NCBI GenBank assembly: GCA_037139415.1
Contig: JBAXGN010000040.1
Coordinates: forward strand, 1 to 46,082
Direction: 5' to 3'
DNA from: Verrucomicrobiota bacterium
GTDB lineage: Bacteria > Verrucomicrobiota > Verrucomicrobiia > Limisphaerales > Fontisphaeraceae
Length of the DNA: 46,082 nucleotides
Within the stretch, counting starts at the first letter, position 1; every line of letters starts with the position of its first letter. The notes beneath the pieces were generated by a model that was given only the letters and a program-made list of their open reading frames with translations, was not told the origin of the DNA and did no database searches. Positions 1 through 46,082 of this stretch are shown piece after piece. The position numbers were made by a program, and so were the translations under genes.

Positions 1-63
1 GGTTTCCGGGCGTCCGAAAACGATTCCTTGGCTGCTGGGAACGATTTCTTGGCGTCCGAAAAC
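1..63. repeat. End of a 21-bp tandem repeat array
   Basis: Three consecutive 21-bp units can be aligned here, each ending in a TTG/AAG-like triplet; units 1 and 3 share the core GCGTCCGAAAACG and unit 2 is a diverged version. The array probably continues to the left of the window. Because the period is a multiple of three, several frames stay open and give heptad-like peptides, but no gene is proposed. The period and the CTT..CCG-like core resemble the larger array at 10466-10843. Confidence 0.6.
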
Positions 64-662
64 GTTTCCAAGCATGCTGGATTTGCCGCCAAGCACCCAC
101 CGCGAGGCATTTGGCCGCGACGGGAGAAATCCCCGGCGCGCTTCCGGGGTTTCCGGGTGGCGGCAAATACGGCAGCAGCGGGGTTGGGCAGTTGCATACG
201 GTTGTATATTGTTGGTTTGGTTCCCGTCCGGCGTTTCATCCATTTCTAATGGTTACCAAGTCTTTTCATCTGGTTTACTTATTCATCATTGCAGACACGA
301 TGGGTGCAATTGTCCATGATGGTTTTCAGGGTGTATATAAATTAGAATGAAGCAAACTCCGTGCCAATTCCCAGCGGGTCGCGGGCGGTTGGATACTACG
401 CATGACGGCAGCCAGCGCAGGTAAAAACGGCGTGTCGGACGTTGCGACAGTGTGTGATTTTCACGCAAGATGCGTGAAAATTTTATGCATCGCAACCGAC
501 ACCGTCAGTCGGCGCACATGTCGGCCTTTGGCTCAACCGGCGGTCTCCCTCGCAACGTCGCTTCCCGATCCGATCAGCGCGGACTCACGTCCGCGGCTAC
601 CTAATCCGCAGTGGCGCGACCAGCGGCTACCTATATATATATAGGTGCAGCCGCCCAAGCGA

Positions 663-748
663 CCGCTGGATGGGATTCCCTCAATCCGAAAGGATTGAAA
701 GCTTGTAGCCGGTCGGTCGCGAGGGGCACGGGGCGCGACCACCGGAAA
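663..748. repeat. 85-bp direct repeat, copy 1
   Basis: This segment recurs at 1103-1186 with only a few differences (about two bases missing and one substitution). It contains a REP-like hairpin (CAATCC-gaaa-GGATTG) and the palindromic stretch around GGTCGCGAGGGGCACGGGGCGCGACC. The repeat is followed by another hairpin at 774-791, whereas copy 2 is preceded by the equivalent hairpin, so a larger composite unit was rearranged or duplicated. Confidence 0.8.
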
Positions 749-801
749 ACCGCAGCATGGACGACGCACCCGCCAATCCTGAAAGGATTGCGTCACCGGA
801 G

Positions 802-848
802 CCCATGGTTGGCGCGGCAAGGGTAAACGGGGCTGCGCCTACCATGGG
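802..848. repeat. Imperfect inverted repeat (hairpin)
   Basis: CCCATGGTTGGCGC at 802-815 pairs with GCGCCTACCATGGG at 835-848 with one mismatch, leaving a loop of about 19 bases. There is no T-run, so it is not an obvious terminator; it is better regarded as a REP-like palindromic element. Confidence 0.6.
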
Positions 849-1102
849 AACCCCGTCCACCGTGACCAAACAACCCCGTAGGCGGTTGCGGCAATTGGGG
901 ACGGCGGGAAATTGGCGGGCCGACGCATCCAAGGCCGGACGCAACCCTTTCCGGGTTGGCGCGCAAATTCGGAGCGTTTAAGGGTAGGTTGCGCCCCCTG
1001 CCCCCGCAACCAACCCTGGCCTCCCATGACGTTATCCCTACGGGATAAACCCTGGTCAGCTCGCCAATCCTGAACAGGATTGCGTCACCAGACTCCAACC
1101 CA

Positions 1103-1186
1103 CCGCTGGATGGGATTCCCTCAATCCGAAAGGATTGACAGCTTGTACGGTCGGTCGCGAGGGGCACGGGGCGCGACCACCGGAAA
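1103..1186. repeat. 85-bp direct repeat, copy 2
   Basis: Second copy of the segment at 663-748, in the same orientation. It is preceded by a CCAATCCTGAACAGGATTG hairpin at 1063-1082 that matches the hairpin following copy 1. Confidence 0.8.
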
Positions 1187-1402
1187 CGCGGGAAAATGGG
1201 GCCGCACCCCGGCTGGGGTGCCAGAGCGTCCCTGCCCTGCTTCAGGATGAAACTGCCGCGACGCCAAACCGCCATTCCGCAATCCGCATTCCGAATTCCG
1301 AATTCCGAATTTATTGGCCCCGCGCAACACCCGAGAGGTCTGCCAACCCGACCACCTTCAGCATTGCCACCCCCACGGGCGGCCCGGCTGAAATTCATCA
1401 TT

Positions 1403-1435
1403 TTAAAAAAATCGCCCGCCCCGCAAGCGGGGCGG
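1403..1435 (-). terminator. Rho-independent terminator for the FGE-like gene
   Basis: Read on the minus strand, CCGCCCCGC and GCGGGGCGG form a 9-bp GC stem at 1416-1435, followed after a few bases by a run of seven Ts (A-run 1404-1411 on the plus strand). It lies about 50 bp past the stop codon of the minus-strand gene ending at 1487. Confidence 0.75.
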
Positions 1436-1486
1436 AATAAAACCAAAGGGTAAAAGAATCAAAGAACAAAGCATAAAAAACATCAC

Positions 1487-2425
1487 CTAACGCACAGACC
1501 CCGCCGCCACCACCACCACCCGAAAACCGAAAAAGTTGATCCGATTAACAGGCGTGTTGAGGTTACGGAACGAGGATCGCAGATCGTCGGGATCAGCGCC
1601 GTACCACAACGCCCCGCGCAACACCCGAGAGCCACTTTGGCCATCATAGAAATCCTCGCACCACTGCCACACATTCCCGCCCATATCATATAAACCAAAC
1701 GAATTCGCCTTAAAGCTGCCCACTGGCGACGTCGTCGCGTACCCGTCATCATACCCCTCAATAAAGGTCCGTTTCTCACCGAACTTCTGGCGGCTCGTCA
1801 TATCCACGTAGTTCCCCGCCCCCTTCGGCGGCGGCCATTGGTTGCCCCATGGATAGACATCATCAAGTTGTCCGTTTTTCTTATCCTTTGGAGTTCCGTT
1901 TCCTTCTTTATCCCCAATCCCCACCGCATAGCTCCACTCCGCATCCGTCGGCAGCCGGTATTCCTGCCCGGCGGCCAATTTCCCTTCGCCTTGTTCCTTC
2001 TTGGTCAGCCACGCACAGAACGCCTTGGCATCCTCCCAACTTACCATCGTCACCGGATGCTCCGGCCCATCGCTCACTGGCACGCCCTCATATTCTACCT
2101 TCTTCCACGAAGCATCCACCCCCGGAACGGAGGCTGCATACGCGGCATAGTCCTTCACCCGCACATCCCAGATGCCAAACAACACCTTCGTCCCCGGCAC
2201 CGGTGCAAAGGACATCCCCAGACTATTCGTCCAGCGCTCGCCCAGTTGCGGCACGGCTTTATTGGTCCCCGTTTGCTTTCCAGCGAGCTGGTTCGGCCCC
2301 TGCTTGCCAACGACGCAGCCGCTGATGAGTATCAATAGAAGAATCAGCAGTTGCCCCAATACAAAACGCCCCGCGCCGACTGGTTGGCCGGGAACCCATT
2401 GCACGCTGCTGGTTGGACTTGCCAT
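1487..2425 (-). CDS. Formylglycine-generating-enzyme-like (SUMF1/FGE-sulfatase domain) lipoprotein
   Basis: A 312-residue protein. The N-terminus has a hydrophobic stretch ending in LISGC, a good lipobox, so it is probably a lipoprotein exported through Sec. The rest matches the SUMF1/FGE fold: 'GMSFAPVPG', 'HPVTMVSWEDAKAFCAWLT', 'YRLPTDAEWSYAV', 'GLYDMGGNVWQWCEDFY', 'SRVLRGA' and a final 'FFGFRVV'. I prefer ATG at 2425; an in-frame TTG at 2461 would add 12 residues. The paired active-site cysteines of true FGE are not obvious, so sulfatase activation is unlikely. Such proteins are abundant in Verrucomicrobiota and most have no known substrate. A terminator follows the gene. The family call is firm, the function is not. 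Confidence 0.85.
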   Translation of the reverse strand: MASPTSSVQWVPGQPVGAGRFVLGQLLILLLILISGCVVGKQGPNQLAGKQTGTNKAVPQLGERWTNSLGMSFAPVPGTKVLFGIWDVRVKDYAAYAASVPGVDASWKKVEYEGVPVSDGPEHPVTMVSWEDAKAFCAWLTKKEQGEGKLAAGQEYRLPTDAEWSYAVGIGDKEGNGTPKDKKNGQLDDVYPWGNQWPPPKGAGNYVDMTSRQKFGEKRTFIEGYDDGYATTSPVGSFKANSFGLYDMGGNVWQWCEDFYDGQSGSRVLRGALWYGADPDDLRSSFRNLNTPVNRINFFGFRVVVVAAGSVR

Positions 2426-2513
2426 GGCAGGGAGAGTAAGAAAGGATGCCTTGAGAGTCAAACATAACCGCGACCTTGGAGACGTTCACCCGGACATTGG
2501 GGAAACGGATAAC

Positions 2514-2717
2514 TCAGGATTTTGGGGATGAATCCTCCGGTTTGGTTCGCAAGGCCCGGAGTTGATCACGCAGAATCGCGGCCTGCTCGAAGGCTTGCCG
2601 GGCGACCACCTCTTTCATCGCGATTTCCAGGCGCTGCACCTCGGAGATGGGGCGGCGGATTTGTTGGTTGGTCCCTTGGCATAAAAAAAGCGGGCTTGCA
2701 TTCATTCCGGTTTTCAT
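2514..2717 (-). CDS. Small UVR-motif protein (possibly a gene remnant)
   Basis: A 67-residue reading frame whose second half is a convincing UVR motif: 'EVQRLEIAMKEVVARQAF' followed by 'EQAAILRDQLRAL'. UVR motifs occur in UvrB, UvrC and the McsA/YacH protein, where they mediate protein contacts. The frame starts with ATG at 2717 behind an AGAAGG-like site that is very close to the start. The first 25 residues look unstructured, so it may be the surviving 3' end of an McsA- or ClpC-like gene. It is divergent from etfB, whose true start is at 2749. Confidence 0.45.
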   Translation of the reverse strand: MKTGMNASPLFLCQGTNQQIRRPISEVQRLEIAMKEVVARQAFEQAAILRDQLRALRTKPEDSSPKS

Positions 2718-2748
2718 GCCTTCTTTTCTTGCCGTTTTAATTAAGACT

Positions 2749-3561
2749 ATGAGTATTTCGTATCAGATTGTGGTGTGCGGGAGCCTGGTTCCCGACCCGT
2801 TGCAAACCTTGGAGCCGGTGACCAGCCCTGCTGGTCCGGCCCTGAAAAATGAAATGATGCTGCCAGCCGTGCTGGACCCTTGGGCCAGCCACGCGCTGTA
2901 TGAGGCCGCCAATCTGGCGTCCAAAATGCCGGGCAGCAAGGTGTACCTGGCTAGTCTTGGGCCCAAAGCCAAACTGCAACAGGTCATGATGAGTGTCGCC
3001 CAAAAGGTGCCGTTTGAACTGGTTGCCCTGGACGGCTCGGCCAGCGGGTTTACCGACGCCACCGAAACCGCCAATGCCCTGGCAGACGCCATCCAAGCCA
3101 TTCCCGGCCTGGACAAAGCCAAACTGCTGGTCTTCGGCGGTTGGGAATCGGCCTCGCGCGGCGCGGGCGTCACCATGCAGATCATCGGCGAGCGCTTGGG
3201 GATTGTCGATCAATTCCAAGGCGTGGATCAACTAACCGTAAATGCGGATGGGTCGCTGAAGATTTTGGAACGCATCGAAGGCGGCAAACATCAAGTGTCC
3301 GTCTGCGCCGCCCCCCCTGCCCTTTTGGGTTGGGCCACCGGAAACCTGCCCGAGCCGCGCAATAACCCGCAGGTGGGCATGACCAATATGCGCACCGTGA
3401 TGCCGGCGTTGCAACGCGCCAAAGTGGTCAAAGTAGCCGCCGAGGGCGTCACCTACGCCAGCGTCTCTCTGCCCAAACAACAACGCGACACCAAAGTGGT
3501 CAAGGATTTGAACCCGGACCAAGTGGCACAGGAAATCGTAACCTGGATCAGCCAACCATAA
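2749..3561 (+). CDS. etfB: Electron transfer flavoprotein subunit beta
   Basis: A 270-residue ETF beta subunit (EtfB/FixA family), which with EtfA shuttles electrons from dehydrogenases to the quinone pool. The AMP/nucleotide region reads 'LDPWASHALYEAANLASK', equivalent to the usual 'NP.DE.A.EEA..L', and is followed by 'VYLASLGPK' and a flavodoxin-like fold with 'GWESASRGAGVTMQIIGERLG'. ATG at 2749 (MSISYQIVVCG) gives the usual ETF N-terminus; the frame extends upstream to 2647, but that part is not ETF-like. It lies 18 bp before etfA and is clearly co-transcribed. No ETF dehydrogenase or ETF-quinone oxidoreductase gene lies nearby. Confidence 0.88.
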   Translation: MSISYQIVVCGSLVPDPLQTLEPVTSPAGPALKNEMMLPAVLDPWASHALYEAANLASKMPGSKVYLASLGPKAKLQQVMMSVAQKVPFELVALDGSASGFTDATETANALADAIQAIPGLDKAKLLVFGGWESASRGAGVTMQIIGERLGIVDQFQGVDQLTVNADGSLKILERIEGGKHQVSVCAAPPALLGWATGNLPEPRNNPQVGMTNMRTVMPALQRAKVVKVAAEGVTYASVSLPKQQRDTKVVKDLNPDQVAQEIVTWISQP

Positions 3562-3579
3562 CTTTTAACCAACCCTACT

Positions 3580-4626
3580 ATGGAAAAGATTCTCGTTTTA
3601 ATACACACGGAAACCGATGGTTCGCTGGGCAAGGCCGCGCTGGAATCCCTGACCGCCGCCAATAACCTCGTCAGCAGTCTGCCAGGCAGCAGCCTGTCCG
3701 TCGGCGTGGTCGGCGGCAATGTGCAACCCGCCGCCGCGCAACTCGGCGGACTGGGTGCCGCCCAGATATTGGGTGTGGCGGGAGCGGATTTTGAACAGTC
3801 CCGTTATGCCAGTGACGCGGCGGCAGTGGAAACCCTTTGCCAGACCGTTCAGCCAACCATCGTCGTCGCGGTAGGCACCTCGCGCTGGGCGCGCGTGTTG
3901 CCAGGTACCGCGAGTCGTCTGAAAGGCCGCGCGGAAACGCATGTGACCCAAGTCGGCGTGAGCGACGGGAAAATCACGGTCACCCGCTGGTACTACCGTC
4001 AACGCATGGAAGCCTTGTTGCAACGCGCCCAACGCCCTTGGTTCATTGTACTGGACGCTGGTTGTTACCCGGCCTTCAAGAGCGATGGCAGCGCGGTGAG
4101 CATCCAACCCGTGGCCGTGGCCCTGCCGGATGCCTGCAAGCGCACCCAAGTTACCGGGATACAAGCGCCGCCCGCTGACGAACAGACCATTCGACCGGAT
4201 GCGGAATTACTCTTCGTAACCGGAGCGGGCTGGACCAAAAAACAGGCCGACGGCCAGCCGCACGTGAAAGATGCCGAAACCCACATCCTGGGTTTTCTGA
4301 AGCTTACCCGCGCCTCGCTCGGCAGCAGCAAATCGTTGGTGGACCTTAGCGGTGAAGGCCAACAAGTGCTCTCCTTCTTGACGCACCTGAACCAGATCGG
4401 GCAGACCGGTTCCACCCCGCGCCACGCCAAAGGGCTGGCCACCTGCTGCCACGGTGAAGAACCGCACACCGTCGGCTGGCGTTTCATCAACGAACGCCGC
4501 GCCATCAACCTGGATGCGAATTGCGGCTGGGCACGCGGTAAAGCGGACGTGTTGTATGTCACCGACGCATTTGCGGTAATGAAAAAAGTGAACGAAATGC
4601 TGGCCACCAAACCGGCATCAGACTGA
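3580..4626 (+). CDS. etfA: Electron transfer flavoprotein subunit alpha, divergent
   Basis: A 348-residue partner of the preceding etfB. The N-terminal half is ETF-like ('EKILVLIHTE', 'AVGTSRWARVLPGTASRLKG'). The C-terminal FAD domain keeps 'GQTGSTP', which corresponds to the 'QVGQTGK' FAD-binding turn. The usual 'GISGAIQH..G' signature is replaced by 'GLATCCHGEEPHTVGWRF', and 'NKDPEAPIF..ADYGIVGD' becomes 'NLDANCGWARGKADVLYV'. Spacing and partner make the family certain, but cofactor handling could differ. The gene ends just before a strong terminator, so the operon is only etfBA. Confidence 0.85.
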   Translation: MEKILVLIHTETDGSLGKAALESLTAANNLVSSLPGSSLSVGVVGGNVQPAAAQLGGLGAAQILGVAGADFEQSRYASDAAAVETLCQTVQPTIVVAVGTSRWARVLPGTASRLKGRAETHVTQVGVSDGKITVTRWYYRQRMEALLQRAQRPWFIVLDAGCYPAFKSDGSAVSIQPVAVALPDACKRTQVTGIQAPPADEQTIRPDAELLFVTGAGWTKKQADGQPHVKDAETHILGFLKLTRASLGSSKSLVDLSGEGQQVLSFLTHLNQIGQTGSTPRHAKGLATCCHGEEPHTVGWRFINERRAINLDANCGWARGKADVLYVTDAFAVMKKVNEMLATKPASD

Positions 4627-4658
4627 TCGGTTCTCCGCCGGCATGGATTATCCATCAT

Positions 4659-4697
4659 GGCCATCGGGTGAGTCATCACCCGGTGGCCTTTTCTTTA
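4659..4697 (+). terminator. Rho-independent terminator of etfBA
   Basis: GGCCATCGGGTGA (4659-4671) pairs with TCACCCGGTGGCC across a GTCA-like loop, with one G-T pair, and is followed by TTTTCTTT. It starts 33 bp past the etfA stop codon. Confidence 0.85.
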
Positions 4698-4743
4698 CCA
4701 CACCAAGAAATCCGGAACGGCTGAAGTTTCCAGAAGGATGCAG

Positions 4744-4774
4744 ATAAAAAAACAAGGCGGTGTAAACCGCCTTG
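4744..4774 (-). terminator. Rho-independent terminator of the radical SAM gene
   Basis: On the minus strand CAAGGCGGTTTACACCGCCTTG (4753-4774) forms a perfect 9-bp stem with a short loop, followed by seven Ts. It lies about 40 bp past the stop codon at 4812, convergent with the etfBA terminator. Confidence 0.85.
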
Positions 4775-4811
4775 CAGAAGTGATAATGTGGATGACTTGC
4801 GCCCGCGAACG

Positions 4812-6419
4812 TCAGCCCGCAGTGGGACAAGGACACGCAAGATTCACCGAGACATTTTTGGGGAATTGAAGGTACATGTGCTCGGGTTGCCGCGCTTCGC
4901 CCTTGGTCTTGAGGCGCAACTGTTCCTTGCAGGCATACGCCAGCACCCCGAACGCCAACGGATCGAACCAGCCGAACAGCTTGGTAAACTCCGCTTTGAC
5001 TTCGCGCACCAGTTCAGCGGTTTTCTTATTAACGCTGAAAAGCCGGGCCGCCAGCAGGAAGTGCCGCATTTGCTCCGCGAGCTTATGAAAATTCGCCGCG
5101 CGACGGCGGACGCGTGGATCGGCGTGACTCGAGGTATATTGGTACCCCCACAAAATCGTGCGCATGGAGCGGATGAAGGAAGCGCCATTCACCTCGTAAT
5201 CGCGCTCAAACGCGCGACGGATGAAATCCCGGCTCTCTTCGCGGGTGAAATGCGGATGCCGGAACCAAATCATGTCCTGGCCGTGCTGTTCCTCGTAAGG
5301 CACGTCATCCATGATCATGCCCTTTTGCACGTAGTCCTTGTATAACGAGGTGCCCGGAATGGGACCCAACTGCATGAATTGCAGATAATCCGGCTGCAAG
5401 GAAATGGCGAAATCAACGTCTTCCCAAATGGTATTATGGTCGTGATGCTCCGAAAATAAAATCGCAGAGGTCAATACACTGATGCCGCGCCGGCGCAGGT
5501 CCATCACCAATTTGTGGAAATCCACGCCCTTATTCTTCTCGTACACCTCTTTTTTGGATTCAACGCCAATCCAGATAAAGGTCACCCCCATGCGGACCAA
5601 CAAATCCAGATCCCCCAGTTGCATCAACGTCTCCGCCGAACTGAAAATGCCAAACGTGAAATATTTGTCATTTTTCTCCATCAGTGCAATCAACTCTTTC
5701 GCGCGCTCCGGCAGCTTCATGAAATTCTCATCCAGCACGCCAAAATCAGTGACGCCCATCTTCTCTTCGTAGTCACTGCACACCTTGAAGACGTCGGCCC
5801 CCGTGTTTAAATAGGGAGTATAGGCTCCAAAGAAATGTGAGGTGGCGCAGAACCGGCACTTATTGGCACAACCCACGCCAGGAATCAGAACCCCGGAAGT
5901 CTGCGGTAACGGCACGCCCATGACCTGCCGATGCACCGAACTGTGCGCCAACGGATGGGTAATGGGGCGATTCATATCCTCGCCAAAAAGCTGGCGCAAA
6001 AACGCCACGCCTTCGCCGCGACAGATATGATCATGCTCCACCCGGGATTCCAGGTTGGGAATGTTCGTCCCATGGCCACCCAAAATGATTTTGCTTTTCG
6101 GCGCGTATTTCCGCACCAGTTTGGCCATCTCCTGGACTTTGATCAAATTAGGAACAATGAAGCTGATCCCTACGTATTCGTAGCCTTTTTTGATTTCCTC
6201 AATAAAACGGTCGCGCGAGGGAAAGTCCAAAACTACGCTGGGAAAGGACAGGTTTTGTGCCAAAAACTGCAGTCCAAAGCTGTGATGGTTAAAACGGTAT
6301 GAGAAGATGCCTTGCTCGCGCGTAATCTGATTATGGAATAACTCCATCTTGTTCTCTTTACGCCCGAACTCGTCGTCAACGCCGTATGGCCCGAATACTG
6401 ATGTTAATAATAGCCGCAT
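4812..6419 (-). CDS. B12-binding-domain radical SAM protein
   Basis: A 535-residue radical SAM enzyme. Residues 1-150 form a cobalamin-binding-like Rossmann region ('YVGISFIVPNLIKVQEMAKLVRK', 'IILGGHGTNIPN'), without an obvious DxHxxG motif. 'GCANKCRFC' near residue 183 supplies the CxxxCxxC cluster that binds the 4Fe-4S/SAM cofactor, and 'WIGVESKKEVYEKNKGVD' and 'LQLGPIPGTSLYKDYV'-type segments match the Elp3/B12 radical SAM barrel. The last 150 residues, with 'SFIRSMRTILWGYQY', are family-specific. ATG at 6419 is used; ATG at 6347 is an alternative. The substrate is unknown; relatives methylate or rearrange lipids and cofactors. It stands alone, with its own terminator. Confidence 0.85.
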   Translation of the reverse strand: MRLLLTSVFGPYGVDDEFGRKENKMELFHNQITREQGIFSYRFNHHSFGLQFLAQNLSFPSVVLDFPSRDRFIEEIKKGYEYVGISFIVPNLIKVQEMAKLVRKYAPKSKIILGGHGTNIPNLESRVEHDHICRGEGVAFLRQLFGEDMNRPITHPLAHSSVHRQVMGVPLPQTSGVLIPGVGCANKCRFCATSHFFGAYTPYLNTGADVFKVCSDYEEKMGVTDFGVLDENFMKLPERAKELIALMEKNDKYFTFGIFSSAETLMQLGDLDLLVRMGVTFIWIGVESKKEVYEKNKGVDFHKLVMDLRRRGISVLTSAILFSEHHDHNTIWEDVDFAISLQPDYLQFMQLGPIPGTSLYKDYVQKGMIMDDVPYEEQHGQDMIWFRHPHFTREESRDFIRRAFERDYEVNGASFIRSMRTILWGYQYTSSHADPRVRRRAANFHKLAEQMRHFLLAARLFSVNKKTAELVREVKAEFTKLFGWFDPLAFGVLAYACKEQLRLKTKGEARQPEHMYLQFPKNVSVNLACPCPTAG

Positions 6420-6543
6420 GTCCTTATATCGTTAGCAGAATTCTCAGAAAGAGCAACATAATAAACTTGAAAAAAACAAAACTCCCCCCTTCCCGCCTTT
6501 TTTGCCAAGCAAGAGGGTTGTAAATCTACATCGCACCATCTAA

Positions 6544-6933
6544 TCAGCGCGGGGTGATCAATTCCAAGGCGATTTCTTTTTCAATTTGCGCCGCCATGTC
6601 AATGTTTGCGCCGCCATAACGATTGCGAACCTGAACCGCCACGGTCGAGGTATTACCCTCTTCCGCGGTGACCTTCACAAACACGCCGTGAAGATCCACG
6701 CTGGCAGAAAGCGACTTGTTAATCGTGTTTTCCGCGTTCAGCGTCCCCATCCGAGCCAATACCACTTTCGCCGCTTCGAACACCTGTGGCACCGTGCGCG
6801 GGTAATTTCCAAGGATGGTATCCTTCTTCATGGGCACCCCCGCCCGAACTCGGCCATCCACTGTATTAATACATCCGGTGAAAATCACCGTTGCACAACA
6901 AACCATCGTTAAAATCATCAATTTCATTTTCAT
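6544..6933 (-). CDS. Small DUF3568-like lipoprotein
   Basis: A roughly 129-residue secreted protein. It starts MKMKLMILTMV and has a lipobox 'VIFTGC', so it should be anchored to a membrane. The body ('TVPQVFEAAKVVLARMGT', 'ASVDLHGVFVKVTAEEGN', 'STVAVQVRNRYGGANIDMAAQIEKEIA') has the two-strand/helix layout of DUF3568-type lipoproteins, which have no known function. The frame also has a TTG at 6951, but ATG at 6933 gives a proper signal peptide. It is transcribed towards the radical SAM gene, with 124 bp between them and no clear terminator. Confidence 0.7.
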   Translation of the reverse strand: MKMKLMILTMVCCATVIFTGCINTVDGRVRAGVPMKKDTILGNYPRTVPQVFEAAKVVLARMGTLNAENTINKSLSASVDLHGVFVKVTAEEGNTSTVAVQVRNRYGGANIDMAAQIEKEIALELITPR

Positions 6934-7073
6934 GAGGTGATGCAACCACAATATAGCCTGCCGTCAAGCATTAAGATGCACAATATGTGGGGGCGATCAG
7001 GGTGCCTAGAATCGTTTTTACTAGGAATCGTTTTTACTTGACCGCACCCAAGGCGGTCCATAGCGTGAGCGTC

Positions 7074-7808
7074 ATGATGAATCATACGCACAGCAAAACT
7101 TCCGTTTGGCCGGACGTGGCCAAGTTATTTTTCGGTGCAATGGCGAGCTTGGTCTTCGCGGTTCCCGGCGTGACCCATGCGGCGGATAACGAACTGACCG
7201 CGCAGGAGAAACAAGATGGCTGGGTGTTATTATTCGACGGAAAGAGCGTGGCACAATGGAAATGCAAGGATAAGCCCATGCCTGAAGGCCAGGCGCAGGA
7301 GGGCTGCATCAATACCTCCAAGCAGGGCGTGTACGTGTCGCACTTTGACCGGATGTTCACGAATTTTCATTTCATGTGTGATTTCCGATTTGAGGCCAAG
7401 TGCAACAGCGGCATCTTCATCCACGGCACCGATTTGGGCGGCGGGGATATCCATCGCGGCGTTGAAATTCAGGTGTTTGATTCCTTCGGCAAGGCGAAGC
7501 CGGACAAGCACGATGCGGGCGCGGTCTATGACCTCCTGGAGCCCAGCAAGAACGCCATCAAGCCGGCGGGCGAATGGAACCACATCGAAATCATCTCCCA
7601 AGGCTCCACCCTCCGGATCATCCTCAACGGCGAAACCGTGATTGACACCGATTTCGCCAAGTGGACCGAGGCTGGGAAGAATCCCGATGGCACCAAGAAC
7701 AAGTTCAAATGGGCCTTCAAGGATCAAAAGCCGGAAGGCTACATCGGCCTCCAGGACCACGGGCATCCTTGCTGGTACAAGAACCTGAAAGTAAAGCCGC
7801 TGCAGTAA
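7074..7808 (+). CDS. Secreted DUF1080 (3-keto-disaccharide hydrolase-type) protein
   Basis: A 244-residue exported protein with a signal peptide ending near 'GVTHA-AD'. After it comes the DUF1080 jelly-roll: 'DGWVLLFDGKSVAQWKC', 'NFHFMCDFRFEAKCNSGIFIHG', 'GVEIQVFDSFG', 'GEWNHIEIISQGSTLRIILNGETV', 'GYIGLQDHG', and a C-terminal 'WYKNLKVKPL'. Family members are concanavalin-like domains that hydrolyse 3-keto-glycosides or bind carbohydrate. ATG at 7074 is chosen because it gives the export signal; the upstream extension to 6987 overlaps a small tandem duplication. The Asp-box propeller gene begins 19 bp downstream, so the two probably form an operon for polysaccharide use. Confidence 0.88.
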   Translation: MMNHTHSKTSVWPDVAKLFFGAMASLVFAVPGVTHAADNELTAQEKQDGWVLLFDGKSVAQWKCKDKPMPEGQAQEGCINTSKQGVYVSHFDRMFTNFHFMCDFRFEAKCNSGIFIHGTDLGGGDIHRGVEIQVFDSFGKAKPDKHDAGAVYDLLEPSKNAIKPAGEWNHIEIISQGSTLRIILNGETVIDTDFAKWTEAGKNPDGTKNKFKWAFKDQKPEGYIGLQDHGHPCWYKNLKVKPLQ

Positions 7809-7827
7809 GGAGCCGGAGACAAATTCT

Positions 7828-10464
7828 ATGAAATTGTGGCAGTTGCTGTGGATCAGCATCAATGGATTGTTGCTGGCAGCCAGCGCAGCCGCGGCACCCG
7901 AATGGACCCCGTGCGGTTGGGGCGGCGGCGGGTTTTATTATGCGGCGGTGCATCATCCCGCCTTGGATGGCGTGATCTATATGGGCGGCGATGTCAACGG
8001 CGTCTATAAAACCGAGGATCACGGCAAAACCTGGCGGATGATCAACCAGGGGGTGGCCAACTATGGCGTCTTCTCGCTCGCGGTGGATCGCGTGAATCCC
8101 CAGACCGTCTATGCCGCCACGGAAAGCGGCCTGTGCAAAAGCACCGATGGCGGGGAGCATTGGCAGTTGCTCCCGCACACCGGGCGCAAGGAGTTGCGGA
8201 TCACCGGTGAAAAGGGCAAAAGCATTCGCTCCGTGGCGGTGGACCCCACGGATGGCAAGGTGGTTTATGCCGCCAGCCCGAACGGGCAGGTGTATAAAAG
8301 CACGGATGGCGGGCAAACGTGGCAGGTCGCGTACGCCAAGCAGTCGGGCACCGCCACGCTGGGGGGGTTGTGCGTGCAATTCGGCAAGGTGAACGACGGC
8401 TGGCACGGCGGGCTGTGGATGCCGCTGGCCTTCCCCAAGGAGGTCACCAGCGCGGATTGCACCGGGTTCGGTTTCCGCTTCCAGGGCGATGGCCGGCCAC
8501 CGCGCGATGCGTTCCTGAATTTGAAATCCGCCTCGGGCGCGACGTACCGCAGCCGGAATCTGCGGGAGTTGTTTGCGGAGACCCAGCCGCGCGACGTGAT
8601 CCTGACGGCCAAGGATTTCACCCTGGACGCCGACGCCGCGAAAAAGCAGCCGGAGCAAGCCAAGTCCTGGCCCGCGACGCCGGATTGGGCCACGCTGAAC
8701 CGCATGGACTTCGCCTGCGTCGGCCCGTTGATGAACGAGATTTCGGTGGGGCGTTTCGCCAGCGTCTTCTTTGCCCTCACCCGCACGCCGGACGGCAAAA
8801 CCGCCAGCGCCGCCGCGCCCGCGCTCTGGACGGTACACGATTTGGCCAAGACGAAGCCCGCCGCGACCTACGGGAACATCCGCATCGGCACGCCGGCCAC
8901 CGGCAACATTTACAGCGTGGCGGTGGCGGCCAAAAAACCGGCGCTGGTGCTGGCGGCCACGGAGAGTTCGGGGCTGGTGCTCAGCGCGGATGCGGGCAAG
9001 ACCTGGCGCGAATTGCCCACGCCGAAGAAAGCCTCCAGCATCGCGATCGCGGAGAGTGATCCGAACCTCATCTACGCGGCGTTCTTCACGGATGGCATTT
9101 CAAAATCCACCGATCAGGGCCAGAGTTGGACGCCGTGCAACCAGGGTTTGCCCAAAGGCATGAGCGTGATCGAAGTGGCGGTCAGCCCGGCCAATCCGTT
9201 GGATGTCTATGCCATCGGCACCGTGGATTGGAACGGCTCCTTCTACTTTTCCAACGACGGACGGAAAACCTGGACCAACTCCTCGCAGCTCGCGGTGGAG
9301 GAAATCGTCAACCCCACCCTGCCGGATGATCGTGGCAAGAGCAAAACCGTCCGCCTGAGCCGCCCGACCAATCTATCCATCAACCCCGCCAAGCCGAAGG
9401 AGCTTTTTATCAGCGCCAACTGGCGTCCCTGCCTGAGCGAGGATGGCGGCCGCACCTGGACCGAACGGGTTCGCGGCGCGGACATCACCTGCGCCACCGA
9501 TATTCGCTTCCACGGCGGGCGCGTCTATGTCTCCGCCATGGATGAAGGCACTTTGACCAGCGCGGATAACGGCGCGCAATGGCGCGAACTCTGGCCGCGC
9601 AAGTACTCCGACACACTGGGCGGCCACAACTGGCGGCTGGCCATCTCTGGCAACCCCGGCGCGGAACACATCCTCGCGACGGCCAGCCCGTGGAACTCCG
9701 CCCACCCCAATTGCGTCATCCTCAGTGAAGACGGCGGCAAAACCTTTCAAGGCAGCGCGACGGGTCTCCCCACTTACATTCCCATGGGCAACACCATGTG
9801 GGGCCGCAGCTACGCCCGCGCCCTGGCGGTGGACCCGCAGAATCCCAACATCCTGTACCTGGGCATGGATGGCGACGCCGAAAACGGCAAGCCGGGGGGC
9901 GGCATCTTCAAATCCGAGGATGGCGGCCACACTTGGAAGCAATTGGCCAACCAACCCCGCAGCCGCCGGATGTTCTTCGGGCTGGCGGTGGACCCGACCA
10001 ATTCCAAACGGCTTTACTGGGGCGCTTGCGGCGCCAACGGCGGCGTGCATCGCAGCGAGGATGGCGGCGCCACGTGGCAATCCGTGTTCAACGGCGAATC
10101 CTGGGTGTTCAACCTCCTGGTTACCGGTGATGGCACGGTCTATTGCCCCGGTGCCAACCTCTGGCGCAGCACGGACCACGGCAAAACCTGGAAGCAACTC
10201 ACCAAACTGAAAGGCAATCACGTGATCGTGGGCCTCGAAAGCCATCCACGCGATCCCAAGACCGTGTGGTATTCAGCCCTAACGTGGAGTGGCGATGCGG
10301 AAGGCGGCGTCTTCAAGACCAGCGATGGCGGCACCACCTGGCAAGAGATCACCGGCAACCTGCCCTACCTCAAACCCATGGTGTTGCGCTTTAACCCCAC
10401 CACCGAAGAACTGTGGGCCGGCGGCGTCGGCCTCTATCGGCTCAAACAAACGGCCAAACCATAG
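7828..10464 (+). CDS. Secreted Asp-box (BNR/GH74-like) beta-propeller protein with an inserted domain
   Basis: An 878-residue exported protein (signal peptide to about residue 23, 'AASAAAA'). About 13 Asp-box turns of the S-x-D-x-G-x-T-W type can be read, such as TEDHGKTW, STDGGQTW, SADAGKTW, SEDGGRTW, SEDGGHTW and STDHGKTW. The start 'WTPCGWGGGGFYYAAVHHP' and 'IYMGGDVNGVYKTEDHG' resemble GH74/xyloglucanase or sortilin-like tandem propellers. Residues 175-330 do not fit the propeller: 'LGGLCVQFGKVNDG', 'FGFRFQGDGRPPRDAFL' and 'DFACVGPLMNEISVG' look like an inserted carbohydrate-binding jelly roll. Catalytic acids are not assignable. The partner DUF1080 gene suggests extracellular glycan degradation. 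Confidence 0.85.
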   Translation: MKLWQLLWISINGLLLAASAAAAPEWTPCGWGGGGFYYAAVHHPALDGVIYMGGDVNGVYKTEDHGKTWRMINQGVANYGVFSLAVDRVNPQTVYAATESGLCKSTDGGEHWQLLPHTGRKELRITGEKGKSIRSVAVDPTDGKVVYAASPNGQVYKSTDGGQTWQVAYAKQSGTATLGGLCVQFGKVNDGWHGGLWMPLAFPKEVTSADCTGFGFRFQGDGRPPRDAFLNLKSASGATYRSRNLRELFAETQPRDVILTAKDFTLDADAAKKQPEQAKSWPATPDWATLNRMDFACVGPLMNEISVGRFASVFFALTRTPDGKTASAAAPALWTVHDLAKTKPAATYGNIRIGTPATGNIYSVAVAAKKPALVLAATESSGLVLSADAGKTWRELPTPKKASSIAIAESDPNLIYAAFFTDGISKSTDQGQSWTPCNQGLPKGMSVIEVAVSPANPLDVYAIGTVDWNGSFYFSNDGRKTWTNSSQLAVEEIVNPTLPDDRGKSKTVRLSRPTNLSINPAKPKELFISANWRPCLSEDGGRTWTERVRGADITCATDIRFHGGRVYVSAMDEGTLTSADNGAQWRELWPRKYSDTLGGHNWRLAISGNPGAEHILATASPWNSAHPNCVILSEDGGKTFQGSATGLPTYIPMGNTMWGRSYARALAVDPQNPNILYLGMDGDAENGKPGGGIFKSEDGGHTWKQLANQPRSRRMFFGLAVDPTNSKRLYWGACGANGGVHRSEDGGATWQSVFNGESWVFNLLVTGDGTVYCPGANLWRSTDHGKTWKQLTKLKGNHVIVGLESHPRDPKTVWYSALTWSGDAEGGVFKTSDGGTTWQEITGNLPYLKPMVLRFNPTTEELWAGGVGLYRLKQTAKP

Positions 10465-10465
10465 G

Positions 10466-10843
10466 CTTTGGGGCCAAAAACCGACTCTTTTTGCTCCGAA
10501 ACCGAGGTTCGGAGCTCCGATACCACACCTTTTAGGCCCGTAATCGAAGCTTTTTGCTCCGATACCACACCTTTTACTACCGCATTCGGAGCTTTTTTCT
10601 CCGATGTCACACCTTTTACTACCGTAATCGAGGCTTTTTGCTCCGATGTCACACCTTTTAAGACCGTATCTGGGGTTCCGAGCTCCGAACGTGGGGTCCG
10701 GAACCCCAGCTTTTCCCCTATTTACCCCAGTTTTGGGGTTCGGAGGTGCAAATATCACGCTTTTTACTACCGTATTTGAGGTTTGGAACTCCGCTTTGGG
10801 GCGCTAATCCTATTTTTTTGGGTTCTAGGATGCCCAACCAGGG
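10466..10843. repeat. Array of 21-bp units filling a convergent intergenic gap
   Basis: Eighteen consecutive 21-bp windows can be laid from 10466 to 10843. The clearest block, 10529-10675, alternates two unit types: CTTTTTGCTCCGATNNCACAC and CTTTTACTACCGNNNTCGAGG. Outer units are diverged but keep CTTTT or TTCCG starts and the CCG core. The array starts two bases after the stop codon of the propeller gene and ends just before the stop codon of the cysK-like gene. On the minus strand one frame (10279-10758) reads as 14 successive heptads with glycine fixed at position 5 and usually lysine at position 7. I do not call a gene, because the period alone keeps several frames open. Confidence 0.85.
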
Positions 10844-10854
10844 AATGTAACTTC

Positions 10855-11883
10855 CTATGGCCACAAGTCGGTGCTCAGATACTTCAGGCCGGAATCGCAA
10901 ATGATGACCGCGATCGTTTGTCCGGCGAATCTGGATTCGAGTAATTGGCAGGCGGCGACGACGTTCGCCCCGGAGGAGAACCCCGCAAAGATACCCTCCT
11001 CCCGCGCCAAGCGGCGGGCCATCTCAATCGCGGCCGTGTCGGTAACCGTCACGTAGCCATCAATGTGTTTCGCATTGAGTAGCGGTAACGACTTCATCGC
11101 GTAACCGCCCCCTTGGATTTTGTGTCCCGGATAAGCCACCGGTTCACCGGATAAAACCGCCGCCCCCGCCGGTTCAACGACGAAACATTGGATCGCGGAA
11201 TTATGTTCTTTAAAGGCGGCGGCGCATCCCGCAAAGGTGCCGCCGGTTCCGGCAAAGTCGCAAAAGGCATCCAGCCTGCCACCCGATTGGCGGAGGAATT
11301 CAGGGCCGGTGTTGAGATAATGCGCGCGGAAATTACCCGCCAGATTGAATTGATCCGCGCGAAAGGCGTTGCGCGCCGTCACGATTCGCCGGGTTTCCTG
11401 TTCCACCAATTCCAGATCGCCGCCGGACACCTGCCCCGGCGTGGACGTTGGCAATTGATCCACCAGCACCACTTCGGCGCCCAAAGCCGTCATCATTCGT
11501 GCCCGTTCGATGGAGTTGCCACGCGACATGACCGCCACAAACGGGTATCCCTTGACCCCGCACACAATGGCCAGCCCGGTGCCGGTGTTGCCGCTGGTTA
11601 ATTCCACGACCGTCTGGCCGGGGCGCAACGCACCGGAGAACTCGGCATCTTCAATGATTTGCCGCGCAATGCGGTCCTTCTTGGAAAAGCCAGGGTTGAG
11701 GTAATCCAGTTTGGCGAGGATGCGCCCACTGAGTCCGCCCGTCAACCGCGCGAGTTCCACGACGGGGGTATCGCCGATGACATCCACCACTGAGGGAAGG
11801 ATATGGTTGCTTGTTGGCACAGATAAATACGTCTTCACGGGCACGAGGTTACCCAAGTCCTGATAGGCTTGACGATAAAACAT
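10855..11883 (-). CDS. Cysteine synthase-family PLP enzyme (CysK/CysM-like)
   Basis: A 342-residue fold-type II pyridoxal-phosphate enzyme. Key motifs are 'GDTPVVELARL', the PLP-lysine region 'NPGFSKKDRIARQIIEDAE', the substrate loop 'ELTSGNTGTGLA', the phosphate-binding 'GTGGTFAG' and the C-terminal 'CDSGLKYLSTDLW' typical of O-acetylserine sulfhydrylases and cystathionine beta-synthases. It most likely makes cysteine from O-acetylserine or a related beta-substitution product; no serine acetyltransferase gene is near. Its first 30 residues are longer than usual, so a later start is possible. It is divergent from the D-2-hydroxyacid dehydrogenase gene, with about 170 bp for promoters. Confidence 0.88.
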   Translation of the reverse strand: MFYRQAYQDLGNLVPVKTYLSVPTSNHILPSVVDVIGDTPVVELARLTGGLSGRILAKLDYLNPGFSKKDRIARQIIEDAEFSGALRPGQTVVELTSGNTGTGLAIVCGVKGYPFVAVMSRGNSIERARMMTALGAEVVLVDQLPTSTPGQVSGGDLELVEQETRRIVTARNAFRADQFNLAGNFRAHYLNTGPEFLRQSGGRLDAFCDFAGTGGTFAGCAAAFKEHNSAIQCFVVEPAGAAVLSGEPVAYPGHKIQGGGYAMKSLPLLNAKHIDGYVTVTDTAAIEMARRLAREEGIFAGFSSGANVVAACQLLESRFAGQTIAVIICDSGLKYLSTDLWP

Positions 11884-12054
11884 TCTGCGAACTTAAAATT
11901 TTTCCCGCTCGATGGCTTGACGGAGCGAGTGGTTCCACCCGTGGAAGCATCGGCAGAAAAACTTTGTAAAACAAACTGGGCGAGGCCATACTGCACCCAC
12001 AATATTTACCGGCTTGAGGCACAAACTGAACCAGTGGCACAGACGGGAATTAGC

Positions 12055-13032
12055 ATGAACACACTCCGTATCTTTGTAGATTTTGCGATCACTCCAGACA
12101 TCCTGGAGCTGCTGCAAGCGGGCACTCGCGGACACCAATTGGTGTTTCCGAAAACGCCCGTCACGTCCGTCCTCGCCAAGGCGGAGCCCGATCCGCTACT
12201 TGCCACGGCCGATATCGCCTTTGGCCAGCCGGATCCCCAGGCGTTGGCGGAGCCCAGCCCGTTGAAATGGATTCACATCAGCTCATCGAGCATCACCCGC
12301 TATGACACGCCCGCGTTCCGCGCCCTCATGGCGCAACGCAACATTGCGGTGACCAATAGCGCCAGCGTCTATAGCGACGCCTGTGCCACACAGGTGCTGA
12401 GCTTCATGCTGGCGCAGGCCCGGAACCTTCCCCTGGCCCTCAGAACCCGCACCGCCAATGGCACCCCCGCCTGGCATTCCCTGCGCAGCACCAGTATCCC
12501 GCTCCAAGGTGCCACGGTCCTGGTGCTCGGTTACGGCACGATCGGCAAACGGCTGGTCGAATTGCTGCGCCCCTTCGACGTGAACGTCATCGCCTACCGC
12601 CGGAAGGCGCGAGGCGATGAGGGCGTGCCGGTTATCACGTCCGAGCAACTGGCCCATACGCTCGCCACCAAAGCCGACCATATTGTCAACCTCCTCCCGG
12701 ATAGCGCCGAGACGCGCCATTTCTTCAATGCCCAACGATTCGCGCACCTCAAACCAGGCGCAGTTTTCTACAACATCGGGCGCGGCGCGACGGTGGATCA
12801 AGAGGCCCTGCGGGAAGCCCTGCACACAGGGCGTCTCCAAGCGGCTTGGCTGGATGTCACCGAACCGGAACCGTTACCGGAAGATCACCCGCTCTGGCAG
12901 GAACCGCATTGCTACATCACCCCGCACATTGCCGGCGGCCACAAAGACGAGACCAAAACCCTGGTCCGCCATTTTCTCCACAACTTCACGCGCTTCACCC
13001 GTGGAGAACCCTTGAAGGACCAAGTCATGTGA
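12055..13032 (+). CDS. D-2-hydroxyacid dehydrogenase (NAD(P)-dependent)
   Basis: A 325-residue member of the D-isomer-specific 2-hydroxyacid dehydrogenases. The NAD-binding fingerprint is 'VLVLGYGTIGKRLVELLRPFDV', the catalytic arginine lies in the 'NIGRGATVDQ' region, the glutamate in 'TEPEPLPEDHPLW', and the histidine in 'YITPHIAGG'. The N-terminal substrate half contains 'IHISSSSITRYDTPAFRA' and 'VTNSASVYSDACATQVLSFMLAQAR'. The frame is open from 11869, but ATG at 12055 (MNTLRIFVDF) gives the normal family start. The substrate cannot be predicted; relatives use glycerate, phosphoglycerate or small 2-ketoacids. No downstream operon partner within 170 bp. Confidence 0.88.
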   Translation: MNTLRIFVDFAITPDILELLQAGTRGHQLVFPKTPVTSVLAKAEPDPLLATADIAFGQPDPQALAEPSPLKWIHISSSSITRYDTPAFRALMAQRNIAVTNSASVYSDACATQVLSFMLAQARNLPLALRTRTANGTPAWHSLRSTSIPLQGATVLVLGYGTIGKRLVELLRPFDVNVIAYRRKARGDEGVPVITSEQLAHTLATKADHIVNLLPDSAETRHFFNAQRFAHLKPGAVFYNIGRGATVDQEALREALHTGRLQAAWLDVTEPEPLPEDHPLWQEPHCYITPHIAGGHKDETKTLVRHFLHNFTRFTRGEPLKDQVM

Positions 13033-13206
13033 AGACAAGAAGTGTGCGCTGGCTTCCATACTATCACCCTCACCTGCCCCCGCAAACCCGAGTGGCAAAT
13101 CGAACCAGCCTCGGCGGCGCAAGAAGCGCGTTGGGATGAGGGGACAAAGACCTTAAACCTCCGACTCTCCCCCCGGCAAGGGGCGGTGGAATTAACAGTA
13201 AAATAG

Positions 13207-16200
13207 ATGAAACACTTGCTCTTAACTTTGATTCACTGTGCGATACTCAGCGTGAGTTATGCTGAACCAGTAGCCGCTTCCCTCCGCGATATTCCAGTGC
13301 TTTATGAGACGGACATCGTGGTGGCGGGCGGGTCCAGCGCGGCCGTAGCCGCCGCCTGTGCTGCCGCACAGCATGGCGCGCAAGTTGTGCTGATTGCTCC
13401 CCGCCCTTACCTGGGCGACGACCTTTGCGGCCAACAGCATTTATGGCTGGCCGAGGGCGAACTGCCGGAATCCGAGCTTGCCCGCAGTTTGTTCCCCGAT
13501 GGCCGGGTGACCACGCCCTTCGCGGTCAAGAACGCGCTCGATCAGGCCTTGCTCAAGCGTGGGGTGCGTTACCTGACCGGCTGTTATGCGACCGATTTGC
13601 TGGTGGATGGCCAAGGCCGGGCCAGCGGCGTGGTCATGGTTAACCGCAGCGGCAGCCAGGCCATCAAGGCCAAAGTGGTCATTGATGGCACCCGCCAGGC
13701 ACTGCTCGCGCGTCAAGTCGGCGCGCAATTTCGGCCGTTTACGCCAGGTGAGCAAGCATTTCAGTTCACGGTGGTGGGCGGCGAGTTGCAGTCGGGACCC
13801 GGTCTCCTCGGACGCAAACTGGATATCGCCTTCAAAAATCCCAATAGTGGTCGAAACACCAACGGTTACCCGGTCTATGAATACGCTGCCCAAATCCCCA
13901 TAAGCGACAGTAGTTATGCCTCATTCGCACACGCCGAGCAGACGCTTCGCAATCTGGTGTCCGGCGTGGGCATGCTGGATTGTTCGGAATATGCATTGAA
14001 CTTTCCTGCCGACACGCTGATCGGAGAACGGAGGGTGGAGAGCGACTGGCCCGGCGCAGCGCGCTGTGAGGTGGGCGTGTTTCGTCCAAAGGGATCATCC
14101 CGACTCTATGTTTTAAGCGAATACGCCGACGTATGCGCGAAAGCACGGCCTGGGATGATGCGTCCGCTCGCATTCCTGGCGGTAGGCGAATTGGTAGGTA
14201 ATGCTGCAGCCTTGGAATCCAAGCCATTGACCATTCCAGCGGAAGTACGACTGCCGGGTGAACCGGCTCAAACCGGATCGACATCAACCATTGGTGAACC
14301 GCGCAATGTAATGATGCCGACGGGTAAAACCGGCGTGATCCAGGTCGGCACGCGCGTATTGCCGGTTCTGGGCGATTACGATGTGGTGGTGGTCGGTGGT
14401 GGGACAGCCGGGGCACCTGCCGGAATCGGAGCGGCCAGGTGCGGTGCCAAGACCCTGGTGATTGAGTACTTGGATGAATTGGGTGGGGTCGGCACCGCCG
14501 GCTTGATTGGTTCTTACTGGTACGGCAACCGGAACGGCTTCACCAAGGAAATCGAGGCCGCCACCAGCGGTGAAAAACGCTGGTCTCTTGCCCGCAAGGC
14601 GGGCTGGAATGTTATTCAGAAATCAGAGTGGCTTCGCCGCGAACTATTGAAATCCAACGCCGACATTTGGTTTAACTCCTTCGGCTGCGGTGCGCTCTTG
14701 GAAAACGGTAAGGTAACCGGGGTGGTTGTGGTCACCCCCTTTGGTCGCGGGGTGGTGCGTGCCAAAACCGTGATTGATGCCACCGGCAACGCGGATATCG
14801 CCGATTGCGCCGGGGCGGAAACTCAATTCGGCGTTGCGGCGGGCGGAATGTTATCGGTCCAACTGGCTGGCTATCCGCATCGCAACCTGGGCGACAACGG
14901 CAACAACACCTGCTACGCCATGGTGGATGACACCAGTGTTTGGGACATCTGGCACCTGATGACCTGGGCCCGTACGCAAAGAGACAAGGCGGCACCCTAC
15001 GATATGGGGCAGTTACTCGATTCACGGGAACGCCGCCGGATCGTTGCGGATTACATGCTCACCACTCCGGATATCCTGAATCATCGGTCATTCCCCGATA
15101 CGATCAGCCATCATAAAAGCAACTTCGATGCCGCCGCATTCCCAACCTCGCCCATGTTACTGGTCAAAGACATGAAGGGGCCAGCGTACGAGGTGGATCT
15201 GCCTTATCGCAGCCTGCTTCCCAAAGGGTTGGACGGAATTCTGGTTACCGGCCTGGGCGCGGGTGCGGAGCGCGATGCCATGACCCTTATTCGGATGCAA
15301 TCGGACCTGCAAAATCAAGGGTATGCCGCTGGCGTGGCGGCGGCGACGGCGTCCGCGAATGGCGGGCAGACCCGGGCAATAGACATCAAAAAGCTCCAAC
15401 AACAACTCGTCGCCCAGGGCATCTTGGACGAGCGGGTGCTCACAAACAAAGACTCCTATCCGATGAACCAGGCGGCCATTGAAAAGGCTGTTGCGGATGT
15501 TAGCGGCATGAGCCGCGAGATTAAACAAACCAGGACGATCACCGACCCATTCATTTTCAGTCTTGCCGTAATCATGGCGCATCCGGATTCATCTCGCCCG
15601 CATCTCCAACAAGCGCACCACGCATCAACCGCCGCAGAGAAGAAGTTAACCTACGCGATCATCCTCGGAATTCTCGGCGACAAAACTGGTGCCCCCACGC
15701 TGATTGCATCCTTGGAAAATGCCAAAGGCTGGGATAAGGGTTTCGGCCTTACCTCGCATCGTGAATCGGACAACACCTTCAGCGAATTGGACCGCCAGAT
15801 TATCGCACTGGGATTCAGTGGCGCACCGGAAGGCCTGACGGCCATTGTCGCGAAACTCAAACTACTGAAACCCGATAGCGAACTATCGCATTATATCGCC
15901 ATCGCCATGGCCTTGCGACATTACGACCACCCTAAGAATGCAACGGAACCGCTGGCGCGCCTGTTGAACGCACCGGGATTTACCGGCCATGTCATGACCA
16001 ATGCCATTGAACTGCCAGCAGGCAAGGTGGTCAAACGCGACCTTGCCACCACCCTCCCGGACACCAGCCTGAACGCCGCATTCAAGGAACTCCTGATCGC
16101 GGGAATGCTGGTCCATTGCGGTGATCAGGCGAGCATGGGGCGAAAAATTCTCGAACAATACCGCGGTGGTATTGGGGGTCACTTTGCCCGCTATGCGCAG

Positions 16201-16242
16201 TACGTGCTTCAAACGGCGGATGACCGTACAAAACGACAATAA
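13207..16242 (+). CDS. Secreted tandem FAD-dependent oxidoreductase with C-terminal HEAT-like region
   Basis: A 1011-residue protein with a signal peptide (cleavage near 'VSYA-EP'). Two FAD-binding Rossmann motifs are present: 'IVVAGGSSAAVAAACAAAQHG' near residue 38, and 'DVVVVGGGTAGAPAGIGAARCG' near residue 392. Both precede FAD_oxidored-type segments; the first module's FAD region is short. The second module has 'GGVGTAGLIGSYWYG', 'VIDATGNADIADCAGAE' and 'LLPKGLDGILVTGLGAGAERDAM'. From residue 790 onwards the sequence has HEAT-like helices ('YAIILGILGDKTGAPTLIASL'). Such 'FAD-dependent oxidoreductase' proteins are common in Planctomycetes and Verrucomicrobiota and are thought to act on sugars; the substrate is unknown. 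Confidence 0.85.
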   Translation: MKHLLLTLIHCAILSVSYAEPVAASLRDIPVLYETDIVVAGGSSAAVAAACAAAQHGAQVVLIAPRPYLGDDLCGQQHLWLAEGELPESELARSLFPDGRVTTPFAVKNALDQALLKRGVRYLTGCYATDLLVDGQGRASGVVMVNRSGSQAIKAKVVIDGTRQALLARQVGAQFRPFTPGEQAFQFTVVGGELQSGPGLLGRKLDIAFKNPNSGRNTNGYPVYEYAAQIPISDSSYASFAHAEQTLRNLVSGVGMLDCSEYALNFPADTLIGERRVESDWPGAARCEVGVFRPKGSSRLYVLSEYADVCAKARPGMMRPLAFLAVGELVGNAAALESKPLTIPAEVRLPGEPAQTGSTSTIGEPRNVMMPTGKTGVIQVGTRVLPVLGDYDVVVVGGGTAGAPAGIGAARCGAKTLVIEYLDELGGVGTAGLIGSYWYGNRNGFTKEIEAATSGEKRWSLARKAGWNVIQKSEWLRRELLKSNADIWFNSFGCGALLENGKVTGVVVVTPFGRGVVRAKTVIDATGNADIADCAGAETQFGVAAGGMLSVQLAGYPHRNLGDNGNNTCYAMVDDTSVWDIWHLMTWARTQRDKAAPYDMGQLLDSRERRRIVADYMLTTPDILNHRSFPDTISHHKSNFDAAAFPTSPMLLVKDMKGPAYEVDLPYRSLLPKGLDGILVTGLGAGAERDAMTLIRMQSDLQNQGYAAGVAAATASANGGQTRAIDIKKLQQQLVAQGILDERVLTNKDSYPMNQAAIEKAVADVSGMSREIKQTRTITDPFIFSLAVIMAHPDSSRPHLQQAHHASTAAEKKLTYAIILGILGDKTGAPTLIASLENAKGWDKGFGLTSHRESDNTFSELDRQIIALGFSGAPEGLTAIVAKLKLLKPDSELSHYIAIAMALRHYDHPKNATEPLARLLNAPGFTGHVMTNAIELPAGKVVKRDLATTLPDTSLNAAFKELLIAGMLVHCGDQASMGRKILEQYRGGIGGHFARYAQYVLQTADDRTKRQ

Positions 16243-16261
16243 ACCATTCAGCTATGATAAA

Positions 16262-16405
16262 CTCGGGTCAAGACTTGGAACAGGGTGGGGATTAAACCGC
16301 GAAACATGCGAAAAACGCGAAATACATTTGCGGCCTGAAAGCCATCATCACGGATAAGACCGAAGACTGGATTTTTGCAGAAAAATGAACCGGCAGAAAA
16401 ATAAG
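16262..16405. repeat. Dispersed repeat, partial copy A
   Basis: From GGGTCAAGACTTGGAAC to GGCAGAAAAAT this stretch matches parts of copies B (16826-17153) and C (29116-29455): the 'AACCGCGAAACATGCGAAAAACGCG' and 'CATTTGCGGCCTGAAAGCCATC' segments are shared, as are the paired 'GCAGAAAAAT' motifs at 16377 and 16393. The middle of the element is deleted. A partly repeated 'TTTAACCACGGATAACACGGAT' follows at 16418-16440. Confidence 0.7.
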
Positions 16406-16825
16406 TCCGAAGAATTTTTAACCACGGATAACACGGATCCAAAACTAGGATAAAACTAGTACAAAACTAGTACGCCATGATAAATCCGAAGGCGGAATTG
16501 TGATAAAATTGTGATGAAATAGATTTTTTAGCACAATTTTGCCCGCGAATTGACGCCAATAAACGCGAATGGGAACCGGGAATCGGAACATAGCAAAAAG
16601 ATGAATTGGCAGAAACATTATGACCTGAAGATAGAAGCTGGGAGTCAGGAGTTGGAATCCGCAAAAGACCGCAACCGGGCGGGTGCCGATGGGACACATG
16701 GGGAAATGAGAGTGATTCGCGCGAGTTCGCGTGATCAGCAGGCAGACAATACTCATGTCATTCATGGGAGCGAGCGTAGCAGGGATTTCAAAAAGGTGGT
16801 TGCCGCCCAGAGGAATACAATTCAA
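16406..16825. other. Intergenic repeat debris
   Basis: No gene is recognised. The stretch contains fragments typical of relic environmental repeats: the AACCACGGATAACACGGAT string, AAAACTAGTACAAAACTAGTAC duplicated tracts, a CGCGAATTGACGCCAATAAACGCGAATGGG tract, and further 'GGCAGAAACAT' and 'GAGTTGGAATC' motifs. Copy number elsewhere cannot be judged from this window. Confidence 0.55.
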
Positions 16826-17153
16826 TGCGGAATGCGGAATGAAAACTCCAAATTTTGCAGAAAAATAGATGGGCAGAAAAATCACTGCTAGAAAAGAGAG
16901 GTTGGAGTCAAGACTTGGAACGGGGGTGGGGAATTAAACCGCTAAACATGCGAAAAACGCGAACTGCATTTGCGGCCTGAAAGCCATCCTCCAGACGCCG
17001 GTTGCGTTCTATGACAGTTTTCTGCAAAAGCAATTGGGTTCCCATTTTTATGCCGGTCTATTTTCTGCATGATCGGTTTCCCATTTTTATGCCAGCTAAT
17101 CTTTTTGCCATGTCCCTTTCCCCATTTTTAGCTGTTTTCACTCTCCCACTGGC
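16826..17153. repeat. Dispersed ~320-bp repeat, copy B (left edge of accessory block)
   Basis: This copy matches copy C (29116-29455) in the same orientation. The first roughly 100 bp (16834-16935 versus 29131-29232) are identical by eye; the remaining part has scattered changes and a small indel, and the end TTTTCANTCTCCCNCTGGCA is again shared. It carries paired GCAGAAAAAT motifs and inverted ATTTTTCTGC/CCCATTTTTATGCC motifs towards the right end, which suggests a miniature mobile element with inverted ends. No transposase frame is inside it. Confidence 0.8.
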
Positions 17154-17269
17154 ACGACAAAAACTTCCCTGGCGGCCTTGATAAACCCATCCATGGTACC
17201 AAGCTCCAATTCCGTAATTCCGTACCCATAGGGAAAGAACATGCTATCGAATAACTCATGCATTTTCAT
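17138..17269 (-). pseudogene. Short C-terminal gene remnant at the repeat junction
   Basis: A 43-codon frame starting MKMHELFDSM and ending FIKAAREVFVVPVGE can be read, and stays open upstream to 17326, where a stop occurs. The amino-acid composition (hydrophobic pattern, charged residues) looks protein-like, but the last codons fall within the end of repeat copy B. It could be the truncated 3' end of a gene of the accessory block cut by the repeat. Confidence 0.3.
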
Positions 17270-17367
17270 AAACGTATTACGGTTTGGGATGGATGTTGGA
17301 TCACTGCGTGCCGGGAACTTCCAATATTAATTCGGAAAAGCCTGCGCTGCACCATGTGTCCTGTTGG

Positions 17368-18477
17368 TCATGGAGGAAGCACCGCTGAGGGATCGTACTT
17401 AGGCGGGTTTTGTTCAATTGGGACGGTTGGGAATTCATCCGGAGGCTCCACATTGCGTAGCGGGCCATCATTGTAATGATAGGGAAAGTGTTCCTCGTGC
17501 GGGGCATACATTGATCCGATGACTTCTCTATAAACTGTTTTATTTTCGACAATAAGTCTAAAATCAACAACAATTGGAGGGCGTTCACTTGACTTGAAAT
17601 AGACGCTAAACGCCCTCGGAGGTGTCTGAGCGAACTCTTTGTAGTGTATGTCAAAGTATAAATCCATAACTCCATATATCACCGACTGCGGGCTCGCATC
17701 GGAGTAATACCTCTCAGCCAACAAAATCTTGTTGTCCGGGACATCTTTAATAATCACGGTTACTAAAGGCTTATCTGCATACGCCACTTTCAAAAGTTGG
17801 GACACCGTCACCCATTGAGCTTTAGGATCTTTCGCTGTCCGTTCGAAAGGCTGTAAATCATGACCTGTCTGTAAAGTCAGATAGTCCTCTTGAATTTTAC
17901 CTGCGTTGAGCAATGCGGCAACCTCTTCAAGCCGACAACAACAAATCCACTCTGTCTTTTGGTCTTTGGCCACGTAATAGCGATAACTAGAACCAATTTT
18001 CTTCTTATTTTCTACTGATCGTGACCGGTCTGTGCACTCGGTCTGACGAACAGACCTAGTTGCCGGTTTCTTATCCGGTGCTACCAACTCCCATTGTATC
18101 TTTCCATTATCTTGGACACGCATAGCGAAAACAGGTGAACCCGGCTCTGGAAAAACGGCGCTGTCCTCTAATGGATTTAACTTACTAAAATCTAAGCTAT
18201 ACGGAACACGTATTTCATCTTCGCCATCACCTTCAATACACTCCCCGACAACAAGCTTCACCGTAAAAAATTGGGGAGAGTTACTCTTGGATTTCACGTA
18301 GATGATAAAATTCTTTGACGACACTTCGGTGAAAAGTTGGAAATGCTGGTCGAAAAATGCAATGATAGCACCAGTTGTGTCGTCGAAGGTAATGTGTTCC
18401 CTAAACAGGTAATCATTATTAGCGGTGTCTTTGAGTACAACGGTGATTAGTTCATTCTCATCTTTTGTGTATTCCAT
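17368..18477 (-). CDS. Hypothetical protein with internal duplication and GYF_2-like centre
   Basis: A 369-residue protein that I do not recognise. Two roughly 75-residue segments are clearly related: residues 9-80 ('ELITVVLKDTANNDYLFREH...FFDQHFQLF') and residues 235-310 ('PLVTVIIKDVPDNKILLAER...MDLYFDIHYKEF'). Each ends in a predicted strand such as 'FIIYVKSKSNSPQFFTVKLVVGE' or 'FSVYFKSSERPPIVVDFRLIVEN'. Between them 'YRYYVAKDQKTEWICCCRLEEVAALLNAGKIQEDYLTL' resembles a GYF_2-type domain. An AGAGG site lies 8 bp before the ATG. It neighbours a GIY-YIG nuclease relic and a DUF262 giant, so a role in defence or mobile-element biology is a context guess. No membrane segment. Confidence 0.7.
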   Translation of the reverse strand: MEYTKDENELITVVLKDTANNDYLFREHITFDDTTGAIIAFFDQHFQLFTEVSSKNFIIYVKSKSNSPQFFTVKLVVGECIEGDGEDEIRVPYSLDFSKLNPLEDSAVFPEPGSPVFAMRVQDNGKIQWELVAPDKKPATRSVRQTECTDRSRSVENKKKIGSSYRYYVAKDQKTEWICCCRLEEVAALLNAGKIQEDYLTLQTGHDLQPFERTAKDPKAQWVTVSQLLKVAYADKPLVTVIIKDVPDNKILLAERYYSDASPQSVIYGVMDLYFDIHYKEFAQTPPRAFSVYFKSSERPPIVVDFRLIVENKTVYREVIGSMYAPHEEHFPYHYNDGPLRNVEPPDEFPTVPIEQNPPKYDPSAVLPP

Positions 18478-18563
18478 AGTAATAACCTCTTAATGGTGGT
18501 CATTGTTTTGTTTTCATTTCGGATGCAACATCAGGTGCAGATGCTCATGGCCGTGTCGTAAAG

Positions 18564-18871
18564 TCAGTTCTTATTATATCCGAACTGCCGTGAAAGCATC
18601 ACATTCTTCCAATGAGATTCTCTCTCAAGGATGACTTCGTCGGATGCATTGAAGGCGAAGACCTCAAGAATGGAAAATTTGAAATTGGCCAACGCGTAGG
18701 GAATCCCTTTTTCGTTAATCGTCCGAACAAGCTCATCGTTCCACCCGTGCCCTGTACTACATATTCATTAAGCGGATGCGTGCCTTCCTGATTGGCGCAG
18801 GCAAGATGCAGCTTATACTGGTTCGGGTCCGAAATCTGAAAAATGTCTGTCAGTTTGATTGGTGTACTCAT
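18564..18871 (-). pseudogene. Decayed GIY-YIG nuclease-like gene with internal deletion
   Basis: The ATG at 18871 opens an N-terminal domain ('IKLTDIFQISDPNQYKLHLACAN...HPLNEYV') characteristic of a GIY-YIG endonuclease-type family. After about 37 codons the frame is lost. In the next frame, a clear C-terminal part of the same family appears: 'GHGWNDELVRTINEKG', 'YALANFKFSILEVFAFNA' and 'ESHWKNVMLSRQFGYNKN', ending at a stop at 18564-18566. The roughly 120-150 residues between, including the GIY-YIG core itself, are missing, so the gene is dead. The open frame 18599-18871 is an out-of-frame fusion, not a real 90-residue protein. Confidence 0.75.
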
Positions 18872-18891
18872 ATCCCAATAGTCTATTGTGG

Positions 18892-19140
18892 TTACAGCGC
18901 TGGTTCATGCTTGCCTTTATTTGCGCCAAGCGGGTGGCGCGAGCAGCTATTGGTGGTCAGGCTCAAAATGCTGGATGCGCTGGTGCCGCAATATTTGCAC
19001 TCATATTTGGCTTTTTCATCGCCCTCATATAAAACGTGCTTACCCCTGTTGGGTTCACTAGGATGGCGTGGACAGGCATTAACGGTTAAGCTATTGATGC
19101 TGGAGGCTTTATAGCCACAGTATTTACAGTAGTAGTTCAT
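18892..19140 (-). CDS. Duplicated zinc-ribbon small protein
   Basis: An 82-residue protein made of two nearly identical halves: 'YYCKYCGYKASSINSLTVNACPRHP' and 'YECKYCGTSASSILSLTTNSCSRHP', each followed by a conserved basic '(N)KGKH' and a final 'EPAL'. Each half has CxxC plus a C-x-x-H pair that should bind one zinc ion. Similar small proteins occur scattered across gut and environmental bacteria with no assigned function. It lies 15 bp downstream of the DUF262 giant's stop codon and upstream of the GIY-YIG relic, so it probably belongs to the same transcription unit. No good ribosome binding site. Confidence 0.75.
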   Translation of the reverse strand: MNYYCKYCGYKASSINSLTVNACPRHPSEPNRGKHVLYEGDEKAKYECKYCGTSASSILSLTTNSCSRHPLGANKGKHEPAL

Positions 19141-19155
19141 AGTTTGTTTTTGGTT

Positions 19156-22100
19156 TTATTCGTTTTGGTGATTTACGCTAGCCAGGGCGTGACGCAAATC
19201 AGAAAGCACAGGTTCCACTTTAGGCAACGGTGATTTTCCCAATTTGGACTCAATAGAGGCTAGAAATGTGCTCAGCTTGCCGTCTTCAGGAAACTGTATC
19301 GGAATTCCATCCGAATCTGGAACACAGATCACGAGTTTATCGTATTCAAAACGGCATTCCGCTGTGTCGTTCCCATCCCCTGCTTTCCGAGTCAACTTGA
19401 TATGATGACCCTTGAAAAATACGTTTTTATCACTTTGACCAATAATCAAGCGCCGCCATTCAGCACCGGGCAATTCCCACGAGGAATGGGTTTTGTTTAA
19501 TAATCCATCGATTAAACGATTTCTCAGCGTGGCACTCGCACCGAGTAAAATGTCATGTTCATTCCAATTAACTTTACGAAATAGGAAAAAACCATTGTTG
19601 CAGTAATTCTGTATCTTTTTGTGGTCCGAATACTTTGTTAATAACTCGCCGCCATGCCGAATAATATCAAGCATCCACGGCTCGTATGTCTCATCAGCCC
19701 TGGGAGATTCGATCATTTTGCGCAACCCGGCTTCGATATACGAATTGCCGTTTATAGAGTCGATCAGGCATAGCATTCCATCTCGGAACTCTTTCTGCCC
19801 GGACTTGTGATCAAGTATTTCAGACCAGTTGTTCTTGGTATTAACAAAAATGATTTTTTGTTGCCACCCCAGTTTGATTGGCTTGCTCTGGGCAAGGACT
19901 GCCCTTGCCACCAGAAACTCGTCGTCCATGCCAACATAACTTTTCCCCTCGTTGTCGAAAAGTCGAGCAAACACCTCCAGCCGATGCTTAAAAGTTTTAA
20001 GGTCATCTTCTGGTGGTAATAGCAAATCAATTTGCCCGTTAAAGATCGGATGAGCTTCAGCTACAATAATCGCAGGTTCCCACTCGCTGCCAACAGAAGA
20101 GCAGCGGATAAGCTGTGCCTTGCGTTTTTCTTCCAGAAATTGCTCGGGCTGGAATCCGACCAAGGAATTCTCGGATTTATCATCGGAGAGTGCATCGAGC
20201 ATGGATCCATGCTTTTTTGCTAAACTGCCAAGTTTATCCAGACTCTTAATTGCGTTGGCAAAATTCTTAGCCTCGAATTGGGTATTAGCCAATAGATTTC
20301 GGACGACCCTAAACCAGTGAACCTCCTCTGGGCCTCCCGCTGGAATAGGATTGCGCAAGAATATGTGGATAGCGTGAAGCCACAGCCTCTCTGCGATGGT
20401 CACTGGTTTCGCCGTACCCTCGAAGAAAACTGCGTCGAGACCATGCTTGTCGAATGGTCCCACACCTTTATCGATAAGGCGGCGGCGGAGCGAGACGATC
20501 GGCCACTCACAACTCTGATCCCGGGGCGAAAGGCAATTAAGGCCATCAAAGACGTGCTCGACACAATCCAGAGTGAAGAGTTTATCCCACAGCGGCGCTT
20601 GATCCTCTGCATCCGCTTCTAACCAAGCTTTCTCAAAATTCCCCAGCGACGCGTGGAAATTCACGGCTAGCGCAACGAAGGTTCTGAAGTAAACCTTGGA
20701 TACCGCATCTGCCGGCTGCGGCTTATCATGTTGGAAGTGCCAGAAAAGATCGAGCCAGTGCCAGTCGAGTAACAATTTCCATTTCGGAAGGTCTCGATTT
20801 TTAGGCCAATCGATTTCACCATGCGTCTCGATCAACCATGCCTTAAACTTTTCAAAGCCCGTCAGCTCTTTACCACGGGCATTCATTTTAACATAGATTT
20901 CATCGGATAATCCCAGACTGCCCAAGTCCAGTACATCCATGGTAATTGGCGCCGAAGGCGATTCCGCTAAATTTGCGTAAAAATCTCGCAGTCCCTCTTC
21001 ACTAGCAAACTTCGTATGGATTGCGTCGAGCATGGTCAACGCGCCGACGATGGTTGGGTCATGCCGCCAAGCTCGGAAAAACCATGTCTGGTTTTGAATT
21101 TGCTCCGCCGGAGGCTTGTCCAAGTCCTCGGGTTTGTAATTAAGAAGTTTTGAGAAAAACTGATGAGAACTCGGCCTTACAGAGTAACGGAAGCGGGCTT
21201 CATTCTCCTTATCTGCTACATCTTTCATTATTTTTCTAAAGTTCTCCAACTTATCTGCGGCGCAGGCGAGAAACCAGTGGAGTAAAAACAAAGTGGTGAG
21301 TCGCTGTTGGCCATCAATGGGCTGAAAAATGCGCTTCTCGACAACCTCACCATAGCGCTGCTTCTTGACAACCTCACCATAGACGAAATCCAAGCTCAGG
21401 GGGGCGTTGTGTTTCAATGCGTTCAGCAAGTCCGTGAGGAACTTTTCCCGTACCGCCTTAGCAGATGCTCGCCCTTGGGCGTAGTCCCGTTGGATTAGAG
21501 GGATTTCGACTCGATCGTATTCCGCGATCAGTTTAACGAAGCTAACGCGCTGTCCATTACGCTCTGGTGATTTTGTATCTTCTCTATCTCCAGGGGCGGT
21601 GGGAGCTGAAATTATCTGTCCCTGCGTATCAGGTTTCGTCAGATCTGAATCACCACGAGAACTCCCTGGTGCTTTCTCCTCCCATGTGTCGGCAAAGAAT
21701 GTATCCAAAGTGCTCGTGATCTCGGATAAATAGTCGGTTGCGTCTTCCGGTGTCCAATTCAGCAAGTTGTCAGGTGCCTTTGAGTAACTTTTGGTGAAGA
21801 CACTGCGGGTGCAGGGTAAAAGATACTTGGTCTGCTGGTTGAGTCCTAACACCCATGCGCGTTTCACGGCAAAGGGACTATTGCCGTATCCCCGATTTGT
21901 TCCGGCATCGAGCAACGTTAAATTCATGAGCCCATTACTCGCGCCCAAACCTCTCATGCCTTCCATCTGATCACGCAAGCTGCAGTAAAGTTTATATAGA
22001 TGGTCCCGATCGTCAGATTTCTCGTTTAGTGCTTTCCGCACTTTCACAAGATCCTCCAGAAGTGTCTTATTTGCGGGTGGCGGGGGATCCCAATAAGCGT

Positions 22101-23406
22101 TTATCGATGCAAGTGCAAAGCGTAGTTCGTCAGGTTTTTCCGGTTCGCGTGACGCAGTCGCGCGGATGTGTTCAATATCCCATGAATCCTTCTTGTACGC
22201 TTGAAAGGAAAAACGGACGGTACCGGCTATATCAGCATTCAAAGTTGCAAGGTTCAGGCATAACAGGAGCTCTTTTATTCGGGCGTTTGGCTCGTCATAT
22301 TTCAAGTCTTTCAAATAGCCCTCCAGTTTGTCGCGCGAGGTATTTTCTCCCAAGACATGTTTGCGAATCTTCTTTTTTATGAGACGTGTGAACTCTGTTT
22401 TCTTAAGCTCTAAAGACTCCTTCAACAAGATCGGAATCATCTCGCCGTTTTTATCAACTTCTACCAGAAAGCCGATCATGTGGAAAAGGCGGTTATCCTC
22501 AAACCACTCCTCTAAGGTACCAAAAAGCTCATCCACTTCCTGCCATAGCTTTTTGCGTTCCCTACTGTCCTTCAGCACATCAAAGATTAGGTCGAAAATC
22601 TGCCGATCCTTGTCCACTGTCCATTTGTTCTGCTCGGTTCTTTGTCGGGCAATCCACTCAAAAAGCAGTTCGATGCGGTTGTCTGTGCTCCCCCTTCCGC
22701 TCAAAAAGCTCCAAAACTCCGGATCCTGAAGGCGTCGTTCTATTTGATCCCAGCGCAGAGCAATCAGATGGCGATCATCCTGATCAAGCACTCCTGTGCC
22801 GAGAAATAGTGCCCGAATCAGCTCCGAATCACGGAGTTTGATTTTCCCCGCATTGAGGCGGGTGAACGCATGGTTGGCATCCTTCTCCTCGATCTCGTGC
22901 CAGATGAACTTGGCACAGGCCTGATTGGGATCTGTCAACGAGGGCAGTTGACAGTGTTTATGTTTAGGCTCTTCAAACCATTTCTGAATTGCCTCATCCG
23001 CCTTTTCGAGGAAATAGAGATCCGGCGAGACGAAATCTGGGATTTGGCCTGCTGCGGAATCCGGTTGGAGCAACTCAGAGAGCCCGTTTTCACGTTCCGG
23101 GTGGCGTGCATAGTGGATCTGAAATGACGGATTATTTAACTGCCGCAGTATCAGGAAAATTGTGGTCAGCCGCTGTTGACCATCCACAACCTCCCAGTCC
23201 TTATCCCGTTTCACCACCACGAGCGGCTGCAGGCAATAGTATTCCGATGAACCCTTATTTGCCTCGAATTTCGCTAGATCGTTCAACAATGCCTCCACTT
23301 GATCCGCATCCCAACGGTAGCCGCGCTGGTAGTTGGGAATAAAGAACACTTCATTTTTTTCCACAAGATCTGCCACCGACCTGAGTTTGAGCGGAACTGT
23401 ACTCAT
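19156..23406 (-). CDS. Double DUF262 giant with DUF1524 (GmrSD-like) nuclease domain
   Basis: A 1416-residue fusion of two DUF262 modules. The first has 'IPNYQRGYRW' (residues 23-32), the signature 'VVDGQQRLTTIFLIL' (73-87) and, after a helical stretch, a DUF1524 HNH-type centre 'WDIEHI' (409-414) plus 'NLTLLDAGTNRGYGNSPFAVKR'. Together these match the GmrS and GmrD halves of type IV, modified-DNA restriction systems. A linker (about 590-625) leads to a second module with 'IEIPLIQRDYAQGR'-type start, 'QPIDGQQRLTTLFLLHWFLA' and 'EIYVKMNARGKELTGFEKFKAWL', but no second HNH. These are usually separate neighbouring genes, so the fusion is unusual. DGQQR binds and hydrolyses nucleotide in relatives. 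Confidence 0.85.
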   Translation of the reverse strand: MSTVPLKLRSVADLVEKNEVFFIPNYQRGYRWDADQVEALLNDLAKFEANKGSSEYYCLQPLVVVKRDKDWEVVDGQQRLTTIFLILRQLNNPSFQIHYARHPERENGLSELLQPDSAAGQIPDFVSPDLYFLEKADEAIQKWFEEPKHKHCQLPSLTDPNQACAKFIWHEIEEKDANHAFTRLNAGKIKLRDSELIRALFLGTGVLDQDDRHLIALRWDQIERRLQDPEFWSFLSGRGSTDNRIELLFEWIARQRTEQNKWTVDKDRQIFDLIFDVLKDSRERKKLWQEVDELFGTLEEWFEDNRLFHMIGFLVEVDKNGEMIPILLKESLELKKTEFTRLIKKKIRKHVLGENTSRDKLEGYLKDLKYDEPNARIKELLLCLNLATLNADIAGTVRFSFQAYKKDSWDIEHIRATASREPEKPDELRFALASINAYWDPPPPANKTLLEDLVKVRKALNEKSDDRDHLYKLYCSLRDQMEGMRGLGASNGLMNLTLLDAGTNRGYGNSPFAVKRAWVLGLNQQTKYLLPCTRSVFTKSYSKAPDNLLNWTPEDATDYLSEITSTLDTFFADTWEEKAPGSSRGDSDLTKPDTQGQIISAPTAPGDREDTKSPERNGQRVSFVKLIAEYDRVEIPLIQRDYAQGRASAKAVREKFLTDLLNALKHNAPLSLDFVYGEVVKKQRYGEVVEKRIFQPIDGQQRLTTLFLLHWFLACAADKLENFRKIMKDVADKENEARFRYSVRPSSHQFFSKLLNYKPEDLDKPPAEQIQNQTWFFRAWRHDPTIVGALTMLDAIHTKFASEEGLRDFYANLAESPSAPITMDVLDLGSLGLSDEIYVKMNARGKELTGFEKFKAWLIETHGEIDWPKNRDLPKWKLLLDWHWLDLFWHFQHDKPQPADAVSKVYFRTFVALAVNFHASLGNFEKAWLEADAEDQAPLWDKLFTLDCVEHVFDGLNCLSPRDQSCEWPIVSLRRRLIDKGVGPFDKHGLDAVFFEGTAKPVTIAERLWLHAIHIFLRNPIPAGGPEEVHWFRVVRNLLANTQFEAKNFANAIKSLDKLGSLAKKHGSMLDALSDDKSENSLVGFQPEQFLEEKRKAQLIRCSSVGSEWEPAIIVAEAHPIFNGQIDLLLPPEDDLKTFKHRLEVFARLFDNEGKSYVGMDDEFLVARAVLAQSKPIKLGWQQKIIFVNTKNNWSEILDHKSGQKEFRDGMLCLIDSINGNSYIEAGLRKMIESPRADETYEPWMLDIIRHGGELLTKYSDHKKIQNYCNNGFFLFRKVNWNEHDILLGASATLRNRLIDGLLNKTHSSWELPGAEWRRLIIGQSDKNVFFKGHHIKLTRKAGDGNDTAECRFEYDKLVICVPDSDGIPIQFPEDGKLSTFLASIESKLGKSPLPKVEPVLSDLRHALASVNHQNE

Positions 23407-23602
23407 GCCAAGGATGCCCTTCTGGTTAAGTGTTCATTTATCATGGCCCGCTTGAGAGGGTGTTTTCGTGTCGCAACGCTACTCCAATGTCGCCAACTCG
23501 GCGTAGATCGAATTGCCGCCGTGAGCTGACGCCCAACATGTACTGGTGATTTCATTTGTTGTGTTATTGATACTCCTCCGGATGGCTCTGACAATATATA
23601 TT

Positions 23603-24163
23603 TCAAAAACGTCCCGACACCACACCCGTTTTCTTAAGCAACCCGGCTGGCGTCTTTGCGTTTGCCTGTTTCATCATGGCCAGCAGCACGCGTCCGGCGG
23701 CTTCGGCGTCGGCTTGGGCGTGGTGGTGGTTGAATTCGTGACCGATGTGCGCCGCCAAGGTACTGAGTTGGTGGTTGGGCAGGTCCGGCCAGACCTGTTG
23801 AGCGAGGCGATAGGTACACAGGTAATCAAACGCGGGGCATTGGAGGCCGAAATGATCCAGGGTGGCGCGCAATTTTTTGATATCGAATTGCGCATTGTGT
23901 GCGATCACGATATCGGCACGGGTCAGGTGTTTTAGTAGTTCCGGGGCGATGGCGGGGAATTCGGGGGCGTTCTTCACGTCGAACCAGGTGAGATTATGGA
24001 TTTCGGTAAAGTCATCCCGAAACCAGCCGTGGCCTTTGGGCGGACGCACCAGCCAATAAGGCGACTCGACCAGTTCGCCATCCTTAAATACCGCGAGCCC
24101 GGCGGCGCAGATGCTGACGTGGGAACGATTGGCGGTTTCAAAATCTAGGCTGGTGATGGTCAT
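23603..24163 (-). CDS. DEDDh 3'-5' exonuclease (DnaQ-like)
   Basis: A 186-residue exonuclease of the DnaQ/PolC-epsilon type. Exo I is 'ITSLDFETAN' (Asp7, Glu9), Exo II 'IVIAHNAQFDIKKL', and Exo III 'HHHAQADAEAAGRVLLAM', with the histidine that makes it a DEDDh enzyme. It can remove 3' nucleotides in proofreading, repair or RNA trimming; no polymerase module is attached. It lies 5 bp after the upstream DUF6915-like gene, in the same operon. Overlapping frames on either strand are shadows of it. Confidence 0.9.
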   Translation of the reverse strand: MTITSLDFETANRSHVSICAAGLAVFKDGELVESPYWLVRPPKGHGWFRDDFTEIHNLTWFDVKNAPEFPAIAPELLKHLTRADIVIAHNAQFDIKKLRATLDHFGLQCPAFDYLCTYRLAQQVWPDLPNHQLSTLAAHIGHEFNHHHAQADAEAAGRVLLAMMKQANAKTPAGLLKKTGVVSGRF

Positions 24164-24168
24164 ATAAT

Positions 24169-24459
24169 TTAGAACAATCCCAGCCGTTGGTAGTGGGGTT
24201 CATCTTTGGGAAAGGGGTCGGTTTCCCGCCAGCCTTCCAGTTTAAGATCCGTGATAATATGTTGGCAGGCGGCTTCGGCGGCCTCGTTTCCCCACAATTT
24301 GCGCACCTCCTCAATGCCTGCTAGGTGATGGCGTTTCTTCCGGTGCCGCATGCCATAGGGTGGTTGCCCAGCGAATTCATCCAACCAGCGATGGACTTCG
24401 GCATACGGTTTGCCAGAGGTTTCTAGGGCCTCGGCACAGTGTTGTTCAAAGGTGGGCAT
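24169..24459 (-). CDS. DUF6915-like protein
   Basis: A 96-residue soluble protein with 'YAEVHRWLDEFAGQPPYGMRHRKKRHHLAGIEEVRKLWG', where RHR..RHH is reminiscent of the DUF6915 family motif, followed by 'ACQHIITDLKLEGWRETDPFP'. The conserved histidines and arginines could bind metal or nucleic acid, but no function is known. The stop is 5 bp from the ATG of the DEDDh exonuclease, so the two are translated together. The family assignment is from memory of the motif and should be treated as tentative. Confidence 0.65.
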   Translation of the reverse strand: MPTFEQHCAEALETSGKPYAEVHRWLDEFAGQPPYGMRHRKKRHHLAGIEEVRKLWGNEAAEAACQHIITDLKLEGWRETDPFPKDEPHYQRLGLF

Positions 24460-24654
24460 GGTTGTTGCAGGGATCAGGACACAACTCTTTCAGAGTTGAG
24501 GGAACACTGCGCACCCGACCCAAGGTAGGATCGTCCACCCCTTTTGCCCTTGGCCGATCCAACCGTTGGGCTTCGATGGCGCAATCCCATTCGGGATTGA
24601 ATGTGGCCAGGTGCAGGCGGTTCTTAAGGTAGCGCGTGACATAGGGCGGTTGTT
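24460..24654. other. Short gap with REP-like hairpins
   Basis: No gene. Two hairpins of the same style as those at the start of the window can be read: AACTCTTTCAGAGTT (about 24485-24499) and GCAATCCCATTCGGGATTG (about 24581-24599). They separate the DUF6915/exonuclease pair from the FtsK-like gene, so the cluster may have two transcription units. Confidence 0.55.
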
Positions 24655-25581
24655 TCAGTTTGCATGCATTTGTTCGAGCAGTTCAGGTTCGTAATTGGGT
24701 TTTCCAGGTGCGGCATTAGCTTTCACAATTTCTTGCAGTTCCGTGTCGCTGATAAAAGCAGCTTTGGCACGGACCACTTTGGAGGAATTGGATGGATGAT
24801 AAAACAGAGCGCTATTACCCGGCTGCTGGTGTGGTTCAGCAGAGTCCTCGCAGGCTTCCATATCAAAAGTGATTCGGGCTGGCTGGCTGCATTCGATGAT
24901 CTCGGTGAGATTGTCGCTGCCGGATATATTGGCTGCGGAAATGCAATGGACACCTGCGGCACGGGACATCATTCTAATACGGGCCCCACGTGATGGTAAT
25001 GCCTTGTCACAAACATGGTTTAAGACCTGAAATTCGTTTAGGATGACGACAATATACGGGAACCTGGCTGGAATGACGAGTTCGTCCGCTTCCGCTCTCC
25101 CTGCCAAGCTATCTACCCAAACGGGTGGTGGAACAGCCTTGGCGCGTTGATTGAAATACCGGGTGCTGTACACGCCAATACGGGTAAGGATTAAATGGCG
25201 TTTTTCCACCTCATCGACAACCCAGTGGGCTGCCGCGGTTGTCTGTTTTTTGTTGGTGATGATCGGAGCAACCAGATGAGGCAAATCACTGTACCGCTGT
25301 AATTCAGTGGTTTTCAAATCAACCATCAATAAGCGGAGTTCGTCCGGAGCGAAACGGTCCACCAGCGAGGCGATGATGGCATGAAGGCAAGCAGCCTTCC
25401 CAGAACCCGGATGGCTGCCGGTAATCAACAGGTGGGGCATACGATGAAAATCGGCGATCAGCGGCCGGTTGAATTCATCCAGGCCCAATGCGAGCGGGAT
25501 ATGTGACTTGGTGTTGCGCCAGGCTTCAGACTTCAATAAGTTGTTTATGCTATTCATGTTATCAAGTGTTTCTGGACTCAT
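24655..25581 (-). CDS. FtsK-like motor domain with degenerate Walker motifs
   Basis: A 308-residue protein that aligns along its length with the FtsK/SpoIIIE motor: 'IPLALGLDEFNRPLIADFHRMPHLLITG', 'DELRLLMVDLKTTELQRYSDLPHLVAPIITN', 'WVVDEVEKRHLIL', 'YIVVILNEFQVL' and 'KANAAPGKPNYEPELL'. Two catalytic changes stand out: Walker A reads GSHPGSGKA (residues 55-63), with one extra residue and alanine instead of Ser/Thr, and Walker B reads VVILNEF, with asparagine for the usual aspartate (Asn182). The usual 'ATQRP' becomes 'SAANIS'. There is no membrane anchor and no gamma domain. ATP hydrolysis is probably lost. It overlaps the ExbB-like stop codon by one base. Confidence 0.8.
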   Translation of the reverse strand: MSPETLDNMNSINNLLKSEAWRNTKSHIPLALGLDEFNRPLIADFHRMPHLLITGSHPGSGKAACLHAIIASLVDRFAPDELRLLMVDLKTTELQRYSDLPHLVAPIITNKKQTTAAAHWVVDEVEKRHLILTRIGVYSTRYFNQRAKAVPPPVWVDSLAGRAEADELVIPARFPYIVVILNEFQVLNHVCDKALPSRGARIRMMSRAAGVHCISAANISGSDNLTEIIECSQPARITFDMEACEDSAEPHQQPGNSALFYHPSNSSKVVRAKAAFISDTELQEIVKANAAPGKPNYEPELLEQMHAN

Positions 25582-26282
25582 TATTCGGGCAGATACTCAT
25601 TTTCCATTTTGGACACCAGTTCCTGGGCGAAGATGTCCAATTCTACGGTAGTGGCGCGCAATTGATGCACCAGATAGTTGTAACCAAACATGGACGGGAT
25701 GGCGACCAGCAGACCGGCTACGGTGGTGACCAGGGCGGCGGATACGCCAGGAGCCATGGTGGCCAGGCTGGCTTCGCCCTTCATGGCAATGCCGCTAAAG
25801 GTGCTCATCACGCCCCAAACGGTTCCCAACAACCCCAGGAACGGAGCGCCGCTGACCGCGATGGCCAGTATGATCAAACCGGATTCCAGCTTGAGTGATT
25901 CCACGGCCACCGTGTTTTCCACTGCGCGTTTCACCAGTTCCATGCCTTTGAACGACACCAACTGGCGGGCAGCTTCGCCGCTGCCACCAGCTTTGAGACG
26001 CGTCTTGAGGCTGGAACAACCGGCCTGGTAGATGGCAAACATGGGGCAACCCTCAATGCTTATGCGCCGCTCATGCATCTCCATCACCGACGCTTGGCGG
26101 TTAAATTCCTCGGCAAAGTGGGCATTCAGCTTTCTGGCCCGGCGGATTTGCAGGGCCTTGGCCACCATCACCGACCAAGCGATAACGGAAAACAGGAGTA
26201 ACAGAAGAATAATGCCCTTTGCCTCCGGCGTCGCCTGCCGCCAGATGAAGGTTAGTTCTGTAAATTGGGTAAAGGATGCCAT
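25581..26282 (-). CDS. MotA/TolQ/ExbB-type proton channel protein
   Basis: A 233-residue membrane protein. One hydrophobic segment lies near residues 22-41 ('GIILLLLLFSVIAWSVMVAKA') and two in the C-terminal half ('SGLIILAIAVSGAPFLGLLGTVWGVMSTF' and 'APGVSAALVTTVAGLLVAIPSMFGYNYLV'), the layout of TolQ/ExbB. Those proteins use the proton-motive force to energise TonB- or TolA-type partners. Its stop overlaps the ATG of the FtsK-like gene by one base, so the two are translationally coupled. No ExbD/TolR-like partner is nearby, which is unusual. ATG at 26282 follows the upstream DnaA-like stop by about 30 bp. Confidence 0.85.
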   Translation of the reverse strand: MASFTQFTELTFIWRQATPEAKGIILLLLLFSVIAWSVMVAKALQIRRARKLNAHFAEEFNRQASVMEMHERRISIEGCPMFAIYQAGCSSLKTRLKAGGSGEAARQLVSFKGMELVKRAVENTVAVESLKLESGLIILAIAVSGAPFLGLLGTVWGVMSTFSGIAMKGEASLATMAPGVSAALVTTVAGLLVAIPSMFGYNYLVHQLRATTVELDIFAQELVSKMENEYLPE

Positions 26283-26312
26283 AATGAAATGTTGGTTGGA
26301 TGGTTCCTTAGG

Positions 26313-27032
26313 TTATTCATAAAGGACTCCCTGCAATAAGCTTTCAACGACTTCCAAGGTCAGTTTTTTTCCGGTGAGCGCGGCATAGGATTCCACATGT
26401 ATCAGCGCGCCTTCGAGACGACGAATGTCGGTGCGGATATGGGCGGCCAGAAAATTCAGGATGTCGTCCGGCACCTGGCCTCCCATCCACTGCGCTTTTT
26501 TACGAAGAATCGCGAGACGTGTTTCCAAGTCCGGCACCTGTAAATCGGCGGTTTGTCCCCACTCAAAGCGCGAGACCAGCCGTTGTTCAAGCCCAGGAAT
26601 TTCGGAGGCGGGCCGGCTGCAGGCCAACACGATCTGTTTGTGTGCTTCGTGAAGCGCGTTGAAAATGTGGAAGAATTCTTCCTGCAGGCGTTCCTTGCCA
26701 GCAAGAAATTGAATATCGTCAATCAACAACACATCCATCTGGAGATATTTCTGGCGGATTATGGCAAGCTGGTTGTTTAGAATGGCGTCAATGCATTCGC
26801 CCGTAAATTGTTCAGATGAAAGACAGGCAACGCGCGCGGCTTTATTATTGCTGGAAACATGGTTGCCGATGGCATGCAGCAAATGAGTCTTGCCAAGGCC
26901 TGCACCACCATAAATAAACAGTGGATTGTAGGTAGTACCGGGAGCATTGGCGACGGCTTTGGCGGCCGCACAAGCGAAGTCGTTTTGATGGCCAACAATG
27001 AATGATTCAAAAGTGTGTCTGGGGTTTAACAT
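26313..27032 (-). CDS. DnaA-type AAA+ domain protein lacking the DNA-binding domain
   Basis: A 239-residue protein that is essentially domain III of DnaA. It starts 'NPRHTFESFIVGHQNDFACAAAKAVA', followed by Walker A 'YGGAGLGKTHLLHAIG' (about 41-56), Walker B 'DVLLIDDIQFL' (100-110), sensor 1 'LACSRPASEIPGLEQRLVSRFEWG' with the arginine finger, and sensor 2 'DIRRLEGAL'. It stops at 'LTLEVVESLLQGVLYE', so domain IV (helix-turn-helix, DnaA-box binding) and domain I are absent. Hda has a similar architecture, but this could also act as a regulator or adaptor. It is the third gene from the promoter-proximal end of its cluster and 30 bp before the ExbB-like gene. Confidence 0.85.
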   Translation of the reverse strand: MLNPRHTFESFIVGHQNDFACAAAKAVANAPGTTYNPLFIYGGAGLGKTHLLHAIGNHVSSNNKAARVACLSSEQFTGECIDAILNNQLAIIRQKYLQMDVLLIDDIQFLAGKERLQEEFFHIFNALHEAHKQIVLACSRPASEIPGLEQRLVSRFEWGQTADLQVPDLETRLAILRKKAQWMGGQVPDDILNFLAAHIRTDIRRLEGALIHVESYAALTGKKLTLEVVESLLQGVLYE

Positions 27033-27079
27033 AAAATGCTGGTTGCTTGCGTCGTAGTAAAGGGTCTTGGAGTCTTAAC

Positions 27080-28201
27080 TCAGGTCTGGAGTTCAGGTGT
27101 ATAATCGTTTTCCTCCTTGCCGAAGGTCCAGGCGACCGCCTGTATCGCCCGCTCCATCGTGGGCGGCACGCGGAGAAAGTAGTCCTTGAAGCTGCCATCC
27201 GGTTCCGGCGTGGCATTCACCACCTTCACCATCACCAGTGGCTCGTCACGAGGGAGTTGCTGGCGGTACAAAATGCCAAAATCATCCCGGTGTATTTCTA
27301 CGGCCCCGGAATCCATCAAGTATCGTTCCACCCCATACCGTTCCAGCATCACCCGCCGCATTTCGACATTGGTTTCCAAATTAATCTCTGCGACGGTTAT
27401 GGTGTCTGGGGAAACCACCACCTTTTCCGGCACGCGGACACCATGAATGGCAAAAATAGAAAAACCGTCGTAATAGCGAATGGCCGGACCGGTTTCGCAA
27501 TGAATCCGCCCCTGCTCATTGCAGTGAATATATTCCGGTTTCGCTCCAATAAAAGCCCAATCCCAGAATAACGCCGCCGCGCCGCAAGATTTTGCCAGGT
27601 CGAAAGAAGGAACCAGCTTTGAAACGTCAATTCCCAAACGGCCAAGAAAATCATACCGTGCCAGCAACATATCAAACTGGCCAAAGTCATCCCTGAATGT
27701 CCATGCTCGAAGGCTCCGAAACATGTTCCGAACATTTTCATGAATTTGTTCGTGGATCTGTTCGATGACTTGCATGTTTCTCGCATAGGCCGCGCGGCGG
27801 AAATCGGAAAAGGTTTCGTGGGTCCGGCGTTCGGGGAGTTGCCGACGGATATATTGGCGGATCTGCGCGTTGACCGCGCTGGAGACTTGTTCGTTCATTT
27901 GGCAGGTGAATTTATCGCGCAGTGCTTCGTGGACCTCGCCATTGATAGGGTCGGCAAGTTGATGACGCATATTTCTACCCTCCTGCCGTAATAGGGCGAC
28001 GGCGATTGAAATTTGAAGGGGACTGTCAAAATGAAGAATATGCGGCGGGGCCGACTTATCAGCCACAGCATAGAGGCGGCACAGGATTTCCCGGACTTTC
28101 GCGCGGTCAACGGCGGCGGTATCCCTGCCTGTTTTGATCCATTCGTCCCATACCTGCGGAATCAGCGCGAGTTGCGCTTCAGATAATGTCCGAGTTTTCA
28201 C
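27080..28201 (-). CDS. DUF6745-like protein
   Basis: A 373-residue soluble protein resembling the DUF6745 family: 'FSIFAIHGVRVPEKVVVSPDTITVAEINLETNVEMRRVMLERYGVERYL' and a C-terminal 'AVAWTFGKEENDYTPELQT'. The first 170 residues are helical and charged. The start is GTG at 28201, with an AGAGGA stretch about 12 bp upstream. It follows the QGDV small protein by 6 bp. Family members are found scattered in phage-rich and actinobacterial genomes; no biochemical role is known to me. Confidence 0.75.
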   Translation of the reverse strand: MKTRTLSEAQLALIPQVWDEWIKTGRDTAAVDRAKVREILCRLYAVADKSAPPHILHFDSPLQISIAVALLRQEGRNMRHQLADPINGEVHEALRDKFTCQMNEQVSSAVNAQIRQYIRRQLPERRTHETFSDFRRAAYARNMQVIEQIHEQIHENVRNMFRSLRAWTFRDDFGQFDMLLARYDFLGRLGIDVSKLVPSFDLAKSCGAAALFWDWAFIGAKPEYIHCNEQGRIHCETGPAIRYYDGFSIFAIHGVRVPEKVVVSPDTITVAEINLETNVEMRRVMLERYGVERYLMDSGAVEIHRDDFGILYRQQLPRDEPLVMVKVVNATPEPDGSFKDYFLRVPPTMERAIQAVAWTFGKEENDYTPELQT

Positions 28202-28207
28202 AGCGGT

Positions 28208-28570
28208 TTAATCCTCTACGTAACGGATCGCTTCTGGCGCATACTCCCACTGGCGGGTGACACGGTAATTACCAGCGGGCAATTGGATTTCAGAATGTTC
28301 CTGATGCCTCACCACGCCGCCAACGGGAAGCGAGACAAACAACGACCCGGTCAGCATCGTCGGCTTTTGGTTGGCTGTGGAAATTTCCCCTTCCTTCCAC
28401 CAGTCAGCGGGATCAACTGTCTCCAGCGCATGATGATGTCCAGTGGCCTCTCCGTGCGCTAAAATGATGCGCGTGGATCTATTCTGCCTCACAGCAGTGG
28501 TGGGTATCTCAGCGATGCGCTCAATGAGCACGTCGCCTTGCCGGTAGTGTTTGCAGTCTGTTGTTTTCAT
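28208..28570 (-). CDS. Small QGDV-motif protein
   Basis: A 120-residue protein: 'RQGDVLIERIAEIP', 'STRIILAHGEATGHHHALE', 'GSLFVSLPVGGVVRHQEHSEIQLPAGNYRVTRQWEYAPE' and 'IRYVED'. The repeated His/Glu pairs (GHHH, HQEH) suggest a compact beta-protein, possibly metal-binding. Homologues are often seen next to DUF6745 proteins as a conserved pair, which matches its position 6 bp upstream of that gene. Function unknown. Confidence 0.7.
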   Translation of the reverse strand: MKTTDCKHYRQGDVLIERIAEIPTTAVRQNRSTRIILAHGEATGHHHALETVDPADWWKEGEISTANQKPTMLTGSLFVSLPVGGVVRHQEHSEIQLPAGNYRVTRQWEYAPEAIRYVED

Positions 28571-28591
28571 AGTCGTCGTCGGATGTGATGG

Positions 28592-29047
28592 TTATGTGAA
28601 TTGAGCCAGGGTACCCAAAATAATGCGGATGGAGGCCTTGGTTTGGGGAGTGAGGTTGCGGTCGGTCAGGTCATCGGTTTGCAGTTTCCAGATTAAATCG
28701 TAGTTGAGATCATGGAAGCGCAGCTCCACTTGGCATTTTCCGTCGTATTTGAGTTGGGCCACCAGTTGCTCCAGCTCCTTCTTCAGCCGTTCGGTATCGG
28801 GACCGGTAGCGGGCTCCGATTGTTTAAGCCGGGGCAGGAGGTTCAACACACTGGTCTTGGCATTATCGTCAACGACCATGGCCGGGAACTCGCTGAGAAT
28901 TTGGATCGGCGAACTGTCTATCCCAGTCTGGCCACCGGGCAGTGCCAGGACCAGATAGGCTTTCAGGTCCGGATATTTTTTCCGAATCAGGTTGAACCGC
29001 AGTTTAGCGACGGCAACCGCCTTCTGTAATTGATCAGCATTTAGCAT
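28592..29047 (-). CDS. Hypothetical protein of the DnaA/FtsK-like cluster
   Basis: A 151-residue soluble protein, unrecognised. It begins 'MLNADQLQKAVAVAKLRFNLIRKKYPDLKAYLVLALPG' and has 'KKELEQLVAQLKYDGKCQVELRFHDLNYDLIWKL' in the second half, with charged helices and one hydrophobic patch. ATG at 29047 is preferred over the frame's start at 29149, because the extra codons read through repeat copy C. It is the first gene of the minus-strand cluster, 21 bp before the QGDV protein; no export signal or known motif. Confidence 0.6.
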   Translation of the reverse strand: MLNADQLQKAVAVAKLRFNLIRKKYPDLKAYLVLALPGGQTGIDSSPIQILSEFPAMVVDDNAKTSVLNLLPRLKQSEPATGPDTERLKKELEQLVAQLKYDGKCQVELRFHDLNYDLIWKLQTDDLTDRNLTPQTKASIRIILGTLAQFT

Positions 29048-29115
29048 GGCTAACACCATGCACCGGTATCGGCAGCGGATCAAAGGAACTGAATGTCCCC
29101 AATCTTTGTCCGAAA

Positions 29116-29455
29116 ATGCGGATTGCGGATTGCGGAATGAAAACTCCAAATTTTGCAGAAAAATAGATGGGCAGAAAAATCACTGCTAGAAAAGAGAGGT
29201 TGGAGTCAAGACTTGGAACGGGGGTGGGGAATTTAACCGCGAAACAGGTATAGACGCGAAATACATTTGCGGCCTGAAAGCCATCCAGACGCCGTTTGCG
29301 TTCTATGACAATTTTCTGCAAAAGCAATTGGGTTCCCATTTTTATGCCGGTCTATTTTTCTGCATGATCGGCTTCCCATTTTGTTGCTGTTTTCAATCTC
29401 CCGCTGGCAATGCAGGAGGCGGACATGGCAAAAAATTAGCTGGCAGAAAAATATA
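29116..29455. repeat. Dispersed ~320-bp repeat, copy C (right edge of accessory block)
   Basis: Direct repeat of copy B (16826-17153), in the same orientation, with a fully identical core of about 100 bp and scattered changes after that. It ends with 'GGCAAAAAATTAGCTGGCAGAAAAATATAATC'-style paired motifs. Its position directly upstream of the first gene of the cluster may also affect that gene's promoter. Confidence 0.8.
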
Positions 29456-29558
29456 ATCAAAGAAGATAGGAGCTTGGAATCAGGAGTTGGAATGTGCGGT
29501 AAACAACCCATTGCTGGGAAACCTCTAATGGACTATCTTTATCTCAGAAAGTTAGGTT

Positions 29559-29780
29559 ATGTCAGATCACGACATCGATAATCTTGAAAGTCAGTTCCCG
29601 GCGGTATCAGGTTCTGCGTTTGCCACGGCGCGCGATCGGGTGCTTGCGTCAGGGCAAAGCGTCTTGGAATCACGCGACGGGGTGATCTACGAAGTTTTTC
29701 CCAACGGGCATCGCGTGGCAATAAAAGCGATTGCACCGCCCGTTCGAGTTGAGTCGGGCAAAGTTATCAACATCCGGTGA
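29559..29780 (+). CDS. Small conserved-looking protein
   Basis: A 73-residue soluble protein starting 'MSDHDIDNLESQFPAVSGSAFATARDRVLASGQSVLESRDGVIYEVFPNGHRVAIKAI'. The 'SGQSVL..RDGVIYEVFPNG' stretch gives it the look of a small conserved regulatory or repair-associated protein; no domain name is known to me. ATG at 29559 has a weak AGAAAG-like site upstream. It lies next to the right copy of the repeat and is convergent with the PIN-toxin operon. Confidence 0.55.
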   Translation: MSDHDIDNLESQFPAVSGSAFATARDRVLASGQSVLESRDGVIYEVFPNGHRVAIKAIAPPVRVESGKVINIR

Positions 29781-29868
29781 GCGTTCCCACGCCGAGACTG
29801 CGGATGTTCGCCGGGCCAAACGGTTCCGGGAAAAGCACCCTTACAGAGGAATCCATCCGGTTTTGGGA

Positions 29869-30288
29869 TTAGCCAGTGGGCTTGAGCGGGAGGAGTTCCT
29901 GTTTAACGTGGGAAGGAAGCAAAGCAAATTCGGGATCTTTATGCACCAGTATGGCATTCACGTGCATGGCGGATGCCGCCACAAAAGCATCCGCGAAAGA
30001 AATCTTGTGGCCGGTTTTCCACTCGGCGGCCGCCGCGCACAGGGCTTCGTCAGAGTGTATCCAAATGATTCTTAATCGTTTCAGGTCCGCAATGGCTTTG
30101 CGACCTGCTTCCACCCCGTAATCACTGGCCGTGATGTATTGGACTTCCGTAAGACTGGCAAAGCAGGCATACAGCATGGTTTCTCCCCGCGCGGCTTTTT
30201 CCAATAAATCAAGCACTCGTGGCGCACCTGGTTCTGCTTGGAGAAAGGCGATAATAGCGGAAGAGTCGAGCAGGAAGGAATCAGCCAT
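29869..30288 (-). CDS. PIN-domain toxin (VapC-like)
   Basis: A 139-residue PIN-domain ribonuclease. The four acidic positions can be placed at 'LLDSSAIIAFLQ' (Asp8), 'SLTEVQYI' (Glu), 'ISFADAFVAASA' (Asp) and 'LVHKDPEFALL' (Asp). Such toxins usually cleave tRNA or rRNA when released from their antitoxin. It overlaps the antitoxin gene by 8 bp, so the pair is co-translated. The true start is GTG/ATG-like at 30288. Confidence 0.85.
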   Translation of the reverse strand: MADSFLLDSSAIIAFLQAEPGAPRVLDLLEKAARGETMLYACFASLTEVQYITASDYGVEAGRKAIADLKRLRIIWIHSDEALCAAAAEWKTGHKISFADAFVAASAMHVNAILVHKDPEFALLPSHVKQELLPLKPTG

Positions 30289-30547
30289 TGGGGTGCGAAC
30301 TCATGCGGTGGCGCTTGGTTTCTTCTCGCGCCCGGTCGCGGGCTCGTTCTTGAAGCAGGCGCGTGAGCATACCGCCACCCGCAAACCGCCCATAAAGGGA
30401 ATGAACCGCCTCCAAGGCGTCTTGTTCGCCCTTTACCGCCAGGTTGGTCTGGTCCAGAATACGGGAAATCTGCCTCCAGATTTCGCGTTTTTCGTCAACC
30501 GACAACGTCCGGATTTCTTCCAACACATGTTCAGCCGTTGCTGTCAT
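30281..30547 (-). CDS. Antitoxin partner of the PIN toxin
   Basis: An 88-residue protein immediately before the toxin, with helices 'AEHVLEEIRTLSVDEKREIWRQISRIL' and a basic tail 'LTRLLQERARDRAREETKRHR' suited to binding and neutralising a PIN toxin. There is no strong AbrB or MazE-type fold. It overlaps the end of the 330-residue gene by 4 bp (ATGA), so the three genes form one operon. Confidence 0.65.
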   Translation of the reverse strand: MTATAEHVLEEIRTLSVDEKREIWRQISRILDQTNLAVKGEQDALEAVHSLYGRFAGGGMLTRLLQERARDRAREETKRHRMSSHPNG

Positions 30548-31536
30548 AGCTTAAATTTACTGCGGGTCATCCGCCCGGTCAAGCGGGGAATAAATTCCGT
30601 CCGGAGCCGGCTGATGCGTTTGGGACTAGTACCCGGCACCCAGCCGAGACCGGCGCACAAAAACTCATGCTTCTTTTCACCTTTCAACCCAAGCCGCTTG
30701 GCTTCGGCATCCAAGTGAGGCAGTTTCTCGGCATTCTGTTTCCGTTCCACAAGCCCTTCGGCCAAGGCGGCACCCTGGCGCTTGGGTACCCGCACGCGAT
30801 GCAACTTGGCGATGGCGTCCCAGCAGATGTCCCGCTTGGGGTCAAACGACCAGTAGGCGGGGATGTGGATCATGGTGCCGTACGCGGAGAGGTTGACCGA
30901 GAGTTTGAAGGTGAGCGGGTGATCGTACTTCATCCCAAAGAGATTCCACCGCAGGCAAAACGCATCGAACACGGCCTGAAACACCTCCGCTGGCGAGCGC
31001 ATATTCACTTCAAACGACGGCCGCAGATTGCGCTCCACACACATGCTGCGGCGAATCACGCCCTTATGTTCGCGGTAGGCTTCGACATCAAAGACCGCCT
31101 TGATGCGCGCCCATTGGCGGCGCAACTCGGGATTGGTCTTGGTTTCCTGGGCGTGCTGATAAAATTTGACCTGGGTTTTGACCAGCTTTTCGTAGGTGCC
31201 CGAATGGACCTGCTTTTCATGATCCGCCACCGCTGTGCAGACGCTTTCGTCGGGTGGTTCCGGCAGCATCTCAATGACCAGTTGTTGCCGGGCATTTAAT
31301 TTCTTCCCCTTTTCCAGCGTCATCAGGCAATCCACCAGCACATCCTGGATATTAAACGGCCAGAGCGTCGGTGGAACAAACATCCACTGGTATAGCGCGT
31401 GCAATGAAAGGGCTGCGGCTTCGGTCAACTTGGGGATGACTGCATGATAGCGGCGCAAAGCATCCTCCGCCCAGTTTGCCCGGTCAAACGCACGGGCTTT
31501 GAGCTTTTCCAGATCGCGATCAAGTGCGGTGGTCAT
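30544..31536 (-). CDS. Hypothetical 330-residue protein upstream of the TA pair
   Basis: Not recognised. It is basic and probably helical, with 'RSMCVERNLRPSFEVNMRSPAEVFQAVFDAFCLRWNLFGMKYDHPLTFKLSVNLSAYGTMIHIPAYWSFDPKRDICWDAIAKLHRVRV' as the most structured part, and a basic C-terminus 'RLRTEFIPRLTGRMTRSKFKL'. No signal or membrane segment. Its stop overlaps the antitoxin ATG by 4 bp, so expression is coupled to the TA pair; it could be an unrelated passenger, an antitoxin-like partner or the third component of the system. Confidence 0.55.
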   Translation of the reverse strand: MTTALDRDLEKLKARAFDRANWAEDALRRYHAVIPKLTEAAALSLHALYQWMFVPPTLWPFNIQDVLVDCLMTLEKGKKLNARQQLVIEMLPEPPDESVCTAVADHEKQVHSGTYEKLVKTQVKFYQHAQETKTNPELRRQWARIKAVFDVEAYREHKGVIRRSMCVERNLRPSFEVNMRSPAEVFQAVFDAFCLRWNLFGMKYDHPLTFKLSVNLSAYGTMIHIPAYWSFDPKRDICWDAIAKLHRVRVPKRQGAALAEGLVERKQNAEKLPHLDAEAKRLGLKGEKKHEFLCAGLGWVPGTSPKRISRLRTEFIPRLTGRMTRSKFKL

Positions 31537-31808
31537 GGTGCTTCAGCGGGGTCAAGCGTATCCCGCCACTCGGGCAAACGCAAGCTCACTTGGTCACTGG
31601 CGCACACCCACCCGCTTTATCCATAAACGCAGCCATGGGAACACCCGAACAGGCGCTTCCTGCTTGAACCAAACCGAGCTTGATGCAGCCCTGACCGCCC
31701 CAGCGATTTTTTAAAAAAATACTTAACGTCCCCTGGAGGATTTGTTAGTCTGTTGAATACCGTGTTGAATACATGAAGCGATGGTAAACACTGAAAACAA
31801 AAGCAATT

Positions 31809-32807
31809 ATGAACATGAAGCTCAGCCAATCCCGCCCGGCTCGCCGGGAATTTCTTAAACACGCCGCCTTGCTGCCATTCGCCGCAACGGCGGGGCTCTC
31901 GTTCACCACAGCATCGGCGACCGTTGCCCCCATCAAACGCATCGGCGGAGCGTTTCTGAAGCCCGCGCTCAACGCCTACTCCTTCCTCGAATTGCTAGCG
32001 GCACACGCCAAGGACCCAGCCACGGGCATTGATCTCTTTGCCGTCTGCGATTTTTGCGCGAAACACGACCTGGATGCCGTGGATGTCACTGGATACTTTT
32101 TTCCCGGCTATCCCAAGGTGCCGGCGGACAGCTACCTGTACCACCTCAAGCGCTACACGCACGACCTCGGGCTCGCCATCAGCGGCACCGGCGTGCGCAA
32201 TGATTTCACCAGTGCGGACAAGACCGTGCGGGCGACGGGAGTGCAGCTCATCAAGGAATGGATTGAGGTCGCCGCGAAACTCGGCGCGCCGGCGCTTCGC
32301 GTCTTTGCCGATTCGCAGCCCCCTTTCAAGAACTGGCAGGAGGCCTCCGGCAACGCGAGCCGCGAGACGGTGGAAACCTGGATGGCCGACTCGCTGCGCG
32401 AGTGCGCAGAGCACGCCGGGAAGTTTGGCGTGATCGTTGCGGTGCAGAACCACGGCGACTTCATCAACACGGGCGGGGAGCATCTCAGCCTGCTCAAGCG
32501 GGTGGACCATGAATGGTGTGGCGCGCTGGTGGATACCGGCAAATACCTGACGGCCGATCCGTACGCGGACATCGCCATGATGGTGCCCTATGCGGTGAAT
32601 TGGCAGATCAAGGAGACCATGCAGAGCCGCACCGACTCACCCGGCACCGATTTCAAGAAACTAGTCACCCTCATTCGCCAGGGAGGTTACCGTGGCTACC
32701 TGCCCATCGAGACACTCTCCATGCGACGCAAGAACTATGATCCCTTCGTGGAAGTGCCCAAAGTGCTCGCCGAACTGCGCGCAGCCATCGCTACCACCGC
32801 ATCGTGA
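31809..32807 (+). CDS. Tat-exported sugar phosphate isomerase/epimerase-like protein
   Basis: A 332-residue exported protein. The N-terminus carries a twin-arginine signal, 'ARREFLKHAALLPFAATAGL', with a small-residue stretch after it. The body is a xylose-isomerase-like TIM barrel: 'DAVDVTGYFFPGYPKVPADSYL', 'ALRVFADSQPPFKNW', 'AVQNHGDFINTG', 'GALVDTGKYLTADPYADIAMMVPYAVNWQIKE', and 'LPIETLSMRRKNYDPFVEVPKVL'. Family members isomerise or epimerise sugars and often need a divalent metal. ATG at 31809 gives the best Tat signal. A short duplicated TTGAATAC stretch occurs about 50 bp upstream. Confidence 0.85.
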   Translation: MNMKLSQSRPARREFLKHAALLPFAATAGLSFTTASATVAPIKRIGGAFLKPALNAYSFLELLAAHAKDPATGIDLFAVCDFCAKHDLDAVDVTGYFFPGYPKVPADSYLYHLKRYTHDLGLAISGTGVRNDFTSADKTVRATGVQLIKEWIEVAAKLGAPALRVFADSQPPFKNWQEASGNASRETVETWMADSLRECAEHAGKFGVIVAVQNHGDFINTGGEHLSLLKRVDHEWCGALVDTGKYLTADPYADIAMMVPYAVNWQIKETMQSRTDSPGTDFKKLVTLIRQGGYRGYLPIETLSMRRKNYDPFVEVPKVLAELRAAIATTAS

Positions 32808-32849
32808 GTTAAAATGTGAAATATTTTAGCCGTGGAATCATGAAAAACC

Positions 32850-32963
32850 TCACCGCGTAACCAGGATGTAGAAGCTTGAAATCATCAGGCAGGAGACATA
32901 GGCCTGGGTGACGAAGAGCAGGTCGTCGAACCCTTTTTCAACGCATAGTGAGTCAAAAAAGAA
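32850..32963 (-). pseudogene. Possible C-terminal remnant of a membrane protein
   Basis: On the minus strand an open stretch ends with 'FDDLLFVTQAYVSCLMISSFYILVTR' and a stop at 32850-32852. It looks like the last helix of a membrane protein but has no start codon or upstream part. Support is weak. Confidence 0.3.
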
Positions 32964-33042
32964 AACTTATGATTGCGGAATAATTTTGTTTGTCGTCAAT
33001 GAGCCTTTGATGAATGCCCCATTTTCCCTGATCTTAGTGCGG

Positions 33043-34275
33043 TTAGCAAGGGTCCGGATTCCCCTTCGCTCGCAGTACAAAAATTTGCTTAGCCTCATCC
33101 ACTTTTGGTAAAGTTAATTTGCTAACATGTTCACATTCAAAATCAGACACCCCCTCGGCTGCCGCAAGGGCAGTGAAGATTTCGCTACAATAAATTTCTC
33201 CGGGAGGAGTCTTGGGTTCGATGCGCGCCGCAAAATTGATCGCCGATCCTAAAAAACTGTCTTTGGACATAAAAGGATCGGGAAAACGGAAAACCGGACC
33301 TACATGCAGGGCAATTCGCAAATTGAAATGAGCCGAAAATCCCAAGTTCTTCCAATTTTTTGACTGCACAAACTTCTGCAAGGCAAGCGCAAACCTGCCT
33401 GCGTTACCAACCGAATCAAAGGTGCAATAGAGGCCATCGCCCCAAGTATTAAAATCCCTTGGGCCAAAGGCATGGAGCCGTGATTGTTGAATCAATTGCC
33501 CCAAAGGGTGCAGGTATTCATTGATGAAGAGGGGAAGTTGTTGTTCCGGTATTTCGCTGAAACGCAAAGCATCCGCGAATAAGACAGCACAGATTTCTTG
33601 GGGAAATTCCACGGCAGATGCTGAATTTTTCGGAAGTGGCAAGGAAGGCGAGGTTGGCCAACTGGCATGAAGCACATCGTTTACCTTCTTTGGTTGCAAA
33701 TTTCGGATATACTCGACCCTGACCCCAAGCGATATGGCCAGATTCACCATAGTACGGGTGCCTCCAATGGCGTCACCAGACCAACCGTCCCACAGCGCCA
33801 GCAACGCTAATTGAGTACCCATGGCCTTGGCTTTGATCAACCCCATACCCAGGACCGTACGGTTACAGCATTCACTGGCCATCACATTATTTTCAGCGCG
33901 ATATTTGCTCAGAATGGTAACGCTGGTCGCCTTTTGCAAAATCTGATCAAATCGTACACCCCAGTCGTGATCGCGGTTATGTTGGAATCCAGTGACGCAA
34001 TCGGCTTTAAACTGCTCGATTTCATACGGCAGCACGATATGGATTTCCCTTTTTAATCCCAGCATCTCCTCCAGGAAAAGGATATCGCCACCACAGGGTG
34101 CCGAACTGAAACCATATTTCGGGCTTAAGGTATTCAATTTTTTGCGGATCGCGGCGCGGACACCTTGTTCCTTCGCGGGCAAAAAACGAGGCGGCGTTCT
34201 GCCGGGACGATCCATCATGTGCCCGGTAAAAGCCACCACCGTTTCCTGTTTCCATTGTTTCCTTAAGGTTGTCAT
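33043..34275 (-). CDS. SLOG-like domain fused to a class III nucleotide cyclase
   Basis: A 410-residue protein. Residues 1-215 resemble a SLOG/LOG-type nucleotide-binding fold: 'VVAFTGHMMDRPG', 'SSAPCGGDILFLEEMLG' and 'FDQILQKATSVTILSK'. From about 225 there is a class III cyclase catalytic domain: 'VLFADALRFS' (metal Asp235), 'FNTWGDGLYCTF' (Asp280) and 'GSAINFAARIEPKTPPGE' (Asn347, Arg351). Residues that choose the base are atypical: the Lys/Glu site is Asn276 and the Asp/Cys site is Ser344, so ATP or GTP specificity cannot be assumed. ATG at 34275 is preferred; the frame opens at 34434, inside the upstream gene. It is co-directional with, and 16 bp behind, the WD40 protein. Confidence 0.8.
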   Translation of the reverse strand: MTTLRKQWKQETVVAFTGHMMDRPGRTPPRFLPAKEQGVRAAIRKKLNTLSPKYGFSSAPCGGDILFLEEMLGLKREIHIVLPYEIEQFKADCVTGFQHNRDHDWGVRFDQILQKATSVTILSKYRAENNVMASECCNRTVLGMGLIKAKAMGTQLALLALWDGWSGDAIGGTRTMVNLAISLGVRVEYIRNLQPKKVNDVLHASWPTSPSLPLPKNSASAVEFPQEICAVLFADALRFSEIPEQQLPLFINEYLHPLGQLIQQSRLHAFGPRDFNTWGDGLYCTFDSVGNAGRFALALQKFVQSKNWKNLGFSAHFNLRIALHVGPVFRFPDPFMSKDSFLGSAINFAARIEPKTPPGEIYCSEIFTALAAAEGVSDFECEHVSKLTLPKVDEAKQIFVLRAKGNPDPC

Positions 34276-34291
34276 GCTAATAATCCACAAA

Positions 34292-37099
34292 TCAATTTTG
34301 AGGTTTGCGCTTTGTATCGCCAGACGACGCTTCTTCTCTGGTGGGTTGTGACTCAGCCTGCACTTTAATTCCAGCAAGGGTGGTGATGATAATTTCCGGC
34401 GCGCCTTGATAATCAATAATCTTGCCTTCCACAATCACGGTTTTGTTCACATACTCCTTGAGTGTTTCAGGACGGAACTCTGCGGGGTTGTCACTCTGTT
34501 TGAAGGCGAGCGTCAATGCGGACCGGTAGTTCTCCGCAAAATTCAAAAAATAGAAGGTGCCGGATTTTGACGTTCCAAACTTAACGATTTTTCCCTTCAC
34601 TTTAACCAATTGCCCCTGGTGATTCAGCATCGCTTTGGCATTCAGTGGATCCAAAAATCCGTCCTCCACGGCGCGTACCGTCCTGGGCTCAGACTGTGGC
34701 AGTGACTGTCCTGAAGGCGGGGCTGAGGTTGCGTCATCCTTCAAAGAATTGATGCAAAGCTGCAGGTAATATTCGGGGGCATCACCCTGCTTCAAGGCAC
34801 GCGTGAACTCTTGCCGTGCGACCAGCGGCTGCCCAGACTTCCAGTATGATCTGGCCAAGGCGAGCGAAGAGACGGTAAAACCGCGTGAGCGAGACAACTC
34901 CAGCACCTCAATAGCCCAGTCCCATAAACCCAGGAAAGCGTACCACTCGCCCAGTATGGCGAGGGCTTCGGCATTTTTGGGATCCCGATTCAAGAGTTCT
35001 CGGGCGCGAAGAAGGCGCGGTTCAAAATTGCGAAATTGTTCCGGAAAACTGAAGTCGCAAAACATCAAATTGGTCTGCGAAAGACATACAAGTTGCTTGC
35101 CGTTGATCGAGGTGGCAGCAGTCCCCATTAAGCTTGGGGTGATGGTGCGGATCAGGCGTCTGGTTTTTAATTCCCATATATTCAATTGGGCCTCTTCGTC
35201 ATTGGCAACTAGCAACTCACCCTCAAACAACGCGTGTCCGTACATCCCGTACGATTCGGTTTGAGGAAAGGTGTTAATTTCCGTCAAATTGGTGATATCC
35301 AAGTGTTTGATGGAGTTTCCGCCAACACCCAGAACGAGTAACGAATGACCGCCCGGAAGTAATGACACTCCAGGTCGATGATCACTGTAGCGCATGGACC
35401 GAGGATGCGAATCGAGTCGTATTGAGCGGACTTGCAACCCGCTCCCCATGTCCCAAAGTATCGCGGTTGAATCCTCCGAAACGGTGAGCGCGAGGTTTGT
35501 GCCAGGCAGTAGTGCCACACCAGTCAGTCGTCGTGTTCCTATCTCTCGAAATCGAAGTTCAATATCCATTCGGCTTTTGTTGGGTAGTTGCGGCCCAGCG
35601 GAAGGGGCCTTCATCCAGCAGAATTTCTGAAGCAACTTTCCGGTAGCCACCTCCCACAAGCGCATCGGCACCTCCACATCCTCCGCTTCGGAGGCGGACC
35701 ATGAACGAAATTCGTCTCCACTGGATATGGCCAGTCTCCCGTCCACGGAAAAGGCGACGGCAGACACGCGATGCCCCGCAGGATAACTCCACACTTTTTT
35801 ATTTCCCACCAGATCCCACAGAAATAACGAATCGTTTTGCTTTTGATTATCGCGCGGTTTTGTGCCAACAAGAACGCGTTTTCCGTCAGCAGAAAAAACG
35901 GCGCTACTTGGCTGGTCTTTAAACCGGATTTCAAGCAAAGGATTGTCGGTTCTAAGATCCCAAAAGCAAAGGGTTGGCTCAATATAATTGTACAAAGAAA
36001 GACCAACCAATCCGTCGGGTGACATACGGACAAAGCCACTGCATGAATGAATGTGTTTCTTGACGAGCGGTTTGTCGGTTAGCAGCCAGACGCCAAGTCC
36101 GCGATACTTCGTACCCCAAAGTGCAATACGCAGATCTTTAGAAAAAACTACTTTTGCTGCAAGCCGACTTGGAGGAGTTCCCTCTGGACCTTGGGTGTCT
36201 CCAAACTGCTGCGCGCGCAGTTTTTCTCCGGATGCAACATCCCAAAACGTGATTATTCCGGCCGCATTAGCGGACGCAAATACCTGTCCGGAGGGAGAAA
36301 ATCGTAGACTGCGAATTCCATCTTTCCGCCCGTCATTGAAACGGCGCAATTCACGACCAGTGGCCAATTCCCACAGTTTTACACCCCCCTCATCTTCACC
36401 CGAAAGTCCGAACTGGCCGCCGGGGGAAACCGCGACAACTGCAATATTCGCATGCGCCCCCTTCGGCTCCAGGATCGCCCGCTCCTGTCCAGTTTCACAG
36501 TCGAGCCAGATCAAAGGCGGGTTACTGCCCCCCCTGGATGACGAACCGGTATCACTTACCTCGGTATGCCAATGAGAACTCCCAACCAAAACGTTTTTGC
36601 CATCAGGTGAAAATGCAATAGAAGTTACAGTTGACTCTGGGGTGAGAAACGTGACCAACTCCTTCCCTGAGATCACATCCCAAAGTTTAAGAACTGCCCG
36701 GGTATTCGTATTATGGCGGGCATCACTTACGATTGGGCTTCCGATATGCCAAGTGTGGCCCATGCTCCCGGAAACGATTCGCCTGCCATCAGGCGAAATC
36801 GCCACACATGTTATCGGTGCCTCATGCCCACGGAATTCCTGGAGCTTATGCCCGGTCTCCAAGTCCCAAAGATTCACGGTATGGTCTGAGCTACCAGACA
36901 CAGCCATGTGACCACTCGATGCCCAAGCCAGGCAAGTCACCAAGCCGTTGGTGCTGATGATCGTACCGGCCTTCGTTCCGGTCACCAAGTTCCACATCTG
37001 AATCTCCGCGCTATCGTCCCCCAAATCATAACCAGCGAGCGCAAACCGGCCATCGTCGGAAACGGCAACACAGGAAACGCCTTCCTGAACATCACCAAG
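34292..37099 (-). pseudogene. WD40-TPR-OB protein, 5' end lost to an insertion
   Basis: A reading frame of more than 910 codons without its own start. WD40-type repeats fill roughly the first 620 residues (for example 'LAVSGSSDHTVNLWDLETG', 'VTSIAFSPDGKNVLVGS', 'LRSLRFSPSGQVFASANAAGIITFWDV'). A TPR-like segment follows ('NAEALAILGEWYAFLGLWDWAIEVLELS'), then a C-terminal OB-fold-like domain ('QLVKVKGKIVKFGTSKSGTFYFLNFAENY', 'LKEYVNKTVIVEGKIIDYQGAPEIIITTLAG'). In frame it reaches back to 37099, where it meets the remnant of a transposase gene. It may still be expressed from a TTG at 37024 or read through from the IS promoter, but the N-terminus is missing. Confidence 0.8.
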
Positions 37100-38090
37100 T
37101 CGGGTTGGCGTCCTCGAACACCCGCTCCACCCAGTAGCGCTGGCGTTGCTGAAACGCCAGCCGGCGCACGGTCGTTGTTTCCGGCGCGTTGGTCAGGGTG
37201 TATTTCCGATCCGTCCCATCCAGGTTTTCCGTCACCAGCAACGTCAGGCGCAACGGCGCCCGCTCGCTTCCGTCCCACACATAGACGCGCCCGCGCCAAG
37301 CGCGGAGGCGTAACGGACCACGCGTGGTCTCCCGCACCTTGACCTGGTGCCAAGCCGCCGCGACCGCCAACCCTGGCAGTTGGTCCACGCGCTGCTTCGG
37401 GACGGACGCCCGATAACGCGCCCCGGGTCGCCCCGGTTTGCCCGCGGCGGGCAAGGCGGGCAGGAACGGTTCCAGGTAAATGGAAAAATCCGAGGGGAGA
37501 TCGATGAAAAACGTCTCCTTTAGCTCCGTCAACCCATAGAACGTGGCCGGGCTTTTGCCATAGCCCGCGTCGGCACTGACCCAGCCAAACTGGAGTTTTT
37601 GCGCGCGCGCATGCTGGATGATGGCCACCGCCAATTCGTCCTTGGTCCGAAAGTGGCGTTCGGTTTCCGGCACGCCAGCGGCCGCACACCGTTCGGAATC
37701 TTCGGTCCATTCCTTGGGCAAATAGAGTCGCGCATCCACCAGCGTGGCCCGCGGGCCGCGGCACAGCACTCCGAACACCCCGACTTGGCCATTATCGACT
37801 TTACCCAACCGGCCCAACCACTGACGGGCGACGCCCACCGACTGCTTGCCTTGTTTGGCGAACCCACTCTCATCCAGCACCAGACACGCTTCGCCGGGAT
37901 CGCCCAAGACCTGGTTGGCTTCCCGCGCCACGTGGTCCAGCACGGCGCGGGCATCCCATTTGGAATGAGTGAGAAATTGCTGCAAGTTACGCGCATCCGC
38001 CTCCGGCACCACCTCCGCCATGTGCAGCATGTTCTTGCGCGTGCCGCCTTGCAACAGACCGGAAACGTATTGGCGCGCTAACCGAGACAT
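37092..38090 (-). CDS. IS701-like DDE transposase, truncated at the 3' end
   Basis: A 332-residue transposase of the IS4-type DDE superfamily, resembling IS701 proteins: 'YVSGLLQGGTRKNMLHMAEVVP', 'LVLDESGFAKQGKQSVGVARQWLGRLGKVDNGQVGVF', 'SADAGYGKSPATF' (a DDE acidic residue) and 'RQRYWVERVFEDA', which normally continues with about 60 further residues. Here it breaks at 'FEDA-NPTW' and stops at once. The N-terminus also seems slightly short. The break lies exactly where the WD40 frame begins, so the transposase lost its C-terminus in the same event. Probably inactive. Confidence 0.85.
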   Translation of the reverse strand: MSRLARQYVSGLLQGGTRKNMLHMAEVVPEADARNLQQFLTHSKWDARAVLDHVAREANQVLGDPGEACLVLDESGFAKQGKQSVGVARQWLGRLGKVDNGQVGVFGVLCRGPRATLVDARLYLPKEWTEDSERCAAAGVPETERHFRTKDELAVAIIQHARAQKLQFGWVSADAGYGKSPATFYGLTELKETFFIDLPSDFSIYLEPFLPALPAAGKPGRPGARYRASVPKQRVDQLPGLAVAAAWHQVKVRETTRGPLRLRAWRGRVYVWDGSERAPLRLTLLVTENLDGTDRKYTLTNAPETTTVRRLAFQQRQRYWVERVFEDANPTW

Positions 38091-38328
38091 CGTGCCGATA
38101 GGATTTAAAATGGTGGGAAAAAGTGTTCACACAGTGCATGAGGCGTTGGCCGAGGCCCCGCAGCCCCATCTCCTGGTTTTCATTATTACTCCTGGTTTTA
38201 CGAAATATTATGTTGGTTTGTCATTGCGGTGCAACTTTACTTCACGGGTGGCCTTGACGCAAGTTTTATCTTTACGAAGTCAAATTATGCTAAACCAGTA
38301 ATATAAGTATGGAACCAGAAATCAGCCG
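38091..38328. other. Short gap left of the insertion element
   Basis: No gene. It presumably contains the left end of the insertion element; CTCCTGGTTTT occurs twice near 38170-38200 and an inverted TAAACCAGTAAT lies near 38293-38304, so the ends may be inverted ATTACTCCTGGTTTTA-like sequences. This is not enough to delimit the element. Confidence 0.4.
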
Positions 38329-39822
38329 TCAGAATTTCCCTTGCGCCACCATCTGGCGCAATTCGGTTTTCAGGATTTTTCCGGTGACATTGCGCGGCAG
38401 TTTGGGCAGGACCACGATGCGGCGCGGGACCTTGTAATCCGCGACTTTTTCACGGAGGAAGTGCAGCAGCTCCTTTTCGTCAAGCTCGGTGCCCTCATTC
38501 AAGGAGACACAGGCCAGCGGCACTTCGCCACGGCGCGCATCCGGCACGCCAATCACCGCCGCCTCACGAATGCCCGGATACTGGTAAATGAGTTCTTCCA
38601 CCTGTCTAGGATAGACGTTGATCCCGTTGACGATGAGCATGTCCTTCTTGCGATCCGTGATGTAAAAATATCCATCGGTGTCGCGATGTCCAATGTCCCC
38701 GGTCAGGAACCATTGGCCGCGCATGACTTCAGCCGTCGCCTGCGGCTGGTTCCAATATCCCGCCATAACGTTCCCGCCGCGAATGCAAATCTCGCCGGTC
38801 TGACCAGCCCCCAGAATATTCCCGGTATCATCCTGCACGCTCAATTCCACGTTTGGAATGGGCAGGCCGATGGAACCTTCTTTCCATGGGCCGCGAATCG
38901 GGGTAAAAGCGGCCACCGGGCTGGTCTCACTAAGTCCGTACCCTTCCAGCAACGGGTAAGGCAGTTTGGCGGTGAATTCGCGCAGAATTTCTCCAGGCAG
39001 CGCCGCCCCGCCACTGATGCAAAGCCGCAGCGGCAATTTCACCGGCCTATCCACCTGGGCCAAAACACGAAAGAACGCCGGCACTGCCGGAAGGATGGTG
39101 GCACCATGCCGGCACACCTCCAGGATGATGTTTTTGGCCGGATGCACGGACCGGATGAGGACGATGCTGGAACCAATCACCATGGGCAACAACACACAGA
39201 CGGTGAGCATGAAGCTGTGAAACATGGGCAGCAGTAACACAAACCGGTCGGCGGACTGACTTTCCAGTATCTGATGACAACTGGCCACATTATGCAACAA
39301 GTTGCCATGCGTGAGCATCGCCCCCTTGGGCTTGCCGGTGGTGCCGGACGTATAGAACAACACCGCCAAATCCGCTTCAGTGCGTTGGGAGCAGGAGAGC
39401 GGGCAATCCGCGCGCGCCACCGGTGCGGCGGCAAAGTTTTCAACATTCCAAACCTTCAGAGGTGGAGGCGTCGCGGCAAGCTGAGCCACGGCTGCCGCCA
39501 TCGTTGTATCTGTGACCAGCACGTTGATACCGGCGTCCTGAATAATGAAGGCCACCTCGTCCGCCTTGAGAAAGTTATTGATGGGCACCGCCACGCCACC
39601 CGCCATGAAGATGCCAAACAGCGAAGGAACAAACTCGGGACAATTGCGAAGCCAAAGCCCGACGTGATCACCCGGACGCACCCCCAACTGTCGCAGTTCA
39701 GCAGCCAGGCGGACGGACTGACTGCGAATCCACTCATAGGAAAAGGTGTCATCGCCCCAGTAGATGGCGATTTTGCCGGGATTCAGCTCCGCCTGCGCGG
39801 TAAAAGCAGCGGCAAGATTCAT
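38329..39822 (-). CDS. Acyl-CoA synthetase / AMP-dependent ligase
   Basis: A 497-residue member of the ANL (AMP-forming) family, most like long-chain fatty-acid-CoA ligases. Core motifs are 'VLFYTSGTTGKPKGAMLTHG' (phosphate loop), 'LLEGYGLSETSPV', 'GEICIRGGNVMAGYWN', 'WFLTGDIGHRDTDGYFYITDRKKDMLIVNGINVYPRQVEE' and the catalytic-lysine end 'LPRNVTGKILKTELRQM'. It activates a carboxylic acid with ATP and CoA. The substrate cannot be read. It has a normal length, and its start is ATG at 39822; the giant PEGA gene is 53 bp upstream on the same strand but unrelated. Confidence 0.92.
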   Translation of the reverse strand: MNLAAAFTAQAELNPGKIAIYWGDDTFSYEWIRSQSVRLAAELRQLGVRPGDHVGLWLRNCPEFVPSLFGIFMAGGVAVPINNFLKADEVAFIIQDAGINVLVTDTTMAAAVAQLAATPPPLKVWNVENFAAAPVARADCPLSCSQRTEADLAVLFYTSGTTGKPKGAMLTHGNLLHNVASCHQILESQSADRFVLLLPMFHSFMLTVCVLLPMVIGSSIVLIRSVHPAKNIILEVCRHGATILPAVPAFFRVLAQVDRPVKLPLRLCISGGAALPGEILREFTAKLPYPLLEGYGLSETSPVAAFTPIRGPWKEGSIGLPIPNVELSVQDDTGNILGAGQTGEICIRGGNVMAGYWNQPQATAEVMRGQWFLTGDIGHRDTDGYFYITDRKKDMLIVNGINVYPRQVEELIYQYPGIREAAVIGVPDARRGEVPLACVSLNEGTELDEKELLHFLREKVADYKVPRRIVVLPKLPRNVTGKILKTELRQMVAQGKF

Positions 39823-39874
39823 GCGAATTTGCCGCCGCTAAGCATCAAAGCGACCGTCATAGTGGAGAGATGAC

Positions 39875-42800
39875 TCACGGTGCCCGCTGCATTTTACCAA
39901 AATCAACCATCATCCGCCCGCCGGAAATATTTGTGTGCAGAACGACTGGCTCATACCCGCCTTTGGTGGCACGCAAGGTGCGCAAACCGGACGGAATCGC
40001 CAACGTACAGAGGGTCACACTATTCTGCGGCACCCCGTCCACTTCAATGGCGGCCCCCATGGGTTCGGAAAGCAACGTGACTGATACCGGAGGTCCAGAC
40101 GGTGAACTGGACACGGACGCGCGAGGGTTTGAATCCGTGTTTTTCTTCTTCAGCAGAATCACGACCTCGTTGGTCACACTGGCGTGAACGACCACCGTTT
40201 GCGGTTCGGTGATAAATCCAGGCAATTTCGCATCCACCGTATAGGACCCTGGCGTCAACGGCCAATAGACCGGGGTGGTTTGATTAATGGATTTATCATT
40301 GACGTACACATCGGCGTCATAACGCTGCTTGCCGCTCTCCTCGCGAGCCCAGATAAATATGCTGCCGCGCGAATCAACCACCGCCACCCGTTCCAGAGTT
40401 CCGAAATCGAGCATGGAATCGCGGAGCACTTCTTTTTCAATGGTCCGCGCCAGGAAGCCGGATTTACTAACCCGGAAGGTATGGCTGCCAGCGGGAACTT
40501 TCACGACACACATGGTGGGTGGGCCAACCGGCCGGCCATCCACCTCCACGCTGGCCCCCAAAGGTTCCGACATCACCGTCACGCTGACAGTGGACACTAC
40601 CGGTGCGGGCGGTGCCGGCGTGGTGGCATTTTGAGTAGCGGGTAGCGATCCACCAGTTTTTGGCTGACTGCCACCGGTTTTATCATCGGAGTTGAAAAAC
40701 AGGAAATAGACCAACACCGCAGCGACCGCAAAAAAGCCAAGCCCCGCAAGAATGAAGATCAGGACATTTTGTTTTTCCAACTTGATGTGCTCCAGATGCC
40801 CGTCGGGATTGGACGGAATATCCAGGGTGCCGTAAAATGGCCGGCAACCCGACTTGACCACCTTGAACCGATGCGGTCCGGGCAACAGTTTATGCTCTTC
40901 CAGCGGCGTGACACCAATGGGGCTGCCATCCACTTCCACGCTGGCTCCGTCTGGATCACTGGTCAAGGTGAGCGGCACCATTTCCGGTGGGGGCTCCTTG
41001 AGCGTAAAATGTTTTTTGACGGGGTCCTTGGCAATCTTCAACACCTCATGGCCGCGTTTGTACCCGGGCAAATCCACCTCAATATCCCGCTCGCCCGGAT
41101 TCACCTCAACGGAACATGGCGTCCTACCGACTTGCCGTCCATCCACCAGCACCTTCGCCCCTTTCGGTTCGCTGGTGATCGTAAGCAAAGTGAGCGGGGG
41201 AGGCGGATTTATAGGGCCAGGTGGTTCAATTTTTTCAAGTTTAAACTTCAACGGGCAAGGCTGGCGTTCGGTCAGAGTCACGGACTCGGACTTCGACAGG
41301 AACCCATCCAATTTGACCTCAATCGTGTACTCCCCTGGCATGAGGGCGAGTTTTTGAGCGGTCTTGCCGCGCTCTTTGCCATTCACAAGAATGGTCGCTC
41401 CCGCAGGATCGCTGGTAACCGTCACATTGGCGGGCTCGATCTGCTTCAAGGTAATGGTCCTGGAAAAAGATATTCCAGCCCTGACCTCGATCGTTTCCTG
41501 GTATGGGTGATGGCCACTCAGATTACCCAACAACTGATATTGCCCAGGCTCCAGGCTTTCTTTGAAGCGGTCCCTGTGCGACCATTCCCCACCGGCACCT
41601 TTGAGGGTGATCGTTACACCCGCCGGCATGCCGGTGATGGACACGGACACCTTGCCCGGGGGCGGGGGGGGAGGTGGTGGCGGCGGGGGTGGAACCTCCG
41701 TTTGCAGGGTAAGGGTAAAATACTTGGTAACAGGTCCACCCGTAGCCAATACTGTGATCTTTTCCAGATGGGTTTTGTACCCGGACTTAGATACTTGGAT
41801 TTCGTATTGGCCAGGCACTACCCGTTGACTCCACCTGCCCGTGCCCGTCCACTCACCGCCAGTTACGCCTTTAATCGCAATGGCAGCATCAGGGGGAGTG
41901 CGGCTGACAACGGTAAAAAGGACATCCGGCGGAAGCTTGATCAATCGGTAGGTCTTGGTGACCGGTCCACCGCCAGCCGCGACGGTCACAGCCTCATCCA
42001 CCGGTCTGCAACCGTCCTTCGTCACTTTGACCCGATATGAACCTGCCGGAACACGCAGGCTCCAAGCGCCGGTTGCGGTCCAGGATTCCCCGGTCGGTCC
42101 TTTAATTTCCAAGGCGGCCTCTTTCGGGTCGGTACAGGTAATGGAAAAGAGAATACCGGGCGGCGGAGGCGGAGGCGGAGGCGGCGCACTTAAGCGATAG
42201 GTCTTGGTGATCGGCCCCCCGCCAGCAATGACAGAAACTGTCTCTTCCACCGGCTTGCAACCCTCTTTGGTCACCTTGACTCGATATGCGCCCGCCGGAA
42301 CGCGCAGGCTCCAAGCGCCCGTTGCGGTCCAGGACTCCCCGGTCGGCCCCTGAATTTCCAAGGCGGCATCTTGCGGATCGGTACAGGTAATGGAAAAGAG
42401 AATATCCGGTACCAACTTAGTCAACTTGAGCGTCTTGGTAACCGGTCCACCACCAGCCGCAACGGTCACTGTCTCTTCCGCCGGCTTATAACCCTCTTTC
42501 GTCGCCTTGACTTGATATGAACCCGCCGGCACACGTTGGCTCCACATCCCCGTCGAGTTCCAGGTTTCCCCGTTCGGTCCCAGAATCTCCAAGCTGGCAT
42601 CTTTAGGGTCAGGATTAATGGTCAACAGTGTGACCGGCTTATTGCTGCCCTCACTGACCAAATTAATTTTTCTGGTGACCAAGCCCGCGCCTTCTGCAAC
42701 GGTAATCACATCTTCCCAAGGTTTATACCCATCCTTCGTTGCTTTAACCTGATAGGAGCCTGCGGCAACGGTTTGCCGCCAAGTTCCCGTCGCGGCCCAG

Positions 42801-45016
42801 GATTCCCCGGCTGGCCCCTGAATTTCCAACACCGCATCTGCTGGCTCGCAGAGTAAATTAAGTTCCAGTGATTGCGGTCGAGGGGGTGACCCCACCGCTT
42901 CTTTTAAAATATAGTTTTCGGTAAAACTTTCGCCTTCCTTGTAAACCAACTCGATCGGTTGATCTTTGAGAGATTCGTACCCCGGCAAGACCACGGTTAC
43001 CAAATAACGTCCGGCGGGAAGCGATTCGCGTATCTCCGACCCGCCTGCCACAACTTGACCATTGCGCTTGAGCGTGATCTCCGCCCCGGCAGGCTCACTG
43101 GTCAGCACCACTGGGATCAACGCCAGCTCAAGCTGAACTTCCACAATCGCAACCAACCCTGCCGTCACGTCCAACAGCTCCGTTCGCTTTACATAACCAT
43201 CGGCAGTAACCTCAAGGGTGTATTGACGCCCGGCCTCGACCGGTAGTTTGTTCCACGAACTTGCTGGTAATGGTTTACCGTCCAAGGTGGCTTTGACCTT
43301 GTGTTTGATCTCGGCAGGCGACACGACCAGACTCACCTGGGCCTGTTTGGGTCTGAATTTGCCAAAATCCAGTTTCCCGGGTTGGCCGGGCACCAATTTA
43401 ACCGACTTGGATTGATCGTCGAACCCCTCCAAACTAATCCGCACCCGGTAATCACCGGGGACTAAGCTGACCGGATCCCCTTCGCCGGTGCGTTGGGGCA
43501 ATTCATCAAAGGCAGTGCCGCTACTGCCAGCAGCCACGGCAATGGCGGCGCCCGGCGGATCGGACAGCACCGTCAACTCTACCGGTAGCGGGTCAATATG
43601 TCCGAAATCAACCGAGGCGATCTGCCCCGGTTCAACAGACGCTTCCAGCATTGGTTGCGGGTAACCAGCGCGGCGCAATTCGACCCGATAGGTTCTGGAC
43701 GCCGGGACCTCGATGCTGATTGGAGAGGTCTTTTTAGTATCCTCATCATTGAGGAAGATGGCAAAACCCGATGGATCAGACCGCACATCCAGTTTACCGA
43801 CGGGAGCAAGCGCATACGGCTCCATCGGCGGGTAATAGTCCCCGATAATTTTCTTCAAACGATCCTCAATTTGCGCGCAGTTGGGCCAATCCATCAATAG
43901 ATTGGACAGGTTCCTCAATTCCTGCACGTACAACGTTTTACAGCGATTCTGGGTATTAAGCACCAACGCATGCAAGTTGCAGTACCGTTGAATAAAGGTC
44001 GCCGCCGCAACGCCGGGGCTCAATGCTTCATCCCGCTCCTTTTTGAATTTCTCAAGCTCGACCAGCAGCGGTTCGCGGGCGGTCGCGGTTTGATCCGCAT
44101 AGTCCATCAGGGTTTTGGCTTGTTCCAAGATGGGGATGGAGGTGGCCCTAAACTCGCACGCGCAACCATGGGCCTGCAAATGATCGGTAATCAGCTTGGG
44201 CACGGCTTCCGTTTGGGTGGCAAGTTGTTGCAGGCAATTCAAGGCGGCGGATAATTGCTGGCAATGTTGTTTGGCCGCCGCGTGCCCAACCTTAAACCGC
44301 TTCAGGTTATCGGTGCAAACCCGTTTCTGCCGCTCCAATCCGCTGACCAATTGTTTGAGGACGCCCATGAGCCCCTCCGCCTTGCGATTCTGGATCCGCT
44401 CATTCTGGGTGCCAAACGCAAACAGAATCAGTTCCAAAAAATCCTCGCGCTTGCGGATGGTCTGCAGCAACCCTTGCATCAACTCATTGATTTTTACCGT
44501 GGCATACGCAGGATTCGCCGCCAGTTCCTCCGCCAGCGCCTTGTCTTTGCGCAAGTCCCGTTCCAGAATCCCCGCCAGCTCCTTATCCGCCACCAGCTCA
44601 TCCAACAGGGTGCGCAGCGTATTCATGGCCCCCGCAAAGATCGCCACCTCATCCTCGCCCTCGGCAAACTCCACTTTGGCGGCGCGTTCGCTGACTTTGG
44701 TGACGAGCGCCTGGGTAAAGGCGGGCGAGGCTGAATAACTCAGTGCGATGCACTTAAGTTTATCCTTGGCCAAGGCATCCAGCTTGAACTTTTGTTCCCC
44801 CACCAAAAGGGCAGAGATGGTTTTGGCATCGGTCAGATTCTCCAAAACCTTGGCGTAGAGATCATTGAACGTGGCATGTTCCTCGGTTGCGGGATCGCGC
44901 CTCAACGCCTCATGCTCCAGCAGACTCGCCACAGTGCCCAAGGCCGAATAACCTTCGGGCAACCTTCTGTGCGCCTGCTGCAACAACTCTTGGAATGCTT
45001 GCAGATTGATCGCCAT
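39875..45016 (-). CDS. Giant PEGA-repeat protein with an internal membrane segment
   Basis: A 1713-residue protein. Residues 1-410 are helical and charged, with no recognised fold. About 16 PEGA-type repeats then follow; typical cores are 'LTVLSDPPGAAI', 'VLTSEPAGAEI', 'FSITCTDPQDAAL', 'VTVTSDPAGATI', 'LTITSEPKGAKV' and 'VTVMSEPLGASVEV'. Three proline runs act as linkers, including one of nine and one of twelve prolines. A single hydrophobic segment, 'VLIFILAGLGFFAVAAVLVYFLFF', lies near residue 1420, after about 13 repeats, and three repeats follow it. The start is ATG at 45016; the frame opens at 45073. PEGA domains are surface-associated, so one side probably faces the periplasm; which one is not clear. 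Confidence 0.85.
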   Translation of the reverse strand: MAINLQAFQELLQQAHRRLPEGYSALGTVASLLEHEALRRDPATEEHATFNDLYAKVLENLTDAKTISALLVGEQKFKLDALAKDKLKCIALSYSASPAFTQALVTKVSERAAKVEFAEGEDEVAIFAGAMNTLRTLLDELVADKELAGILERDLRKDKALAEELAANPAYATVKINELMQGLLQTIRKREDFLELILFAFGTQNERIQNRKAEGLMGVLKQLVSGLERQKRVCTDNLKRFKVGHAAAKQHCQQLSAALNCLQQLATQTEAVPKLITDHLQAHGCACEFRATSIPILEQAKTLMDYADQTATAREPLLVELEKFKKERDEALSPGVAAATFIQRYCNLHALVLNTQNRCKTLYVQELRNLSNLLMDWPNCAQIEDRLKKIIGDYYPPMEPYALAPVGKLDVRSDPSGFAIFLNDEDTKKTSPISIEVPASRTYRVELRRAGYPQPMLEASVEPGQIASVDFGHIDPLPVELTVLSDPPGAAIAVAAGSSGTAFDELPQRTGEGDPVSLVPGDYRVRISLEGFDDQSKSVKLVPGQPGKLDFGKFRPKQAQVSLVVSPAEIKHKVKATLDGKPLPASSWNKLPVEAGRQYTLEVTADGYVKRTELLDVTAGLVAIVEVQLELALIPVVLTSEPAGAEITLKRNGQVVAGGSEIRESLPAGRYLVTVVLPGYESLKDQPIELVYKEGESFTENYILKEAVGSPPRPQSLELNLLCEPADAVLEIQGPAGESWAATGTWRQTVAAGSYQVKATKDGYKPWEDVITVAEGAGLVTRKINLVSEGSNKPVTLLTINPDPKDASLEILGPNGETWNSTGMWSQRVPAGSYQVKATKEGYKPAEETVTVAAGGGPVTKTLKLTKLVPDILFSITCTDPQDAALEIQGPTGESWTATGAWSLRVPAGAYRVKVTKEGCKPVEETVSVIAGGGPITKTYRLSAPPPPPPPPPGILFSITCTDPKEAALEIKGPTGESWTATGAWSLRVPAGSYRVKVTKDGCRPVDEAVTVAAGGGPVTKTYRLIKLPPDVLFTVVSRTPPDAAIAIKGVTGGEWTGTGRWSQRVVPGQYEIQVSKSGYKTHLEKITVLATGGPVTKYFTLTLQTEVPPPPPPPPPPPPGKVSVSITGMPAGVTITLKGAGGEWSHRDRFKESLEPGQYQLLGNLSGHHPYQETIEVRAGISFSRTITLKQIEPANVTVTSDPAGATILVNGKERGKTAQKLALMPGEYTIEVKLDGFLSKSESVTLTERQPCPLKFKLEKIEPPGPINPPPPLTLLTITSEPKGAKVLVDGRQVGRTPCSVEVNPGERDIEVDLPGYKRGHEVLKIAKDPVKKHFTLKEPPPEMVPLTLTSDPDGASVEVDGSPIGVTPLEEHKLLPGPHRFKVVKSGCRPFYGTLDIPSNPDGHLEHIKLEKQNVLIFILAGLGFFAVAAVLVYFLFFNSDDKTGGSQPKTGGSLPATQNATTPAPPAPVVSTVSVTVMSEPLGASVEVDGRPVGPPTMCVVKVPAGSHTFRVSKSGFLARTIEKEVLRDSMLDFGTLERVAVVDSRGSIFIWAREESGKQRYDADVYVNDKSINQTTPVYWPLTPGSYTVDAKLPGFITEPQTVVVHASVTNEVVILLKKKNTDSNPRASVSSSPSGPPVSVTLLSEPMGAAIEVDGVPQNSVTLCTLAIPSGLRTLRATKGGYEPVVLHTNISGGRMMVDFGKMQRAP

Positions 45017-45076
45017 GCAGTGGTAATAAACGGGTTGGTGGGTAAATTCAACCAAAAATTGTTGGAATCCCACCGA

Positions 45077-45379
45077 TCACGGCCGGGGCTTCCCCGCCGG
45101 GGCGTCCGCGCCCAGCAATTGCTTCAGCACCAGGTCCGCCTTCTGGGGGACCACGCCCGAGGGACCGCGCAGGTAGTAGGCCACGTTGCCGTTCAGGTCC
45201 ACGATCGTTGTGGCGGCGCTGCGGTTGTCCGTCTCCAGGTGGAGCGGGCATTTACCCAGTTGGGCCAAGGCCGCTTGCAGCCCCTTGACCAGGCTTAAGA
45301 ATAACTCCGAAATGCAGCGAGGCGCCCACGGGCAATCCGTTACTTGCCGTTCCAGATTGACGGATAGCGGCGTAATCAT
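45077..45379 (-). CDS. Small hypothetical protein upstream of the PEGA giant
   Basis: A roughly 100-residue protein from ATG at 45379: 'MITPLSVNLERQVTDCPWAPRCISELFLSLVKGLQAALAQLGKCPLHLETDNRSAATTIVDLNGNVAYYLRGPSGVVPQKADLVLKQLL'. The pattern of conserved-looking residues ('CPLHLETD', 'LRGPSGVVPQKADL') looks like a real protein, and the stop is 60 bp before the giant PEGA gene. The frame continues upstream to 45586, but that part overlaps the start region of the divergent FGE-domain gene. No known domain. Confidence 0.5.
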   Translation of the reverse strand: MITPLSVNLERQVTDCPWAPRCISELFLSLVKGLQAALAQLGKCPLHLETDNRSAATTIVDLNGNVAYYLRGPSGVVPQKADLVLKQLLGADAPAGKPRP

Positions 45380-45401
45380 TAGTGTACCGCCCATGAACTT
45401 C

Positions 45402-46052
45402 ATGCAAAGGCAATGTGGCTTAAATGTCATCCGTTCAGTGACGCGCAGTAATCTGTTATCCTCCTTTGAAACCCTGTTGAAGAAGGGCCTTGTTCTGGCG
45501 GCGCTCGTAACCGTCCTGAGTGGCTGGGCGCAGGGGCCAAGCAATCCGGGGCTGAGTGTCCAAGTGTATGCGGGGTTGACCATCACGGGCGAGGTGGGGA
45601 TGGCCTATATTATTCAAACAGCGGTGAATTTAACGAATGGCAATTGGGCGACCTTGACCAATCTCACACTCCCGGCCAAGCCATGCTTGTGGGTGGATGC
45701 GAGCGGCCCGGCCTCTGGGCAGCGGTTCTATCGGGCGCTCGCGGTACCGACTAACATGGCTTACATCCCCGCTGGTACCTTCACCATGGGGGATACGAGC
45801 GGAGATAGTGACGCTGCAGCATTGCCCCTGCACACGGTAACTGTGAGCGCGTTTTACATGGACACGAATTCAGTGACAAAGGCGCAATGGGATGCGGTGT
45901 ACACGTGGGCTGCCACTAATGGCTACGGCTTTGACGGGGCCGGGGCTGGGAAGGCGGCCAACCACCCGGTGCAGACGGTAATGTGGTATGATTGTGTGAA
46001 GTGGTGCAATGCGCGGAGTCAAAAGGAGGAGGCTATAAATATTTTCGTGTAA
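45402..46052 (+). pseudogene. Truncated secreted FGE/SUMF1-domain protein
   Basis: The frame from ATG at 45402 starts with a signal peptide ending near 'GWAQG', then a fibronectin-like or coat domain ('YAGLTITGEVGMAYIIQTAVNLTNGNWATLTNLTLPAKPCLWVDASGPASGQRFYRALAV'), then the start of an FGE domain: 'MAYIPAGTFTMGDTSGDSD', 'HTVTVSAFYMDTNSVTKAQWDAVYTWAATNGYGFD', 'HPVQTVMWYDCVKWCNARSQKE'. At the point where the catalytic part should begin, the frame turns into 'EAINIFV' and stops. The window ends 30 bp later, so an insertion, deletion or contig end may lie here. ATG at 45393 or later starts are possible. Confidence 0.6.
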
Positions 46053-46082
46053 GTGGCCGACGATAGCTGAGAGGATAAGAAA

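What the first reader, a model, noticed from the sequence alone, without database searches (positions are those of the whole stretch)
24655..28570. Candidate new system: DnaA-domain AAA+ protein, ExbB-like channel, inactive FtsK-like motor and DUF6745/QGDV pair
Five or six tightly spaced minus-strand genes combine an AAA+ ATPase derived from DnaA but without DNA-binding domain, a proton-channel component without its ExbD partner, a translationally coupled FtsK motor with broken Walker motifs, and a pair of unknown proteins with conserved motifs (plus an unknown 151-residue protein upstream). I know of no described operon with this mix, and energy-coupled membrane protein plus DNA-motor remnants suggest a DNA- or phage-related function.
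Basis: partly seen in the sequence, partly recalled or inferred. Interest (0 to 1): 0.75.

Follow-up and report, generated by a model that had tools for sequence, protein, structure and literature searches.

The report
Mobile operon with repurposed DnaA ATPase
The gene block is one copy of a mobile, gene-swapping operon found in one group of bacteria, often beside suspected virus-defence genes; it combines a cut-down replication-starter ATPase with two proteins that phages also carry, and its function is not known.

Summary
The genes and motifs are real; the claimed unit is only partly right. The block is one instance of a mobile operon in one Verrucomicrobiota order: p330 gene, a nearly invariant 23-nt element, variable cargo, a DEDDh exonuclease, often GmrSD. 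I inspected all 16 exonuclease loci found, in 13 of 320 genomes. The 23-mer lies in 12 of these 13 genomes and in 0 of 10 exonuclease-free ones. AAA+ ATPase + QGDV + DUF6745 occur together in 3 of 16 loci; in two the ATPase is a DnaA domain III alone. Both copies form one clade (bootstrap 100), keep the catalytic residues and have lost those for DnaA-DnaA contact (R227, L290) and tight nucleotide binding (D269). The 'ExbB' is a tolQ duplicate under purifying selection (dN/dS 0.12). The dead FtsK motor was found only here. So the five genes are no conserved system; a three-gene core and its operon frame recur, beside defence-type genes. Function is inferred. Side discovery: phage DUF6745 genes carry in-frame 9/12-nt repeat arrays in which almost only one or two residues per unit vary (67 nonsynonymous, 1 synonymous codon variant in 22 arrays).

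The parts
30544..31536 (-). p330: protein without Pfam family, upstream frame gene of the operon (95% identical copy on contig C77)
   Evidence: dN/dS C40/C77 0.08
30281..30547 (-). small antitoxin-like ORF (no family); its sequence is also present behind p330 on C77
   Evidence: role inferred from position before the PIN gene
29869..30288 (-). PIN-domain protein (VapC-like toxin by position)
   Evidence: Pfam PIN 56.7 bits
29080..29102 (-). 23-nt element TTGGGGACATTCAGTTCCTTTGA, 32 nt before the first cargo start codon
   Evidence: 13 sites in 12 genomes, exact in 11; 0 of 10 exonuclease-free genomes; no exact match in IMG/VR
28592..29047 (-). p151: protein without family; relatives on C77 and in G425
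28208..28570 (-). QGDV protein, predicted beta protein (pLDDT 76)
27080..28201 (-). DUF6745 protein; no repeat array here, C-terminal domain conserved
26313..27032 (-). DnaA': stand-alone DnaA domain III (AAA+), catalytic residues kept, AID-1/AID-2/sensor I lost
25581..26282 (-). TolQ': duplicate of the genome's own tolQ, no TolR/ExbD partner gene seen
24655..25581 (-). FtsK': FtsK beta-motor domain only, both Walker motifs degenerate
24169..24459 (-). DUF6915 protein, shared with C77 and with a GmrSD locus in G440
23603..24163 (-). DEDDh (DnaQ-like) exonuclease, downstream frame gene of the operon
19156..23406 (-). GmrSD/DUF262 protein with two GmrSD_N matches (1416 aa)
   Evidence: a GmrSD_N gene lies in the stretch of 9 of 16 exonuclease loci

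Best explanation
The block is the variable cargo of a mobile, defence-island-like operon: p330, 23-nt element, cargo, DEDDh exonuclease, often GmrSD. Shown: this frame recurs in one Verrucomicrobiota order while the genes between element and exonuclease are exchanged. Shown: AAA+ ATPase + QGDV + DUF6745 is one recurring cargo, and the AAA+ partner can be a DnaA domain III clade (DnaA') or a different 390-aa AAA+ protein. Shown by sequence only: DnaA' keeps ATP hydrolysis residues and the ssDNA-contact position R245, has no DnaA-box domain, and has lost the residues for DnaA-DnaA contact and very tight nucleotide binding. Inferred: DnaA' no longer joins initiation complexes but acts as an ATP-driven loader or remodeller with QGDV and DUF6745, handing foreign or phage replication intermediates to the exonuclease and GmrSD nuclease; that is, the operon defends against mobile DNA. 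TolQ' (intact channel, under selection) and the dead FtsK domain are additions of this lineage, perhaps a membrane anchor or sensor.
For: Frame: exonuclease family (E 1e-40 or better) in 13 of 320 order genomes, all 16 loci inspected; p330 in 10 of 16, GmrSD_N in 9 (5 by Pfam, 4 by tblastn), AAA390 in 6, DnaA' in 2, QGDV-DUF6745 in 3. 23-mer in 12 of 13 exonuclease genomes and 0 of 10 others, Fisher p 1e-5; 32-48 nt before the presumed start of the first cargo gene in 10 of 11 loci measured, whatever that gene is (the window and C77 values corrected by hand to 32). Core: L206 has p330 - DnaA' - QGDV - DUF6745 - exonuclease - GmrSD, with 4 and 6 nt between DnaA', QGDV and DUF6745. DnaA' clade: bootstrap 100; 13 residues (12 without the start Met) shared by both and absent from 24 canonical DnaA, against at most 4 in 276 control pairs. 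R227L, L290Q and D269S/G in both, with K178, T179, D235, D236, R245, R281, R285, R334 kept (roles of R227, L290, D269, R334 from passages of PMC4245941). Selection on the five genes shared with C77, dN/dS 0.08-0.14. Defence-type genes: GmrSD, HEC-06, PDC-S26, PDC-S10 and PDC-S48 model matches. Integrase or transfer genes near L205, L235, L234.
Against: No functional data. Only 3 loci carry QGDV-DUF6745 in this frame, and gene order differs (DnaA' lies after DUF6745 in the window, before QGDV in L206). An AAA+ gene also occurs in 5 of the 13 exonuclease loci without QGDV, so the link AAA+ to QGDV is not significant (3 of 3 against 5 of 13, p 0.1 by hand). DnaA' is overall as similar to the full-length DnaA of G012 as to the L206 copy (74% each); the clade rests on shared changes. 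A crude Walker-A scan found a P-loop gene upstream of the phage pairs in only 8 of 76. PADLOC gave no match for QGDV, DUF6745, p151 or p330 and only weak P-loop matches for DnaA'. GmrSD is absent from the retrieved stretch of 7 of 16 loci. p330 relatives occur in G013, G416, G007 and G203, which lack the 23-mer. All genomes by G handle may be metagenome bins; that C40 and C77 belong to one organism rests on the binning.
Confidence: 0.5

Rival explanations
1. The locus is an exchange hot spot in which unrelated accessory genes pile up; the genes share a place and perhaps a promoter, not a function.
For: C77 keeps p330, p163, TolQ', DUF6915 and exonuclease but lacks QGDV, DUF6745, DnaA' and FtsK'; cargo differs between most of the 16 loci; tandem copies and 5' remnants of the exonuclease gene mark recombination.
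Against: DnaA', QGDV and DUF6745 recur together in L206, 4-6 nt apart; the DnaA' copies form a clade with shared changes, not two independent captures. Every QGDV locus with enough sequence also had DUF6745 (43 of 43 viral, 17 of 17 other), although DUF6745 without a detectable QGDV exists (4 of 12 plasmid records).
Confidence: 0.3
2. DnaA', TolQ' and FtsK' are dominant-negative copies of three cell-cycle proteins (replication start, envelope constriction, chromosome segregation) that stop the host cycle, for abortive infection or for the benefit of an element.
For: All three are related to housekeeping genes of this genome and order; the FtsK copy has both Walker motifs broken. A prophage DnaA inhibitor, YfdR, is known (PMC4776307, title and start of abstract in the listing; one passage of PMC5742627).
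Against: DnaA' has lost DnaA-DnaA contact residues in both copies, so it should not poison DnaA oligomers. TolQ' and FtsK' are not found in L206 and L205, and C77 has TolQ' alone.
Confidence: 0.1
3. Prophage remnant: QGDV-DUF6745, the exonuclease and DUF6915 come from a phage and are decaying.
For: Nearest QGDV relatives include phage contigs (73% identity); exonuclease and DUF6915 match PHROGs; the DUF6745 repeat array of phages is missing here.
Against: None of the nine window proteins scanned matches a virion PHROG (the rest of the window was not scanned); dN/dS 0.08-0.14 shows function kept; the same operon frame with the 23-mer lies in 12 genomes and the 23-mer has no exact match in IMG/VR.
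Confidence: 0.07
4. Zorya-like defence: TolQ' is the proton channel of a ZorAB-type machine.
For: ZorA is a MotA/ExbB family channel (recalled); nuclease genes lie nearby.
Against: No ZorB/MotB/ExbD-type partner seen in the ORFs of 20-33 kb; no PADLOC match for TolQ' at E 0.01; TolQ' is present in only 2 of 16 loci.
Confidence: 0.02

Closest known systems
DnaA domain III and the DnaA/Hda group of AAA+ proteins
   Same: 67% identical to the genome's own DnaA; Walker A/B, arginine finger and sensor II kept
   Different: No domains I, II, IV; AID-1, AID-2 and sensor I residues lost; below the NCBIfam cut-offs of DnaA (328.2 of 343.9) and Hda (125.9 of 194.8); encoded in a mobile operon
TolQ of the Tol-Pal system
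   Same: 71% identical to tolQ of the genome's tol-pal operon (G000:C2); keeps 87 of 90 invariant residues
   Different: No TolR, TolA, TolB or Pal seen beside it; below the tolQ cut-off (160.2 of 221)
FtsK beta motor domain
   Same: Continuous alignment of residues 12-302 to P. aeruginosa FtsK
   Different: 308 aa against about 900 in the relatives, motor domain alone; Ser63 to Ala, Asp182 to Asn; only 72 of 153 invariant residues kept
GmrSD/DUF262 type IV restriction and defence-island candidates (HEC-06, PDC-S26, PDC-S10, PDC-S48)
   Same: GmrSD_N gene in 9 of 16 loci; PDC-S26, PDC-S10 and HEC-06 matches in the single loci tested
   Different: p330, the 23-mer, DnaA', QGDV and DUF6745 gave no or only weak matches in that catalogue, the 23-mer not being testable there
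QGDV-DUF6745 pair beside the STM4011-STM4015 radical-SAM genes and in Microcystis phage Ma-LMM01 (gp175-gp174)
   Same: Same two genes, same order
   Different: Other neighbours; no exonuclease operon frame

Membership tests
DnaA replication initiator | C-terminal domain IV that binds DnaA boxes | tested here: not met
   239 aa end with domain III
DnaA replication initiator | AID-1 Arg227, AID-2 Leu290 and sensor I Asp269 | tested here: not met
   L, Q and S in the window; L, Q and G in L206; at the 290 position the 24 canonical relatives have L or M
DnaA replication initiator | AAA+ catalytic residues (Walker A/B, arginine finger, sensor II) | tested here: met
Hda | NCBIfam Hda equivalog score | tested here: not met
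   125.9 of 194.8 bits
Hda | N-terminal clamp-binding motif | tested here: inconclusive
   N-terminus begins at domain III; motif not searched, none seen by eye
TolQ | Invariant residues of the order's TolQ | tested here: met
   87 of 90 kept
TolQ | Place in a tol-pal operon with TolR | tested here: not met
   (ORFs read by eye)
FtsK DNA translocase | Working Walker A and B motifs, membrane and gamma domains | tested here: not met
Zorya | ZorA match and ZorB partner | tested here: not met
   no PADLOC match for TolQ', no partner gene seen
Known anti-phage system in PADLOC 2.0 | Complete set of models of one system | tested here: not met
   of ten window proteins only exonuclease, GmrSD, FtsK' and DnaA' match any model, the last two weakly
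Anti-phage defence in general | Protection against phage | not testable with these tools
   needs an experiment

The most novel reading that the evidence does not exclude
A new mobile immune operon with exchangeable AAA+ heads, one made from DnaA by stripping off DNA binding and self-assembly, uses the pair QGDV-DUF6745 that phages also carry. Most phage versions bear hypervariable 3- or 4-residue repeat arrays with one or two changeable residues per unit, while the three bacterial versions in these operons lack the array. This suggests an arms race around a repeat-coded recognition protein.
Probability: 0.2. Interest if true: 0.88.

Novelty: new variant of a known kind. Interest (0 to 1): 0.62.

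Why it matters
It gives a signature (23-mer, p330, exonuclease) by which a so far unnamed mobile operon can be found and tested. It shows a replication initiator ATPase turned into an accessory-operon part by loss of the contacts that make DnaA an initiator. And it links the operon to a phage protein pair whose repeat arrays vary almost only at one or two residues per unit, a possible recognition code.

Tried and rejected
Five-gene system: rejected, since FtsK' orthologues were sought in 57 relatives, 384 class genomes, IMG/VR and GTDB contigs without success; limits: the class search used a cut-off stricter than the best canonical FtsK (1e-68 against 8e-68), 5 of 58 genomes had no FtsK match at all, and the contig scans need exact 8-residue matches. 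DnaA' in relatives: 126 genomes, 116 with a match; only the window has a domain-III-only gene of 239 aa; G004 has a 282-aa orphan relative, and frames of 206-246 aa in G450, G040 and G056 are partial matches, two of them at contig ends by coordinates, not checked further. TolQ', DnaA' and p330 in IMG/VR: none by exact peptides.

QGDV and DUF6745 folds: no PDB match at E 0.001 or better; NAD kinases and cupins appear only at Z 2-3.4, so no fold is claimed. BFVD gave only three matches below 1e-3, two named DUF6745 and one unnamed fragment. Rfam: nothing at 22-32 kb. The 23-mer can form a 6-pair hairpin, but its pairs never vary, so there is no covariation evidence. The DNA search of relatives scored only 5 candidates per genome and missed islands found later.

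In print: no paper in the held library names DUF6745 or DUF6915; searches on DnaA paralogues, repeat arrays and the operon theme gave nothing that looked relevant (no papers; listings only). STM4011-4015: 2 papers, listing only.
Full report
Observation. The window is the whole contig C40 of a 7.9-Mb, 378-contig genome, 98% complete. The GC content falls from about 0.55-0.60 to 0.44-0.54 between about 16 and 31 kb; there are smaller dips to about 0.50 near 5-8 and 33-37 kb.

A second copy in the same genome. Contig C77 holds p330, a p151 relative, TolQ', DUF6915 and the exonuclease at 87-93% DNA identity, but not QGDV, DUF6745, DnaA', FtsK' or the PIN gene. On C77, TolQ' is followed directly by DUF6915. 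dN/dS between the copies is 0.12 (TolQ'), 0.09 (DUF6915), 0.14 (exonuclease), 0.13 (p151) and 0.08 (p330), so these genes stayed under selection after the duplication.

Origin of the three 'housekeeping' genes. TolQ' is 71% identical to tolQ of the genome's tol-pal operon (C2) and groups with it (support of that node only 0.57, with a divergent paralogue of the same genome inside it). It keeps 87 of 90 residues invariant in 25 relatives. FtsK' keeps 72 of 153 residues invariant in 30 canonical FtsK; the worst canonical sequence in the leave-one-out test loses 6. Its codon positions differ 133, 101 and 177 times from the genome's own FtsK in 300 codons, so the reading frame is still constrained. 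DnaA' keeps 89 of 101 residues invariant in 25 DnaA sequences; in the leave-one-out test the genome's own DnaA loses 5 and the worst sequence 8.

The operon frame. Starting from QGDV, a scan of GTDB contigs gave 6 loci. L206 reads p330 - DnaA' - QGDV - DUF6745 - exonuclease - GmrSD on one strand; L205 reads integrase - 391-aa AAA+ - QGDV - DUF6745 - 162 aa - exonuclease - PD-(D/E)XK gene, with p330 nearby on the other strand. The exonuclease family occurs at E 1e-40 or better in 13 of 320 genomes of the order, at 16 places. I inspected all 16: p330 in 10 (one truncated), GmrSD_N in 9 (5 by Pfam; 4 by tblastn), the 390-aa AAA+ family in 6, DnaA' in 2, QGDV-DUF6745 in 3, DUF6915 in 3, TolQ' in 2, FtsK' in 1. 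Several stretches end at contig ends, so these are lower bounds. L199 adds a p330 locus with only the first 22 codons of the exonuclease. Integrases (L205, L235) or a type IV coupling-type ATPase, a primase and ArdC (L234) lie nearby.

The 23-nt element. TTGGGGACATTCAGTTCCTTTGA lies at 29080-29102 and at 12 other places in 23 genomes searched: in 12 of 13 genomes with the exonuclease and 0 of 10 without (the latter picked by me from genomes already seen; G012 among them has an exonuclease remnant, and G013, G416, G007 and G203 have p330 relatives); exact in 11 sites, one mismatch in G565 and two in G547; no match of the reversed control. The exception, G566, has a truncated p330 that runs into the exonuclease with nothing between. 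The element lies 32-48 nt before the presumed start codon of the first cargo gene in 10 of 11 loci measured, be it p151, the 390-aa AAA+ gene or DnaA' (there the window and C77 starts were taken 3 and 1 bases off, mended here by hand); in L198 the distance is 388 nt. It may be a promoter or operator, a recombination site or an RNA leader; this is not settled.

DnaA'. The window and L206 copies form a clade with ultrafast bootstrap 100 (two long-branch sequences, L089 and L104, were left out) and share 13 residues, one of them the start Met, absent from 24 canonical sequences; the largest such number in 276 canonical pairs is 4. Overall identity does not show this: the window copy is 74% identical both to L206 and to the full-length DnaA of G012. 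Mapped on E. coli DnaA, K178, T179, D235, D236, R245, R281, R285 and R334 are kept; V211 is Ile, as in the two canonical relatives compared; R227 is Leu, L290 is Gln and D269 is Ser or Gly. In E. coli, R227 (AID-1) and L290 (AID-2) are needed for DnaA-DnaA contacts in initiation complexes, D269 for stable nucleotide binding and R334 for hydrolysis (PMC4245941, passages; see also passages of PMC5742627). The role of R245 and V211 in ssDNA binding is recalled. Thus DnaA' looks like an ATPase released from initiator assembly. This speaks against a simple dominant-negative role.

The pair QGDV-DUF6745. DUF6745 lies by QGDV in 43 of 43 IMG/VR loci with at least 1500 nt downstream (40 with DUF6745 downstream, 3 upstream; read from the listing; the script's own filter printed 25 because it used stop-to-stop frames) and in 17 of 17 further loci, 16 cellular or plasmid and 1 phage. 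These loci were all found through QGDV. The converse does not hold: of 12 plasmid records with DUF6745, 4 (Nostoc, two Nocardia, Mycolicibacterium) have no QGDV match, and in Nonomuraea the best matches lie far apart (not followed up). In three plasmids the pair lies beside the STM4011-4015 genes. None of 85 viral, plasmid and phage loci has a relative of DnaA', TolQ', FtsK', DUF6915, exonuclease, p151 or p330 in the flanks held (at most 6 kb, E 1e-4). QGDV is predicted as a beta protein (pLDDT 76), DUF6745 as an N-terminal helical part, long low-confidence helices in the repeat region and a confident C-terminal domain (pLDDT 84.6); neither has a PDB match at E 0.001 or better.

Side discovery: repeat arrays in phage DUF6745. 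Of 131 QGDV relatives in IMG/VR the best 80 were kept. TRF reports a period that is a multiple of 3 in 69 of these 80 loci, of which one (L178) is a two-copy match and no array; 12 nt is the commonest period (50), with up to 77 copies. 58 arrays have at least 10 units of 9 or 12 nt, and in 47 of these 58 only 2 or 3 nucleotide columns per unit have a major base below 90%. In 22 arrays with known frame (those with indels, more than 4 variable columns or no complete frame were dropped; L125 and L126 are near-duplicates), variable columns fall at codon positions 1, 2 and 3 in 21, 30 and 1 cases, and variant codons are nonsynonymous 67 times and synonymous once. As a rule one or two adjacent residues vary (such as R/G/W/S/E and D/A) in a fixed scaffold (such as QV, SV, AT, AV or A). 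L125 and L126, from contigs with different metagenome numbers, are identical over 9.7 kb except for a 36-nt and a 1-nt difference, both inside the array. 37 of 80 contigs end within 1200 nt downstream of QGDV, 3 of 80 within 1200 nt upstream; in 32 the array runs into the contig end, so the arrays seem to break assemblies. Outside the viral set, an array appears in 1 of 17 loci (L209) and not in the window, where the region reads like a decayed array (by eye).

Mechanism and verdict. Shown: a mobile operon frame, its signature element, exchange of cargo, selection on five shared genes, a changed DnaA domain III clade, and an AAA+/QGDV/DUF6745 core in three loci. Inferred: defence against phages or other mobile DNA, with the ATPase feeding substrates to nucleases. 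TolQ' and FtsK' are local additions.

Noticed in passing
L055-L057, L106-L182 (IMG/VR), DUF6745 genes beside QGDV: In-frame 9/12-nt tandem arrays in most of the 80 phage loci; variation almost only at one or two adjacent residues per unit (67 nonsynonymous, 1 synonymous variant codon in 22 arrays); the near-identical contigs L125 and L126 differ only there; many contigs end in the array.
   Followed up: partly
L058 (G000:C77) 870-1786: Tandem copies of about 400 bp holding only the first codons of an exonuclease gene plus a repeat also found at window 24446-24613; L199 has a 22-codon exonuclease remnant: recombination at the exonuclease 5' end.
   Followed up: partly
G416 and G007 contigs; L201-L203: p330 belongs to a family with up to 10 diverged matches per genome; by eye the loci opened lie near RecQ-, DprA-, methyltransferase- or type I restriction-like genes. 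Function unknown.
   Followed up: no
window 16267-17115, 29124-29493; G000:C7 3016-4188; L058 3633-3985: Interspersed repeat family of up to about 260 bp, roughly 76-94% identical between longer copies.
   Followed up: no
G004:C131 (L104) 1709-2557: Another orphan DnaA AAA+ relative, 282 aa, 48% identical, with none of the other operon genes found in the 8 kb held.
   Followed up: no
L093, L094, L095: QGDV-DUF6745 next to STM4011-STM4015 radical-SAM genes in Streptomyces, Methylobacterium and Deinococcus plasmids.
   Followed up: no
window 19156-23406: 1416-aa protein with two GmrSD_N matches; in G440 (L237) the matching halves are two separate ORFs followed by DUF6915.
   Followed up: partly
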